A stretch of DNA of 64,000 nucleotides from Acidimicrobiaceae bacterium (GTDB lineage: Bacteria; Actinomycetota; Acidimicrobiia; Acidimicrobiales; Ilumatobacteraceae). Below the pieces are notes generated by a model, which saw nothing but the letters and a program-made list of their open reading frames with translations, was not told where the DNA came from and made no database searches. Below are positions 1 through 64,000 of this stretch, in pieces (within the stretch, counting starts at the first letter, position 1; each line of letters opens with the position of its first letter). Both the position numbers and the translations under genes were made by a program. The stretch is from NCBI GenBank assembly GCA_947447175.1, contig CANFIM010000001.1, positions 21,964 through 85,963 of the forward strand, in the 5' to 3' direction.

Positions 1-781
1 ATAGTTCGAACGTGTCGCCGACGGCAATGGTGCCTGTCTTGGTGACCATTGCATAGATGCGACTGAAGTCGCCACGCTCGTGGCTCATGCGCATGAAGTC
101 GCCGTTAGTGAACCAGTCTTTGTTCTGCTTGCACGGAATGGCATAGGCCGTCATGAATCCGCGAACATCGCCGATACGAAAGTGCGCGCCGGGCCGAAAT
201 GCTTCGGCAGGAATTCCGCTCACCGTAATATTTTCGCCGGCATAGCCAGGCGCAATTGGGTGACCTTCAGTTTGCAGTTTTTCGAGTGCGTCGGTGCTCC
301 AAATACACAACGCTTGCCACGGGCGTCCGTGGTGCGCACGTGCACTTTGCACGTCGCCTTCTACGCCCTTCCAGCCAATCGTTGCGCTGTCGATCGGCTT
401 CTTCGGTAAGCCCTTTGAAGCATGAAGGTGCGCAACCGTTCCGACATGTTCAACGCTTAGCAAACGCATGGTGGGGAAGAAGCGCCACATAGCTGCCAAC
501 AAAGCCTCCACTTGTTGTGGAACCAACTCGGCGTATTTCGCCACCAATGCATCACCTGTTGCAACAAAAGCCGTATCGACATTTTCTAACGAGGGGAGAG
601 CAATGCCACCTAGTGATGCAACTTCGGCAAGAAAGCCTCGTGCACCTGCAAGCCAACCATCGGGAATTGATGACTCGTGTGCATGATGTTGCCAAATGGC
701 GGTGAAGTTTGCGATGGTGCGCTGCGCATCGGTGGCCGAGTACTTGTAGTTGCCTACCGTGACGGATTCAGCGCGTGCCAT
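1..781 (-). CDS. MOSC domain-containing protein (3' end truncated by window edge)
   Basis: Open minus-strand frame from ATG at 781 (MARAESVTVGNYKYSATDAQRTIANF...GYAGENITVSGIPAEAFRPGAHFRIGDVRGFMTAYAIPCKQ) to the window edge; not in the ORF track because it has no stop. GENITVSG resembles the MOSC signature. Confidence 0.8.
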   Translation of the reverse strand, partial: MARAESVTVGNYKYSATDAQRTIANFTAIWQHHAHESSIPDGWLAGARGFLAEVASLGGIALPSLENVDTAFVATGDALVAKYAELVPQQVEALLAAMWRFFPTMRLLSVEHVGTVAHLHASKGLPKKPIDSATIGWKGVEGDVQSARAHHGRPWQALCIWSTDALEKLQTEGHPIAPGYAGENITVSGIPAEAFRPGAHFRIGDVRGFMTAYAIPCKQNKDWFTNGDFMRMSHERGDFSRIYAMVTKTGTIAVGDTFEL

Positions 782-787
782 GTGTGA

Positions 788-797
788 AGCCTACGCT
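788..797. promoter_or_regulatory. Candidate bidirectional -10 element (MOSC gene / rnhB)
   Basis: AGCCTACGCT: plus TACGCT (N7 to ATG 805), minus TAGGCT (N6 to ATG 781), sharing the TA. Confidence 0.6.
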
Positions 798-804
798 TCA
801 TGCA

Positions 805-1428
805 ATGGCTCGTCCCGTTCCCACACTCGATACCGAACGCGAATTGTTTGCCAGTGGTGTGCGCATTGTTGCTGGTATGGACGAAGTGGGCAGAGGTGCG
901 ATCGCCGGCCCCGTGATGATTGGCGTCGTGGCCGTTGATGCAAACGTGGTCACAGTGCCCGAAGGGCTTGCTGACTCGAAGTTAATGACAGCAAAACGTC
1001 GTGAGGCAATGGTGCCCACGGTGCACGAATGGGCAGTTGCATACGCCACTGGTTCTGCCACCGCGGCTGAGGTTGACAAGTTCGGCATCATGGCAGCAAT
1101 GTCTCTCGCCGGCAGTCGTGCACTCGCCGCGCTCGGCGTGAAGCCCGACATCATCATTCTCGACGGCAACACGTCATTCTTAAAAGAAGAACAAGATGGT
1201 CCGCGCATCATCACGCAAGTGAAGGCCGACCAGAACTGTGCGTGCGTGTCTGCTGCCAGCGTGATCGCAAAAGTGGAACGCGATGCGCTGATGACTGAAT
1301 TGCACGAGCAATTCCCGCATTACGGCTGGAATGGCAACAAGGGCTACGGCGCAGCAGTGCACACCGATGCAATCAAAACTCATGGCGTCACCGACTTGCA
1401 TCGCAAGTCGTGGAACCTGGGCGTGTAA
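805..1428 (+). CDS. rnhB: Ribonuclease HII
   Basis: VAGMDEVGRGAIAGPVMIGVV, DSKLMTAKRRE and VKADQNCACVSAASVIAKVERD motifs; start placed at ATG 805 (track gives GTG 775). Confidence 0.93.
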   Translation: MARPVPTLDTERELFASGVRIVAGMDEVGRGAIAGPVMIGVVAVDANVVTVPEGLADSKLMTAKRREAMVPTVHEWAVAYATGSATAAEVDKFGIMAAMSLAGSRALAALGVKPDIIILDGNTSFLKEEQDGPRIITQVKADQNCACVSAASVIAKVERDALMTELHEQFPHYGWNGNKGYGAAVHTDAIKTHGVTDLHRKSWNLGV

Positions 1429-1457
1429 CACCCCGCAAGCGAGGCGAACAGTGGGTC

Positions 1458-2699
1458 TTAGGAGACCTTGATGTCCTTGAATGGTGAACGTGAGTCGATG
1501 CCTGGTTCTTTTGGAAGACCGAGCACGCGCTCACCAACGATGTTGCGCATCACTTCGTCTGAACCACCTGCGATACGAAGACCTGGTGTGCCGAGGACGA
1601 AGTTTGCCCATGCGTAGGTGCCCCACTCGCCGCTGTCTGCGATGAGCTTTGGTCCGAGCACATGTGAAAGGAACTTCACAAGACGAGCCTGGTTGTTCAC
1701 CAACACCATCTTGCCGATGGAGCCTTCTGGCCCGGGCAACTGGCCAGCCTTTGCCTTTGCCGTGGTGCGCTGTGCATTCATGTTTGCAATGCGGTAGTTC
1801 ATCACGATGTCAGCAAGCTGGTTGCGAATGAGGGGGTCTTTGTTGAGGCCGTAGTACTCAACCATTGCAATCACGCGTGTGAGCAAGTTGTTGTCGCCCG
1901 AGTTGTTGGTGCCGATTGATGCACGCTCGTTCATGAGTGTTGTGAGTGCAACATTCCAACCATTGTTGATGTCGCCCAAACGCATGTCGTCTTTTACGCG
2001 AACTTCATTGAAGAAGATTTCGTTGAAGCTTGCGCCACCAGTCATTTGCTTAAGAGGACGCACTTCAACGTTGGGGTCCTTGAAGTCGATGATGAAAGCG
2101 GTGAGACCCTTGTGCTTCGGAAGATCCCAGTCGGTACGGGTCATGATTTCGCCGATGTCTGAGTAGTGCGCACCAGTGGTCCACACTTTCTGACCGGTGA
2201 TAACCCACTCGTCGCCGTCTTTCACGGCTTTGGTGGTAAGTGATGCAAGGTCGGAACCTGCACCTGGCTCTGAGAACAACTGTGATGCAATCATTTCGCC
2301 GCGCCACAACTTCTTTACATACAACTCTTTTGCACGTGCTGAGCCGTGGTCGTAGATAGTTGGCGTCACCATGCCGAGGCTGATGGCAAATGCACTTTGG
2401 TCGGGCACGCGGAACTGTGATTCGAGTTGGCTGTATGCGCGATCGAACGATGGTGGCAATTCACGGCCGCCGTATTCCTTCGGACCACTGATCCAACCGA
2501 AGCCAGCATCGAACTTCTTCTGGCGCCACTTCTTTGCTTCTTCGGCGTTGTCAGCTTCTTGCTGACGATCCTTTTCGCGGTAGAAGTTGTCGGAGCCTTC
2601 GCCCCACACAAATGCTTTTTCTACACCGCGACGTTCGACGTTGGCTTCGAGGAATGCAAGTGCTTCCTTCTCGAATTCTGCGAGCGTGATATCAGCCAT
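1458..2699 (-). CDS. Acyl-CoA dehydrogenase
   Basis: SEPGAGSDLASLTTKAVKDGDEWVITGQKVWTTGA and C-terminal GGSDEVMRNIVGERVLGLP. Confidence 0.93.
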   Translation of the reverse strand: MADITLAEFEKEALAFLEANVERRGVEKAFVWGEGSDNFYREKDRQQEADNAEEAKKWRQKKFDAGFGWISGPKEYGGRELPPSFDRAYSQLESQFRVPDQSAFAISLGMVTPTIYDHGSARAKELYVKKLWRGEMIASQLFSEPGAGSDLASLTTKAVKDGDEWVITGQKVWTTGAHYSDIGEIMTRTDWDLPKHKGLTAFIIDFKDPNVEVRPLKQMTGGASFNEIFFNEVRVKDDMRLGDINNGWNVALTTLMNERASIGTNNSGDNNLLTRVIAMVEYYGLNKDPLIRNQLADIVMNYRIANMNAQRTTAKAKAGQLPGPEGSIGKMVLVNNQARLVKFLSHVLGPKLIADSGEWGTYAWANFVLGTPGLRIAGGSDEVMRNIVGERVLGLPKEPGIDSRSPFKDIKVS

Positions 2700-2834
2700 G
2701 TGGATTCCCCCTAGTGAGACCCGAAGGTCGTGTACCGATTGGGAAATACCGTACCCCGAGGGGGGTGAAAATTGCTAAGTGAAGTTGGCGTGAAACAGGT
2801 CATGAGCGGCCCGAGTTGACTAGCGTGGAGCCCT

Positions 2835-3293
2835 ATGGGACAGCCAGTGGCAGTAGAGCAAAAGGTTGGCGGTACTTCCGCCATTATTCGATTTGAGACC
2901 AATCGTTCTCTCACCGGTATGGGTCACGAGCGCTTCACCAGCGCAGCCGAGGCCAAGGGCCCTCGCCCCGCAGCCGTAGTGGCGCGTCGTTTGTTTGAAT
3001 CTGGCCAGGTTTCCTGGGTGCACGTGTACGGCAACATCGTCACCGTGCAGTTGTCGTCTGGTGCTTCGCAGTCGGGTCTCGATGACATCGTTCGCGATCT
3101 CTATCAGTATTGGAAGCCGGGCATGACCCCTCCGACACTGGAAGAACTTCTTGCCAACATGCCAGCCGAAGCAGCTCCTGCTGCCGACGCACCAGCTGGC
3201 GACGCTGCATCTGGTCTCGACCCTCGCGTGCCTGCTCACTTGTGGGAGCGCAGCCGTCTTGGCCGCGAGCGCTGGCTAGCCAAGCAGGGCTAA
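2835..3293 (+). CDS. Conserved protein, possibly Nfu/NifU N-terminal-like domain
   Basis: FETNRSLTGMGHERFTSAAEAK...VVARRLFESGQVSWVHVYGNIVTVQLSS resembles the Nfu N-terminal domain; weak family call. Confidence 0.5.
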   Translation: MGQPVAVEQKVGGTSAIIRFETNRSLTGMGHERFTSAAEAKGPRPAAVVARRLFESGQVSWVHVYGNIVTVQLSSGASQSGLDDIVRDLYQYWKPGMTPPTLEELLANMPAEAAPAADAPAGDAASGLDPRVPAHLWERSRLGRERWLAKQG

Positions 3294-3324
3294 CTGTTGC
3301 GGGTGCGGAGCGCCTGAGAACATA

Positions 3325-3338
3325 CGAACACCTGTTCG
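3325..3338. promoter_or_regulatory. SOS (LexA) box upstream of imuA'
   Basis: Palindrome CGAACA-CC-TGTTCG, matching the actinobacterial CGAACANNTGTTCG-type SOS box, 15 nt before the ATG. Confidence 0.85.
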
Positions 3339-3353
3339 CTACGATGCCTCCCT

Positions 3354-4022
3354 ATGGGGCAGGCACTTCTTCCAGATCTGGCGCATCGCAAGTTGGCGGG
3401 CGTTGAAACAGGGGCAGATTTTGCACAACGCCATGCCCAACGTGCTGCAGGTGGTGTGGGGCCGTTGCCCGTTACTGAAGTGTTGCAACCGTTGTTTGGT
3501 GGCGCCGGCTTCGAGCGTGGCCACATCTATGGCATTGCAGGTGAAGCACCGTTGTCGTTGTTGTTTGCATTGGTTGCGCGCGGCACTGCCGATGGATCGT
3601 GGCTTGCGTTAGTCAATCTGCAACGGGCAGGGCTGTTGTCGGCACACGAACACGGTGTGGCGTTGCAGCGCACCGTGTGTGTTGATGTTGCTGCAGGTAC
3701 ACAGTGGTCGCACGTTGTGGGCGCATTGGTTGATGGTTTCGATTTTGTTGTTGTGTCGTCGCCAGTGTGTTCGGTGAATGAAGCGCGTCGCATTACTGCG
3801 CGAGTAAAAGCGCAGGGTTCTGTGTTGTTGGTGTTGGGCAAGCCAGGCGCGTTCGATGTCGACGCCACGTTTGCTGCACACACCGTGCAATGGCAGTTCG
3901 ATACCTATGCATCTGCGCGCACCGTCGATGTGGAAGCACATGGCAGGCGCGTATATGGCACTCGTTCGTGTCGCGTGCAGTTGCCCGCCGCAACAGGTGC
4001 AGTGTGCGGAGTCGTGTCGTGA
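3354..4022 (+). CDS. ImuA'-like RecA-fold mutagenesis accessory protein
   Basis: LPVTEVLQPLFGGAGFERGHIYGIAGEAPLSLLFALVA, SOS box upstream, 4-nt overlap with imuB. Confidence 0.75.
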   Translation: MGQALLPDLAHRKLAGVETGADFAQRHAQRAAGGVGPLPVTEVLQPLFGGAGFERGHIYGIAGEAPLSLLFALVARGTADGSWLALVNLQRAGLLSAHEHGVALQRTVCVDVAAGTQWSHVVGALVDGFDFVVVSSPVCSVNEARRITARVKAQGSVLLVLGKPGAFDVDATFAAHTVQWQFDTYASARTVDVEAHGRRVYGTRSCRVQLPAATGAVCGVVS

Positions 4023-5482
4023 CACGTTCCATTGTTGTGGTGTTTCCGCAATGGATGCAGCAACACGGTGTTTTGGGTGAAGAACATGCGTTTACCCAGT
4101 TCGAACATGTGGTGCGTGCCATCAGCGATGTGTCGCCGTTGGTGGAAGTGGAAAGTCTCGGCACCATCATCGTTGCGGCACGCGGTCCATCGCGATATTT
4201 CGGTGGCGATGTTGCGGTGGCACAACACATACACAACGTGTGCACAGGTGTGGCTAGCGATTCGGCGTTTGGTGTGGGCGTTGCTGGCTCGCGGTTCGCT
4301 GCCGCAGCTGCGGCGCATATTGCACAATCGCGGGGCACCCCGTGTGTGATTGAAGAAAGCATTACTGGTGAATTCATTGATGCCATTCCGGTGTCGTCGC
4401 TCTCGCGCATTGGCGGAGTTGCCAACGACACGGTTGATCTTCTGCAACGCCTTGGGCTGCGGGTGTGCTCGGCAGTGCGTGCGGTGGGTGAGGCGTCGCT
4501 CATTGATCGTTTTGGTATTGAAGGTAAGCGTGTGCATGCGTTGGTGTCGGGTGGGGAAGTGCGCCACTTTGCGCCGGGCACGCCCCCTTCAGATTTCACG
4601 CGCGTGGTTGAGTTTGAATCACCACTCACCAGTTCGGCGCACGTGGTGGCCATGTCGCACGATGTTGTTTCCGAATTGGTAAATGCCGTGTCTGGGTATG
4701 GCCAGCAATGTGTGCGCATGCTCATCACGTGCGAAACCGATCATGCAGAGAACGTGTCGCGTATCTGGGGTGAGCCGCATGGGTTTGGTGTTGCGGCGTT
4801 GTCGCAACGTTTGCTGTATCAACTCGATGGGTGGCTCACCGATGTCAACGCAGTTGCCGATGCACCCACCAGTGGCATTGTGCGTGTGCGGTTCGAACCG
4901 TTGGAATGCAGAGAAGTGCTCAGTGTGCAGCCCTTGTTGTGGGGCGGCAGCCAGGAAAACATCGAGCGTGCTGCACGCGCAGTGGTTATGGCCATGGCTG
5001 CTGGTGATGATGTGCAGGTGAGCGTGCCGCGATGGGAAGGTGGTCGCGATGTTGCCACGGTGTATGCGCGCGTGCCGCTCTCGCTGGTTGATATCACCGA
5101 TATGCGTGATGCCGAACAACGAGTCAGTGTGGGTGCAGGTGTGGCGCGTGATTGGAGTGGTTCTATTCCGCGGCCATCGCCGGCCTCGGTGGCAAGTACG
5201 CCGAAAGAGATTGCAGTGTGTGATGCACAGGGAAATGCAGTCAGCGTTACTGCCCGGCACGAACTCACTACGGCGCCAGCTGTGGTGAGTGTGGGTGGCA
5301 CCGAGTATCGAGTGCTGCGTGTTGCAGGGCCGTGGCCCGTGGAAGAGCGATGGTGGGATACCCGCCGTAAGCGCCGGCATGTGCGCATGCAGGCACTGGT
5401 GCGTCATCCGCGCGGAGGTACAGGTGTGTTTTTGTTGGGGCTAGAGCATCAAACATGGACACTGCTTGCCCGCTACGACTAG
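4019..5482 (+). CDS. imuB: ImuB-like Y-family DNA polymerase homologue
   Basis: Starts GTG 4019 overlapping the imuA' stop (GTGA); Y-family-like SRYFGGD, RIGGVANDTVDLLQRLGLRV; lies between imuA' and dnaE2. Confidence 0.82.
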   Translation: MTRSIVVVFPQWMQQHGVLGEEHAFTQFEHVVRAISDVSPLVEVESLGTIIVAARGPSRYFGGDVAVAQHIHNVCTGVASDSAFGVGVAGSRFAAAAAAHIAQSRGTPCVIEESITGEFIDAIPVSSLSRIGGVANDTVDLLQRLGLRVCSAVRAVGEASLIDRFGIEGKRVHALVSGGEVRHFAPGTPPSDFTRVVEFESPLTSSAHVVAMSHDVVSELVNAVSGYGQQCVRMLITCETDHAENVSRIWGEPHGFGVAALSQRLLYQLDGWLTDVNAVADAPTSGIVRVRFEPLECREVLSVQPLLWGGSQENIERAARAVVMAMAAGDDVQVSVPRWEGGRDVATVYARVPLSLVDITDMRDAEQRVSVGAGVARDWSGSIPRPSPASVASTPKEIAVCDAQGNAVSVTARHELTTAPAVVSVGGTEYRVLRVAGPWPVEERWWDTRRKRRHVRMQALVRHPRGGTGVFLLGLEHQTWTLLARYD

Positions 5483-5503
5483 GTCATCACATAGTGTTGC
5501 GGT

Positions 5504-6046
5504 GTGAGCAACAGCGTTATCGAGCACATCATGCAAACGTTGCAATCGCATCACCCCATTGATCAACGCGAACGCGAGTCAATGGAAAAGTTCTTGGCAG
5601 TGGTGCCAACACTCATTGATGCGTGCAATGAAGAAGCAGATATGTCTCATGTGACTGCATCAGCGATTGTTGTGAGCGATGCAGGCAACAAAGTGGCGTT
5701 GCATTTACACAAACGACTCAACATGTGGCTGCAACCAGGTGGTCACATTGATGTGGGTGAAACACCAGCACAAGGTGCACTGCGTGAGGCAGTAGAAGAA
5801 ACCGGATTGCCTGTGCGCCATCACGCAGGTGACGGAGTGTTCTTTCATGTCGACACACACCCAGGGCCAAAAGGGCACACGCACTACGACCTGCGTTACC
5901 TGGTGCGTGCGCCGGAAGTGGCGCCGGCACCGCCCGAAGGCGAGAGCCAACAGGTGGCCTGGTTCGAGTGGGCAGAGGCTGAGGCAATTGCTGATATCGG
6001 CCTTTTGGGCGGATTGCAGGCCGCCAAAGCCTTACTGGGCTTGTAG
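5504..6046 (+). CDS. NUDIX hydrolase
   Basis: Nudix box GHIDVGETPAQGALREAVEETGL. Confidence 0.9.
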   Translation: MSNSVIEHIMQTLQSHHPIDQRERESMEKFLAVVPTLIDACNEEADMSHVTASAIVVSDAGNKVALHLHKRLNMWLQPGGHIDVGETPAQGALREAVEETGLPVRHHAGDGVFFHVDTHPGPKGHTHYDLRYLVRAPEVAPAPPEGESQQVAWFEWAEAEAIADIGLLGGLQAAKALLGL

Positions 6047-6061
6047 TCGCCTCTTTCTATA

Positions 6062-6075
6062 CGAACATATGTTCG
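6062..6075. promoter_or_regulatory. SOS (LexA) box upstream of dnaE2
   Basis: Perfect palindrome CGAACATATGTTCG, 13 nt before the ATG. Confidence 0.9.
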
Positions 6076-6088
6076 GTATCCTCGCCCT

Positions 6089-9000
6089 ATGGGGTTTACC
6101 AATCCGGCGATGCCGTGGAGCGAGTTAGAGGCACGTCTCTCGAATGGTCGCGCCCCGTCATCGGTGGCGTGGAATGGCGGCGGAGATGGTCCGGCATTGA
6201 GTGCCAAGCGTCAGCCATTTGAAACTGTTGTTTCGCGGGCGTCATCAGCAGTGCCGTATGCGGAGTTGCATTGCCGTTCCAACTTTTCATTTTTGGAAGG
6301 TGCGGCACACCCTGAAGAGTTGGCAGAAGTTGCTGCGTCATTGGGTTTATCAGCGTTAGCAATCACCGATCGCAACGGGCTGTACGGCATCGTGCGTTTT
6401 GCAGAAGCTGCACGTGCTGTGGGGTTGCCCACCATCTTTGGTGTCGAACTTGATTGCGTCAACATTCCTGCGTACACCACCGAGGGCAGCATCGTGCTGT
6501 TGTGTCGTGGTGCGCAGGGGTATGCGCACATGGCACGTGCAGTGAGCGAAGGGCAACTTGCGGGCAGCAAGGGCGCTCCTGTTTTTACATTCGCCACGGT
6601 GGGTGCAACGGTGCGCGATCAATGTGTAGTGCTCACGGGTGGCGCACAAGGAGCGGTGGTGCGTGCATTGGTAGAGCACGGCCCGGCTGAAGCAGAACGA
6701 ATGTTGCGCATATTGATTGATTCGTTTGGTGCGCGCAATGTGCTGGTGGAACTATGGGATCACGGCGACCCTATTGATGCAGTGCGTAATGACCAACTGG
6801 TGCAACTGGCTGCAATGCTCGATTTGGAGTGTGTGGCCACCAACAACGTTGCGTATGCAATGCCAGCACAGCATCGCTTGGCCACTGCACTCACGGCCGT
6901 GCGGCATCGTTGCGGGTTGAACGAGGTAGACCACTTGTTGCCACCCGCGGCTACTGCGTATTTGCGTTCAGGTGAAGAACAAGAACGCCGCTTTGCGCGG
7001 TACCCCGGCGTGGTGGAACGCACTGCAGAATTGGCACAAGAGATTGCTTTTGACCTTTCGTTGGTGGCGCCACAGTTGCCACCGTTTCCGTGCCCCGATG
7101 GCTTCACGGAAATGTCGTATCTGCGGCATCTGGTGCATGCGGGTGCGGTACATCGCTACGGAGACAAGCCTGAAAGCCAAGACGAAGATTTATCGTTGCG
7201 TGCGCGCGCATGGCGCACTATTGACCATGAATTAGAGATCATCGAAACACTTGGTTTTGCTGGCTATTTCTTGGTGGTGTGGGACATTGTGCGTTTCTGT
7301 GAAGAGCAGGGCATTTTGTGTCAAGGGCGCGGCAGTGCTGCCAACAGTGCGGTCTGTTTTTCATTAGGCATCACCAAAGCCGATGCCGTGTCGTTGGGTT
7401 TGTTGTTCGAGCGTTTCTTGTCGCCCGAGCGAGACGGACCGCCCGATATTGACATTGATATTGAAAGTGGTCGTCGCGAAGAAGTCATTCAATATGTGTA
7501 TGCACGCCACGGGCGTCATCATGCGGCGCAAGTTGCCAATGTCATCACCTATCGCTCGCGTTCGGCAGTGCGCGACATGGCGCGTGCATTGGGCTACTCA
7601 GCCAAACAGCAAGATTCGTGGAGCAAACAAGTAGATGCATGGGGCACTGTGTCTATTACGGCATCACAACGCGACCACAATATTCCCGACTTGGTGTTAG
7701 AGATGGCGGCCGAGGTGGAAAACATGCCGCGTCACTTGGGCATTCACTCGGGTGGCATGGTGATGTGTGATCGACCCATTGTGGAGGTGTGCCCGGTGGA
7801 GTGGGCGCGCATGGAAAACCGCAGTGTGCTGCAGTGGGACAAAGACGATTGCGCATCTATCGGTTTGGTGAAGTTCGACCTGTTGGGTTTGGGCATGTTG
7901 TCTGCGTTATCAAATGCTGTTGCATTTATTTCCGAACACCGTGGATACGAATTAGATCTCGCCACCATTCCGCAAGAAGACGATGTGTATGCCATGTTGT
8001 GCAGGGCCGACACGGTGGGTGTGTTCCAGGTGGAGTCACGCGCACAAATGTCTACGTTGCCTCGGTTGAAGCCGCGACGTTTTTACGACTTAGTAGTGGA
8101 GATTGCGCTCATTCGTCCTGGGCCTATTCAAGGTGGATCCGTGCATCCGTACATTCGTCGACGCAACGGACAAGAACCCATCACATATTTGCATCCACTC
8201 TTGGAAAACTCGTTGGGCAAAACACTGGGTGTGCCGTTGTTTCAAGAACAACTCATGCAAATGGCAATCGATGTTGCGGGCTTCACTGCAAGCGAGGCCG
8301 ACCAGTTGCGCCAAGCAATGGGTTCCAAGCGTTCGCAGGCACGCATGCAACGACTGAAGCAACGGCTATACGAGGGCATGGCAGAGCGCGGTATACGTGG
8401 CGACATTGCCGATGAAATCTTCATCAAAATGGCTGCGTTTGCCAACTACGGGTTTCCCGAAAGTCACTCGGTGAGCTTTGCCTACTTGGTGTATTCATCG
8501 TCGTACATCAAGTTGCACGAGCCCGCAGTGTTTTGTGCCGCATTGCTCAACGCACAACCCATGGGGTTTTGGTCGCCGCATACGTTGGTGCAAGATGCGC
8601 GTCGACACGGGGTGGTGGTGCACACGCCTGATATCAACCAGTCAAACGACCTTGCCATTTTGCAACCGTGTGCTGATTCATGTGGCGGGCTTGCAGTTCG
8701 ATTAGGCATTGGTTCTGTGCGGGGCATTGGTGCAGATCTTGCACGCATCATTGCGCAACGCCGGCCATATGAATCGATCGATCATGTGGTGCGCAATGTG
8801 CCCGAGCTATCGCGCAAACAAATTGAAGCTCTCGCCACTGCAGGGGCATTCACGGAAAGCTTCGGCGATGATCGCCGGCATGCACTGTGGGAGGCCGGTG
8901 CGCATGGTCATGGCAGCATCGAACACTTGCAAGGCGTGCTGGGATTGAACTCGCGGCCCACGTTGCCAGGCATGGAGCCAGTGGAAGAAGCGATTGCAGA

Positions 9001-9385
9001 TATTTGGGCCACGGGTATTTCTCCCGATGGTCACCCCACGGTGTTCATGCGCGAGCAACTCAGTGCCAAGGGCGTGCGCACTGCTGAGCAACTTGCGGCG
9101 GTGCCACATCAAGATCGTGTGTGGGTGGCTGGCATTGTTACGCATCGTCAGCGACCCATGAGCGCACGCGGCGCCACCTTCATCAGTTTGGAAGACGAAA
9201 CAGGGCTCATCAATGTGGTGTGTTCGAAGGGGTGTTGGGCACGACACCGCGCGGTGGCTCGTGATGCCACAGCATTGTTGGTGCGCGGCCGAGTGGAGTG
9301 TGCCAGTGGCGTAGTGAATGTTGTGGCCGAACAGTTGCTGCCGTTGTTTGCCCCGGTGGCAGTGCCTAGCCGCGATTTTCGTTAA
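6089..9385 (+). CDS. dnaE2: Error-prone DNA polymerase DnaE2/ImuC
   Basis: PHP domain (AELHCRSNFSFLEGAAHPEEL), catalytic PDIDIDIESGRREEVIQYVYARHG, C-terminal OB-fold region; 1098 aa. Confidence 0.95.
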   Translation: MGFTNPAMPWSELEARLSNGRAPSSVAWNGGGDGPALSAKRQPFETVVSRASSAVPYAELHCRSNFSFLEGAAHPEELAEVAASLGLSALAITDRNGLYGIVRFAEAARAVGLPTIFGVELDCVNIPAYTTEGSIVLLCRGAQGYAHMARAVSEGQLAGSKGAPVFTFATVGATVRDQCVVLTGGAQGAVVRALVEHGPAEAERMLRILIDSFGARNVLVELWDHGDPIDAVRNDQLVQLAAMLDLECVATNNVAYAMPAQHRLATALTAVRHRCGLNEVDHLLPPAATAYLRSGEEQERRFARYPGVVERTAELAQEIAFDLSLVAPQLPPFPCPDGFTEMSYLRHLVHAGAVHRYGDKPESQDEDLSLRARAWRTIDHELEIIETLGFAGYFLVVWDIVRFCEEQGILCQGRGSAANSAVCFSLGITKADAVSLGLLFERFLSPERDGPPDIDIDIESGRREEVIQYVYARHGRHHAAQVANVITYRSRSAVRDMARALGYSAKQQDSWSKQVDAWGTVSITASQRDHNIPDLVLEMAAEVENMPRHLGIHSGGMVMCDRPIVEVCPVEWARMENRSVLQWDKDDCASIGLVKFDLLGLGMLSALSNAVAFISEHRGYELDLATIPQEDDVYAMLCRADTVGVFQVESRAQMSTLPRLKPRRFYDLVVEIALIRPGPIQGGSVHPYIRRRNGQEPITYLHPLLENSLGKTLGVPLFQEQLMQMAIDVAGFTASEADQLRQAMGSKRSQARMQRLKQRLYEGMAERGIRGDIADEIFIKMAAFANYGFPESHSVSFAYLVYSSSYIKLHEPAVFCAALLNAQPMGFWSPHTLVQDARRHGVVVHTPDINQSNDLAILQPCADSCGGLAVRLGIGSVRGIGADLARIIAQRRPYESIDHVVRNVPELSRKQIEALATAGAFTESFGDDRRHALWEAGAHGHGSIEHLQGVLGLNSRPTLPGMEPVEEAIADIWATGISPDGHPTVFMREQLSAKGVRTAEQLAAVPHQDRVWVAGIVTHRQRPMSARGATFISLEDETGLINVVCSKGCWARHRAVARDATALLVRGRVECASGVVNVVAEQLLPLFAPVAVPSRDFR

Positions 9386-9909
9386 TCAGTGTCGCGCGAA
9401 GAGATCTCAGTGCGGTGCTCAATGGAGAATGGCACTGCAGGGATGCCGTTATGAACGATCACATGAAGGAATGAAGCGATATCACGCGGCGTGAATTTAT
9501 CTTCGCCGTTATACGTGAGGAGTTCCTCAATGCTCCACCAGCGATGTGCATGCAGGTTTTCTGCACGTAACTGTTCATCGGTAAAAGACGGCGTAGGAGT
9601 AAAGCGTTCAGTACGCACCATGTACACGGTTTCCGTTTGTCCGCGCCACTCCACACCGTCTGAGTCAATGAGTTGGAAATGGTGGGTTCTGTTCCACACA
9701 GGTGCGCCGATTGATGCTCCTACAAGGCCGGTTTCTTCAAGAAGTTCTCGGTGCAGTGCATCCATGTGGTCTTCGCCCTCGTCGATGCCGCCACCAGGTA
9801 GCACCCAAAATGCGCCATGAGGAAACACGAGTCGCACCATCAATACATGGTTGTCGGCATCCATCACAAGCCCGCGTACAGCAGGGCGTAAACGAAGTTC
9901 GTGTGTCAT
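9382..9909 (-). CDS. NUDIX hydrolase
   Basis: Nudix box GGGIDEGEDHMDALHRELLEETGL. Confidence 0.9.
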   Translation of the reverse strand: MTHELRLRPAVRGLVMDADNHVLMVRLVFPHGAFWVLPGGGIDEGEDHMDALHRELLEETGLVGASIGAPVWNRTHHFQLIDSDGVEWRGQTETVYMVRTERFTPTPSFTDEQLRAENLHAHRWWSIEELLTYNGEDKFTPRDIASFLHVIVHNGIPAVPFSIEHRTEISSRDTD

Positions 9910-10193
9910 TCGTTCGGCGTATCGCCGAGACCATCGTTGAACATGCGATACGTGTCATAAATGTCTTTGCACTTTTGACACATGGGCACTTGCTTCGGGT
10001 CACGAGAGGGAACCCACACATGGCCACACAACGCTTCAATAGGCGTGCCGTTAATACGTGCTTCTAACACTTTGGCCGCAGCGTTTTCGCCCGGCTCTGT
10101 TTTCACAATGTGCGCAACGATGGGCTCGCCAGTTTCCGGCACCATTTCGGTGTCGGGGCGAACCTCAGCAGGACGTGTCTTCACGGAAGGCAT
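9906..10193 (-). CDS. DUF3039-like protein
   Basis: GTPIEALCGHVWVPSRDPKQVPMCQKCKDIYD; 4-nt overlap with downstream NUDIX gene. Start could be TTG 10205. Confidence 0.75.
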   Translation of the reverse strand: MPSVKTRPAEVRPDTEMVPETGEPIVAHIVKTEPGENAAAKVLEARINGTPIEALCGHVWVPSRDPKQVPMCQKCKDIYDTYRMFNDGLGDTPNE

Positions 10194-10239
10194 AGCAACA
10201 GTCAAGCATGAACTAGTTGTGACCTACACTGCCCAACGC

Positions 10240-10566
10240 ATGATCTTGGTGGACGAATGTCGGTGGAATTTCAAGGATTACCAGATGTGCCACATGGTGA
10301 GCGACGTATCGCTAGAGGAATTGCATGCATTTGCTGCAGCACTTGAGATACCGACACGAGCCTTTCATGGAGACCATTACGACGTTCCACAACACATTCG
10401 CGACTTGGCAGTGTTGCGCGGTGCGCAAACAGTGACAAGCCGAGAACTAGTGAAACGACTAGCGGCCGCAGGACTGCGCAGCACACCAGCACAGCGCCGT
10501 GCTTACAAGCACATAGCCGACGAACGCCATGGGTCGGGCGAATCGATGAGTGACCGCGGGCAGTAA
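10240..10566 (+). CDS. DUF4031-like protein
   Basis: MILVDECRWNFKDYQMCHMVSDVSLEELHAFAAALEIPTRAFHGDHYDVP; start ATG 10240 preceded by TACACT-N9. Confidence 0.75.
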   Translation: MILVDECRWNFKDYQMCHMVSDVSLEELHAFAAALEIPTRAFHGDHYDVPQHIRDLAVLRGAQTVTSRELVKRLAAAGLRSTPAQRRAYKHIADERHGSGESMSDRGQ

Positions 10567-10937
10567 AAACCTCCGCGCCCCGCTACCACCCAATCGTGCA
10601 ACGCAATACCTGCATGAGTGAACGTGGTGCTGAGCAACGAGAGAAGTTCAGTGTCTCCTGGCTGAATACATGAATGGGTTCGTGTGCTGATGAGTACAAC
10701 CGCATGCGCATTGGGAATGTCTGACAAGCGACCAATGAGATAGTGCGCGCTGACCAGATTGATTTCTGATGCATGCAGAATGCCAAGCCCTCGGTGTTGT
10801 GCATCGAGAACTAATGCATAGGTGCGGTTGCGAATGGGGCGCTCCATCACAAGCGACGAAATGCCCACAGCTTCAATAAGAGAATCAATGGGGTCGAGAA
10901 ACGGACGTGGAACGTCGAGCAATGATGCGTTCAGCAT
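10503..10937 (-). CDS. RadC/JAB-like protein with atypical metal motif
   Basis: HAVVLISTRTHSCIQPGDTELLSLLSTTFTHAGIALHDWVVAGRGGFYCPRS aligns by eye with the RadC JAMM region. Confidence 0.55.
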   Translation of the reverse strand: MLNASLLDVPRPFLDPIDSLIEAVGISSLVMERPIRNRTYALVLDAQHRGLGILHASEINLVSAHYLIGRLSDIPNAHAVVLISTRTHSCIQPGDTELLSLLSTTFTHAGIALHDWVVAGRGGFYCPRSLIDSPDPWRSSAMCL

Positions 10938-11011
10938 GTGATCTCCATCGGATAGCGCACAAGGCGACAGTGATGGGGGAAGTGAGAAGAATGTACGAAC
11001 GGGGTGTGTCG

Positions 11012-11821
11012 CTACCGAATAGTGAGACCAATGAGTGCGCCCACCAATGCACCGCCCACATGGCCGCCAATGGAGATGCCAGGCAAAGTGAACGTAATCA
11101 CGAGATTCAGAATCAATGTGGTGCCAATTCCGGAGCGCATCACATCCACTCCACGGCGGTGCAAAATCACTGCCGCAGCAGCCATGAGGCCAAATACAGC
11201 GCCTGAGGCGCCGCCCGTGAGTGCATTGGGGCTAAGTACGAGTGCACCAATAGAGCCACCAATGAGGGAGGCGAAATAAATAGCTGTGAATCGAACACGC
11301 CCGAGAGCAGGTTCCAGCAAGTTGCCTAACTGCCACAAAATGAACATGTTCATGCCGATGTGGAACAGACCAAAGTGCAAAAAACCGGCAGTGAAGAGTC
11401 GATACCACTCGCCGTTATCAATGAATGGTTTGGCAAGAACTATGTCGAACTGATGTGAATTAAGCCCAGAGCCTCCGTAGTTCGAAATTGCGCCAGTGAC
11501 CGACCACAGATACACCATCACATTGATGCCGATGATGGCACGAGTGATCATCAGGTTCTGTGAAGCATTCCAGTACTTCGCACGTTCACGTGCTGCTGGT
11601 CGAGCGGCTCGAATGCAATCGACACAGTGAGAGCCCACATCAACCTGAACGAGACAGTTATTGCAGGCAGGTCGACCACAGCGTGTGCAGTGACGTCCGG
11701 TGACAACTTCAGGATGTCGAACACAATGTTCAAGCAGCGGCGGAGGGAACGACACGAGGAAAGTGTAGATGTTCGTTAACGCGGCGCGGCTTCGGCTTCG
11801 TCGCGGTGAGTGAGGTACCAC
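11012..11821 (-). CDS. Rhomboid-family intramembrane serine protease with N-terminal Cys-rich (zinc-ribbon-like) region
   Basis: CTRCGRPACNNCLVQVDVGSHCVDC, then GGASGAVFGLMAA and HFGLFHIGMNMFILWQLG; start may be further downstream. Confidence 0.88.
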   Translation of the reverse strand: MVPHSPRRSRSRAALTNIYTFLVSFPPPLLEHCVRHPEVVTGRHCTRCGRPACNNCLVQVDVGSHCVDCIRAARPAARERAKYWNASQNLMITRAIIGINVMVYLWSVTGAISNYGGSGLNSHQFDIVLAKPFIDNGEWYRLFTAGFLHFGLFHIGMNMFILWQLGNLLEPALGRVRFTAIYFASLIGGSIGALVLSPNALTGGASGAVFGLMAAAAVILHRRGVDVMRSGIGTTLILNLVITFTLPGISIGGHVGGALVGALIGLTIR

Positions 11822-12744
11822 TCAACGGTGCGTTGTAAGCCTTCACGGAAGTTCATTGATGCTTTCCAGCCAAGCAATTCTTCCGCGCGGCTGGGGTCAA
11901 TACGACGACGTGGTTGACCATCAGGCTTTGAAGCATCCCATTGCAAAGTGCCAGTAAAACCAGTGACTTCTGCAATGGTTTCGGCAGTTTCACGAATGGT
12001 GATTTCACGATCTGAACCAAGATTGATGGGCTCAGTACCTTCGTGATTTTCTGCTGCACGAACAATGGCAGATGCTGCATCTTCGACATACAGATATTCA
12101 CGACTTGCAGAACCAGTTCCCCACACATCAATGAACGCATCGCCTGCCTCTTTTGCTTCCACACATTTTTTAATGAGTGCTGGAATTACGTGAGACACAG
12201 ACGGATGAAACTTGTCGCCAGGCCCGTACAAATTGGTGGGGATGAGGTATGCAAATTTTTGGTTGTACTGCTGTGCATTCACCTGCGCGTGCACGAGGTG
12301 TGCTTTCTTTGCAATGCCATACGGAGCATTTGTTTCTTCAGGGAAACCATCCCAGAACGATTCTTCACGGAATGGAACGGGGGTGAACTTGGGGTAGGAG
12401 CACACAGTGCCCAGCAACACGGTCTTCTCGGTACCTGCACTGCGAGTTGCCTCAATGATGTGAGTTCCCATCATGAGGTTGTCGAGATACAACGGGGCAG
12501 GAGCCACCTGGTTGTACCCAATGCCGCCAACGCGAGCCGCGAGGTGGATGACATGGCTGGGGGAGTATTCCTTCAACATGGCATCGGCGGCACCAGGAAT
12601 GGTGAGGTCGTAGGCGTCGTGAGTGGGGGCAACCACTTGGGCGCCTTGTTCGCTGAGGAGGCGCACCACAACCCGTCCTAAGAAACCGTTGCCCCCTGTG
12701 ACAACCACGCTGCGTCCTGACCAAAAATCCGCCATATATGCCAT
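11776..12744 (-). CDS. fcl: GDP-L-fucose synthase
   Basis: VVVTGGNGFLGRVVV, LLGTVCSYPKFTPVPFREESFWDGFPEETNAPYGIAKK; start trimmed to ATG 12744. Confidence 0.88.
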   Translation of the reverse strand: MAYMADFWSGRSVVVTGGNGFLGRVVVRLLSEQGAQVVAPTHDAYDLTIPGAADAMLKEYSPSHVIHLAARVGGIGYNQVAPAPLYLDNLMMGTHIIEATRSAGTEKTVLLGTVCSYPKFTPVPFREESFWDGFPEETNAPYGIAKKAHLVHAQVNAQQYNQKFAYLIPTNLYGPGDKFHPSVSHVIPALIKKCVEAKEAGDAFIDVWGTGSASREYLYVEDAASAIVRAAENHEGTEPINLGSDREITIRETAETIAEVTGFTGTLQWDASKPDGQPRRRIDPSRAEELLGWKASMNFREGLQRTVEWYLTHRDEAEAAPR

Positions 12745-12773
12745 CGTAGGACGCGAGCGGTCAGAATAAGAGG

Positions 12774-13850
12774 GTGCGCATCGCTTACACCCTCGAACAG
12801 TGCTGGCATCGCGTGCCCGGCGGTACTGGAATTGCCGCAATTGAGGCGGGTCGAGAGCTCACCGCAATTCCTGATCTCGAGATGGTGGGCGTTGCTGGTC
12901 GTCATATGCGTCCGCCCACACCTGGCTTTGCTCCCCCCATGAAGGTGGCCGCACTTCCATTGGGTGGCCCCATTTTGTATGAGGCGTGGTTGCGTCTGGG
13001 GTGGCCAAAAGTGGAATCGGTCGTGGAAGGTGCACGACTTGTGCATGCAACCACAATTATTGCGCCGGCAACATCACTGCCGTTGGTGGCCACCATTCAT
13101 GACCTTGCATTCGTGCGACATCCGGAGTTCTTCACTGATCATGGGAACAAGGTGTTCAACAAGAGCGTCAAAATCTTGCGCGAGAAGGCATCAATGGTTT
13201 TGTGTTCGTCGCAATCAACAGTTGATGATTGTGTAACAGCAGGTTTTGAAACGTCGCGACTTCGACATGTTCCGCTCGGCGTCACTATTCACACCGTCAC
13301 CGAGAACGATCGAGTGCGAGTACGTGATGCGTACTCATTGCCGAGTGAGTTCATTCTGTTTGTGGGCACTCTTGAGCCGCGAAAAAATCTTGCACGTTTG
13401 ATTGAGGCACTCGCCAGCATGCACGATGCGCCACCACTCGTGATTGTGGGTATGGAGGGTTGGGGCGAAACCGCAATTTCCACCACGCACGATGTTCGTT
13501 TCACTGGTTTCGTGCCGGCACACGATCTTCCTGCGTTCTACAACATGTGTTCTGTCTTCGCGTTCCCTTCAGTGCTGGAGGGATACGGACTTCCTGTCAT
13601 CGAAGCAATGGCGCAAGGAGCTCCTGTTGTTACCTCTCGCGGTACCTCCACAGAAGAAGTTGCAGGTGGAGCGGCAGTATTGATTGATCCGCTTGATGTT
13701 GCCTCGATTGCAGATGGAATTTCTCAGGCTTTAGCCAACACAGATTCTCTGAGTAAGCAGGGAGTCGCACGAGCACATGCATGCACATGGGAGCACACAG
13801 CTGCACTCACAGCACAGATTTATCGTGAAGTATTAGGTGGCACACAATGA
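12774..13850 (+). CDS. Glycosyltransferase (GT4-like)
   Basis: FVGTLEPRKNLARLIEAL and FPSVLEGYGLPVIEAMAQGAPVVTS. Confidence 0.9.
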   Translation: MRIAYTLEQCWHRVPGGTGIAAIEAGRELTAIPDLEMVGVAGRHMRPPTPGFAPPMKVAALPLGGPILYEAWLRLGWPKVESVVEGARLVHATTIIAPATSLPLVATIHDLAFVRHPEFFTDHGNKVFNKSVKILREKASMVLCSSQSTVDDCVTAGFETSRLRHVPLGVTIHTVTENDRVRVRDAYSLPSEFILFVGTLEPRKNLARLIEALASMHDAPPLVIVGMEGWGETAISTTHDVRFTGFVPAHDLPAFYNMCSVFAFPSVLEGYGLPVIEAMAQGAPVVTSRGTSTEEVAGGAAVLIDPLDVASIADGISQALANTDSLSKQGVARAHACTWEHTAALTAQIYREVLGGTQ

Positions 13851-14977
13851 CTCGTGTGGCAATGAATTTGTTGTGGTGTGTACCTGGCGTTGGCGGCAGT
13901 GAGGAATATCTCGTGCGTCAGTTATCTGGTCTTGCAGAAATTGAGCACGAATATCACATTGATGTGTTTGCGCCGCGTGGATTCACATTGCGTCATCCAC
14001 TTATCGCAGAGAAGTACACCATCATTGAAGCACCGAGTGAATGTTTGCGCCGTGAACAACGAGTACTGCTTGAGCACACGTGGCTTGCTGTACGCACACG
14101 TGATTACGCAATTGTTCATCACGGCGGCGGTTCAATTCCGCGTATTGGAAATCGCAATACGTTGCTCACTCTTCATGATGTGCAGTGGATTGATTACCCG
14201 CAGTATGTGCGACCCATCAAGTTGAAATACCTGCGAAATATGGTGCCTTCGTCGTTGCGACGAGCTTCTCGTATCGCAGTACCTTCACAATTTGTTGCTG
14301 GAACTCTTACCAAGGCATTTGGAACACCTGCAGAGAAAATTGGTGTTGTGCGGCACGGATTGGAATCACACTTCGTGAATGTTGCAACGCCTGAAAATGC
14401 TTTGCGCACCAAATTCTCTCTCGGTGATGGACCAATTGTGGTGTTTCCAGCAATCACGCATCCACACAAGAATCATGCATTTCTCCTTGAATTAATGGCG
14501 AACGGCGGTGGCGCATGGGGTGACCCAACACTGCGGTTGGTGTTTGCCGGATCAGCAGGGCTGGCCGAGGAATCAGTTCGGTCGATGATTCGTGTTCTCG
14601 GTCTCTCCGACCGTGTTGTCATGCCAGGGCGAGTAACAGATGCCGACCGCAATGGGTTGCTCTCAATGGCTGATGCATTGGTGTTCCCTAGCTTGTATGA
14701 AGGTTTTGGGGCCCCTGTCATTGAAGCAATGAGGTCTGGCACGCCGGTCATTTGCAGTGACCAGGGCAGTCTTCCCGAAGTAGTGGGAACAGTTGGGCGT
14801 GTGTGTGCGCTTGATGCCGATGAGTGGGTGCACGCTCTTGAAGATGTGCGCATTCGGCGGGATTATTTCATTGCAGCAGGCCACGAACGTTCGCAACTAT
14901 TTACAGCGGCTCTGTCGGCTAGCGATTTGGTGACGCAATATGACGCCATTGCATCACACAGAAAGAAGAAATCGTGA
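13847..14977 (+). CDS. Glycosyltransferase (GT4-like)
   Basis: VFPSLYEGFGAPVIEAMRSGTPVICSDQGSLPEV; 4-nt overlaps with both neighbours. Confidence 0.9.
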   Translation: MTRVAMNLLWCVPGVGGSEEYLVRQLSGLAEIEHEYHIDVFAPRGFTLRHPLIAEKYTIIEAPSECLRREQRVLLEHTWLAVRTRDYAIVHHGGGSIPRIGNRNTLLTLHDVQWIDYPQYVRPIKLKYLRNMVPSSLRRASRIAVPSQFVAGTLTKAFGTPAEKIGVVRHGLESHFVNVATPENALRTKFSLGDGPIVVFPAITHPHKNHAFLLELMANGGGAWGDPTLRLVFAGSAGLAEESVRSMIRVLGLSDRVVMPGRVTDADRNGLLSMADALVFPSLYEGFGAPVIEAMRSGTPVICSDQGSLPEVVGTVGRVCALDADEWVHALEDVRIRRDYFIAAGHERSQLFTAALSASDLVTQYDAIASHRKKKS

Positions 14978-16236
14978 AGCGACCCATTGTTGTTTTGTGT
15001 CCGCACTTCGCGCCTGACACGGCACCCACTGGCGAAGTCATCACACGTATCGTTGACGAATTCATTGCGGCAGGGGAGACAGTGCACATCGTGACTGCGC
15101 TGCCCTGGTACCGCACTCATTCCATCGAAAACGGATGGGGCGCACGACTAGTGCGTCGTGAAAAAACGTCGTGGGGCTCCATCATCCGTGTGCATCCATT
15201 TCCAGGAAAGAGCAAGAGCAACCTGTTGCGCCGCGCCATCGGTTTTGGAGCCTTTAGTGCGGTGGCTGGTGTGTGCACCTTGTTTGCTGGCGGCATCCAT
15301 CGCCGTCCAAAAGCGATTATCTCAATGTCCCCGCCACTCACTCTTGGCCTCACTGGCTGGCTGGCAAGTCGCATGCGCTTTTGTCCGTCAGTTTTTAATA
15401 TTCAAGACGTATTTCCGGATGCAGCTATTGAGACTGGCGCAATCACCAATTCGCGCATCATTGCGGCAGCACGGTGGTTAGAGCGGGTCAGCTATCACCG
15501 GTCAGATGTTGTCGTTGTTTTGTCTGATGACTTGAAGAAAAATGTTGTAGCAAAAGTGTCACCGCGACATGCACATAAAGTCACCGTGATTCCCAACTTT
15601 GTCGATGCCGATCGCATTCGTCCCATGAACCGTATGACTGCTTATCGCACGGAGTTGGGTATCGGTAATGAGACTGTTGTGATGTACGCCGGCAACGTGG
15701 GTTACTCACAATCACTCGAGATGCTGATTGATGCAGCGCGCCACATGCCAGCGGTCACGTTCGTGATCAATGGTGATGGGTCTGCACGCAAAGATTTGGA
15801 AGCACAAGCGGCGGGTGTGTCGAATGTGAAGTTTGCTGGCTATCAACCTCGTGACCGAGTGTCCGAAGTGTTGGCATCTGGTGACATTCATGTGGTGCCA
15901 CTGCGTGCCGGACTTGGAGCAGTCAGCGTGCCATCAAAGACCTACAGCATTCTTGCGGCAGCACGTCCAGTGGTTGCCGCCATTGATGAAGGCACCGAAG
16001 TCACGCGAATTTTGTCAGCAAGTGGCGCGGGTATCTCTGTCCCGCCCGATTCTTCTCAGGAATTTTCCGCAGCAATTGGGTCGCTCGTGAATAATCCGTC
16101 GGATGCTGAACTTCGGGGCAATGCAGGCCGAATGTGGGTCGAAACTCATGTTTCGCCTGCTGTTGTGGCACGTTCGTATCTCGATGTGATCGCCTCACTT
16201 GGTAATCAGCAGATAGCCTCTCTTACTCGTGGCTAG
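14974..16236 (+). CDS. Glycosyltransferase (WbuB/WcaI-like)
   Basis: FAPDTAPTGEVITRIVDEF, VFNIQDVFPDAAIETGAI, VMYAGNVGYSQSLEMLIDAA. Confidence 0.87.
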   Translation: MKRPIVVLCPHFAPDTAPTGEVITRIVDEFIAAGETVHIVTALPWYRTHSIENGWGARLVRREKTSWGSIIRVHPFPGKSKSNLLRRAIGFGAFSAVAGVCTLFAGGIHRRPKAIISMSPPLTLGLTGWLASRMRFCPSVFNIQDVFPDAAIETGAITNSRIIAAARWLERVSYHRSDVVVVLSDDLKKNVVAKVSPRHAHKVTVIPNFVDADRIRPMNRMTAYRTELGIGNETVVMYAGNVGYSQSLEMLIDAARHMPAVTFVINGDGSARKDLEAQAAGVSNVKFAGYQPRDRVSEVLASGDIHVVPLRAGLGAVSVPSKTYSILAAARPVVAAIDEGTEVTRILSASGAGISVPPDSSQEFSAAIGSLVNNPSDAELRGNAGRMWVETHVSPAVVARSYLDVIASLGNQQIASLTRG

Positions 16237-17011
16237 TGGTTCATCAGCAAAAAAGGTCGCCCGACTCGCTCAAAAGGGCAAGGGCAAAAAAGTGCGCTTT
16301 CAGGGCGGCACGATATTTCCCTCTGTCATGGCGGTCGTCATCGTTGTAGGTCTCGGTTTAGTTGCTTATGCGCGTCAGTCTGCGCCAAGCAAGAACACGC
16401 CACCCACCATTAATGATCACTGGCACGTTTCTTACGGCTTCTATCACTGCGATTCATTTGTTGCCGACCTTGCTGGCAACAAAGAAGACGGCAGCAGTGC
16501 GGCCTACGCCAAGTACAACATTCACAGTCACGCCGATGGCGTTATCCACTGGCACCCCAGTGCTTTGGCAACTGGTACGCGCGCGAAGCTCGGCTTGTTC
16601 TTGGACACCTATGGCGTTTCTGTCAACTCCAAGGGCATCACGTTCCCCGCAGATCAAAACAAGGGTGTGTCCTACAAAGTGGGCACAGACAAGTGCAAAG
16701 ACAAGTCCGGCAAAATGGTTGATGCACAAGTGCAGGCAATCGTGTGGCCGAGCTATGACGACACCGCCACTTCAAAGCGCTACATCACCGACTTCAACAA
16801 CATTCGAATCACAAAAGACCAAATGGCTATCACCATTGCTTACGTGATTCCTGGTACCGAAGTTCCAATGCCAAAGTCGGCAACTAACTTGCCTGAGCTC
16901 GGCTCAAAAGACTCTGCAGCTACAACCACAACAGTCAAGGGCGCCACTACAACCACTGTGAAGGGTGCAACCACCACCACGGGTGCGGTTACCCCCACCA
17001 CTGGCGGCTGA
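16229..17011 (+). CDS. Single-pass membrane protein with His-rich domain and Thr-rich C-terminal repeats; unknown function
   Basis: One N-terminal TM segment; INDHWHVSYGFYHCDSF...NIHSHADGVIHWHPSAL; C-terminus TTTTVKGATTTTVKGATTTTGAVTPTTGG. Confidence 0.75.
   Translation: MASGSSAKKVARLAQKGKGKKVRFQGGTIFPSVMAVVIVVGLGLVAYARQSAPSKNTPPTINDHWHVSYGFYHCDSFVADLAGNKEDGSSAAYAKYNIHSHADGVIHWHPSALATGTRAKLGLFLDTYGVSVNSKGITFPADQNKGVSYKVGTDKCKDKSGKMVDAQVQAIVWPSYDDTATSKRYITDFNNIRITKDQMAITIAYVIPGTEVPMPKSATNLPELGSKDSAATTTTVKGATTTTVKGATTTTGAVTPTTGG
16921..17008 (+). repeat. In-frame 21-nt tandem repeat encoding TTTTVKGA units
   Basis: Nucleotide sequence encodes TTTTVKGA-TTTTVKGA-TTTTGAVTPTT. Confidence 0.8.
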
Positions 17012-18015
17012 TGCACGCTGTTGTCCTCGTTGGAGGGTTTGGCACCCGACTGCGGCCGCTCACTCTGAGCACGCCAAAGCCTCTGCTGCCCATTGCGAAC
17101 GTTCGACAACTCGAGCATCTCATTTCCAATCTCGGGTCAGCTGGCGTCACTGAAGTTGTGTTGGCAATTGGTTTTAAGCCAGAGCCATTTTTTGAAGCAT
17201 TTCCTGACGGAACCTGTGCGGGAATCACGCTTCATTACGCCGTTGAGCCGGAGCCACTAGATACTGCAGGGGCTATTGCATTCGCCGCCCGCCACGCTGG
17301 CATTTCCGACACATTCGTAGTGATGAATGGCGACATCTTGTGTGATGTTGACATTGCCGCACTGGTGGCTTTCCACAAAGGTCACGGCGCAGAAGGAACA
17401 TTGCATCTCACGCCAGTACAAGACCCGTCGCAGTACGGCGTTGTTGAAGTAGATGATTCCGGTTGGGTGCAACGTTTTGTGGAGAAGCCAGCACCGGGCG
17501 AAACGGATAGTCGCGTGATTAACGCAGGCACGTATGTGCTTGAGCCCACTGTTTTGAATCGCATGCCAGAGAATCAAAAACTCTCCATTGAGCGAGTGGT
17601 GTTCCCGCAGATGGTTGCCGAGGGCGTGCTAGCTGCAATGCCCACCCAGGATTATTGGATTGATACGGGTCGCCCAGATACATACCTGCAGGCCAATCTT
17701 GATCTCATTGATGGGTCGCGTTCATTGATCTTGTCGTCGGTGGGTGCCAATTCAATGATCTCGTCTAGTGCTTCAATCACTCATAGTGTCATTGGTGAAA
17801 ACACGGTGGTGGGTGAAGGTTGTGTGATTATCGATTCTGTAGTTCTGCCCGGTGCGCAACTTGGAAATCGCGTACGGCTAGAGCGCGCATTAGTCATGGG
17901 CACCGTCAGTGACGATGCGTCTTTGGTTGATTGCGTCATTGGTGAACATGCAGTCATTGCTGCGCATGCCGATCTAGTTGCGCAACGTGTGCCTCATCCC
18001 GACGAGGCGAAGTAG
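17011..18015 (+). CDS. Mannose-1-phosphate guanylyltransferase-like nucleotidyltransferase
   Basis: MHAVVLVGGFGTRLRPLTLSTPKPLLPIAN, VMNGDILCDVD, C-terminal left-handed beta-helix-like repeats. Confidence 0.88.
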   Translation: MHAVVLVGGFGTRLRPLTLSTPKPLLPIANVRQLEHLISNLGSAGVTEVVLAIGFKPEPFFEAFPDGTCAGITLHYAVEPEPLDTAGAIAFAARHAGISDTFVVMNGDILCDVDIAALVAFHKGHGAEGTLHLTPVQDPSQYGVVEVDDSGWVQRFVEKPAPGETDSRVINAGTYVLEPTVLNRMPENQKLSIERVVFPQMVAEGVLAAMPTQDYWIDTGRPDTYLQANLDLIDGSRSLILSSVGANSMISSSASITHSVIGENTVVGEGCVIIDSVVLPGAQLGNRVRLERALVMGTVSDDASLVDCVIGEHAVIAAHADLVAQRVPHPDEAK

Positions 18016-18017
18016 CT

Positions 18018-18935
18018 ATGGAAAGTCGCAAGATTCTCATTTGTGGTGGTGCTGGCTTTGTTGGCTCTCATCTTGTCGATCGCCTCATTGCAGAAGGTCA
18101 CGAAGTTGACGTTGTTGATGATCTTTCTACTGGGTCGCTCACCAATTTGGCCGAAGCACGTCATGCAACCGGGCGTTTCAAGTTCCAAAACATTGCTATC
18201 GAGTCGCCTGAGTTTTCCGAACTCATTTCGTTGCGTCGACCTGATGTCATTGTGAATCTTGCTGTCTTTACGCCATCTCACATGCACCTCAACGGTGCAA
18301 TGGCAAGTTTCCGCTCGTCGGTTGCGGTGCTTGAGGCAGCACGCAAAGCACATGTTTCCAAAGTGGTCACTATGGTCCCTGCTGGTCTCTTATACGGTGA
18401 CGTTGCGGCCAAGGATTTGCCCATTAAAGAGGGTCATATGAATGATCCGCGCGGCAGTGAAGAAGTCATTGCGCGCGCTGCCTCAGATATTCACACCGTG
18501 TATCGCGAACGTCATGGCATTGAGTTCACAATTCTTGCTGTAGGAAATGTGTACGGCGTTCGTCAACGTTCTGAAGACGGAGTGGTAGCTGCATTTGTTG
18601 AGGCCCTCAATGATGCGAAGGCGCCAATTGTTCACGGCAATGGGAAGCAAAGCCGAGACTTCATTCATATCGATGACACGGTGGACGCACTTGTACGTTC
18701 GCTCGATCGCGCCGGAGGACTTGTTGTCAACGTTGGCACCGGGGTGGCTACATCGGTCATTGAGCTATGGGCGCTCATGGGTGGCAAGTCAGCCCTCGCG
18801 CCTCGTACAAGCGCGGCACGCCCGCACGATGTAACACGAATGTCGTTATCGCCTGTTCGCGCACGAATTCAACTGGGCTGGTCGCCTTTTACGTCTTTGG
18901 AAGCTGGTCTTGCCACGCTTCGTAGCGACTCTTAA
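18018..18935 (+). CDS. NAD-dependent epimerase/dehydratase
   Basis: ILICGGAGFVGSHLVDRLIAEGHEV Rossmann motif; IHIDDTVDALVRSLDR. Confidence 0.88.
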   Translation: MESRKILICGGAGFVGSHLVDRLIAEGHEVDVVDDLSTGSLTNLAEARHATGRFKFQNIAIESPEFSELISLRRPDVIVNLAVFTPSHMHLNGAMASFRSSVAVLEAARKAHVSKVVTMVPAGLLYGDVAAKDLPIKEGHMNDPRGSEEVIARAASDIHTVYRERHGIEFTILAVGNVYGVRQRSEDGVVAAFVEALNDAKAPIVHGNGKQSRDFIHIDDTVDALVRSLDRAGGLVVNVGTGVATSVIELWALMGGKSALAPRTSAARPHDVTRMSLSPVRARIQLGWSPFTSLEAGLATLRSDS

Positions 18936-19645
18936 CGGAACAAATCTTCCGACGGCGGGCGAACTATTTCGTCCATTGATGAATCGCGGAACCATGAAGG
19001 GTCTGCGCCACGCACCACTGCAACAGGGACACCTGTTGATTTACCCATGACCAGTTCTGCTGCTGATGCAAGTTCGTCAGCAACGCACACTTCGGTGACG
19101 TTCATGACGCGTCCGAGGGCATCTTCGGTGCCGCGAAGGTCAACAACTGCGGCGATGCCGGCAACGCCGATAGCAACATCGGTGAGGCCCTTGCGCCATG
19201 GACGACCGAAGGTGTCACTGATGATCACGCCCACATTGACACCCAGTTTTGCTTTCACAATGTCTCGAATGCGACGGGCAGACCTATCGCTATCAAGCGG
19301 TAACAATGCTGCATAACCGCGTTCAACGTTTGAAAGGTCAATTCCACTGTTGGCACACACGAAGCCATGCTTTGTTTCGGTGATGATGAGGTCGCCGCGG
19401 CGACGTACAACACGTGCCGCCTCTTCTTCTACAAGCACTTTGTGAGACAACGGATCGTCGGCATCAATAAGTACGAGTCGCCCTTCTGCCTTTGAAACAA
19501 TTTTTTGCGTGACAACAAGGACGTCATTGTCACGCAATGGACCGTTGGGTTCGCCTGCACAGGCTTCAACAATGATGTCGCCGAGTTGCTGGCCAGGCAC
19601 AATCTCGCCAATTCCTTCAACGCTCCATGCCATTAAACGGGCCAT
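18932..19645 (-). CDS. cofE: Coenzyme F420-0:L-glutamate ligase
   Basis: VLVVTQKIVSKAEGR, ISDTFGRPWRKGLTDVAIGVAG; start placed at ATG 19645. Confidence 0.9.
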   Translation of the reverse strand: MARLMAWSVEGIGEIVPGQQLGDIIVEACAGEPNGPLRDNDVLVVTQKIVSKAEGRLVLIDADDPLSHKVLVEEEAARVVRRRGDLIITETKHGFVCANSGIDLSNVERGYAALLPLDSDRSARRIRDIVKAKLGVNVGVIISDTFGRPWRKGLTDVAIGVAGIAAVVDLRGTEDALGRVMNVTEVCVADELASAAELVMGKSTGVPVAVVRGADPSWFRDSSMDEIVRPPSEDLFR

Positions 19646-20604
19646 GATTGTGCTCCTTGTTTTGGTGTTGCGCGTACGGCAACCTCTGCCAATGTTTTTG
19701 CGACTCCTGGTTTCGACATGATGGTGTCGGTAGCAATGCAACGAACACCTTCGCGCTCAACAGCATCAATGAGATGTTCGTCTTGAACATCTATGACAAG
19801 CGTGGAACATATTGGCGCGTACATGCGGGCTACGCCTACAACAGTGGGCTCGTGACCTAGTTCTACCAACATTCGGTCTGCCGGGCCTTTGAGTGCGGCC
19901 CCAGCGACAATGGGGGAGATTGCCACCGTGTCTTCACGGCGTGCGCGCAATGCGTTTTCCACTCCGGGAATCGAACGAATCGGTCCAATGGAAACGATGG
20001 GATTAGATGGTGCAATCACAATGGTGTCGGCATTAGTGAGTAATGAATCATCGATGAATCGCGCAGTTGATGCGCCAACGAACTCAACCCCCGTCACCGG
20101 CACTGAGTGTTGGAGTCGGACGAAGTATTCCTGAAATGGAACCGAGCCGTTTTCCAGATGCACAACTGTGCGTACTGAATCGTTAGACATAGGAACAATG
20201 CGTACATCAAGTGAGAATGCACGACGTATTTCATCGGTGACTTCGGCAAGTGTTGCGCCCTCGCCTAATCGTGCGGTGCGATAGAAGTGAGTTGCAAGAT
20301 CTTGATCACCCAAGTTGAACCATCGAGGAGCTGCAACAGATCCTTGTGGTCGCACCGATTCGAATCGAGCGAGAGATTCCATGGCGCGCCATGTTTCCTC
20401 ACGCAACCCCCACCCACGTTCTGGGTCGATGGAGTGGGACAACGTGTATGTGACGGTGTCGATATCGGGAGAAATGGACAGGCCGTGCATCTCGGTGTCG
20501 TCACCAGTGTTGACCACCGCTGTGACATCGGACGGAGGAACCGCCTGCAATAGTCCGGAAAGGAAGCGAGCAGCCCCTACGCCGCCTGCAATCACAACAA
20601 TCAT
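19633..20604 (-). CDS. cofD: 2-phospho-L-lactate transferase
   Basis: VIAGGVGAARFLSGLLQAV, VNTGDDTEMHGLSISPDIDTVTYTL, APSNPIVSIGPI. Confidence 0.93.
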   Translation of the reverse strand: MIVVIAGGVGAARFLSGLLQAVPPSDVTAVVNTGDDTEMHGLSISPDIDTVTYTLSHSIDPERGWGLREETWRAMESLARFESVRPQGSVAAPRWFNLGDQDLATHFYRTARLGEGATLAEVTDEIRRAFSLDVRIVPMSNDSVRTVVHLENGSVPFQEYFVRLQHSVPVTGVEFVGASTARFIDDSLLTNADTIVIAPSNPIVSIGPIRSIPGVENALRARREDTVAISPIVAGAALKGPADRMLVELGHEPTVVGVARMYAPICSTLVIDVQDEHLIDAVEREGVRCIATDTIMSKPGVAKTLAEVAVRATPKQGAQSWPV

Positions 20605-20708
20605 GCGCTCAGCGTAGGGGCATTGGTGCGCAAGGGGTTCACCATGGCAACAGGGGTTGAAGTGGTACGGTCACTAAGTCCATTTAGCGAACAATTGAGG
20701 TTCCGACG

Positions 20709-21692
20709 ATGCCACGCGCTTTCATCACCGGTATCACTGGCCAAGACGGCCAACACCTAGCCGAATTCCTGCATACCAAGGGCTACGAAGTCTTCGGCAT
20801 GATCAAAGGTCAGAACAACCCTCGCGCCCTGCAACTGCGCGACGAACTGCCATTTGTTGAGCTGGTTCCTGGCGATCTCGCCGACCTCACCAGTTTGGTG
20901 TCGGCACTCGAGTATGTGAAGCCTGACGAGGTGTACAACCTGGGCGCTATTTCGTTCGTTGCTATTTCATTCGGACAAGCCGAACTCACCTCAAATATCA
21001 CCGGACTCGGTGTGCTTCGTATGTTGGAAGCCATCCGCATGGTGGGCGGTAGTCAGAACAATCCCATTCGTTTTTATCAAGCATCATCATCTGAGATGTT
21101 CGGCAAGGTTCGTGAAGTTCCACAAACAGAACTCACACCGTTCCACCCACGGTCGCCTTATGGTTGCGCCAAAGTGTTTGGCCACGACATCACGGTGAAC
21201 TATCGCGAAAGCTATGGCATCTACGCGTGCTCTGGAATTTTGTTTAACCATGAAGGACCACGTCGTGGTCTTGAATTTGTGACTCGCAAAATTTCCAATA
21301 CCGCTGCACGCATCAAACTTGGACTTGAAAAAGAACTCGTGATGGGCAACCTTGATGCGAAGCGCGACTGGGGCTATGCAGGTGATTACGTGCGCGGCAT
21401 GTGGCTCATGTTGCAACAAGATCAGCCTGATGACTATGTGTTAGCTACAGGCGAGACTCACTCCATTGAAGAGTTCCTTACTCTCGCTTTTGAAGAAGTG
21501 GGTCTTGATGATTGGCACAATTACGTGCGTCAAGATCCGCGCTTCTTCCGACCTGCCGAAGTTGATCTTCTGATTGGTGACCCCACTAAGGCTCGCGAAA
21601 AGTTGGGCTGGGTACCTGAGGTTGATTTCCCATCACTTGTGAAAATGATGGTGCAAAACGATCTTGCAATCGAAACTGCTCGCAGTAAGTAA
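20709..21692 (+). CDS. gmd: GDP-mannose 4,6-dehydratase
   Basis: [48 protein letters not shown]. Confidence 0.93.
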
Positions 21693-21696
21693 TTAC

Positions 21697-23022
21697 CTAT
21701 TCGCCAAAGGGCGAATCAAGTATTCCTTCAGCTACTAATGCAGCATCCGGTGTTTCACCGTTGGCAAGTTGCGTTCGTAAGGCGAAGGCAAAAATCACAA
21801 GCGCTGCTGTAGAGCCGGCCACTAAGCCCAGTTCAACGCGCAAGTACAGGTCATCAGATGCGAATGCGGTGACGCTGACGAATGATGCCATGGCTGCAAG
21901 CCATCCGTATGCAACGAATCGATGTCCGTGTAGTGCAATGACTGCCTGCGCAATGGTGAGCGCCAACATGTACAAGCCACTTGCCAATGCCAGCAACGTG
22001 AGTGTGCGACGGTCAAGTCCGTCGCCGTACACCAACTGCAATGCCCAAGGTCCAAGGACGAATGATCCGACAGTTCCAAGAACGGCTACGCCAATCACAA
22101 TCTTTACAAGCGTTGAGAGACCGTGACGGAATTCAGCGAATGCTCCCTGAGCTGCAAGGCGAGCGAGGCGTGGCAACAGCGCCGCTTGCACGGCTTGGAA
22201 CAAAAAGAGTGGAACACGCGACAACAAGACGCCGTTGCCAAATGCGGTGACTTTCGCGGCTTCTCCAGAATTCGCAAGAATGTTCACACCCAACGGACCT
22301 GCATTCACAAGTGCTGCACCCATCACTGAACCAAGCAGTAACCAACCGAGGTTGGGAGTGATTTCAGCAAACGTTGCTGGTGGACCATCTTGTGTATTGA
22401 GATCTTTACGAAGCGCAACAACTGACACTGCAACCAATGGTGCAGCAACAACAGCAATTGCATATGCACCAACATTTTCGACACCAAGAATCCACAACAA
22501 CGTGCATGCACCAATGCGTGAGAGACCGTCGACTCCCATGATGATGCCGTATGCCTGGAATCGAGCAGAGCCACTCACAATGCCGCGCGCCATGTGCATG
22601 GGCGCGTACGCGATAAATGCAATAACGAGGGCGATTGTGACTGCCCAATATCCCTCGAACATGTGCTCAGTGAGCCATGGGGAACACGCAAGGATGACAA
22701 CAACCAAGATGCTGCTCAGCGCAAGCGACAGTGCGATCATCTTGCGCACCACAGGAAGTGAGCCTTGACCGAGTGCTTTACGATGAGCAATTGCACGGCC
22801 AAGTTCTTGTTCGATGGGCATGTAGAAACCAGGAACAAGAGCAAACGTGGTGAACCACAAGGCAACAATCGGCTTGAAGTGCTCTTTGCCAAGAGCCACC
22901 TGGCCCACTTTGAAAAAGGCGTAGGCGGTAAAGCCCGCTAGAAAAAGTCCGATAGCAACCGGAACAGTTCCTTCAGGAAGTGGAACCCGCGAGGGCTGTG
23001 ATTGTTCGAGACCCTCAGACAT
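21697..23022 (-). CDS. Polytopic membrane protein, probable polysaccharide flippase
   Basis: About 12 hydrophobic segments; VALWFTTFALVPGFYMPIEQELGRAIAHR; located in glycosyltransferase cluster. Confidence 0.7.
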   Translation of the reverse strand: MSEGLEQSQPSRVPLPEGTVPVAIGLFLAGFTAYAFFKVGQVALGKEHFKPIVALWFTTFALVPGFYMPIEQELGRAIAHRKALGQGSLPVVRKMIALSLALSSILVVVILACSPWLTEHMFEGYWAVTIALVIAFIAYAPMHMARGIVSGSARFQAYGIIMGVDGLSRIGACTLLWILGVENVGAYAIAVVAAPLVAVSVVALRKDLNTQDGPPATFAEITPNLGWLLLGSVMGAALVNAGPLGVNILANSGEAAKVTAFGNGVLLSRVPLFLFQAVQAALLPRLARLAAQGAFAEFRHGLSTLVKIVIGVAVLGTVGSFVLGPWALQLVYGDGLDRRTLTLLALASGLYMLALTIAQAVIALHGHRFVAYGWLAAMASFVSVTAFASDDLYLRVELGLVAGSTAALVIFAFALRTQLANGETPDAALVAEGILDSPFGE

Positions 23023-23070
23023 GGAGAGTCAGGCTAGTTCTGCCGCCTACCAAGCGGACAGACCCTTGAT

Positions 23071-23337
23071 TTATTGAGCGGTGTTTCTGCTCTGCTTGAA
23101 CGAATCAATCAACTCACGGCGACGAACTTGGGCCTTTTGCACTCCGAGAACAGCAAAGCCAACTGCGGTGTAGCCAATTTCGGTGGCCTGCTTCACCACT
23201 GAATTGTTGAGAAGAGCGGCAGGGTTCAACTTGGAGAGATCAACCGAGGTGAGGTCAATGGAGTGAATCTGAGGAAGGGAGATCTCTGGAAGAGTGATCT
23301 TGGGGAGGGTGATATGTGGCAAGGACAACTTCGTCAT
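23071..23337 (-). CDS. Small protein with LPxI(T/S) pentapeptide repeats; unknown function
   Basis: MTKLSLPHITLPKITLPEISLPQIHSIDLTSVDLSKLNPAALL... Confidence 0.65.
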   Translation of the reverse strand: MTKLSLPHITLPKITLPEISLPQIHSIDLTSVDLSKLNPAALLNNSVVKQATEIGYTAVGFAVLGVQKAQVRRRELIDSFKQSRNTAQ

Positions 23338-23463
23338 GCAGTCAGACTATCCACGATTGCTAACTTTTGCTAGCACTCTGCAAACTCTTGAGTGGCTTAT
23401 GGCATAAGGGGATTACTGCACTGCCCCTGGCCCTTCGGCCCTGCGCATTAGCCTCGCAGGGAC

Positions 23464-26400
23464 GTGACTGAGTCCTCTTTTTCTCCTTCCCAACCCCCCG
23501 TAGTGGCTGTCATGGTCGTCCACGAGCCAGGGGAATGGCTGACCGAGTCGCTTCAGGGCGTGGTGGCGCAGGACTATCCGCAACTACAAATGCTCGTTCT
23601 CGTCTCAGGCCGAGAGGAAGACCCTCAGTCGGGGGCAACGCGCGATGTCATCGCCACCATTGCACCATCGGCAGTAGTGCGTTTCTTGGGTGGAAACCCC
23701 GGATTCTCTGGTGCCTGCAACTCGGTTCTCAACTTGGTGCAAGGCGACAGTGGTTTGTTCTGTTTCTTGCACGACGACGTAGTGATGGCTCCCGATGCCA
23801 TCACTCGCTTAGTTGACGAAATGCATCGTTCCAATGCAGGCGTGGTGGGTCCGAAGATTGTTCATTGGGAGAACAGTCAAATGATCCAATCGGTGGGAAT
23901 TGCTGTTGACAGGTTCGGAGTTGAGCTGCCATTTGCAGACGACGGTGAACTCGACCAAGAGCAACATGATTCTGTACAAGACGTGTTTGTGGTGCCGTCG
24001 TCATGCGTCCTGGTACGAGCCGACTTGTTTCGCACGGTTGGCGGTTTCAATGCAGACCTTTCCACCGTTGGTGCAGACTTAGATTTCTGCTGGCGAGCAC
24101 ATGCATCGGGTTCGCGCGTCGTTGTGGTGCCCTCTGCGGTTGTGCGTCATCGTGAGTCAATGAACATTCGCCTCACTGATGAAGAACGTGACGAGGTCAG
24201 CGCTGAATCAGAGCGCATGCGTTTACGTACAGTGGTTGCGCTTACCTCAATTAGCCAATTGCCCATCACGATGGTGCAACTAGTTGCCTTCACGCTGGCT
24301 CGCTTCATTCTCCTCGCTACAACCGGACGAATTCGCCGGGCAGTGGTGGAAGCACAAGCTGTTGCCACTCTGCCGTTCGCATTGGGTGATATTCGCGAAC
24401 GGCGAAGTGCCCTTTCTGAGTATCGACATGTTGATGGTGATGAAATTCGCGCCTTGCAATTGCGTGGCAGTTCATTCGTCACTGCATGGTCGCGTCAACG
24501 TGCACGACGGGCAGGACTTGCACAGGCAAACGCATCTACTGAAGTTCGTGAAGCTGCACCGCGAGGTGCCTATGTGTTGTGGACCATCCTTGCGGCAATC
24601 ATTCTCGTTGGTTCTCGTTCGTTGCTATTGCACGGCGTTGTTGCAGTGGGCCAGATGAATCCATTTGGTGCTTCTGTTCGTGAACTGGTGAGTTCATATG
24701 CGTCCGGATGGTGGGGTGCAGGGTTTGGACAAGTGTCTGCTTTGCCCACGGGAATGGCGTTGACTGCCGTTGCAAGTATTGGCACGTTGGGAAATATTGG
24801 TTTGCTGCACACGCTTGCTGTGGTGCTCTTGCCGTTAGTGGGCTGGCTTGGCATGTGGCGATTTGCTTCCGTGATGGGCACGCGTGCAGCTCGAATTGCT
24901 GCAGTTGTTACGTACGCTGCAGTCCCATTGCCGTACGCATCCATTGCATCGGGCCGATGGGGCGCCATGTTGTTGTATGCCCTACTTCCGTGGATGGTGC
25001 ATTTGTCACGCATGTTGGTGGGGCTCGCTGATCTCAGTGATGTTCGTGAAGGGGAACCATTAGTGATGGTTTCACCAACTGTTTGGCGTCGGTGGTTTGC
25101 ATCTCTCACGTTGCTGGTTGCAGTGGCATTTGCATTTGAACCATCAATTGTTCTTGTTCTGCCGTTTGTCGGAATTGTTCTCGCTATGTCGTCGCTTGCA
25201 CACGGTTTGAAATTGCGCTGGGTTGCTCGATGGATTGTCATTATTGGTGCGGCAACTCTCTCTGGCGTAGCTATGAATCTTCCGTGGGCGGGCACCTATG
25301 TCCGATCAGGTTGGTGGGAAGCATTGACAGGAGCACCCACACCATCGGGTCGCAACGTTGGTTTGATTGGTCTCGCCAAGTTTGAGGTGGGCACGTTCTC
25401 GCTGTCGTTCTTGTGTCTTGCGCTGTACGCATCTGTTGTTGGTGCTGTATTTCTTATTCGTGGTGTTCGCACCGGGTGGGCGTTGCGCGGTGCTTCGTTA
25501 GTTGTCGTGGGAATGTTGGTGGCGCTACTTGACGATGCTGCGCTGTTGCCAGTCCACCTTCCTGAACCAGCAATCTTGTTAACCCCCGTTGCATTAGGAC
25601 TAGCCATCTGCGCATCAACGATGGGTGCATCGTTGGCGCTCGACCTACGTCGGGGCCGATTCAGTTGGCGTCAACCGCTCAGCGCACTGGTGGGTGCTGC
25701 ATTTGCAGTTGGATTAGTGCCGGTAGCAGTGAACGCAGTGAGTGGTTCGTGGCATCAACCAAGTGTGGCTCTGCCGCAATTGTTGGCGCAATTACCTGAC
25801 GTGCAGTCCACTGGCGAATATCGCACATTGTTTATTGGTGATGCTCGTGTTTTACCAGGTGCGCCGTTGAACTTCGGATGGGGCATTGCATATTCAGTGG
25901 TGAACGGAAGCGTGCCTCGTGAAGATGAGATGTGGGAAGCGCCGCCAACACGTGCGCGTGACAATGCAGTTGCTGCCATGTACGGAATTGTGCGCGGTCA
26001 AACCGCACGCGCGGGGCGTTTGCTGGCTCCACTGTCTGTTCGTTTTATTGTGGTGCCGATTATTGACGGAGGTGCGTCGACACGAAAGCATCCCATTGCG
26101 GCACCACGAGGGCTTGTTGACGCACTGTCGCGCCAGCTAGATCTTCGACGACGATATGCATCGCCTGACCTCGTGATTTTTGAGAACACGTCGTGGGTGC
26201 CCGTTCGTTCGGTGCTCACTGCAAACGGAGCGGCCAGTAGCAAACTTGCAGGCGCAACCTCCATGATCGCTACTGATATTGGCGGGGCGAGTGCGTTTGG
26301 TGTTGCGGCACGTCCAGAGGCATCAACATCGGCAGTGGTTGAGGCCGGCACAGTTCATCTCGCTGTGCCGTATACCTCTCGATGGAAAGTGAAGGCCAAC

Positions 26401-26655
26401 GGAGCACCAATTTCTGCTCGGCCCGCATTTGGTTTAACAAACGCATACGACATTCCCGCAAATTCTCGCGTGGAACTGTCGTTTGAAACCAGCATGGTGC
26501 ACTCAATCCTTGTGCTTGTTCAATTCGTGGCGTGGTGTCTCGTGGTGTTCATTGCGTTCTCTCGCCGTCGCCAATTCATTCGGCGCGTGAAGCCAGTAGC
26601 TCTGGCAACAGAAGTATCTGATCCCGCCATCACAATTCCTGGCGGGCAATCGTGA
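23464..26655 (+). CDS. Family 2 glycosyltransferase with large polytopic C-terminal region
   Basis: GT2 motifs GGNPGFSGACNSVLN, FCFLHDDVVMAPDAI, DLDFCWRAHASGSRVVVVPSAVVRH; many TM segments after about residue 370. Confidence 0.85.
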   Translation: MTESSFSPSQPPVVAVMVVHEPGEWLTESLQGVVAQDYPQLQMLVLVSGREEDPQSGATRDVIATIAPSAVVRFLGGNPGFSGACNSVLNLVQGDSGLFCFLHDDVVMAPDAITRLVDEMHRSNAGVVGPKIVHWENSQMIQSVGIAVDRFGVELPFADDGELDQEQHDSVQDVFVVPSSCVLVRADLFRTVGGFNADLSTVGADLDFCWRAHASGSRVVVVPSAVVRHRESMNIRLTDEERDEVSAESERMRLRTVVALTSISQLPITMVQLVAFTLARFILLATTGRIRRAVVEAQAVATLPFALGDIRERRSALSEYRHVDGDEIRALQLRGSSFVTAWSRQRARRAGLAQANASTEVREAAPRGAYVLWTILAAIILVGSRSLLLHGVVAVGQMNPFGASVRELVSSYASGWWGAGFGQVSALPTGMALTAVASIGTLGNIGLLHTLAVVLLPLVGWLGMWRFASVMGTRAARIAAVVTYAAVPLPYASIASGRWGAMLLYALLPWMVHLSRMLVGLADLSDVREGEPLVMVSPTVWRRWFASLTLLVAVAFAFEPSIVLVLPFVGIVLAMSSLAHGLKLRWVARWIVIIGAATLSGVAMNLPWAGTYVRSGWWEALTGAPTPSGRNVGLIGLAKFEVGTFSLSFLCLALYASVVGAVFLIRGVRTGWALRGASLVVVGMLVALLDDAALLPVHLPEPAILLTPVALGLAICASTMGASLALDLRRGRFSWRQPLSALVGAAFAVGLVPVAVNAVSGSWHQPSVALPQLLAQLPDVQSTGEYRTLFIGDARVLPGAPLNFGWGIAYSVVNGSVPREDEMWEAPPTRARDNAVAAMYGIVRGQTARAGRLLAPLSVRFIVVPIIDGGASTRKHPIAAPRGLVDALSRQLDLRRRYASPDLVIFENTSWVPVRSVLTANGAASSKLAGATSMIATDIGGASAFGVAARPEASTSAVVEAGTVHLAVPYTSRWKVKANGAPISARPAFGLTNAYDIPANSRVELSFETSMVHSILVLVQFVAWCLVVFIAFSRRRQFIRRVKPVALATEVSDPAITIPGGQS

Positions 26656-28115
26656 ACATCCTGCGACGCATTGTTGGCACCGTGTTTATTGCAGCCGCTC
26701 TTGGGGGCGTCATCGCAGTTGAACGCCGTCAACCAGTCCTCTCGGACGGTGCATCAGCTGTGCTCAATAGTTCAAGTGGATTTCCGCAAGTGTCCGCAGG
26801 GTCCAGAATTAGCACCTCTTGGTTTTGCCCAGGGGCCGCAGGTGGAGACGGTATTGATAGCGCTTCCGTGGTCATATCGAACCCAAGTGATGGAGAAATT
26901 ACGGCCACAGTTTCTTTTTTGACTGACACAGCAGAAGAATCAAAAACTGTTGTTGTTGCGGCTCGTTCTCAACTTGCAATTGATGCATTGCGTGGCCGAA
27001 CAGTTGGCGTTGTGGTTCCCATCATTGAAATCATCGGCTCAGTGGGAACTGTGGAACAGAACATTGTGTTTGCCGCGGGGGATGTGACATCGCAATGCGT
27101 CTCGCAAACGTCGAGCACGTGGTATTTCGCTGACGGATTTACCGCAGAAGGCTCTACCGAGCGTTTGGTACTCACTAACCCATTCCCTGAGAGTGCAGTT
27201 GCCAACATTTCATTCACCACATCTGAAGGCCGTCGTACGCCCGCCAATCTTCAAGGTGTGATTTTGGCTCCTCGTACGTCGAAGAGCATCTCAATTAACG
27301 AGGCGGGCGCACAAGATGAATCAAGTGTTGCTCTTGAAATTCAAGCAACATCGGGTCAAATTATCGCTTCACGCATTGAGCATTATCTCGGTGGTGGTCG
27401 ACTTGGTTACTCGGCAACAGTGGGCACTCCTACTCCGCAAAGTGAATGGTGGTTCACGTCGGGTCGTACTGGGTCGTCAGTGACCGAAAAATTAGTTGCC
27501 TACAACCCGTCGGATACCGATGCTCAAGTCACTGTGTCTTTCTTTGGCGTGGGAATAACAAACGGTATGCCACTTGACCAGGCCGCATCGGCTGCTTCGC
27601 CATCGTCGGCCCTGACCATTCCTGCAGGAGCAGTATTGGCAATTAAGACTGACGACATTGCAGATCTACCCAAGGGTGACCATGCAATGGTTGTGTCGTC
27701 GTTGGGTAATGCGCGACTTGTGGTTGAACATGTGCTGAGTCAGATCACCGGAGGCAGTTCATTTACGGCCGTTACTAATGGCATACCCACTGACTTGTTA
27801 TCCACCAAATGGCGCGTGCCTAGTGGACTTGCGAACGGCGCTCGCAATGCCCTCACCATTCTCAACACCACTGCAATAGAGGGCACTATCACGGTGTCTG
27901 CTGTTGGTCCCGGTGGTGAAGTGCCACTTCCCGACCTTGTCAATATTCCGATTGGGGCGGCATCTGTGATCAGTCTTGATGTTCCACTCGGTGCTACAGA
28001 TGGAGAAGTAGTGGTGACTTCCACGGTTGATCTTGCGATTCAACGTCGCACCACTCGCGGTCACGGGCTTGTTGGTTTTGGCATCGTTGGGGCACTTCCA
28101 GTAAGACAGAAGTGA
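26652..28115 (+). CDS. Secreted DUF5719-like protein
   Basis: N-terminal TM/signal; repeated modules SWFCPGAAGG..., TWYFADGFTAEGSTERLVLTNPFP, EWWFTSGRTG...KLVAYNPSD. Confidence 0.75.
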   Translation: MNILRRIVGTVFIAAALGGVIAVERRQPVLSDGASAVLNSSSGFPQVSAGSRISTSWFCPGAAGGDGIDSASVVISNPSDGEITATVSFLTDTAEESKTVVVAARSQLAIDALRGRTVGVVVPIIEIIGSVGTVEQNIVFAAGDVTSQCVSQTSSTWYFADGFTAEGSTERLVLTNPFPESAVANISFTTSEGRRTPANLQGVILAPRTSKSISINEAGAQDESSVALEIQATSGQIIASRIEHYLGGGRLGYSATVGTPTPQSEWWFTSGRTGSSVTEKLVAYNPSDTDAQVTVSFFGVGITNGMPLDQAASAASPSSALTIPAGAVLAIKTDDIADLPKGDHAMVVSSLGNARLVVEHVLSQITGGSSFTAVTNGIPTDLLSTKWRVPSGLANGARNALTILNTTAIEGTITVSAVGPGGEVPLPDLVNIPIGAASVISLDVPLGATDGEVVVTSTVDLAIQRRTTRGHGLVGFGIVGALPVRQK

Positions 28116-28582
28116 TGTCACGCGTCATCCTTATTCTTCTTGCCATGACGGTTGCACTTGTTGTGTCTGCCATTTTGCGTCGGCGCAGTGTTGACGCACC
28201 AACCCAGGGAAGTTTTGAAGCGCCCAGTCAATTGAATCGAAACGACTTTGCATCGCCAGATTCGCCATGGCTTGTTGCGCTCTTTTCCTCATCAACGTGC
28301 AATGCGTGTGCCGATGTTGCTTCAAAAGCAGCCATCTTGTCGTCACGCGAGGTAGCGGTGGTCAATGTTGATTATGTGGAGAACAAAGATCTGCACGCAA
28401 GGTACAAAATTGAAGCTGTGCCCACCTTGGTGATTGCCGATGAACATGGTGTTGTGCAGAAAGCGTTTCTTGGTCCGGTGAAGGCACAAGATTTATGGGC
28501 TGCGGTGGCCAATTGCAGAGAGCCTGGTGTTGCGCCCGAAAGTTGCCAAAACCATTCAGATGACGGTGATCACCACCACTAA
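28112..28582 (+). CDS. Membrane-anchored thioredoxin-fold protein
   Basis: ALFSSSTCNACADVASKAA (CxxC), YKIEAVPTLVIADEHG; 4-nt overlap with upstream gene. Confidence 0.85.
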   Translation: MMSRVILILLAMTVALVVSAILRRRSVDAPTQGSFEAPSQLNRNDFASPDSPWLVALFSSSTCNACADVASKAAILSSREVAVVNVDYVENKDLHARYKIEAVPTLVIADEHGVVQKAFLGPVKAQDLWAAVANCREPGVAPESCQNHSDDGDHHH

Positions 28583-28596
28583 AGAAGTGGAAGCGT

Positions 28597-30513
28597 TTAC
28601 GACAAGATGTTGGACGGCGCAGGCTCAAGACCAGCTTGCACCAACTTGCCCACGGTGGGGCCGTCGATGGTTTCGTCTTCAATGAGTTTCTCAGCCACAA
28701 GCTCAAGCCCCTTGCGGTGCTGAGTAAGAATCTCATGTGCGCGTTGTTCTTGTTCACGCAAAATACGAGACACTTCTTCATCAAGCATTTGTGCCGTTGA
28801 ATCGCTGTATTCACGACCACTGGTCATGAGGTCTTCACCAAGGAAGACTTGTTGCTGGCCACTCCAGGCCATTGGCCCAACCTTGTCGGACATTCCCCAT
28901 TCGCGCACCATGCGGCGAGCGATAGAAGTTGCTTGCTCAAGGTCGTTGGCTGCGCCGCTATTGAGATGGTTGTAGACAATCTTTTCTGCAACGCGTCCGC
29001 CCATTGCTTTACAGATGAGATCCTCAAAATATTCACGTGAGTAGGTGTGACGCTCTTCAGGCAATGTCCACGTAACGCCTAACGCCATACCGCGAGGAAG
29101 GATGGTGACCTTGTGGAGCGGATCTGAATGGGGGAGCACAGTTGCGAGAACTGCGTGTCCACCTTCGTGAATTGCAGTTGCACGCTTTTCTTCGGCGTTC
29201 AGAACCAAACTTTCACGACGCGCACCCATAACAACGCGATCACGAGCGTTTTCGAAGTCGAGACGTTCAATGTTTGCAGAACTACGACGAACAGCAAACA
29301 GAGCAGCTTCGTTCACCAAGTTTGCAAGGTCGGCGCCACTCATGCCCGGAGTTGCCTTGGCCATGGTGTCGAGGTCGACATCGGGCCCCATGCGCTTGTC
29401 GCGCGAATGCACCTTCAAGATTGCAAGACGTTCTTCGAACTCGGGCAATGGCACAACAATTTGGCGATCAAATCGACCAGGGCGCAAGAGTGCAGGGTCG
29501 AGGATGTCGGGACGGTTTGTTGCCGCAAGAATCACGATTCCTTCGGACGTTTCAAATCCGTCCATCTCGGACAACAACTGGTTGAGCGTTTGTTCGCGCT
29601 CGTCGTTGCCACCGCCAAGACCAGCACCACGCTTACGACCGATGGAATCAATTTCATCGATGAAGATGATTGCTTTGCCCATCTTGCGAGCTGTTTGGAA
29701 AAGGTCACGCACGCGGCTTGCGCCAACGCCAACGAACATTTCCATGAAGTCAGAACCCGTGACAGAGAGGAAGCCAACGCCGGCCTCACCGGCAACGGCA
29801 CGGGCGAAAAGGGTCTTGCCTGTTCCTGGAGGACCAACCAGCAGCACACCCTTAGGAACGCGTGCGCCAATTTCTTTGAAGCGTTCTGGCATGCGCAAGA
29901 AATCAACGACTTCTTTGATCTCCAACTTCACGCCTTCATAACCGGCGACATCGCTAAATGTTGTGGACGGTTTATCGGCAGAGTAGGTCTTTGCCTTGCT
30001 GCGACCTACCGACATGATGCTGCCTGCTTGCCCCATGGCACGACGTTGCATCCAGATGAAGAAGCCAATCACGAACATAAAAGGCAACACAATGGGCAGA
30101 AGGCTTGTGAGCCAATTTGCTTGTGGCGTTTTGTAGTCGTAGTTGACGCCCATTTGCTTCAGCAATTGTTCGTCTGCATCGGATAGTTGCACGGAGCCGG
30201 TGGTGGTGAACTTGCCACCATTCGCAAGCTTTCCCGAGATGGTGTTGGTGGCGTTGTTGATGGTGACAGTTTGAACATCGCCATTACGTACCTGAGCTAG
30301 GAACTCTGTGTATGTGAGTTTCTCGCCGGTTGCGGGGGTGATGAACTGGCTACCAAATGCCAAGACAGCGACTGCGCCAACGATGGCCCAGATAGCCCAC
30401 TTGGGCATGGGTGGCTTGCCGTCGGCGCCTGGTTTGTTGTTGCGCATGCCCTTAATGGGGTTGCGACTTTGCTGATTGCGTGGGGGTGGCGGTGGAGGGG
30501 GCATCTCGCTCAT
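28597..30513 (-). CDS. ftsH: ATP-dependent zinc metalloprotease FtsH
   Basis: [44 protein letters not shown] metalloprotease motif; start refined to ATG 30513. Confidence 0.96.
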
Positions 30514-30618
30514 CACCTCATGCTACGGCTGGGGCGTGTGACCTAACCCTCGGGGCCGTGAATTAGGGGAAAGTTGGTATCGCCAATTCCACTATTCGGG
30601 GTGACTACCGTTTTCCAC

Positions 30619-30849
30619 ATGGCTCGGCACTGCACGCGACAAGGATGTGTTCATCCTGCAACTGTCACGTTGACCTATCAATATGCTCGGTCCGTTGCCT
30701 GGCTTGATGACCTCACGCCAGAACGTGACCCTCACGCATATGACCTGTGCGACCAACACGGCGACCGCACCAAGCCGCCCACGGGCTGGCACCTGGAAGA
30801 TCGCCGTCAACGTAACCACGTGTACACCGCAACCCGTCTCGCCGGGTAG
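30619..30849 (+). CDS. DUF3499-like protein
   Basis: MARHCTRQGCVHPATVTLTYQYARSVAWLDDLTPERDPHAYDLCDQHGDR; start ATG 30619 preceded by TACCGT-N7. Confidence 0.82.
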   Translation: MARHCTRQGCVHPATVTLTYQYARSVAWLDDLTPERDPHAYDLCDQHGDRTKPPTGWHLEDRRQRNHVYTATRLAG

Positions 30850-30853
30850 ATCC

Positions 30854-31558
30854 GTGGAGTCACGGGCGCCCCATTCGCTGGCGGCACGAAATGTTCTGTG
30901 GTCGTGGTTTCTCGCGCTCTTCGTGGGTACAGCTGTTTCGGCGATTGCCATTCTTGCCACGGGCCACGCATCAACGCCAACAAATGAAGTACCGATTTGG
31001 GCAACATCAGTTGGTGTCGTCGCAATGTGGGTTGCCATGCTTGCGGTGTTGTATCGCACACGCCCTGAAACACCGCACGTCAATGCCGATGCATTGACGT
31101 GGTTCCGAATCGTTGACCTTGTTGGTGTGCCGCTTGGCATCTTCTGTCAGTTCATTGTGGTTACTGCAGTCACATGGCCACTACAAAAACTCTGGCCTGA
31201 TTCTTTTTCGTCAGACCAAGTCTCCAAGCGGGCAACTGATCTCACCAACACTGCACCTGGCATATGGATGCTGCTGTTGATTGTGGTGGTGGTGGTGGGC
31301 GCGCCATTGGTGGAGGAAATCGTTTATCGCCAGGTGGTGCAACAAGATTTGGTGCAGCGATGGGGCAAAGCCGGGGGCATTGTGGTTACAGCTGCAGTGT
31401 TCGCCGCCGTGCATATGCAGTTGGTTGAATTCGCTGGGCTCTTTGCGTTTGCCCTTGTGCTTGGCGTGGTACGTCAGCGGACTGGCAGACTTGGTACTTC
31501 CGTCATCACGCACATGGCCTTCAACGCAGCGGGCCTGTTGATGGTGATTTTGAAATAG
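30854..31558 (+). CDS. CPBP family intramembrane metalloprotease
   Basis: GAPLVEEIVYRQVVQ (EExxxR-type motif), AAVFAAVHMQ, SVITHMAFNAAG. Confidence 0.85.
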   Translation: MESRAPHSLAARNVLWSWFLALFVGTAVSAIAILATGHASTPTNEVPIWATSVGVVAMWVAMLAVLYRTRPETPHVNADALTWFRIVDLVGVPLGIFCQFIVVTAVTWPLQKLWPDSFSSDQVSKRATDLTNTAPGIWMLLLIVVVVVGAPLVEEIVYRQVVQQDLVQRWGKAGGIVVTAAVFAAVHMQLVEFAGLFAFALVLGVVRQRTGRLGTSVITHMAFNAAGLLMVILK

Positions 31559-31564
31559 GGCAGC

Positions 31565-34048
31565 ATGGAAACTGATGACATCGTTGATGAAATGACCGAC
31601 ACCATCGGGGCACAGCCGTCGAAAGACTCGGAATGGACGCAAACGTTTAAGTCCATGAGCACTACGGCTGTTGTGCTCGGTGCCACGTTGCTGGTGCTTG
31701 CTGCACTACATCCAAATCTCATCTTGCGCAACAACACGCCCACGGGTGGAGACATGGGTGCCCATGTGTGGGGTCCTGCGTATCTGCGCGATGTTCTCTT
31801 GCCGCACTTCCGCCTCACTGGCTGGAGCATGGATTGGTATTCAGGTTTGCCTGCATACCGTTTTTACATGGTGGTGCCGGCCCTGATGGTTGTGCTCTTA
31901 AATGTTGTGCTTCCCTATGGCGTTGCGTTCAAGTTGATTGTGGTTCTGGGTCTCGTTGCGTTTCCCACGGCCGCGTATTACATGGGCAAGATTGCCAAAT
32001 TGGCATATCCGTTGCCTGAACTCATGGTGGTGGGTGCCACCATGTTTTTGTTTGATGAGAGTTTCACCATCTACGGCGGCAACATCGCATCAACAATGGC
32101 AGGAGAGTTCTCTCATTCCATTGCGTTGATGTTTTCACTTCTCGGACTTGGTCTTTTCGCACGTGGACTTGATGATGGTAAGCATCGCGGTTGGGCCGCC
32201 ATCTTTATTGCGTTGTCAGCGTTAAGCCACGGCATTGTGTTGTTGTTTGTGTTCGGTGGCGCCGTGCTGATGATTCTCATGCGCCCTGATCGTCAACGTT
32301 TGAAATTTGGAGTCACCACTCTTGGAGTTGCGTTCTTGCTGTCAGCCTTTTGGGTGATTCCTTTCCTTGGCGGTCACTCCTTCATGACCGACATGAAATA
32401 CGGTTCCGAACCAGGCGGTGGCTCATTCAAGACCATGTGGGATATGTATTTCCCGCTCGCAACTGGCTGGGATATCACGTTGATGGTTCTCGCTGCTGCA
32501 GGGTTCCTTGGTTCGTGGGTGCGTCGTCGATTCCTTGGCATGTGGATGGGTGTTTACATCGTTGTGCTTTTCATCGGAGTGAAGGTGGCGCAAGGCGGTT
32601 TACCTGTCATTGGGTTGTTGTGGAATCCACGCGTTCTGCCGTTCCTCTACTTGTTGCGCTACATGCTTGCCGCAATTGGTGCATACGAAGTGTGCTTGTA
32701 CATCCGTCAATCAGTACAGATGCAGCGCAACCCTGGCTCGTTGCCAACGGCTCCAACTACAAAAGTGTTTACGTCGGTGCTGTGGTTGATGACAGCGTTC
32801 TGTCTCATTGTTCTTGGGGTGCGATTCCAAACTTTGCCATTCGCCAAACTTGAAGCAACGAGCACCAGTACGAAATATGGATGGGGCCCCATTAAGTTCC
32901 CCGCTTCTCGTGCATTCTCTGACGGTTGGTCACGTTGGAACTTTGAGGGATATGAAGGCAAGTCGTCTTATGCGGAGTATCACGCTGTTGTTGAAGAGAT
33001 GAAGAAATTGGGCGCCGACTCAACACATGGTTGTGGTCGCGCAATTTGGGAGAACAGTGGCGACCTCAATAAATACGGCACCACTATGGCGCTCATGTTG
33101 TTGCCGTATTGGACCAATGGATGCATCGGATCAATGGAAGGTTTGTACTTCGAAGCATCGGGCACAACTCCGTACCACTTCATCATGGCTGCAGCCATGT
33201 CAAAGCAAAGCAGCAACCCGGTTCGTGAACTTCGTTATGACAACAACGATGCTGCGAAGGGCGTTGCCTATATGCGCTCGCTTGGTGTTCGATATTTCAT
33301 GGGGTACACACCCGAAGCGATTGCGCAGGCAGATAAGCAGCCAGATCTGAAACAAGTTGCTGTGTCTGGGCCATGGCACATTTACGAGATTGTTGACACC
33401 ACATTGGTAGAACCACTGACAGTTCGTCCTGTCGTTGTCAATGAACGTCCAGGTGATCGACGCGAGCGTTGGCTAGAAATTGGCTCGTCGTATTTCCAGC
33501 ATGCCAATGAATGGTCAGCTCTGCCTGTTGATCATGGTCCTGCTGATTGGCAACGAATTGACGTAACCGTTGACGAAACTCGTCGTGTGGGCACAGAAAA
33601 AGATCCGGCCCGACAAGTTGACATTGTGCAGGCTTCAACAAAGACACCTATAAAGCAGGTTGCATTACCAACAGTAAAAGTTTCTGATGTGAAGCAGGGT
33701 CGCGAATCCATCTCGTTTACCGTTGACAAAATCGGTGTGCCAGTCCTGGTGAAAGTGAGTTACTTCCCGAACTGGACAGTGAAGGGCGCAAGTGGCGTGT
33801 ATCGCGCAGCGCCAAACATGATGGTTGTGGTACCCACGTCAACAACAGTACGAATGTCCTATGAACCATCTCGTCTTGACACTTCTGCGTACTTGTTCAC
33901 ATTGATTGGCATTGTGATTGTTGTGTTTATGTTCCGTCGTCGGTTCCGTTATGGAACTGCGATGCCGCCTCATGTTTACGATGATTCCATTGACTCAAAT
34001 GAACCATCGGCTACTGCAACTTCTGAGGCGGATAGTCTCAACTCCTAA
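31565..34048 (+). CDS. Large polytopic membrane protein, probable GT-C/membrane glycosyltransferase-like
   Basis: NTPTGGDMGAHVWGPAYLRDVLLPHFRLTGWSMDWYSGLPAYRF; about 12 TM helices then an extracellular domain. Confidence 0.65.
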   Translation: METDDIVDEMTDTIGAQPSKDSEWTQTFKSMSTTAVVLGATLLVLAALHPNLILRNNTPTGGDMGAHVWGPAYLRDVLLPHFRLTGWSMDWYSGLPAYRFYMVVPALMVVLLNVVLPYGVAFKLIVVLGLVAFPTAAYYMGKIAKLAYPLPELMVVGATMFLFDESFTIYGGNIASTMAGEFSHSIALMFSLLGLGLFARGLDDGKHRGWAAIFIALSALSHGIVLLFVFGGAVLMILMRPDRQRLKFGVTTLGVAFLLSAFWVIPFLGGHSFMTDMKYGSEPGGGSFKTMWDMYFPLATGWDITLMVLAAAGFLGSWVRRRFLGMWMGVYIVVLFIGVKVAQGGLPVIGLLWNPRVLPFLYLLRYMLAAIGAYEVCLYIRQSVQMQRNPGSLPTAPTTKVFTSVLWLMTAFCLIVLGVRFQTLPFAKLEATSTSTKYGWGPIKFPASRAFSDGWSRWNFEGYEGKSSYAEYHAVVEEMKKLGADSTHGCGRAIWENSGDLNKYGTTMALMLLPYWTNGCIGSMEGLYFEASGTTPYHFIMAAAMSKQSSNPVRELRYDNNDAAKGVAYMRSLGVRYFMGYTPEAIAQADKQPDLKQVAVSGPWHIYEIVDTTLVEPLTVRPVVVNERPGDRRERWLEIGSSYFQHANEWSALPVDHGPADWQRIDVTVDETRRVGTEKDPARQVDIVQASTKTPIKQVALPTVKVSDVKQGRESISFTVDKIGVPVLVKVSYFPNWTVKGASGVYRAAPNMMVVVPTSTTVRMSYEPSRLDTSAYLFTLIGIVIVVFMFRRRFRYGTAMPPHVYDDSIDSNEPSATATSEADSLNS

Positions 34049-35415
34049 TGAGTACAGACCCATCGGTCCTTGACGCAATTGTCAAGGCGTACGACGTTCG
34101 AGGTACAACACCTGACCAAATGAACGATGAAGTGGCATTTGCGTTAGGAATTGCCTTTGCAGATTTTGTTCAAGCGCCAACTGTTCTTGTTGCTCGCGAT
34201 ATGCGCACCACCGGAGAGTCACTGGCCGCGGCGTTTGCCAATGGTGTTATTTCTCGAGGCTCAAACGTTATTGACCTTGGACTTGCAAGTACCGATTTGG
34301 TGTATTTCGCGGCCGGATCCCTGAATGCACCCGGTGCAATGTTTACGGCTTCTCATAATCCTGCGCAATACAACGGAATCAAGTTCTGTTTGTCCGGAGC
34401 GCGACCAGTGGGAATTGACACAGGGCTCGCGGAAATACGTGACGCAGCAAAGAAAGTGCTTGGCGGCGCAGTTCCACCTGCAGTTCCAACACCAGGAACT
34501 ATTTCAGAACGTGACATGCTCGACGAATTTGCTGACCACGTCGTGTCATTCATTGATGTCAATGCATTACAGCCGATGAAGATTGTTGCTGATACCGCTA
34601 ATGGTATGGGAGGCCTCATTGTGCCGGTGGTGTTTGAGCGTTTGCCAATGATGGATCTTGAGGTGATGTACCCCGAACTAGACGGCACCTTCCCGAATCA
34701 CCCTGCTGACCCCATTCAGCCCGCTAACCAACGTGATCTGCAGGCTCGCGTTGTGAGTGGAACTTTCGATGTTGGTCTTGCATTCGATGGCGATGCTGAC
34801 CGCGTGTTTGTTGTTGACGAACAGGGGCGTGGCTTATCAGGTTCCACCACTACTGCAATATTGGCCGCTGCAGTGTTGCGCGCGCATCCAGGCGCAACCA
34901 TCTTGCACAATCTCATCTGTTCAAAGTCTGTTCCAGAGGTCATTCGTGAAAACGGGGGAGTTCCCGTTCGTACAAAAGTGGGCCACAGCAACATCAAGCA
35001 GGTGATGGCAGAAACTGGTGCAGTGTTCGGTGGCGAACATTCTGCGCACTATTACTTCCTCGATAACTTCCGCGCAGACTCAGGCATCATCGCCACCATG
35101 TTGATGTTGCAAGAAATTTCTCGATCCGGAATGCCACTGTCGGAATTCCGCAAGCCATTTGAAAGATATGAAGCAAGTGGTGAAATCAATACAAGCGTGT
35201 CCGACGCACATGCGGTGATGCAGGCCGTTGCAAAAACGTTTGCCGACAAGCCCCAAGACTGGATTGATGGTCTCACGGTGGATTGTGGCGATTGGTGGTT
35301 CAACCTTCGGCCCTCCAATACCGAGCCACTTCTCCGCTTGAATCTCGAAGCGTCAACTAGGGATGAGTGCGATAATCACGTGGCTGAAGTGCTGTCGCTT
35401 GTGACATCGCTCTAA
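34048..35415 (+). CDS. manB: Phosphomannomutase/phosphoglucomutase
   Basis: AYDVRGTTPDQMND, MFTASHNPAQYNGIKFC, AFDGDADRVFVVDEQG, RPSNTEPLLRLNLEA. Confidence 0.93.
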   Translation: MSTDPSVLDAIVKAYDVRGTTPDQMNDEVAFALGIAFADFVQAPTVLVARDMRTTGESLAAAFANGVISRGSNVIDLGLASTDLVYFAAGSLNAPGAMFTASHNPAQYNGIKFCLSGARPVGIDTGLAEIRDAAKKVLGGAVPPAVPTPGTISERDMLDEFADHVVSFIDVNALQPMKIVADTANGMGGLIVPVVFERLPMMDLEVMYPELDGTFPNHPADPIQPANQRDLQARVVSGTFDVGLAFDGDADRVFVVDEQGRGLSGSTTTAILAAAVLRAHPGATILHNLICSKSVPEVIRENGGVPVRTKVGHSNIKQVMAETGAVFGGEHSAHYYFLDNFRADSGIIATMLMLQEISRSGMPLSEFRKPFERYEASGEINTSVSDAHAVMQAVAKTFADKPQDWIDGLTVDCGDWWFNLRPSNTEPLLRLNLEASTRDECDNHVAEVLSLVTSL

Positions 35416-35434
35416 TTAGTGAAAAGATGCCTGT

Positions 35435-35674
35435 ATGACAACGATTGAACCAGCACTCCTTTCCATCTTGGCTTGTCCAGAAGATAAGGGTCCACTGTTT
35501 TACATTGAGTCTGAGGCCCTGTTGTACAACCCGCGTCTCCACCGCACATATGCCGTTGTTGATGGCATTCCGGTGATGTTGATAGAAGAATCGACACAAG
35601 TCACAGACACTGAACATTCACGTTTAGAAGGCGTTATCGCCGCTCAGGGCATCAAAGCCACCTTCACTCGCTAA
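35435..35674 (+). CDS. Trm112 family protein
   Basis: LLSILACPEDKGPLFYIESEALLYNPRLHRTYAVVDGIPVMLIEES. Confidence 0.88.
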   Translation: MTTIEPALLSILACPEDKGPLFYIESEALLYNPRLHRTYAVVDGIPVMLIEESTQVTDTEHSRLEGVIAAQGIKATFTR

Positions 35675-35766
35675 GGCTGAGTACACTCGTGAACTGATCG
35701 GGCTGATTAGAGCGGTGCCAGTGGGCCCCAGCCACGTTCATTATCAGAACACCTCAAGGAGCTTCT

Positions 35767-37215
35767 ATGTCCTCTTTCGCCGAACGTCGCGATTACCGCG
35801 TCGCCGATCTCAGCCTTGCACCATTTGGTCGTAAGGAAATTCATCTTGCCGAGCATGAAATGCCAGGCCTTCGTTCATTGCGCAAAGAGTTCGGCGCATC
35901 GAAGCCACTTGCCGGAGCTCGTATTTCGGGTTCATTGCACATGACAATCCAAACGGCAGTGTTGATTGAAACACTGGTCGAGTTGGGTGCAGAAGTGCGT
36001 TGGGCAAGCTGCAACATCTTCTCCACACAAGATCACGCAGCCGCGGCTGTTGTTATTGGTCCGAATGGCACTCCAGAGAACCCACAAGGTGTTCCCGTGT
36101 TCGCTTGGAAGGGTGAAACGCTGGAGGAATATTGGTGGTGCACCGAGCAGATGATGACCTGGCCCGACGGTGGCCACGCCAACATGATTCTCGATGACGG
36201 TGGCGACGCCACGATGCTTGTTCACAAGGGTGTCGAATACGAAGCAGCTGGCGCAGTGCCAGACCCCACAAGTGCATCAAACCCAGAGCTCGCAATTGTT
36301 CTTGGTCTCTTGCAACGTTCATTGAAGAACGAACCCAACAAGTGGGGCGAGATGGCAAAGCACATCAAGGGTGTCACTGAAGAAACCACTACTGGTGTGA
36401 AGCGTTTGTACAAGATGGCAAAAGAAGGCGAATTGCTGTTCCCAGCCATCAACGTGAACGACTCGGTCACAAAGAGCAAGTTCGATAACTTGTACGGCTG
36501 TCGCCACTCACTTATCGACGCCATCAACCGCGCAACCGACGTGATGATCGCCGGCAAGCTTGCAGTGGTGTGTGGCTACGGCGACGTTGGCAAGGGCTGT
36601 GCTCAGTCATTGCGTGGACAGGGTGCACGAGTCATCGTGACTGAAATTGACCCCATCAACGCCTTGCAGGCCGCAATGGAGGGATACGAAGTCAACACGC
36701 TTGAGTCAACACTGGGTGATGCAGACATCTTCGTTACGGCAACCGGAAACGAAGCAATTGTTACTGCAGAGCACATGGAGAAGATGAAGCACAACGCAAT
36801 TGTGTGCAACATTGGCCACTTCGACAACGAAATTGACATGGCGGGCCTTTCACGCAGCAAGGCAACGCGTGATGAATTGAAGCCAGGCACAGACCTGTGG
36901 ACATTCCCTGACGGCCACTCAGTCATCGTGTTGGCAGAAGGACGTTTGGTCAACCTTGGTTGCGCAACAGGTCACCCATCATTCGTGATGAGCTGTTCGT
37001 TCAGCAACCAGGTGATTGCGCAAATTGAATTGTTCAACAACCTTGAGCAATACCCCACAGGTGTGTACGTTTTGCCGAAGCATCTTGACGAAAAGGTGGC
37101 ACGTGCGCACCTTGAAGCATTAGGTGTTGTGCTCACGAAGCTCAGCGATGAGCAAGCGGAGTACCTCGACATGGATCCTTCAGGACCATTCAAGCCAGAG
37201 CACTACCGCTACTAA
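35767..37215 (+). CDS. ahcY: Adenosylhomocysteinase
   Basis: [57 protein letters not shown]-terminal KPEHYRY; strong SD AAGGAG. Confidence 0.98.
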
Positions 37216-37226
37216 AACCGAACAAG

Positions 37227-37264
37227 AAAGGGCCTCGTCACTTCACGGTGGCGGGGCTTTTTTC
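37227..37264 (+). terminator. Rho-independent terminator after ahcY
   Basis: AAAGGGCCTCGTCAC-TTCACG-GTGGCGGGGCTTTTTT stem followed by a T-run. Confidence 0.8.
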
Positions 37265-37267
37265 TAT

Positions 37268-37927
37268 TTATTGCTCGAGTGCTTCGCCTTCTGCGGCTGC
37301 AATGTTGGTTGATGACATGCGGAACATGCGCAACGTGATCTGCACCATGGGGCCAATTCCAAGCGCGAACACAAATGTTCCGAGCCCAATGTGGCCGCCT
37401 AATGCGATACCAATCAGCATCACTGTTATCTCAACAGTGGTGCGAGCAAGACGCACGCTGATGCCGAAGCGCTTGTTCAAGCCGAGCATTAATCCGTCGC
37501 GTGGTCCAGACCCAAACTCTGCGCCAATATATAAACCCGAACCAGCAGCAATGATGCTGAGGCCAGCGAACATGTAGATCGCGCGCACGATGAGTGAATC
37601 TGAATGCGGAATGATGTCTTGCGCGACGTTTTCTATAAGGCCAATTTCAATAGCGTTCAGAATTGTTCCGAGCCCGGGTCGAAGACGTAACGGAATCCAT
37701 AACAGCAGTACGGCAAAAGCAACGATGATGAGCACAGTGCCAAGTCCTAAGCCTGTGTGACGCGAAATTCCTTGGTGGAACACGTCCCATGGGGGCACGC
37801 CAAGGTCCGAGCGAACGAAGAATGCGATGCCCGTTCCGAAGCATGCAAGTCCAGCAACACATCGCACTAGTCGTTCGAAGAAACGTTCGCGCAGTGGGCG
37901 AGGGGTAACGACAGGGTTGGGAGTCAT
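37268..37927 (-). CDS. YczE-like integral membrane protein
   Basis: GTGIAFFVRSDLGVPPWDVFHQGISRHTGLGLGTV; start trimmed to ATG 37927. Confidence 0.8.
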   Translation of the reverse strand: MTPNPVVTPRPLRERFFERLVRCVAGLACFGTGIAFFVRSDLGVPPWDVFHQGISRHTGLGLGTVLIIVAFAVLLLWIPLRLRPGLGTILNAIEIGLIENVAQDIIPHSDSLIVRAIYMFAGLSIIAAGSGLYIGAEFGSGPRDGLMLGLNKRFGISVRLARTTVEITVMLIGIALGGHIGLGTFVFALGIGPMVQITLRMFRMSSTNIAAAEGEALEQ

Positions 37928-38456
37928 GGAATTACACCGTAGTGAACGAATCATTGGAGTCAACGGACGATTAGTGGAAGTGCAGTACTTAGGGGTTGCG
38001 GCACATGAAGGGTTGGTGCGTGATGCGGTGTTGAATCTGAAATATCACGGTCATCGTGCTGTTGCTCGGCAACTTGCACTCGTCATTGTGGATGCACTTG
38101 AAGACCTGTCCATGGCGAATGGCGAATGGTTAGTGACGTGGGCTCCAACTTCTGAAATGCGTCGACGCAAGCGAGGATTCGATCAGTCAGAACTCATCGC
38201 TCGACATGTGGGTGCGTTTCTAGGGCAACCTGTTCGTCGACTTCTGCGGCGAACGAGTAGTCAATTCCAAACAGGGCATTCACGTATTGACCGACTGAAT
38301 GCAGTGAGTTTTCAGGGTCGCCGTATTGATTCCACTGCAATCTTGTTGGTGGACGACGTTGTGACTACCGGAGCCACGTTTCGCAATGCCGCGTATGAAT
38401 TAGTGCGGTGTGGTGCCACAAAAGTGATTTGCGTTGCTCCATCTCATACACTCTGA
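37926..38456 (+). CDS. ComF-like phosphoribosyltransferase
   Basis: WAPTSEMRRRKRGFDQSELIAR and PRTase motif ILLVDDVVTTGATFRNAAYEL. Confidence 0.87.
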   Translation: MELHRSERIIGVNGRLVEVQYLGVAAHEGLVRDAVLNLKYHGHRAVARQLALVIVDALEDLSMANGEWLVTWAPTSEMRRRKRGFDQSELIARHVGAFLGQPVRRLLRRTSSQFQTGHSRIDRLNAVSFQGRRIDSTAILLVDDVVTTGATFRNAAYELVRCGATKVICVAPSHTL

Positions 38457-38472
38457 ACAACTAGACGCGTAG

Positions 38473-39108
38473 GTGATTGAGGAAAAAGTGACTGTGATGG
38501 CCGAAGGAGAAACTTCCACTCCCGCGCAGCGAATTCTTGAACGCGCCATTGAGGTCATCAATGCCGCAGGTGAAGTTGCGATTCGCACGAACCCAATTGC
38601 TGCTGAGTGCGGTGTGACCCCACCCATTTTGTATCGCGCGTTTCAGAGTCGTGAAGGACTTGTTATCGCAGCACAAGCAGAGCGTTACAGGCGCTCAACG
38701 GAGACCGCTGCAACTTTGTTAATTGAACTGATTACAAGTGCAACATCACGGAAAGATCTGATTGACAAGGTCTCGCAAGCGCTCGACTTTATTTTTAGCG
38801 ACGACCGACATGGCGCCCGAGAAATTCGCGCCAACGTCATCGGCTCTGCTGTTTCTCGCCCGGCGTTACGAGCAGAAATTGTCAAAGTTGACTCCTGGTA
38901 CATGCAAAAAATTGCCGATGCCTACGCCATTGCTTTTGGGCAGGGGTGGGTGAATTCAGATGTTGATATTCGGGCAATTGCATTGTGGGCGCAGGGCCTT
39001 ACAAACTCACGCATCATGGTCGAATTTGCGGGCAACAAAGTTTTGGCTACGCAGTGGAATGACATCTCGAAGAAAGCCATTCTTCAGGCAATCTTCGGAA
39101 CTATCTAG
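38473..39108 (+). CDS. TetR family transcriptional regulator
   Basis: N-terminal HTH: AQRILERAIEVINAAGEVAIRTNPIAAECGVTPPILYRAFQSREGLV. Confidence 0.8.
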   Translation: MIEEKVTVMAEGETSTPAQRILERAIEVINAAGEVAIRTNPIAAECGVTPPILYRAFQSREGLVIAAQAERYRRSTETAATLLIELITSATSRKDLIDKVSQALDFIFSDDRHGAREIRANVIGSAVSRPALRAEIVKVDSWYMQKIADAYAIAFGQGWVNSDVDIRAIALWAQGLTNSRIMVEFAGNKVLATQWNDISKKAILQAIFGTI

Positions 39109-39803
39109 AGTCCTGCTAACTGACGGGCTGTAGCAATTGCGCTCAGCGAGTCGCCGGTCACATGAATGCCATGCATGCCAATCGCATTTGCAGCATGCAC
39201 GTTTGCTTCTAGATCGTCGAGGAATGCCGTGCGAGATGGTGTAGCGCCAATGCGTTCCATGGTGAGGTGATAAATATCCGGGTTGGGTTTGCGCATTCCA
39301 ACTTCGTGGCTATCAACGATGGTGTCGAACACGTTTTCGAAATCCATCAGTGGCCACCACCACTCACGGAACTCCTTCACGTTGTTCGTAAGAATTCCAA
39401 TCGGAATGCCAGCGTTCTTCAAATCTGCAATTAGCGCAACCATGTCGTCATTGAGTTGGAAATGAAAAGCAGGTCCACCTGCAGTGGGTGGTGCTTCGGG
39501 CGGAACTGAGGCAACAATGCCTTCGGCATCGAGACGTTCTTTCGTGAGAGCACGGCACTCGGCCAAGGTGATTTCACCGCGTTCCACCCTGTGCCACTGG
39601 TGGTCGGTATCGAGATGGTGCGGGCCCATCACAATTTCAGCAATCAGTTTCGGGTCGTGATTGGGATAGCGGCGAGTGAAATCACTGGGTCCACCATTGC
39701 GCATAATCACGCCGCCGAGGTCAAAAATGACGGCATCTACTGTTCTTGGGCTCATATCTGAAGATTCTTGCCGTGTTCTTAGGTATTCAACGAACTGGCT
39801 CAT
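39105..39803 (-). CDS. HAD-superfamily hydrolase
   Basis: VIFDLGGVIMRNGG, IPIGILTNNVKEF, GMRKPNPDIYHLTMERIGATPSRTAFLDDLEANVHAA; start ATG 39803 or 39755. Confidence 0.88.
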   Translation of the reverse strand: MSQFVEYLRTRQESSDMSPRTVDAVIFDLGGVIMRNGGPSDFTRRYPNHDPKLIAEIVMGPHHLDTDHQWHRVERGEITLAECRALTKERLDAEGIVASVPPEAPPTAGGPAFHFQLNDDMVALIADLKNAGIPIGILTNNVKEFREWWWPLMDFENVFDTIVDSHEVGMRKPNPDIYHLTMERIGATPSRTAFLDDLEANVHAANAIGMHGIHVTGDSLSAIATARQLAGL

Positions 39804-39833
39804 GGGGTACCCACAGGTAGGCTCAAACACTGC

Positions 39834-42614
39834 ATGAAAGTTCTTGATCGCGTCCTCCGAGCTGGTGATGGCAAGCGAGTCAAGGCCCTCCAAGGTCTTG
39901 TCCCTGATATCAACGCATTGGGTCCAGAGATGGCCCTCCTCACCGACGACGCCCTTCGTGCCAAAACGGGCGAGTTCCGCAGTCGCATCGAGCGCGGAGA
40001 AAGCATCGACGACCTTCTCATCGAATCTTTTGCGGTTATGCGCGAAGCGTCATCTCGCGTAATTGGTCAACGCCATTTCGATGTGCAGCTCATGGGCGGC
40101 GCAGCGCTCCACTTCGGGTGGGTAGCTGAAATGAAAACTGGCGAAGGTAAGACCTTGGTGTCCACTCTTCCCGCGTATCTCAACGGACTATCGGGTAAGG
40201 GAGTTCACGTCATCACAGTGAACGATTACTTGGCTCGCTTCCATGCAGAGTGGATGGGTCGTATTCACCAGTGGATGGGACTCAATGTTGGTCTCGTTAT
40301 TCCTGGCTTGCGTGAATCAGCAGCAGAGAAGCGCGCCGACTACGCGTGTGACATCACCTACGGCACCAATAATGAATTCGGCTTTGATTACCTGCGCGAC
40401 AACATGGCCGGCTCGCTTGATGACAAGGTTCAGCGCGGCCATAACTTCGCCATCGTTGACGAAGTAGACAGCATTCTCATCGACGAAGCTCGTACGCCAC
40501 TTATCATCTCTGGACGCATTGCCGATGCAGCTTCTATGTATTACAAGTTCGCGTCAATTGTGCGTACGTTGCAACGTGATGCTGACTACGAAGTAGAAGA
40601 AGACAAGCGCATTGTTGTTCCTACAGAAGAGGGCATTGAAAAAGTTGAGCAAGCACTCGGCCTTGACAACTTGTACGACGCAGTGCAGCAGAACCTGGTG
40701 CACCAGTTACAGGTGGCGCTGAAGGCAAAAGAGCTGTATCGCCGCGATAAGGATTACATCGTTGATGCAGGTGAAGTAAAAATCGTCGACGAATTCACTG
40801 GCCGCATCCTTGAAGGACGTCGCTGGAGCGAAGGTATTCACCAAGCAGTTGAAGCCAAAGAAGGCGTTCGCATCAACGAAGAAAACCAAACGCTTGCCAC
40901 CATCACATTGCAGAACTACTTCCGCATGTACAACAAGTTGGCTGGCATGACTGGTACGGCACAAACAGAAGCCGCTGAGTTGGTCAACACATACGAACTG
41001 CAAGTGGTGCCCATTCCTACCAATCGCCCCCCTGCACGTGAAGATTTCCCCGATCTCATCTTCAAGAGTGAAGAGTCAAAGTTCCGCGCCGTGGTGGAAG
41101 ATATTGCCGAGCGCAATGCAAAGGGTCAGCCCATTCTGGTGGGCACTATCAGCGTGGAAAAGAGCGAATTGCTCTCACGCGAGCTCACAAAACGGGGTAT
41201 TCGTCATGAGGTGCTGAACGCAAAGCAGCACACACGTGAAGCGCAGATTGTTGCTCAGGCGGGTCGTTTAGGTGCAGTCACTGTGGCTACCAACATGGCT
41301 GGCCGAGGCGTTGACATTCTTCTTGGTGGCAACTACGAACTCTTGGCTCGGCAGCAAGTTCTTGCCGAAGGCGTGAGCCCAGACCTCTTGGTTGACGACT
41401 TTGCGTTGCCAATGCCTATTGCCCAGATGCCCGAAGATTTCCAAACAGCACGTGCAGCAGCACTTGCTCGTTACGAAGCGTTGCTTCCAGTGCACAAGCA
41501 GCAGTGCGCTGAAGAAGGAGAAAAGATTCGAGCTCTTGGCGGTTTGTATGTGCTTGGCACAGAACGACACGACAGCCGTCGTATCGACAACCAGTTGCGT
41601 GGCCGTGCTGGTCGTCAGGGTGACCCAGGTGCCAGCCGTTTCTATCTCAGCCTCGATGACGAACTCATGCGTTTGTTTGCAACCGGCGCTCTTAGTTGGG
41701 TGATGGGTCGCGCACTTCCAGAAGACGAAGCGATTGAAGCCAAGATGGTCACCAAAGCCATTGAGCGTGCACAAACAACTGTCGAGCAGCGCAACGGTGA
41801 AGTACGCAAAAATGTTTTGAAGTACGACGAAGTAATGAACGAACAGCGCAAGGTCATCTACATGCGCCGCGATCAAATTCTCTCGGGCGCAGACCTGAAG
41901 GCAGCGGCCATGGAATACCTCGCAGAGGCTGTTGACTCGCTCATTGAAACTCACTGCGTCTCTGAAGCAAGTGACGAGTGGGATGTTGATGGTTTGGCGA
42001 TGGAACTTGCCAGTTACTGGCCAAGCACTATTTCGGCAGACCACATTGCTGCATGTGTTAGTACCGACAACGTGTACGACTTGGTGATGGCTGATGCCAA
42101 TCGTCATTATCAGCAGCGTGAAGAAGAACTTGGTTCTGACATGTTGCGTCAAATTGAGCGTCAAGTCATGCTCAGCATTATTGACCAGCGCTGGCGTGAA
42201 CATCTTGAAGAGATGGATTATCTCCAAGAGGGAATCAACTTGCGCGCTATGGGTCAGAAAGATCCGCTCACTGAATGGCAACGAGAGGGCTATGAAATGT
42301 TTGGTCACATGATGACTGGCATTGCTCAAGATTTCGTTAAATACGTCATGCATGTGCAGGTGGTGGCCGATGATCAGCCAGCGGTGCAGGTACAAAACCT
42401 CACCGAAACAAGTGCGGACAACGTGTCTGACGACGCTTTCGCTTCTGCCGCCGTGGCTTCGGGTGTCGACCCATCTCTTCTTGCCCCGCAGGAAGAGGAA
42501 GTTCGTAAGCCTGTGGTGAAAGATGCAAACGATTGGTCGAATACGCCACGTAACGCACCATGCCCATGTGGTTCAGGCCGTAAGTACAAGCAGTGCCACG
42601 GCGCTGCTCACTGA
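39834..42614 (+). CDS. secA: Preprotein translocase subunit SecA
   Basis: MKTGEGKTLVSTLPAYLN, VDEVDSILIDEARTPLIISG, GRAGRQGDPGASRFYLSLDDELMR, C-terminal CPCGSGRKYKQCHG. Confidence 0.98.
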   Translation: MKVLDRVLRAGDGKRVKALQGLVPDINALGPEMALLTDDALRAKTGEFRSRIERGESIDDLLIESFAVMREASSRVIGQRHFDVQLMGGAALHFGWVAEMKTGEGKTLVSTLPAYLNGLSGKGVHVITVNDYLARFHAEWMGRIHQWMGLNVGLVIPGLRESAAEKRADYACDITYGTNNEFGFDYLRDNMAGSLDDKVQRGHNFAIVDEVDSILIDEARTPLIISGRIADAASMYYKFASIVRTLQRDADYEVEEDKRIVVPTEEGIEKVEQALGLDNLYDAVQQNLVHQLQVALKAKELYRRDKDYIVDAGEVKIVDEFTGRILEGRRWSEGIHQAVEAKEGVRINEENQTLATITLQNYFRMYNKLAGMTGTAQTEAAELVNTYELQVVPIPTNRPPAREDFPDLIFKSEESKFRAVVEDIAERNAKGQPILVGTISVEKSELLSRELTKRGIRHEVLNAKQHTREAQIVAQAGRLGAVTVATNMAGRGVDILLGGNYELLARQQVLAEGVSPDLLVDDFALPMPIAQMPEDFQTARAAALARYEALLPVHKQQCAEEGEKIRALGGLYVLGTERHDSRRIDNQLRGRAGRQGDPGASRFYLSLDDELMRLFATGALSWVMGRALPEDEAIEAKMVTKAIERAQTTVEQRNGEVRKNVLKYDEVMNEQRKVIYMRRDQILSGADLKAAAMEYLAEAVDSLIETHCVSEASDEWDVDGLAMELASYWPSTISADHIAACVSTDNVYDLVMADANRHYQQREEELGSDMLRQIERQVMLSIIDQRWREHLEEMDYLQEGINLRAMGQKDPLTEWQREGYEMFGHMMTGIAQDFVKYVMHVQVVADDQPAVQVQNLTETSADNVSDDAFASAAVASGVDPSLLAPQEEEVRKPVVKDANDWSNTPRNAPCPCGSGRKYKQCHGAAH

Positions 42615-42641
42615 CGACTCTTTACTCTCGGGAATATTGCC

Positions 42642-43742
42642 ATGCGTGACTTCACAAATGACCTACGCGAAGTAACTCAACGATTAGTTGAGGCCAGCGA
42701 GTATTTAAAGATCACTCAACAACGTGCACGTTTATCTGAGTTGGAAGTTGAGATCTCTCGCCCCGACTTGTGGGATGACCAAGAAGTAGGAAAGCGAGTC
42801 AATGCTGAGTACTCCAATGTCAAGGGCGATGTTGATGAATACGACGCCTTGAAGTCTCAACTTGATGACCTTGGGGTCCTTCATGAACTAGCCCGTGAAG
42901 TAGACGACGCGTCACAAGAAGGCGAAATTGAAGCAGGCATTTCCAAAGTTGCTCAGAGTTTGGGTGTGCTGGAAATGCGCAGTTTGTTCACCGGAGACCA
43001 CGATGAATCAAATGCCATCGTGCAGGTCAATGCAAAAGATGGTGGCGTTGATGCGCAGGACTGGACCCAACTGCTCATGCGCATGTACACGCGATGGGCA
43101 GAACGACGTGGCTTCGAAGTAGAAGTTGATGATGTGAGTGAGGGAACGGAAGCGGGCATCCTGTCTGCAGAGTTCACGATTAAAGGTCGCTATGCATACG
43201 GCCTTATGCGTTCTGAGCACGGCACGCACCGATTGGTACGCATCAGCCCGTTTGATAACCAAGGCCGTCGTCAAACAAGCTTCGCCACAGTAAAGGTGAC
43301 TCCGGAAATGGACGCACCAGATATTGAAGTCAACGAATCAGAGATTCGTATGGAAGTGTTCCGTGCATCAGGTGCTGGTGGTCAGCACGTGAACAAAACC
43401 TCATCTGCAGTGCGCCTCATTCATGAGCCCACTGGTTTGGTGGCAAGCAGTCAAGAAGAGCGCAGCCAGTTGCAAAACCGCGAAAAAGCTCTCACTCGAT
43501 TGAAAGCAATGATTGTTGCTGCGCGCGAAGAAGAACATGAGGCAGAGAAGGCACGCATCTCTGGCAAAACTGCAATGGTCGGATGGGGCAGTCAGATTCG
43601 TTCCTATGTATTGCAGCCATATCAAATGGTGAAAGACGTGCGTACAGAAGTGGAATCAGGAAACGTTGCATCGGTGCTCGATGGCGATCTTGATTCGTTC
43701 ATGGAAGGGTTCCTTCGTTGGCGTCGCTCACAATCCGAGTAA
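42642..43742 (+). CDS. prfB: Peptide chain release factor 2
   Basis: GGQHVNKTSSAVRLIHEPTGLVASSQEERSQLQNR; RF2 SPF motif (RISPFDNQGRRQTSFA). Confidence 0.95.
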   Translation: MRDFTNDLREVTQRLVEASEYLKITQQRARLSELEVEISRPDLWDDQEVGKRVNAEYSNVKGDVDEYDALKSQLDDLGVLHELAREVDDASQEGEIEAGISKVAQSLGVLEMRSLFTGDHDESNAIVQVNAKDGGVDAQDWTQLLMRMYTRWAERRGFEVEVDDVSEGTEAGILSAEFTIKGRYAYGLMRSEHGTHRLVRISPFDNQGRRQTSFATVKVTPEMDAPDIEVNESEIRMEVFRASGAGGQHVNKTSSAVRLIHEPTGLVASSQEERSQLQNREKALTRLKAMIVAAREEEHEAEKARISGKTAMVGWGSQIRSYVLQPYQMVKDVRTEVESGNVASVLDGDLDSFMEGFLRWRRSQSE

Positions 43743-43806
43743 GCCCCATAAGGCTTTCGTGGGCGCCCACCCTGGGCTCGCACGCATTGCTAAGTTGTGT
43801 TTCTTC

Positions 43807-44484
43807 ATGATTCGTCTTGAAAATGTTTCCAAGATGTACGGCTCAGATTTGCCCGCCGTACGCGATGCATCCTTCGATGTTGCGAAGGGTGATTTTGTGT
43901 TCCTTGTGGGGCCATCTGGTTCCGGCAAGTCCACGCTTCTGCGTCTCATGAACCGTCAAGAACGTCCTGAGCGCGGCAACGTATGGGTGGCAGGTCGCAA
44001 TATCAATGAAATGGCCAACAGCCAGATTCCATACCTGCGCCGCACCATGGGCAATGTGTTCCAGGACTACAAACTCCTTCCCAACAAAACAGTGTTTGAA
44101 AATGTGGCGTTTGCACTTGAAGTGATTGGTAAGCCCAAGCACATCATCGGGCAGCAGGTTCCGCAAGTTCTTGATCTTGTGGGACTGTCGGGCAAGGAAG
44201 ACCGATTCCCGCATCAGTTGAGCGGTGGCGAACAACAACGCGTTTCTATTGCGCGCGCATTCGTGAATCGCCCGCTCATTTTGTTGGCCGACGAACCCAC
44301 CGGAAACCTCGACCCCGCAACGGGCGAGGGCATCATGGCTCTCCTTGATGCCATTAACCGCACAGGTACCACCATTGTTATGGCCACACACGACCATCGC
44401 GTGGTGAACGCCATGCGTCGTCGTGTTATTCAGCTTGACCGTGGAGTCATCGTGCGTGACCAAGAACGAGGTGTGTACGAATGA
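43807..44484 (+). CDS. ftsE: Cell division ATP-binding protein FtsE
   Basis: Walker A GPSGSGKSTLLRLM, LSGGEQQRVSIARAFVNRPLILLADEPTGNLDP; followed by ftsX. Confidence 0.95.
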   Translation: MIRLENVSKMYGSDLPAVRDASFDVAKGDFVFLVGPSGSGKSTLLRLMNRQERPERGNVWVAGRNINEMANSQIPYLRRTMGNVFQDYKLLPNKTVFENVAFALEVIGKPKHIIGQQVPQVLDLVGLSGKEDRFPHQLSGGEQQRVSIARAFVNRPLILLADEPTGNLDPATGEGIMALLDAINRTGTTIVMATHDHRVVNAMRRRVIQLDRGVIVRDQERGVYE

Positions 44485-45386
44485 TTCAGCGCATCTCTTA
44501 TGCATTCCGCGAAACCATTGCCAGTTTCCGTCGCAACATGACATTGTCAGTTGCAGCTGTCATTACTTCTGCGGTATCGCTACTTCTTGTTGGTACTACC
44601 TTCCTCATCCAGCGCGCATTCGACAATTTGTTGGTGCAATGGCGTGGCGATGTAGGCATGATCGTGTTTGTACGTCCCGATGCATCGGCTGACGCGCTTG
44701 CATTCATCAAGCAAAATCTTGAATCACAGCCAAACGTGATTGATGTGAAGAAACTCACGTACTTGGATAAAGCAAAGAGCTTTGAAGAAGCAAAGCGTGT
44801 ATTTGCGGGTGACCCCACCACATTGAGTTTGTTGTCGATTGAGACCATTCCATCGCAGTTCAAGGTGGTACCAAAAACCACTGACCCCACGTTGGTTCGA
44901 AGTTTGGCTGATCAATATCGAACATTGCCAGGCGTTACAGGGGTTTCGCTTGCCGAAGATGAGTTTGATGTGATTTCCACATTGTCGAGTTTCGTACGGA
45001 CCGTCACCATTGGTATGTCTCTGGTGCTGCTCGCTGTGGCGGTGATTCTTATTTGGAACACCATTCGAACCGCCATCTTTGCGCGACGACGTGAAATTGA
45101 AGTGATGAAGTTGGTCGGAGCGACTGATTGGTTTATCCGCATTCCTTTCATCATGGAAGGCCTCATTCAAGGCTTGGCTGGCGCTCTTGTGTCGTGCGGT
45201 GGCCTGTGGGGGCTGAACCGCGCGTGGACAAGTGGAGTTGCGGGCTTTAAGGCAGGCACCGGAGTCAGTTCTCTGGTGGTGCCAAGTGGATACGTCAGCG
45301 GCGTGATGGTGGCGTTGTTAATCATCGGTGCAGTTGCTGGTGGCGTCGGTTCTGGCGTTGCATCCAGCAAGTTCCTCGACGTCTAG
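44481..45386 (+). CDS. ftsX: Cell division protein FtsX
   Basis: Four TM segments, RRREIEVMKLVGATDWFIRIPFIMEGLIQGLAGA; 4-nt overlap with ftsE. Confidence 0.95.
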   Translation: MIQRISYAFRETIASFRRNMTLSVAAVITSAVSLLLVGTTFLIQRAFDNLLVQWRGDVGMIVFVRPDASADALAFIKQNLESQPNVIDVKKLTYLDKAKSFEEAKRVFAGDPTTLSLLSIETIPSQFKVVPKTTDPTLVRSLADQYRTLPGVTGVSLAEDEFDVISTLSSFVRTVTIGMSLVLLAVAVILIWNTIRTAIFARRREIEVMKLVGATDWFIRIPFIMEGLIQGLAGALVSCGGLWGLNRAWTSGVAGFKAGTGVSSLVVPSGYVSGVMVALLIIGAVAGGVGSGVASSKFLDV

Positions 45387-45428
45387 TTCAATCGCTGCAT
45401 AACAGCACGCCCTTACTAGGGTCTTGTC

Positions 45429-46289
45429 ATGGAATTTCAAGACATTCAGCTGGATATCTCAGAAGGCATCGCCACAATCACTTTGAATCGCCCCGACAAG
45501 ATGAATGCGTTCACTGGGCGAATGATGCATGAAATCATTGAAGCGCTCGATATCACTGATGCAGATGACAATGTGAAGGCCGTCATTTTCACTGGCGCTG
45601 GTCGAGCATTCTGCGCCGGAGCCGACCTTTCTTCCGGTGGTGAAACCTTTGCAAAGGGCGGAAGCGATGTACAGACAAAGGCCGGAGTTCCTCGCGATGG
45701 CGGCGGACTTGTGTCGCTGCGAATTTTCAATAGTTTGAAGCCGGTGATTGGTGCAATCAACGGCGCTGCTGTTGGTGTGGGCGTCACCATGACATTGCCC
45801 ATGGATATTCGTCTTGCAAGCGACACCGCAAAGTTCGGTTTCGTATTTGCCAAGCGCGGCATTGTGCCTGAAGCATGCTCGTCGTATTTCTTGCCCCGCC
45901 TTGTAGGTATTCAGCAAGCAACAGAGTGGGTGTACACGGGTCGTGTCTTCCCAGCCGCCGACGCCGAGAAGGCCGGACTTGTACGCAGCGTGCACAGTAA
46001 TGAGGATTTGTTAAAGGTTGCTCGCGAACTTGCTCGTGAAATTGCCGACAACACTGCACCAGTATCGGTTGCCTTGTCTCGTCGCATGTTGTGGCGCATG
46101 CTTGGCGCCTCTCACCCAATGGAAGCGCACCGTGCGGACTCTCGCGGTATTCAAGCTCGCGGACGCAGCGCGGATTCGAAAGAAGGCGTTGTGAGTTTCT
46201 TAGAAAAGCGTGATGCCATCTACCCGGACAAGGTGAGCGATGGGCTACCCGACATCTTCCCAAATTGGGAAGATCCAGAGTTCATCTAA
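45429..46289 (+). CDS. Enoyl-CoA hydratase/isomerase (crotonase) family protein
   Basis: ITLNRPDKMNAFTGRMMHEIIEA, FTGAGRAFCAGADLSSGG. Confidence 0.92.
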   Translation: MEFQDIQLDISEGIATITLNRPDKMNAFTGRMMHEIIEALDITDADDNVKAVIFTGAGRAFCAGADLSSGGETFAKGGSDVQTKAGVPRDGGGLVSLRIFNSLKPVIGAINGAAVGVGVTMTLPMDIRLASDTAKFGFVFAKRGIVPEACSSYFLPRLVGIQQATEWVYTGRVFPAADAEKAGLVRSVHSNEDLLKVARELAREIADNTAPVSVALSRRMLWRMLGASHPMEAHRADSRGIQARGRSADSKEGVVSFLEKRDAIYPDKVSDGLPDIFPNWEDPEFI

Positions 46290-46292
46290 TCA

Positions 46293-46697
46293 ATGACATC
46301 TGAAGCACACGAGCGCAGCGTCTTTGAGATTGTTGGCGCTGACTTCTTTGTGCATCTAGTTGATGCGTTTTATGACGGCGTGGAACATGATGAGGTGTTG
46401 TTGCGTTTGTACCCAGAAGGGTCTGACACAGTTGGTGCCCGTCATCGATTGACACTGTTTCTGGCGCAGTATTGGGGCGGTCCTCATGACTATATGGAAG
46501 AACGAGGTCATCCTCGATTACGGATGCGCCACTTTGATTTCACAATTGGCGAATTGGAACGCGACCATTGGCTGATGCATATGGCAACAGCTATTGAGTC
46601 AGTGATTGACGAAGTGCCAGAGCCAGATCGAGAACATGTGACCATGCAATTGGCGCAGTACATGGTGAACTCAGCGGAACACTTACGAAATAAATAG
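46293..46697 (+). CDS. glbO: Truncated hemoglobin (group II/GlbO-like)
   Basis: FVHLVDAFYDGVEHDEVLLRLYPEG...LTLFLAQYWGGPHDYMEERGHPRLRMRHFDFTI...RDHWLMHM. Confidence 0.9.
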   Translation: MTSEAHERSVFEIVGADFFVHLVDAFYDGVEHDEVLLRLYPEGSDTVGARHRLTLFLAQYWGGPHDYMEERGHPRLRMRHFDFTIGELERDHWLMHMATAIESVIDEVPEPDREHVTMQLAQYMVNSAEHLRNK

Positions 46698-46699
46698 AT

Positions 46700-47509
46700 T
46701 TAGTTGCGAGGTCCAAGCGCATACATTGCAATAGCAGCTGCAGCGCCTACATTGAGCGAGTCCACTCCGGCATGCATAGGAATACGCAGGAGTTCTGTGG
46801 CCTGCACCATGGTGACTTCATCAAGCCCTTCGCGTTCGCTGCCAAGCAAGAGAGCCACAATGCGCTCGTCGGGTACAACTACATCGCGCACGCTGACAGC
46901 GGTGTTGTCGGGCGTGAGCCCATAAGACACCACTTTGTGGCGTTGCAACAATTCAGGAAGCGAATCATTGGGCGAGACACGAGCGAACGGAAGTGTGAGC
47001 CCTGTTCCCATAGAGACGCGTAATGCGCGTCGCGCAAGTGGGTCTGCACTGCCAGCGGAAAGAATGAGTGCGTCCCAGCCCAACCCTGCTGCGCTTCGAA
47101 TGATTGCTCCCAAATTCGTAGGGTTATCAACGGCTTCGGCAACCAAGATGCGACGCGATCGCGATATCAATTCGTCGCAGTCGGTCAGCGGCGGGCGCTG
47201 AAATAAGCCCGTTGCACGCAAGGGCACGCCCAGGCCTGTGACTTCACGACGCAGCTCTTCATTGCCGACGAAGATATTGACGTTTGATGGCACAGTCTGG
47301 GCAAAATGCTGCGCCATCATGTCATCGCACAACAATGCAACGGGTACACAGCCCGCATCTATGGCTCGTTGCACAACTAAGTCACCTTCAGCCACAAAGA
47401 GGCCGGCACCAACGGTTTCTAGTCGGTCAAGCTTGCTTGCAAGTTGACGGTCTCTCCATCGAAACGGGTCAAGACGTTCGTCAAGAGCATTCTCAACAGA
47501 ATCAATCAT
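46700..47509 (-). CDS. TrmH/SpoU family RNA methyltransferase
   Basis: VDNPTNLGAIIRSAAGLGWDALIL, LLLGSEREGLDEVTM, RIPMHAGVDSLNVGAAAAIAMYAL. Confidence 0.93.
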   Translation of the reverse strand: MIDSVENALDERLDPFRWRDRQLASKLDRLETVGAGLFVAEGDLVVQRAIDAGCVPVALLCDDMMAQHFAQTVPSNVNIFVGNEELRREVTGLGVPLRATGLFQRPPLTDCDELISRSRRILVAEAVDNPTNLGAIIRSAAGLGWDALILSAGSADPLARRALRVSMGTGLTLPFARVSPNDSLPELLQRHKVVSYGLTPDNTAVSVRDVVVPDERIVALLLGSEREGLDEVTMVQATELLRIPMHAGVDSLNVGAAAAIAMYALGPRN

Positions 47510-47521
47510 GTGTGTCAGGGC

Positions 47522-48424
47522 TTAGTAATACCAGGGGAATGGAGACCAGTCGGGGTCGCGCTTTTCCAAGAATGAACGGCGTCCTTCGTCTGCTTCATCA
47601 GTGCCATATGCCAGGCGTGTGGCCTCACCTGCGAACACTTGTTGGCCAACAAGGCCATCGTCCACCAAGTTGAATGCAAACTTCAGCATGCGTTGTGCAG
47701 TGGGGCTCTTTCCGTTGATTTCTGCGGCCCATTCCAACGCAACTTTTTCAAGATCTGCGTGGGGGATCGAAGCGTTCACTGCACCCATTGACACCATGTC
47801 GTCTGCAGAGTATTCGCGACCCAAGAAGAAAATTTCGCGTGCGAACTTCTGGCCCACCATCTTTGCCAAATACGCAGAGCCATACCCGCCGTCAAACGAG
47901 GCAACATCTGCATCTGTTTGTTTGAAGCGGGCGTGTTCCTTGCTGGCAAGAGTGAGGTCGCTCACTACGTGCAAACTGTGTCCGCCGCCAGCTGCCCAGC
48001 CAGGCACCACGCAGATAACTACCTTCGGCATGAAACGAATAAGGCGCTGAACTTCAAGAATGTGCAATCGGCCGGCACGTCCACGATCAACCGTGTCTTC
48101 GGTTTCACCCTCAGCGTATTTGTAACCATCTTTGCCACGAATACGTTGGTCGCCACCGCTACAGAATGCCCAACCGCCGTCTTTGGGCGATGGGCCGTTG
48201 CCTGTGAGAAGCACGCAACCAACATCAGTTGTCATGCGAGCATCATCGAGTGCGGTGTACAACTCGTCAACGGTGTGCGGGCGGAACGCATTACGTACTT
48301 CGGGGCGATTAAATGCGATACGCACCGTGCCTTGGTTAACCGCACGGTGATACGTGATGTCGGTGAACTGGAACCCGGGCACTTCGCGCCACGCTGAGGG
48401 ATCGAAAATAGGTGAAATCGTCAC
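47522..48424 (-). CDS. menB: 1,4-dihydroxy-2-naphthoyl-CoA synthase
   Basis: ITYHRAVNQGTVRIAFNRPEVRNAFRPHTVDEL, FCSGGDQRIRGKDGY, VPGWAAGGGHSLHVVSDLTLAS. Confidence 0.95.
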   Translation of the reverse strand: MTISPIFDPSAWREVPGFQFTDITYHRAVNQGTVRIAFNRPEVRNAFRPHTVDELYTALDDARMTTDVGCVLLTGNGPSPKDGGWAFCSGGDQRIRGKDGYKYAEGETEDTVDRGRAGRLHILEVQRLIRFMPKVVICVVPGWAAGGGHSLHVVSDLTLASKEHARFKQTDADVASFDGGYGSAYLAKMVGQKFAREIFFLGREYSADDMVSMGAVNASIPHADLEKVALEWAAEINGKSPTAQRMLKFAFNLVDDGLVGQQVFAGEATRLAYGTDEADEGRRSFLEKRDPDWSPFPWYY

Positions 48425-48430
48425 GGGTTC

Positions 48431-48440
48431 ACAGTACCCT
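48431..48440. promoter_or_regulatory. Candidate bidirectional -10 element (menB / FMN reductase)
   Basis: ACAGTACCCT: plus TACCCT (N9 to ATG 48450), minus TACTGT (N6 to GTG 48424), sharing the TA. Confidence 0.6.
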
Positions 48441-48449
48441 CAAACTCTT

Positions 48450-48971
48450 ATGACTACCTTGGTTGCGTTCTCTGGTTCCACTCGTTCGGCGTCGTTTCAC
48501 ACACGCCTCTTGAACTCCTTGCCTACGTATGCACCAGAGGGAACCTCCATTGCGCTTTTCGACTTATCTGATGTGCCGTTCTATAACCAGGACCTTGAGG
48601 GTGAAGCACTTCCCGACGTTGTGGTGGCATTGCGCGCCGCTGTTGCAGAGGCCGATGGCATCATTTTCGCTGCTCCCGAATACAACGGGTCGTACTCTGC
48701 TCTCACAAAGAACACCATCGACTGGCTCAGCCGCCCCATGGGACAAGGTGCTCTGCGCGAAAAGAAGGTCATGGTGATTAGCGCCACTCCTGGACCTGGC
48801 GGTGGTGCACGCATCACTGAGCAGATTGTTGCTGTCCTCGGATTTTTCGGGAACACCGTTGTGGGCACCGTCAATGCATCAACCATTCATGAAAAAATGG
48901 CGGCCGACGGTGATGTGGTCACTGATGTTGCGCTGGCCGAACAGTTGCGCGCATCGCTCGCCGCTTTCTAG
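48450..48971 (+). CDS. NADPH-dependent FMN reductase-like protein
   Basis: VAFSGSTRSASFHTRLLN, ADGIIFAAPEYNGSYSALTKNTIDWLSR; start refined to ATG 48450. Confidence 0.88.
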   Translation: MTTLVAFSGSTRSASFHTRLLNSLPTYAPEGTSIALFDLSDVPFYNQDLEGEALPDVVVALRAAVAEADGIIFAAPEYNGSYSALTKNTIDWLSRPMGQGALREKKVMVISATPGPGGGARITEQIVAVLGFFGNTVVGTVNASTIHEKMAADGDVVTDVALAEQLRASLAAF

Positions 48972-48978
48972 AAAACGA

Positions 48979-50811
48979 TTACCACGCGTCCACCATGGGA
49001 CGCTTCTTACCATCGCGTGCACGCCATGATTTCGTAGATCCAATGATGCTGAGAATGCGTTGACGCGTTTCAGCTGGATCAATCACATCATCAATCTCCA
49101 CATGGCTTGCCATATTGAGAGCACTGCCGTGTTCGTATGCGCGTGCGATGAGCTTTGCTTCCAGTTCCGCGCGCTCTTTCTCATCGGGGATGGCTGCGAG
49201 TTCCTTGCTGTAGCCAAGTCGCACAGCACCTTCTAAGCCCATGCCACCAAATTCGCCGGTGGGCCATGACACGGTCATTGAGTTGGAATGGAATCCACCG
49301 CCGGCCATTGCCATTGCGCCGAGACCGTAGCCCTTGCGCAACACAATGGTTGTCCATGGCACGGTGATGCTTCCTGCAGTCACAAACATGCGACCGAAAT
49401 GTCGAACCTGCGCAGTGTGTTCTGCATCTGGTCCCACCATGAAGCCCGGAGTGTCGCAGAGGCTCACAATGGGAATGTCATACGCATCGCACAGTTGAAT
49501 AAAGCGTGACGCTTTATCAGCCGCATCTGAGTCAATTGCGCCACCGAGGTGAGCGGGATTATTTGCAATGACACCAACGGGTCGTCCTTCAATACGCATG
49601 AGAGTGGTGAGAATGCCGATGCCGAACGTTGGACGCAATTCAAGAGCGGAGTCAATATCGGCAAGTGCGTCAATCACTGTGCGTACGTCATAGACCCGCG
49701 TGCGCTGTTCAGGAATGAGTGGACGTAACGCGGCATCATCGTGGCGCTTCCAGCTTGTTGTGGAGCCTTGGAAGAAGCCGAGATATTTCTTTGCCACTGC
49801 AACTGCCGCGGCTTCATCAGAAACGCGAACATCAACGACACCGTTTTGCGTTTGTACGTCAATAGGGCCGATGTCTGTGGGTTTCACAACTCCGAGACCG
49901 CCACCTTCAATCATTGCGGGTCCAGCCATGCCGATGTTTGAGTTTTCGGTTGCGATAATCACATCGCAGCAACCCAACAAGGCAGCATTGCCTGCGAAGC
50001 AATAGCCCGATGTAATTCCCACCAGCGGAACAAGTCCGGATAGGCGAGCAAAGAGGGCAAAGGCTGGGCCATCAAGACCGGCAACACCGGCAGCATCTGT
50101 GTCTCCGGGTCGACCGCCGCCACCTTCTGCAAACAGAACGAAAGGTGTGCGCAACTGTTCCGCTACTGAGAAGAGACGGTCTTTCTTGCGGTGGTTGAGG
50201 AATCCCTGAGTTCCGGCAAGAACTGTGTAGTCATACGAGGCAACAGCAATACGTGATGCATCGTCACCGAACTCGCTTGCATTTACCGAAGCAAGCCCAC
50301 CCACTAGTCCGTCGGCAGGTGTATTTCGAATGAGGTCGTCGAGTTCTCGACGCTGACGTTGAGCGGCAATTGCGAAAGATCCGTATTCAACAAAACTTCC
50401 ATCGTCAACGAGGTCGGCAATATTTGCTCGCGCAGTTCTTTGGCTTTTGGCGGCACGACGTGCAACAGCTTCAGGTCGGGCGTCATCGGTAGTGAGGTGG
50501 CGTCGTTCCTGGTACCGCTTTAGGTCAGCACGATCACCTTGGAGTTGATGTGAAGAATCTGTTGTGGTGGTTGTATCAATCGCGCCCGGCGTGATGGTGA
50601 TGAGTAACTGCCCTGCAGCAATGGTGTCGCCTTCGGCGACCGAGATTGAAGCCACGGTGCCATCTACTCCGGCCTCAACCGGATGCTCCATTTTCATGGA
50701 TTCAAGAATCACTATTTCTTCATTGTGGCGAACTTGATCACCCACGGACACCTTGACCTTAAAGATGGTGCCAAGAATGGGGGACACAATGGTGTGTTGC
50801 GGACTAGCCAT
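48979..50811 (-). CDS. Acyl-CoA carboxylase: N-terminal biotinyl domain fused to carboxyltransferase
   Basis: ILESMKMEHPVEAGVDGTV biotinylation motif near the N-terminus, then carboxyltransferase: AEGGGGRPGDTD, SGYCFAGNAALLGCCDVIIATENSNIGMAGPAMIEGGGLG; start refined to ATG 50811. Confidence 0.9.
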   Translation of the reverse strand: MASPQHTIVSPILGTIFKVKVSVGDQVRHNEEIVILESMKMEHPVEAGVDGTVASISVAEGDTIAAGQLLITITPGAIDTTTTTDSSHQLQGDRADLKRYQERRHLTTDDARPEAVARRAAKSQRTARANIADLVDDGSFVEYGSFAIAAQRQRRELDDLIRNTPADGLVGGLASVNASEFGDDASRIAVASYDYTVLAGTQGFLNHRKKDRLFSVAEQLRTPFVLFAEGGGGRPGDTDAAGVAGLDGPAFALFARLSGLVPLVGITSGYCFAGNAALLGCCDVIIATENSNIGMAGPAMIEGGGLGVVKPTDIGPIDVQTQNGVVDVRVSDEAAAVAVAKKYLGFFQGSTTSWKRHDDAALRPLIPEQRTRVYDVRTVIDALADIDSALELRPTFGIGILTTLMRIEGRPVGVIANNPAHLGGAIDSDAADKASRFIQLCDAYDIPIVSLCDTPGFMVGPDAEHTAQVRHFGRMFVTAGSITVPWTTIVLRKGYGLGAMAMAGGGFHSNSMTVSWPTGEFGGMGLEGAVRLGYSKELAAIPDEKERAELEAKLIARAYEHGSALNMASHVEIDDVIDPAETRQRILSIIGSTKSWRARDGKKRPMVDAW

Positions 50812-50886
50812 GCGAAATTGTTCCACATCGCACATCGGTTGCAACCCATTGCAAGGACTGTTCCTTGGTGTGCCTAGTAGTTTTGG

Positions 50887-51780
50887 ATGGTGATTTCAGT
50901 CGTCATCGGAGCTTTTCTTCTTGGATGGCTGATTCGTTCTCGTGTGCCGGTGCCACCGCGATTCATTCACTGGGCTGACCTCTATGTGGTGAAGTTCGCA
51001 TTGCCTGTTCTGGTGCTCTCAAAGATTTCGCGCATGAAGATCAATACCTCCATGCTCGCCCCCGTGGGAATTGCATGGGCCGTGATGATGAGTTGCGCCG
51101 TTGTCTTCGTTGTTCTCGCACGTCGCCATCATTGGGATGCTTCAACAACCGGTGCATTGCTCATGGTGGGAGTATTGGGCAATACCAGTTTCCTTGGTCT
51201 CGGATTAGTAGAAGGATTGCTGGGCACAGACCACATGGCTGCTGCCGTGGCGTACGACCAACTCGGCACATTCGTGTGTCTCACAATTTATGGATCGTTT
51301 ATTGTGAGCCGATATGGCGCTGGTGATTTCAGCTTCGCTTCAGTAACTCATCGTCTTATTCGGTTCATGCCATTCCTTGCACTACTTGCAAGCTTCCCGG
51401 CGCGATATGTACATATTTCTGACGATATGTATCACGTGTTCGATCTCATTGGCCGCACAGTTGGTCCTGTTGCAATGGGTGCGCTTGGCTTGCGATTCAC
51501 GTTGCGCGTAAATCGCGATGTACTGCGTCCTGCTGTAAGCGGGCTCATTGTCAAGATGGTTGCAGTACCAGCCGTATTGATTGCGGTCGCCATTATTAGC
51601 GGACAGATTCACGCGGTGACCTGGGAATCCTCAATCCTTGAAGCCTCAATGCCACCCATGGTGACTGCGGGTGTAGTGGCAGTGGGCGCAGGTCTGAATG
51701 AAGATGTTGTTGCATTCATGGTGGGAATCGGCACGTTGTGTGGGTTTCTCACCGTTCCGTTGCTCTCGCTGCTGTTGTAG
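50887..51780 (+). CDS. AEC family transporter
   Basis: GWLIRSRVPVPPRFIHWADLYVVKFALPVLVLSKISRM; about 10 TM segments. Confidence 0.82.
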   Translation: MVISVVIGAFLLGWLIRSRVPVPPRFIHWADLYVVKFALPVLVLSKISRMKINTSMLAPVGIAWAVMMSCAVVFVVLARRHHWDASTTGALLMVGVLGNTSFLGLGLVEGLLGTDHMAAAVAYDQLGTFVCLTIYGSFIVSRYGAGDFSFASVTHRLIRFMPFLALLASFPARYVHISDDMYHVFDLIGRTVGPVAMGALGLRFTLRVNRDVLRPAVSGLIVKMVAVPAVLIAVAIISGQIHAVTWESSILEASMPPMVTAGVVAVGAGLNEDVVAFMVGIGTLCGFLTVPLLSLLL

Positions 51781-51827
51781 AAGTGCCCAGTGCCGACACC
51801 CTCCTATTTTTCCACTAGAAACAAAGC

Positions 51828-53273
51828 ATGATCTCGTTCATTCACCAGCTGGAAAAACTTGCCGCGGCAACACCGAATGCCCCTGCGATCACCTGTGCAG
51901 GAGAAACCGTCACAAGAAGCGAGTTGCAAACTCAGGGGTACAACCTTGCTGTGTATCTCTCTGAAGCGGGAGTGAAGGAAGGCGACATGGTGACTGTTGC
52001 CGTGCCCAACAGCATCGACTTTTTCATTGCATATGTTGCTATTTGGCGTTTAGGTGCAACGCCGCAACCAATTTCGTCGCGGCTTCCTCAGCGCGAACTT
52101 GATGCGATCATTGAGTTGGCCAATCCGTCAGCTGTTATCGGAATGCCAGAGGGCTCTATTCAAGGGCGTACGTGTTTGCCTGTTGGATTCCGAGCGCCAC
52201 AGCGTGATGCCTCACATCTGCCGTACGTGACATCACAAGCGTGGAAAGCTCCTACATCAGGTGGAAGTACTGGTCGTCCGAAACTCATTGTTTCTGGTGA
52301 CCCAGCAGAGATGGATGAAAACGCCAATCCACCACTCATGATGGACCCGGGCGGTTGTCTTGTGATGCCCGGACCGCTGTATCACAACGGTCCGGCCGTG
52401 TGGAGTTGCCAAGCATTGCTGAACGGACTGCACGTGGTGTTGTTGCCACGATTCGATGCAGCCGGAACTCTGCAAGCAATTCAGGATCACAAAGGGTCCG
52501 TGATGTACATGGTGCCCACCATGATGAAGCGCATTCTTCGTTTGCTTGATGACGAACGTTTTGCTTATGACCTCTCAAGTTTGCGAGTGGTGTGGCATCT
52601 TGCTGAACCGTGCCCCGAATGGTTGAAACAAGCATGGATTGATTGGTTAGGAGCCGAGCGCATTTTCGAGTTGTATGCCGGCACAGAAGCACAAACAGCA
52701 ACAGTGATTACTGGTGCGGAGTGGTTGGCACACCGTGGCTCTGTAGGTCGCCCAGCAGATGGCACAGTACGCATTACAAATGAAGACGGTCAGGATATTC
52801 CTGCTGGCGAAATGGGTGAAGTGTGGATGCGCAGCCTTCGCGAGACCCCAACGTACAAATATGTGGGTGCAACGGCACGCACATTGGAAGGTGGTTGGGA
52901 ATCACTCGGTGATATGGGGTATCTCGATGCCGATGGATATTTGTATCTTGGCGATCGTGCGGCCGACATGATTCTTTCGGGTGGTGCGAACATCTACCCG
53001 GCTGAAATTGAATCTGCTATTCAAGAACACCCAGCAGTGAAGTCTTGTGCAGTCATTGGTATTCCCGATGAAGACAAGGGCAACAACGTGCACGCCATTG
53101 TTGAGGCAGATCTCACTGAGGTAACCGAAGATGAACTCAAGACATTCCTTGGAGAACGACTTGTGATTTACAAGGTTCCTCGCACTTTTGAGTTTGTTGA
53201 CTTCGCATTGCGCGACGATGCTGGAAAAGTTCGTCGTTCGGCACTTCGTGCAGAACGTGTGCCCAATAGCTAG
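51828..53273 (+). CDS. AMP-binding acyl-CoA synthetase/ligase
   Basis: TSGGSTGRPKLIV, ELYAGTEAQTATVITG, LGDRAADMILSGGANIYPAEIESAI. Confidence 0.92.
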   Translation: MISFIHQLEKLAAATPNAPAITCAGETVTRSELQTQGYNLAVYLSEAGVKEGDMVTVAVPNSIDFFIAYVAIWRLGATPQPISSRLPQRELDAIIELANPSAVIGMPEGSIQGRTCLPVGFRAPQRDASHLPYVTSQAWKAPTSGGSTGRPKLIVSGDPAEMDENANPPLMMDPGGCLVMPGPLYHNGPAVWSCQALLNGLHVVLLPRFDAAGTLQAIQDHKGSVMYMVPTMMKRILRLLDDERFAYDLSSLRVVWHLAEPCPEWLKQAWIDWLGAERIFELYAGTEAQTATVITGAEWLAHRGSVGRPADGTVRITNEDGQDIPAGEMGEVWMRSLRETPTYKYVGATARTLEGGWESLGDMGYLDADGYLYLGDRAADMILSGGANIYPAEIESAIQEHPAVKSCAVIGIPDEDKGNNVHAIVEADLTEVTEDELKTFLGERLVIYKVPRTFEFVDFALRDDAGKVRRSALRAERVPNS

Positions 53274-53279
53274 TTGTTG

Positions 53280-54119
53280 TTACGCCGCAACGTTCGTAAT
53301 GAGTCTGATGGCGTTTGCGCCGACAATCGACGTGAGGGCTTTCTGGCTCAGGTTCATATCGACGAGCCATTGCAAGCATGAGGTAACACTGATGGTTGTA
53401 TTTGGGGAATCAGAACCAAACAAGATGCGGTCACTCAGGACTTCGAGATTCTGAGCATCTACTTCTGGAAATTCCGTCACCACCGGAGTGAGATCTGCAT
53501 GGAGTGATGGATGTTCGCTCATGAGTTTCAGTGCATCCGGTGCCGAATGATGCCCACAGTGGGCAAGAATCATGGGCATGTCGGGGAAAGAATCTGCGGT
53601 GGCTGCAATCGCCGGCAGTTCATCGGCTTCAGTGCGGCCGTTGACGTTGTGCCCTAAGTGAACCACCACAGGTAGTCGCCGTTCATTCGCAAATGAAAAC
53701 ACTGACCGCAATCGAGCATCGTCGATAGAAAACGATCCCACCGAACAATGGAGTTTCAGCACACGAAGGCCGAGGGTGTCCACGGCATCACTCACAATCG
53801 ACACCGCATCGTCATCTCCGGGGTGCACTGTTAATCCTCCAATAACGGAGATTGGCGACAATGCAAATTGCTTCACAGTTTCTGCCGCGGCTTCATTGAG
53901 ACCGCGAGCAACTCCGGGTTTGTGCGAGTAAGGAAGTGTCCATAAGGAGTCGACTCCTTCATGATGAAGTGAGGTGACAACAAAATCGTGGTCGTTGGGG
54001 TAGGCAAGTGGTGTGTTGCTGCCTATTCCGGCATCAAAGAAGGCACGCACCTTTTCGCCCAATCGTCCGGGGAGCAAATGGACGTGTGAGTCAACAACAG
54101 TCATTCCCTGGATGGACAT
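53280..54119 (-). CDS. Amidohydrolase-family metal-dependent hydrolase
   Basis: MTVVDSHVHLLPG, VVHLGHNVNG, LAHCGHHS, ILFGSDSPNTT; start refined to ATG 54119. Confidence 0.85.
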   Translation of the reverse strand: MSIQGMTVVDSHVHLLPGRLGEKVRAFFDAGIGSNTPLAYPNDHDFVVTSLHHEGVDSLWTLPYSHKPGVARGLNEAAAETVKQFALSPISVIGGLTVHPGDDDAVSIVSDAVDTLGLRVLKLHCSVGSFSIDDARLRSVFSFANERRLPVVVHLGHNVNGRTEADELPAIAATADSFPDMPMILAHCGHHSAPDALKLMSEHPSLHADLTPVVTEFPEVDAQNLEVLSDRILFGSDSPNTTISVTSCLQWLVDMNLSQKALTSIVGANAIRLITNVAA

Positions 54120-54164
54120 TTCCGCAACCGTACTTCTACCAATGCGCATCTGCGACAATGGGGC

Positions 54165-55073
54165 ATGTCCACACAAGCATTTCCTACTGAAATCACCCTC
54201 ACAGGTCCAGTGCGTTCACCGCATCAGATGTTGGCCGACCAGGAATATGACGGTCATGCCAGTGTTCACGATGAAGCAACGGCAGACAAACTAGGTCTGG
54301 CTGGTGCGCCTATTGAGGGGCCCACACACTTCAGTCAGTTTGATCCGATTGGTGTCACGTTGTGGGGAGAGCAATGGTATGAACAAGGGTGCATCAGTTC
54401 ACATTTTGAGAACATGGTGATTGAAGGTGAAACAGTTCAGCCCTTCGCTACAACAACCAATGCAAACACAGCTCGCATTGGTGCAACGAAGGGAGACAGT
54501 AGTTCTGTTCTCTCCGGAACTATTTCTCTTGGTCCCGACCACGGCGAAACAGAATTAGATCGTCGCTTGGCTGGCTTAAAAGATCCAGGTGAGTTGTTCA
54601 TCGTGGATCAGTTGGAAGTGGGACAGCGCAGTGAACCAAAACGCGTCACAATGGCTGCTGATGAACACAATGGTCACTTGTATCCGTTTTCTCTGAACGA
54701 CAAGTTAAAAGTGATTACGGAAAACTCGCCGTGGTATTCCACTACTGAATCTCCATGGGGCAGAGCAATCATTCCTACTGAGATGGCGAGTGTGTTGGCG
54801 CATAAAGTTGGCGGAGTCGGAACTGTTCGCGGACCAGCTGTCGGATTATTTATTGACCTTGAAGTGCGCATGATTGATGGCCCACTCTTCGTGAATCACG
54901 AATACGAACTGTTGCATGAAATTGTGGGTGTGGGGCAAAGCCGTCGTGTTGAAAGCTGGTGGACCCGCACTTACATCTCCGACCCCGTGACAGGCGGGTT
55001 GATTGCAACAGTTCTGCTGCACCAGGGTGTGTTTAAGGCGTCGTACGATAAGTACCCCGCCGAGAAACTTTAG
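54165..55073 (+). CDS. Conserved hypothetical, possibly hotdog/MaoC-like
   Basis: 302 aa ORF; HDEATADKLGLAGAPIEGPTHFSQFDP resembles MaoC-like segments. Confidence 0.55.
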   Translation: MSTQAFPTEITLTGPVRSPHQMLADQEYDGHASVHDEATADKLGLAGAPIEGPTHFSQFDPIGVTLWGEQWYEQGCISSHFENMVIEGETVQPFATTTNANTARIGATKGDSSSVLSGTISLGPDHGETELDRRLAGLKDPGELFIVDQLEVGQRSEPKRVTMAADEHNGHLYPFSLNDKLKVITENSPWYSTTESPWGRAIIPTEMASVLAHKVGGVGTVRGPAVGLFIDLEVRMIDGPLFVNHEYELLHEIVGVGQSRRVESWWTRTYISDPVTGGLIATVLLHQGVFKASYDKYPAEKL

Positions 55074-55081
55074 GTATTCCG

Positions 55082-55660
55082 TTGGTCACCGCATCTGCTC
55101 TTGGTGGTGTCGATCGCGCCGTGTGGAGATTTTTCGTGCATCACGAATTCTTGGTGACGTTCGCCAAGATCTATACCCGTTGGGGTGTCATGTCGATTCT
55201 CAGCCCACTTGCCTTATTGGTGGGAATCGCGCTGTTTATGAAGTACCGGTCGGTTGCAGTGGCAATCATTCCCATGGTGTCTCTGCAGATGAACGATGTG
55301 CTCACTGCGAGTTCGAAGGCGTTCTTCGGCGTGGTCAGGCCGCCGCAATCTGAGTGGCTTGCCGGCGCTGGGGGCGGAAGCTTTCCCTCGGGACACACAG
55401 CGAATACAACGGCACTTGTTATCGCACTGGCTCTTGTACTGGCTAGTCGCGTTCCGTCTACTGAGGCCCGGCGATGGGTGTTTGGTGGGGCTGCGCTGCT
55501 TGTCAGCCTGATGGGGTGGTCACGCCTGGCGTTGAACGTGCATTGGCTGTCCGATGTACTCGCGGGCTGGGTATTGGGCACTGCAACGGCGTTCATCAGC
55601 ACATTGATTGTCATGCAACTCGCAAAGATTGCTCCAGTACGCCAAATGGGCGGCGCATAG
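55082..55660 (+). CDS. PAP2-family phosphatase
   Basis: GGGSFPSGHTANTTAL and SRLALNVHWLSDVLAGW motifs; TTG start. Confidence 0.88.
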   Translation: MVTASALGGVDRAVWRFFVHHEFLVTFAKIYTRWGVMSILSPLALLVGIALFMKYRSVAVAIIPMVSLQMNDVLTASSKAFFGVVRPPQSEWLAGAGGGSFPSGHTANTTALVIALALVLASRVPSTEARRWVFGGAALLVSLMGWSRLALNVHWLSDVLAGWVLGTATAFISTLIVMQLAKIAPVRQMGGA

Positions 55661-55674
55661 ATAACAATTTGGCC

Positions 55675-57390
55675 ATGATTCGTCATTATCTGGCCGCACG
55701 TGAAGAGTTGGCAGCACCGGGGTCTCCCTTTGCCACTACCTACATAGAAGTGCGTGGTGCACAACTGAAGTCCTTTGCCAGTGCTCCTCCTACGATGCGC
55801 GCTATCTGGGAGACCACAACTGCGCATTCCGACAAGGACTACATCGTCTACGAAGATGAGCGCTACACATACGGCGAAATCCAGGAACAGGTACGCAAGT
55901 TGGCTGCGCATCTTGTGGCACACGGTGTTGTGCGCGGGTCTCGAGTTGGCCTTGCAATGCGTAACTATCCCGAGTGGGTGGTGGGTTATTGGGCCACAGT
56001 GTCACTTGGTGCCGCACTAGTAGGTATGAACGCATGGTGGACTGCCCCCGAAATGGAATATGCGCTCAACGACAGTCAACCTCTTGTTCTCATTGCTGAT
56101 GATGAACGTCTTGATCGCCTTGAAAACATTCCTAACGCGAAGCCCATGCACATCATTACGGTGCGCTCATCACGGGTTGTCGGCGCAGATTGCATGACAT
56201 GGGATTCAGTAATGGCGACTGCTGACCCCGGAACATTGCCTGAGGCATTTATCGACCCAGATGATGACGCCACTATTTTCTACACGTCGGGCACCACCGG
56301 ATTTCCGAAGGGTGCACAACTCACGCACCGTGGTTCAGTGAACAACATCTTGAATTTGGCAGCAATGTCGGCAACAACTGCACTTGCTGAAGCAAAAGCA
56401 ATTGCGGCAGGCGAGATGGAAACACCGAAGCCCCGCGATGTTGCATATCCCACATCGTTTATGGCTCCTACTCCGTTGTTCCACGTAACGGCATGTAATT
56501 GCATTCTTCATGCCGCAACTGTGGGTGGCGCCAAGATTGTTCTCACGTACAAGTGGGATGCAGGACGCGCACTGGAACTCATCGAGCGTGAACGTGTCAC
56601 AAACTTCTCGGGTGTTCCCACAATGGGTCGTGAGCTTCTTATGCACCCTGATTGGAGTACGCGCGATGTGTCGTCGTTGCTCGGTCTTGCTGGTGGAGGC
56701 TCTGCTGTGCAGCCCGACCTTGTGCACAAAATTAAGGGAGCATTGAAAGAAGGCGGCAACCCCTCCACGGGTTACGGCATGACCGAAACATGCGGCATCA
56801 TCACCGCGAACTCAAATGCGTTGTATCTCGCGAAACCAGACTCTTGTGGCCCAGCAGTTCCCACACTCGATGTGAAGTTGATTGATGAAGATGGCAATGA
56901 CCTTCCCGCCGGACCAAACACAGTGGGAATCCTTTGCGTCAAGGGATCAATTGTGATTAAGGGGTACCTCAATCGCGAAGAGGCAACTGCAGATTCCATT
57001 AAAGATGGCTGGCTCAATACGGGTGATATTGCACGCATCGATGAAGACGGGTTCATCTTCATCGTTGACCGCGCCAAAGACATGGTGTTGCGTGGTGGAG
57101 AAAATGTGTACTGCACCGAGGTGGAAGCAGCTATTTATCATCACCCATCAGTGCAAGAAGCCGCAGTGTTCGGTATTCCAGATGAGCGTTTGGGCGAAGA
57201 GGTGGCAGCCGTTCTTGTGTTGGCCGAAGGTGCTTCACTGACTGAACCAGAGCTTCGTGACTTCTTGAAGGCGACGTTGTCGTCGTACAAGATTCCGTCG
57301 AAGGTGTGGTTCCGTGATGAACCTATTCCTCGCAATGCCACCGGCAAGTTCTTAAAGCGCGAACTGCGCAAAGAGTTGATTGGCGAATAG
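55675..57390 (+). CDS. AMP-binding acyl-CoA synthetase/ligase
   Basis: TIFYTSGTTGFPKGAQLTHRG, GYGMTETCGIITAN, IVDRAKDMVLRGGENVYCTEVEAAI; start refined to ATG 55675. Confidence 0.93.
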   Translation: MIRHYLAAREELAAPGSPFATTYIEVRGAQLKSFASAPPTMRAIWETTTAHSDKDYIVYEDERYTYGEIQEQVRKLAAHLVAHGVVRGSRVGLAMRNYPEWVVGYWATVSLGAALVGMNAWWTAPEMEYALNDSQPLVLIADDERLDRLENIPNAKPMHIITVRSSRVVGADCMTWDSVMATADPGTLPEAFIDPDDDATIFYTSGTTGFPKGAQLTHRGSVNNILNLAAMSATTALAEAKAIAAGEMETPKPRDVAYPTSFMAPTPLFHVTACNCILHAATVGGAKIVLTYKWDAGRALELIERERVTNFSGVPTMGRELLMHPDWSTRDVSSLLGLAGGGSAVQPDLVHKIKGALKEGGNPSTGYGMTETCGIITANSNALYLAKPDSCGPAVPTLDVKLIDEDGNDLPAGPNTVGILCVKGSIVIKGYLNREEATADSIKDGWLNTGDIARIDEDGFIFIVDRAKDMVLRGGENVYCTEVEAAIYHHPSVQEAAVFGIPDERLGEEVAAVLVLAEGASLTEPELRDFLKATLSSYKIPSKVWFRDEPIPRNATGKFLKRELRKELIGE

Positions 57391-57397
57391 CTAGCAG

Positions 57398-57832
57398 CTA
57401 TTCAGGCTTCATTTTTTCGAGCATTGCGCCCATTTGGCGATGCACGGCGTTGATGGCCTGAAGTGGGCGGAACATCACGCGGAATTCCACGATTTTTCCT
57501 TCGTCATTGCAGGTAATGATGTCAACGCCGTTCGCATATTTGCCTTCAACGGTTGTTTCAAACTCAAGAACTGCAGTGTTGCCACTCATCACTTCTTTGG
57601 TGTAGCGGAACTTGCCCGAAGAATCTTTCTTCTCGCTCGCGTCATCTTTTTTGTCACCAGGCAACGTTTGGCCAGCTGCCATGAGGTACATCTTGGTGAT
57701 CTCTTTGCCTACTTGCGGTGTGAAAACGATGGGCGAGTAGAACACGCAATCGTCGGCCAACAAAATGTCGAGCCCGTTCTTTAATTCCCCGCGCATATGG
57801 GCGTGCCATTGCTTTACAACTTCTTCAATCAT
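57398..57832 (-). CDS. SnoaL/NTF2-like protein
   Basis: NGLDILLADDCVFYSPIVFTPQVGKEITKMYLMAA...VEGKYANGVDIITCNDEGKIVEFRVMFRP; SD GGAGG. Confidence 0.72.
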   Translation of the reverse strand: MIEEVVKQWHAHMRGELKNGLDILLADDCVFYSPIVFTPQVGKEITKMYLMAAGQTLPGDKKDDASEKKDSSGKFRYTKEVMSGNTAVLEFETTVEGKYANGVDIITCNDEGKIVEFRVMFRPLQAINAVHRQMGAMLEKMKPE

Positions 57833-57847
57833 TGTGATTCCTCCTGA

Positions 57848-58852
57848 TTAGGCAACTGTAGTGACAAGGCCGGCCGCTTCAGCTAAAAGCTCAAGTGAGC
57901 GAATACGCATTTCACTGTTCTCTGCATGATGCGACGTGATGATTTCATCAGCCTGCGTGGCTTCTTGGAATTCCTTCACAAGTTCCATCACTCGATCTGC
58001 AGTACCCACTGCTGAATACGTGAAGATCTCGTCGATTGATGCTGCCTGAGGTGTGCGCAGGAACGCATCAACTTCTTCATCGGTGAGTTTTGGCATTCCA
58101 GGGCGCTGAAGACGATGGCGTACAAAACCACGGCGACGACGTTCAAACTGTTTGAACGCCGAAGATTCTGTATCTGCTGCAATCACGCCCATCGCCGCCA
58201 TTGCGTAGGGCTTGTCAAGAACAGCTGACGGCGTGAAGCGCTCACGGTAAATACGCAACGCAGTATGAAGATGTTGCGGTGCGAAATGAGATGCAAACGC
58301 AAAGGGCAAACCAAGGATGGCCGCCAGTTGTGCCCCGTACAGTGACGAACCCAAGATGTACAACGGCACATGCGTGCCTTTGCCTGGCATTGCAACAACT
58401 CCTGCGATGCGTGACGTTTCGCCAAGATATGCCTGCAGTTCCAATACGTCTTCTGCGAAATGCTCTGCAGCCATTGGGTCGCGACGCATTGCTCGCACGG
58501 TGACTTGATCAGTTCCTGGCGCGCGACCAATACCTAAGTCAATGCGACCAGGGTGAATAGTTGCGAGCGTGCCGAATTGCTCAGCGATTGTGAGGGGGGA
58601 GTGGTTCGGCAACATGATGCCACCCGAACCCAAGCGAATGGTGCTGGTATGAGCTGCAACATTCGCGATGAGAACAGCTGGCGATGACGAGGCGATGGTT
58701 TCAGAGTTGTGATGCTCTGCGTACCAAATACGCGTGTACCCAAGTCGTTCAGCTGCTTGTGCAACAGCAACGCATCCATCGAAGGTGTCTTTCAGCGTCT
58801 CGCCATCACCAATCGAAGCGAGATCAAGAATGGAAAGTGGAACGGAGATCAT
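57848..58852 (-). CDS. LLM-class flavin-dependent oxidoreductase
   Basis: LGYTRIWYAEHHNSETIASSSPAVLIANVAAHTSTIRLGSGGIMLPNHSPL. Confidence 0.92.
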   Translation of the reverse strand: MISVPLSILDLASIGDGETLKDTFDGCVAVAQAAERLGYTRIWYAEHHNSETIASSSPAVLIANVAAHTSTIRLGSGGIMLPNHSPLTIAEQFGTLATIHPGRIDLGIGRAPGTDQVTVRAMRRDPMAAEHFAEDVLELQAYLGETSRIAGVVAMPGKGTHVPLYILGSSLYGAQLAAILGLPFAFASHFAPQHLHTALRIYRERFTPSAVLDKPYAMAAMGVIAADTESSAFKQFERRRRGFVRHRLQRPGMPKLTDEEVDAFLRTPQAASIDEIFTYSAVGTADRVMELVKEFQEATQADEIITSHHAENSEMRIRSLELLAEAAGLVTTVA

Positions 58853-59910
58853 GCTTTGGCGGCGGCGTATGTCAACCAGGTGCCGGCCTCAAAGTCATAC
58901 AACTTGCAGTTCTTCGTGGAGCGAAGGAACTCACGCAATGAGAGGCGAATGCGGCGAACGGTTTCGGGGTATGCAGCCTCAATCGCATTTGCAGCCGCAG
59001 GCAACTGGTGGAAAGGAATACGTACATCAACATGGTGAGGCACATGCACGAAAATGTTGTGGAACCACAACCAGTTCACAAGGCGAGGAGTCTTCATGAT
59101 GGTGGTGGACTCCATTTGTCCTTTGTATTGGGACCAATCACGTCGTGACCACCAGCGAATCTCCGGCGATACGTGATGCACATACACGGTCCATCCGATG
59201 ATTTGCAGAAACAAAAGGAAGGGGACAACGAATAATTTGATGGGCAACCAAATAGCTGATGCAACACCACCGGTGAGTGCACCAATGACAACCGTTGCGG
59301 CAAGAACAATTGCGATACCGGAGGTCAACGTAATTTTGTCTCGCACTACTGCAGCGCGACGCTTGCCTTCAGGGTTGTAGCGCCACATTTTTTGCCACCA
59401 CACGGTGCGCATGAAATATGCGCCTGAACCAAGCCACGACCATTCAAGGCGATGACGAAGACGTTGCATTGAGTTGTACGTGCGGTACTCCTCAACAGTT
59501 GCGGGGTGCCATACGAAGTCGAAACCTTCGCGAGTTGTATAGCCGTGGTGAATACGGTTGTGTCCAAGATCCCACGCGGCCTCTACGTGAACACTGGGGC
59601 CCATCGAAATTTGAGCAACAATGCGGTTCACTTTTTGCGATGACAGCAGTGCGCCATGAGATGCATCGTGTCCAAGAACAAAGAGCCCCGACACGGCAAG
59701 TCCACCTGCTACCCAGAGCGGCACAATGGCCCACCAAGAATGTGCCATGGCGAGAGCGGCAAGAGTGACGCCGTAGACAATGGTGGCCTTGGTGAGGGCA
59801 CGAACAGCACGCCCGGTGGGGCGTTCGTAGCAGACGGCTGGAATTGATTCGCGAACAGTATTCAGCGAATGGGTGCGGTCTTTGGTGAGCGGGGCAGATT
59901 CAGTCTCGAT
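58849..59910 (-). CDS. Fatty acid desaturase; start extended upstream of the track ORF (probable non-canonical ATC start)
   Basis: HDASHG, HNRIHHGYT, HVPHHVDVRIP His boxes; the same frame stays open upstream of 59748 and encodes IETESAPLTKDRTHSLNTVRESIPAVCYERPTGRAV, resembling the IPAHCFERS N-terminus of desaturases. Confidence 0.8.
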   Translation of the reverse strand: METESAPLTKDRTHSLNTVRESIPAVCYERPTGRAVRALTKATIVYGVTLAALAMAHSWWAIVPLWVAGGLAVSGLFVLGHDASHGALLSSQKVNRIVAQISMGPSVHVEAAWDLGHNRIHHGYTTREGFDFVWHPATVEEYRTYNSMQRLRHRLEWSWLGSGAYFMRTVWWQKMWRYNPEGKRRAAVVRDKITLTSGIAIVLAATVVIGALTGGVASAIWLPIKLFVVPFLLFLQIIGWTVYVHHVSPEIRWWSRRDWSQYKGQMESTTIMKTPRLVNWLWFHNIFVHVPHHVDVRIPFHQLPAAANAIEAAYPETVRRIRLSLREFLRSTKNCKLYDFEAGTWLTYAAAKA

Positions 59911-59975
59911 GGGCTTCAGGCTATTTCATAAATGGCGATGTTTTGGCACTTTCGGTTGCGTAGCCTTAATGCCTT

Positions 59976-61382
59976 ATGGCCACTATTCCTAACGCCGCCT
60001 TTTCCATCGCGCTTGATTGTCAGCTTGACAACGTGCCCGGCAGCCTTGGCCGCCTCTGCGTCGCCATTGGCGAAGCAGGTGGCAACATTGGTGCTCTCGA
60101 CGGATTCGACGTTCGTGGCCCAGTCCTTCGCCGCAGTCTTGTGGTGCAATGTCGCGATGAAGAGCACCAGCGAGTGGTTGTTGACGCTGTCCATTCGCTT
60201 GATGGCGTCACCTTGCTCGACTGGTGGGACCGTACCTTCCGTATGCATGAAGGCGGCAAAGTAGAAGTAATTACCACTACGCCAGTCAACGACCGCGACG
60301 ATCTTTCAATGGCGTACACCCCAGGTGTTGCACGCGTTTGTACCGCAATTGAAAACGATCCATCACTTTCATACAAGTACACAATTCGTAAAAACACTGT
60401 TGCCATCGTGAGCAACGGCACTGCAGTACTTGGTCTTGGTGATATTGGACCCGAAGGCGCCATGCCAGTAATGGAAGGAAAGGCGCTTCTGTTCAAAGAG
60501 TTCGGTGGAGTTGATGGTTTCCCTGTATGCATCAATGCACGCACAGCCGACGAAGTAGTTGAATTTGTAGAGCGCATTGCTCCAACATTCGGCGGCATCA
60601 ACCTTGAAGACATCAAGGCACCTGAGTGTTTCGAAATTGAAGAGCGTTTGCGCGCCAGCCTCGACATTCCTGTTTTTCACGACGACCAGCACGGCACCGC
60701 AGTGGTGACCCTTGCGGCACTGTGGAACTCATTGAAGATCACCGGCAAGAAGATGGAAGACCTTTCCATCGTTATTGCAGGCATGGGAGCAGCTGGTGTT
60801 GCTATCGGCAAAATCCTTCTCAATGCAGGCGTTGGTGAAATCATCGGTTGTGACCGTATTGGCGCTGTGTATTCAGGCCGCAGTGAAATGAACTCTGCAA
60901 AAGAGTGGTTTGCTAACAACACCAATCAGTCACGGAAAATGGGCTCTATCGCAGATGTTATGAAGGGCACAGACGTGTTCATTGGCGTGAGTGGTCCTGC
61001 TCTCATCACTGCCGCAGAAGTCCGTTCGATGGCGGCGAATCCTTTGGTATTTGCAATGGCAAACCCAGAACCCGAAATTCGCCCCGAGCAGTGCGATGGC
61101 CTTGCCGCTGTTATGGCAACGGGTCGCAGCGACTATCCGAACCAAATCAACAACGTGTTGGCGTTCCCCGGAATCTTCCGCGGTGCTCTCGATGCAAACG
61201 CCACCGATATCACTGAGAACATGAAGTTGGCCGCAGCTATCGCAATCGCAGAATCAGTGACTGATGCGCAGTTGTCGCCAGAGTTTGTGGTTCCATCGGT
61301 GTTCGACAAGACCATCGTGGAAAAGGTTGCCCCTGCAGTGGCAGCCGCAGCCGTCAAAGACGGTGTTATCCGCAAGGCATAA
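59976..61382 (+). CDS. NAD(P)-dependent malic enzyme with N-terminal ACT-like domain
   Basis: LDNVPGSLGRLCVAIGEAGGNIGALDG (ACT), YTPGVARVCTAIENDPSLSYKYTIRKNTVAIVSNGTAVLGLGDIGPEGAMPVMEGKALLFKEF. Confidence 0.95.
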   Translation: MATIPNAAFSIALDCQLDNVPGSLGRLCVAIGEAGGNIGALDGFDVRGPVLRRSLVVQCRDEEHQRVVVDAVHSLDGVTLLDWWDRTFRMHEGGKVEVITTTPVNDRDDLSMAYTPGVARVCTAIENDPSLSYKYTIRKNTVAIVSNGTAVLGLGDIGPEGAMPVMEGKALLFKEFGGVDGFPVCINARTADEVVEFVERIAPTFGGINLEDIKAPECFEIEERLRASLDIPVFHDDQHGTAVVTLAALWNSLKITGKKMEDLSIVIAGMGAAGVAIGKILLNAGVGEIIGCDRIGAVYSGRSEMNSAKEWFANNTNQSRKMGSIADVMKGTDVFIGVSGPALITAAEVRSMAANPLVFAMANPEPEIRPEQCDGLAAVMATGRSDYPNQINNVLAFPGIFRGALDANATDITENMKLAAAIAIAESVTDAQLSPEFVVPSVFDKTIVEKVAPAVAAAAVKDGVIRKA

Positions 61383-61453
61383 CGCTTCACAATTCACCCT
61401 CCATTCACTTTGGGAGTGGGGCACAGATTCCTGACCGCCTACTCTGAGTACCT

Positions 61454-62302
61454 ATGTACGAATGGTTGTTGCAGTCTCCGTTATTGATCAGGCTTCTTGT
61501 CACAGTTGTCCCTCCATTAGTCATTGTTATTCCGTTGGCTCGTTTTGCACTTCGTAGCAACGGCAAAACCAGAGATGACGACAATGTCATGACCACCGCA
61601 ATGCGGTTTGTGGGGGCGGCGTTCATCTTCATTGGTTCATTTGCCAACGTGACTGCATGGCAGGGCGCAGGAACTGCAAACTCAAATATCAAAACTGAGT
61701 TGGCGTCTTTGTCTGCACTGGCAGAGACAATTCTTGATTACAAGCAAGACGCCACTTTGCAAGACGCCATTTCAAAGATCACCACGTATGTGCAAACTGT
61801 TCACGACACTGAATTGTCAAAGAATGGCATTAAAGGTTTCATGCAAACCTCCGCCGGTTTAAAGCGCACTCAGCGAACAAAGAATGCAGCGTTGGGTGCA
61901 TTACCGAAGATCACTCGTGACTCAGCTGAGCAGCAAGCCCTTGATATTCGAAGCGCTGTCATTGCAATTGAGCAAGCAGACATTGTGAATGACCGAGACC
62001 TCAATCGCATGTTGAAGCAGGTCGACGACTTTCAGTCTGCGCGTCGTAGTCGTCTCTCTGGCACATGGCCGCTTGTTCCCGAAGTTGTGATTTACACATT
62101 CTTAGTAATCACCGTTGCTGCATTGGTACTCATCGGTCGTTACCCCACGGGCCCGAAGAAGGACCTGAAGTGGATGCAGGTGATTGTGTCGGTGGCTGTG
62201 GTGTCGTCGGTGTGGTTCTCGGTGCTCTCCACCCAGGATGTGAGCGTGAAGAGCGGTCGCTTCAATGTGCCGATTGAGGCGTTCCTCAGTCGCTACGGCT
62301 GA
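61454..62302 (+). CDS. Membrane protein of unknown function (DUF4239-like topology)
   Basis: Two N-terminal and two C-terminal TM segments flanking a ~120-aa soluble part. Confidence 0.6.
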   Translation: MYEWLLQSPLLIRLLVTVVPPLVIVIPLARFALRSNGKTRDDDNVMTTAMRFVGAAFIFIGSFANVTAWQGAGTANSNIKTELASLSALAETILDYKQDATLQDAISKITTYVQTVHDTELSKNGIKGFMQTSAGLKRTQRTKNAALGALPKITRDSAEQQALDIRSAVIAIEQADIVNDRDLNRMLKQVDDFQSARRSRLSGTWPLVPEVVIYTFLVITVAALVLIGRYPTGPKKDLKWMQVIVSVAVVSSVWFSVLSTQDVSVKSGRFNVPIEAFLSRYG

Positions 62303-62309
62303 TGCGCAC

Positions 62310-62327
62310 GCCGAACTTGCATTCGGC
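62310..62327. terminator. Hairpin between convergent 61454 gene and ssrA
   Basis: GCCGAA-CTTGCA-TTCGGC; weak T-tract on either side. Confidence 0.45.
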
Positions 62328-62341
62328 CTTCTATAGATAAA

Positions 62342-62721
62342 TGGTGGAGCTGGGGGGAATCGAACCCCCGTCCATCAGGCGTTATTTACCAGTGATACAA
62401 CCATACCCGTTCTAGTGCTGACGCAACACCACCGACGGGTCGGTTATCTCTTGCGAGATCGCGTGTTGTCTTTCCAACAAGTCACTGGTCTTTCTCAGCG
62501 TCAGCGTTCTTTCTCGCCGTCATCCACCGCTTCTGTTGCCGGGCTGCGATGAACTGGCCCCGTGCGCCATTGCTGGTCACGATGTCTCTCTACAACCTAA
62601 AAATTAGGCGGCGAGAGCGAACTGCTCGTTGGCAATTCTGTTTTTTGCCCCGTTTAACGAATCTGAGCAATTCGGGTTGCACGTGCAAAAAACGAAACTG
62701 CTGTCGAAACCTGTCAGCCCC
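62342..62721 (-). ncRNA. ssrA: Transfer-messenger RNA (tmRNA)
   Basis: Minus strand: 5' GGGGCTGACAGGTTTCGACAG..., 3' GGACGGGGGTTCGATTCCCCCCAGCTCCACCA; internal tag ORF GCAAAAAACAGAATTGCCAACGAGCAGTTCGCTCTCGCCGCCTAA (AKNRIANEQFALAA*) at 62604-62648. Confidence 0.95.
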
Positions 62722-62795
62722 ATTGTTTGGTTGTGTGTTGTCAGTGTACGGCAGGGAAGTGCCAATGAATTCCAAGATTGATACAAGGAATGCGA

Positions 62796-63272
62796 TTAGT
62801 CCATGCCTTTGCGCTGACGACCAAGCGCGCGCTGCATTTCGCGTTGCACATCCTTTTCGGCAATTGCTTGTCGCTTGTCGCCCTTTTTACGACCACGCGC
62901 TAGGGCCAATTCAACTTTTACACGACCATCAATGAGTTTGAGCGCAAGAGGAACAAGAGAAAGACGTTCGCGGGCAATGCGATCGCCGAGCCGTTCGATT
63001 TCATCACGATGCATTAAGAGCTTGCGAGGGCGATCTGGGTCGTGCGCACCCACGCCAACGGCAAATTGGTAGGGAGAGATGTGGACGCCATCTAGCCACA
63101 CTTCGCCATCGAGCACGCGGGCATAGGCATCCACCAACTGCACGGCGCCGGCGCGCAGGCTTTTGACCTCGCTTCCGACCAGCACAATGCCGGCCTCGTA
63201 CACGTCGAGAATCTCGTAATCGTGTCGGGCCTTGCGATTGCTCGCTAGAACGGTGTTGGGGCTCTTTGGCAT
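62796..63272 (-). CDS. smpB: SsrA-binding protein SmpB
   Basis: NRKARHDYEILDVYEAGIVLVGSEVKSLRAGAVQLVDAYARV, KLLMHRDEIERL, ALARGRKKGDKRQ; start refined to ATG 63272. Confidence 0.97.
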   Translation of the reverse strand: MPKSPNTVLASNRKARHDYEILDVYEAGIVLVGSEVKSLRAGAVQLVDAYARVLDGEVWLDGVHISPYQFAVGVGAHDPDRPRKLLMHRDEIERLGDRIARERLSLVPLALKLIDGRVKVELALARGRKKGDKRQAIAEKDVQREMQRALGRQRKGMD

Positions 63273-63305
63273 GGGGCATGAAGGGTATCGGTAGCGTGTG
63301 TGGTG

Positions 63306-63719
63306 ATGCCTACACCAGAGATTTCTGTTCCCACCGATGCCTTGGCTGCCATGGCCAAGCACGGTTATGACTGTTTCCCCGAGGAAATGTGCGGCTTGCT
63401 GGTGGGGAATCCTGCAACCAATGAAGTGGTGCGTTTTGTGCCCACCACGAATATTGCCCATAGCGCCAAGGTGTACACCATTGACCCCAAAGAGCATTTG
63501 CGCGCTGAATTGGCTGCCGAAGCTGACGGGTTCGAAATCATCGGATGCGCTCACAGTCATACGCATACTGAGGCATATCCCAGCCCCACCGATGTAGCGC
63601 AGGCCCCAGACCCCGGTTGGCACTACATCATCGTCACTCTCATGCGAGATGCTCCCGAGGCTCGTTCGTATCTCATTGAAGGCGAAACCATCACCGAAGA
63701 GATCATCTCGCCCGTTTGA
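63306..63719 (+). CDS. JAMM/M67-family metallopeptidase (Mec-like)
   Basis: CFPEEMCGLLVGN...IIGCAHSHTHTEAYPSPTDVAQA (HxH-x7-SxxD JAMM motif). Confidence 0.88.
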   Translation: MPTPEISVPTDALAAMAKHGYDCFPEEMCGLLVGNPATNEVVRFVPTTNIAHSAKVYTIDPKEHLRAELAAEADGFEIIGCAHSHTHTEAYPSPTDVAQAPDPGWHYIIVTLMRDAPEARSYLIEGETITEEIISPV

Positions 63720-63745
63720 TTCCCTGTGACCCTTGTAAGTAGGGG

Positions 63746-63774
63746 GTGACACCGCAGATTTAAAGGGTTACAAT
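63746..63774 (+). promoter_or_regulatory. Candidate sigma70-type promoter for cysteine synthase
   Basis: GTGACA - 17 bp - TACAAT. Confidence 0.65.
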
Positions 63775-63854
63775 TCCGACTGGAATTATCGGGAATAGCC
63801 CGACAGTCCTCTGGGTTCTACTCAGGGTCGCCAAAAGGCGTCAAAAGGAGCGAC

Positions 63855-64000
63855 ATGTCAATTGCAGATGTCAAAAGGAATGGTGGGTCCGTGTTCGTGA
63901 TGCAGAGTGCACTCGAACTGATCGGCAATACCCCAATGGTCGACGTCTCCATTTTGTCGCCTAATCCCAAAGTTCGCCTTGTGGCAAAACTGGAAAGCCA
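63855..64000 (+). CDS. Cysteine synthase, 5' part (truncated by window edge)
   Basis: MSIADVKRNGGSVFVMQSALELIGNTPMVDVSILSPNPKVRLVAKLES; SD AAGGAG; not in ORF track (no stop). Confidence 0.88.
   Translation, partial: MSIADVKRNGGSVFVMQSALELIGNTPMVDVSILSPNPKVRLVAKLES

Follow-up and report, generated by a model that had tools for sequence, protein, structure and literature searches.

How are two divergent genes transcribed when only 23 bp lie between their start codons? The question arises from the window analyzed here (the whole stretch of DNA, 64 kb), which was taken from a metagenome-assembled genome of 1.6 Mb (contig C1) belonging to a clade of freshwater Ilumatobacteraceae, and in which a gene for a MOSC-domain protein and rnhB stand head to head (Table 1). 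Read directly, the CAT at 779–781 is the ATG of the MOSC gene on the minus strand and the ATG at 805–807 is that of rnhB on the plus strand, leaving positions 782–804, with the sequence GTGTGAAGCCTACGCTTCATGCA, between them. This gap contains the 10-mer AGCCTACGCT, composed of A (788), GCC, TA (792–793), CGC, and T (797). The two hexamers TACGCT and TAGGCT overlap within it on opposite strands and have the TA at 792–793 in common, which forms positions -12 and -11 of each. Overlapping opposite-strand -10 elements with key bases in common are a trait of bidirectional promoters with a shared -10, and AGCCTACGCT carries them. On direct reading, the gap length, the motif coordinates, the hexamer spacings of 7 and 6 nt, and the common TA were all as claimed in the original prediction.

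Table 1 Features of the MOSC/rnhB locus, of the second site in the window, and of the independent short gaps carrying the symmetric motif.
Feature	Position in the window	Strand	Details
MOSC-domain protein gene	1–781	minus	ATG 781; PF03473, E=1.9e-16; runs ~14 bp past the window edge
rnhB, ribonuclease HII	805–1428	plus	ATG 805; Pfam RNase_HII PF01351, E=1.1e-36
Symmetric -10 element AGCCTACGCT (pattern ANNNTANNNT)	788–797	none	Both hexamers; invariant in 19 genomes
-10 hexamer TACGCT for rnhB	792–797	plus	7 nt from rnhB ATG
-10 hexamer TAGGCT for the MOSC gene	788–793	minus	6 nt from MOSC ATG
Predicted MOSC transcription start	781	minus	A of ATG (leaderless); from -10 geometry
Predicted rnhB transcription start	804 or 805	plus	From -10 geometry (804) or A of ATG (805)
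Shared-TA element ACAGTACCCT	48431–48440	none	Spacings 6 and 9; gap of 25 bp
Enoyl-CoA hydratase-family gene	GTG 48424	minus	Left of the 25-bp gap
FMN reductase gene	ATG 48450	plus	Right of the 25-bp gap
Motif gap 1: MOSC/rnhB			AGCCTACGCT; 23 bp
Motif gap 2: inositol-monophosphatase-family gene and neighbour			ACACTACCGT; 23 bp
Motif gap 3: short-chain dehydrogenase pair			AAAGTACCCT; 23 bp
Motif gap 4: cysteinyl-type tRNA synthetase gene and valyl-tRNA synthetase-like gene (the latter named by sequence reading)			AGCCTACGAT; 26 bp

The distance between each hexamer and its start codon (6 nt for the MOSC gene, 7 nt for rnhB) is that of leaderless TANNNT genes, whose hexamer ends ~6–9 nt before the start. 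It leaves no room for a leader with a Shine-Dalgarno sequence, and nothing resembling such a sequence was found for either gene within the 23-bp gap, in keeping with the claim that conventional 5′ UTRs have no space here.

This arrangement very probably represents a bidirectional promoter of the housekeeping-sigma type, in which a single 10-bp symmetric -10 element would serve two mRNAs predicted to be leaderless or nearly so. RNA polymerase would bind AGCCTACGCT either way round, using TACGCT for rnhB and TAGGCT for the MOSC gene. In each orientation, the RNA would start at the start codon or at most one base from it, making the mRNAs leaderless or nearly leaderless, and both would be translated without a Shine-Dalgarno sequence; a -35 element would not be needed in this clade. 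Because two complexes would overlap, the element could presumably hold only one polymerase complex at a time. The geometry, its exact conservation, the leaderless class of the genus with no -35 signal, and the surplus of the motif in short divergent gaps are direct observations; from them we infer the start sites, the two-way activity, the mutual exclusion, and the leaderless translation at MOSC/rnhB. That both mRNAs are leaderless, as first proposed, would be correct to within one base: the 7-nt spacing of rnhB also allows a predicted start at 804, which would mean a 1-nt leader, and not strictly at 805. The predicted start sites would accordingly lie 23 bp (781/804) or 24 bp (781/805) apart by -10 geometry, and separations of 7–25 bp define the bidirectional class.

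The promoter class to which these hexamers would belong was characterized in a genus sample of 2.04 Mb (17 contigs, genes called with a simple purpose-made caller) containing 702 divergent starts. TANNNT preceded 272 of them at 6, 7, 8, or 9 nt (121, 75, 40, and 36 starts, respectively), compared with ~3 per position farther upstream. When the 236 starts with 6-nt spacing were aligned on the hexamer, C was favoured at -13 and -1 and G or T at -6, while no position of the -35 region rose above 0.06 bits. TTGACA-like hexamers with spacers of 15–19 showed no clear excess over control positions in the leaderless class. Such starts, which are common in this genus, belong to the leaderless TANNNT class already known from publications on Actinobacteria and Deinococcus-Thermus. 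Both hexamers of the MOSC/rnhB gap are usual members of it, TACGCT being the third most common leaderless -10 hexamer of the genus and TAGGCT among the eight commonest.

The original prediction had placed upstream promoter parts inside the opposing genes, but no such parts are required, as the leaderless class shows no -35 signal and the best TTGACA-like match for the MOSC gene or rnhB (spacers 14–20) reached only 3/6. A -35 hexamer inside the opposing genes was rejected on the same grounds. It is because nothing upstream of the hexamer is needed that two genes can stand 23 bp apart. The base directly after TANNNT was A in 26 of 503 starts (5%, versus a background of 23%), a strong avoidance. 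As the closer arrangement of the E. coli type, with an 18-bp distance between start sites, would require an A at this place, that -10 overlap looks disfavoured in this clade.

Conservation was then followed across relatives. A gene for ribonuclease HII was present in 57 of the 61 relatives searched, and in 20 same-genus loci it diverges from its MOSC partner across a gap of exactly 23 bp that holds the 10-mer. The ATG at 805 was kept in all 20 of these loci, and the ATG of the MOSC gene was conserved too. These data bear on the start of rnhB, which could in principle be an in-frame GTG upstream (784 or 775) that overlaps the promoter, in which case rnhB would not be leaderless from the element. 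Indeed, no stop interrupts the frame back to 775, and GTG 784 was the pick of a gene caller based on codon scores. In relatives, however, TCG, GAG, GCG, and other codons stand in place of this GTG, and the caller shifts to 805 once a start-codon bonus is added. Both GTG 775 and GTG 784 were rejected, as neither is conserved while ATG 805 is, and we consider an upstream start next to impossible.

Changes per column were counted on a tree for the 19 of the 20 loci (freshwater Ilumatobacteraceae) with complete sequence. No substitution was found in the 10 core columns, compared to a mean of 2.9 changes in the 13 flanking gap columns and of 4.3 at 67 fourfold-degenerate sites of both genes. Among 750 coding columns, the longest invariant run was 6, against the 10 unchanged core columns. 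With columns treated as independent, the chance of zero core changes is P ~3e-14 from the zero fraction of the fourfold sites, and 9e-7, under the same treatment, within the gap itself. The zero-change columns coincide exactly with the 10 bases of the two hexamers, which supports the promoter reading. As a control on ordinary promoters, orthologous leaderless starts of the sampled genomes were compared pairwise (n=234): TANNNT at 6–9 nt was retained in 95% of the comparisons and the rest of the upstream region turned over. The interior NNN was 84% conserved per site. Since the interior of ordinary leaderless -10s is thus also conserved, the pattern is suggestive of a dual constraint on the 10-mer and does not prove it.

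Outside the 20 loci, the element could be traced a little further. More diverged L020 retains the 10-mer with spacings of 7/7, and L021, also more diverged, retains it with spacings of 6/6 and GTG starts on both sides, the GTG of the MOSC gene being a probable assignment. Five still more distant genus members (L022–L026) have neither the divergent MOSC gene nor the element. A search of 397 genomes from the order for this motif at precisely this spacing matched only the source genome and one other, which is about the chance level; as sampled, this form is therefore confined to the genus.

A palindrome-like, strongly conserved 10-mer might instead be the operator of a transcription factor acting on both genes, with the promoters located elsewhere, inside the opposing genes. 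Inverted arms of 5–6 bp (TGAAGC/GCTTCA) surround the center in the source genome and many relatives, some of which carry GAAGC-CTAC-GCTTC. Yet the outer arm bases vary, as in GCGAGCCTACGCTCA of L017 and TAGAGCCTACGCTCA of L019, conservation ends at the hexamer edges, and the spacing to both start codons fits the leaderless class. No regulon is visible either, because AGCCTACGCT occurs at the MOSC/rnhB locus and at no other place in the 2.04 Mb. The operator was rejected, as neither conserved symmetric arms nor, in the 2.04 Mb, a recurrence of the site at other genes was found, and we regard it as very improbable.

It can also be asked whether the -10 element works in one direction only, the second hexamer being a coincidence and the corresponding gene being fired, with a leader, from inside its neighbour. 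TANNNT is a loose motif, and bases beside ordinary leaderless -10s are conserved as well. Against this, all four letters that define the two hexamers are conserved in the 20 loci, as are the distances on either side, nothing like a Shine-Dalgarno sequence precedes either gene within the 23-bp gap, and the symmetric motif is present in three other independent short gaps. This one-sided use seems improbable, if slightly less so than the operator, and the shared element remains our preferred reading.

The recurrence of the motif was assessed by clustering divergent pairs by homology of both proteins, which left only 12 independent gaps of 20–28 bp for this gene-aware comparison. Four of these carry ANNNTANNNT at 6–9 nt from both starts (Table 1), whereas 5000 shuffles of the 12 gaps averaged 0.05 motif gaps and never exceeded 2. 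None of the 15 other letter patterns with equal symmetric shape was found in the 12. The reading as a shared promoter thus survived the proposed comparison with shuffled short divergent gaps (4/12 versus 0.05). Part of this excess is to be expected, because leaderless genes this close are forced into one TA. In the short-chain dehydrogenase pair, AAAGTACCCT is identical in three genomes (G007, G010, and G030), which have the exact 23-bp gap and varying flanks; this pair, unrelated to MOSC/rnhB, reads as an independent repeat of the MOSC/rnhB signature. Together, the match between zero-change columns and hexamer bases and the motif excess over shuffles support the shared promoter, with transcription itself being what we infer from them.

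Gap lengths point to the same geometry. In the 38 independent pairs with a leaderless -10 for each gene, the minimum gap was 23 bp, reached by three pairs, as the geometry predicts, because at 22–25 bp the hexamers must have TA in common. Gaps of exactly 23 bp were found at four independent loci, versus ~1–2 per neighbouring length, a pile-up that is suggestive only. Counted gene-blind in 32 genomes, CAT-N6-ANNNTANNNT-N7-ATG gave 36 matches, ~20 of which are the MOSC/rnhB locus; a reversed-pattern control gave a similar number, chance matches dominate, and no genus-wide enrichment was seen in this count apart from the MOSC/rnhB family.

Slightly longer divergent gaps were also noted. At 63273–63305 of the window, a 33-bp gap has two TANNNT motifs, one at 9 nt from the start on the minus strand and one at 8 nt from that on the plus strand; G001 and G031 have this pair with gaps of 35 and 36 bp. 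A divergent D-Ala-D-Ala ligase/Mur-ligase-family pair (L042:12158–12190) has a 33-bp gap with two back-to-back -10s; the central ~20 bases are the same in G001 and G003 between variable flanks.

The same geometry had been said to recur within the window at 48425–48449. The motif ACAGTACCCT is real, with its 6- and 9-nt spacings, but it is not conserved: the shared motif was absent from the hydratase/FMN reductase locus in all five other genus genomes examined. G001, G012, and G014 have an extra open frame between the two genes, which lie 85 bp apart in G003 and are arranged differently in G031 as well. In four relatives, the FMN reductase gene retains a TANNNT (TATCGT or TAGCGT) at 9 nt from its start codon. 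In the lineage of the source genome, a deletion, apparently with loss of an intervening gene, may have joined the two units, in which case the hydratase gene would now borrow the TA of the FMN reductase -10. The element appears private to the source genome and, as a single case, is not evidence of selection; the short-chain dehydrogenase pair is the better second example.

For the protein encoded at 19633–20604 of the window, the reading frame of the orthologues shows one internal TAA in the matched stretch in many relatives (G009, G013, G025, G004, G005, G019, G026, G029, and G002); a local effect of the frame or of the alignment might account for it.

Whether these gaps reflect a general rule is, in our judgment, evenly balanced. 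Under such a rule, leaderless divergent pairs of this clade could be packed no closer than a geometric floor of ~23 bp, where two promoters become one 10-bp element kept by selection for both genes and the orientation of the polymerase becomes an unavoidable choice; the state could arise by deletion, as suggested at 48425–48449. If true, these would rank with the shortest complete intergenic regions in which a common promoter drives two protein-coding genes. Two published ideas, symmetric -10 promoters and leaderless genes, would be joined, and a stretch of 10 bp could make up the entire regulatory region for two proteins. Dual use of a promoter would leave a clean evolutionary signature in the conservation pattern, readable without RNA data, and any leaderless-rich clade can be scanned for it. 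As no -35 or leader is expected to complicate matters, such gaps would also make a simple system for studying orientation competition of the polymerase. They carry a warning, too: in gaps of this kind, start codons can be misplaced by gene callers.

Symmetric overlapping -10 elements are, as the original prediction stated, a published concept: in bidirectional promoters, a single symmetric -10 region serves both orientations (Warman et al. 2026, PMC12825309; Middlemiss et al. 2023, PMC10268837), and citing papers credit a symmetric shared -10 to Warman et al. 2021 (doi 10.1038/s41564-021-00898-9) as well. According to their authors, such promoters occur in all prokaryotes, and their preferred distances between start sites are most commonly 18 bp, with 10 and 23 bp also common (PMC12825309, PMC10268837). 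In tests of E. coli bidirectional promoters, activity did not suffice for competition except where one direction was activated (PMC12825309), so the MOSC gene and rnhB should not be assumed to be strongly coupled. Leaderless TANNNT ("TA-led") genes are reported in Actinobacteria and Deinococcus-Thermus, where a -35 consensus is absent from M. tuberculosis leaderless genes and from most D. radiodurans genes with a -10 motif, and the -10 motif alone suffices for promoter activity in D. radiodurans (PMC3160421; PMC12340547; PMC3898074). Closely juxtaposed divergent promoters are described for M. tuberculosis, for example prpD/Rv1129c, where both mRNAs are leaderless (PMC3898074).

A shared -10 with a 23-bp separation of start sites, leaderless TANNNT genes, and close divergent promoters have therefore each been published separately. 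In the open-access literature searched, we found no conserved case of two leaderless protein-coding genes that share a -10 and whose dual use of it is backed by evolutionary evidence. Like prpD/Rv1129c, MOSC and rnhB are divergent genes with close promoters and two leaderless mRNAs, the latter predicted here, whereas the accessible description of prpD/Rv1129c does not state a common -10 element or a gap of ~23 bp. Like the leaderless TANNNT genes, both have a TANNNT a few bp before the start and no -35 signal, but those genes, as described in the parts available, have one hexamer each, while MOSC and rnhB have hexamer bases in common. Finally, like the published bidirectional promoters, the element would be one -10 used in two orientations, and its predicted 23-bp start site distance is one of the preferred ones. 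It differs from the E. coli and Salmonella cases, which mostly have the 18-bp overlap, in this predicted distance, and also in that its mRNAs are protein-coding and predicted to be leaderless, its intergenic region measures 23 bp in all, and no -35 is detectable.
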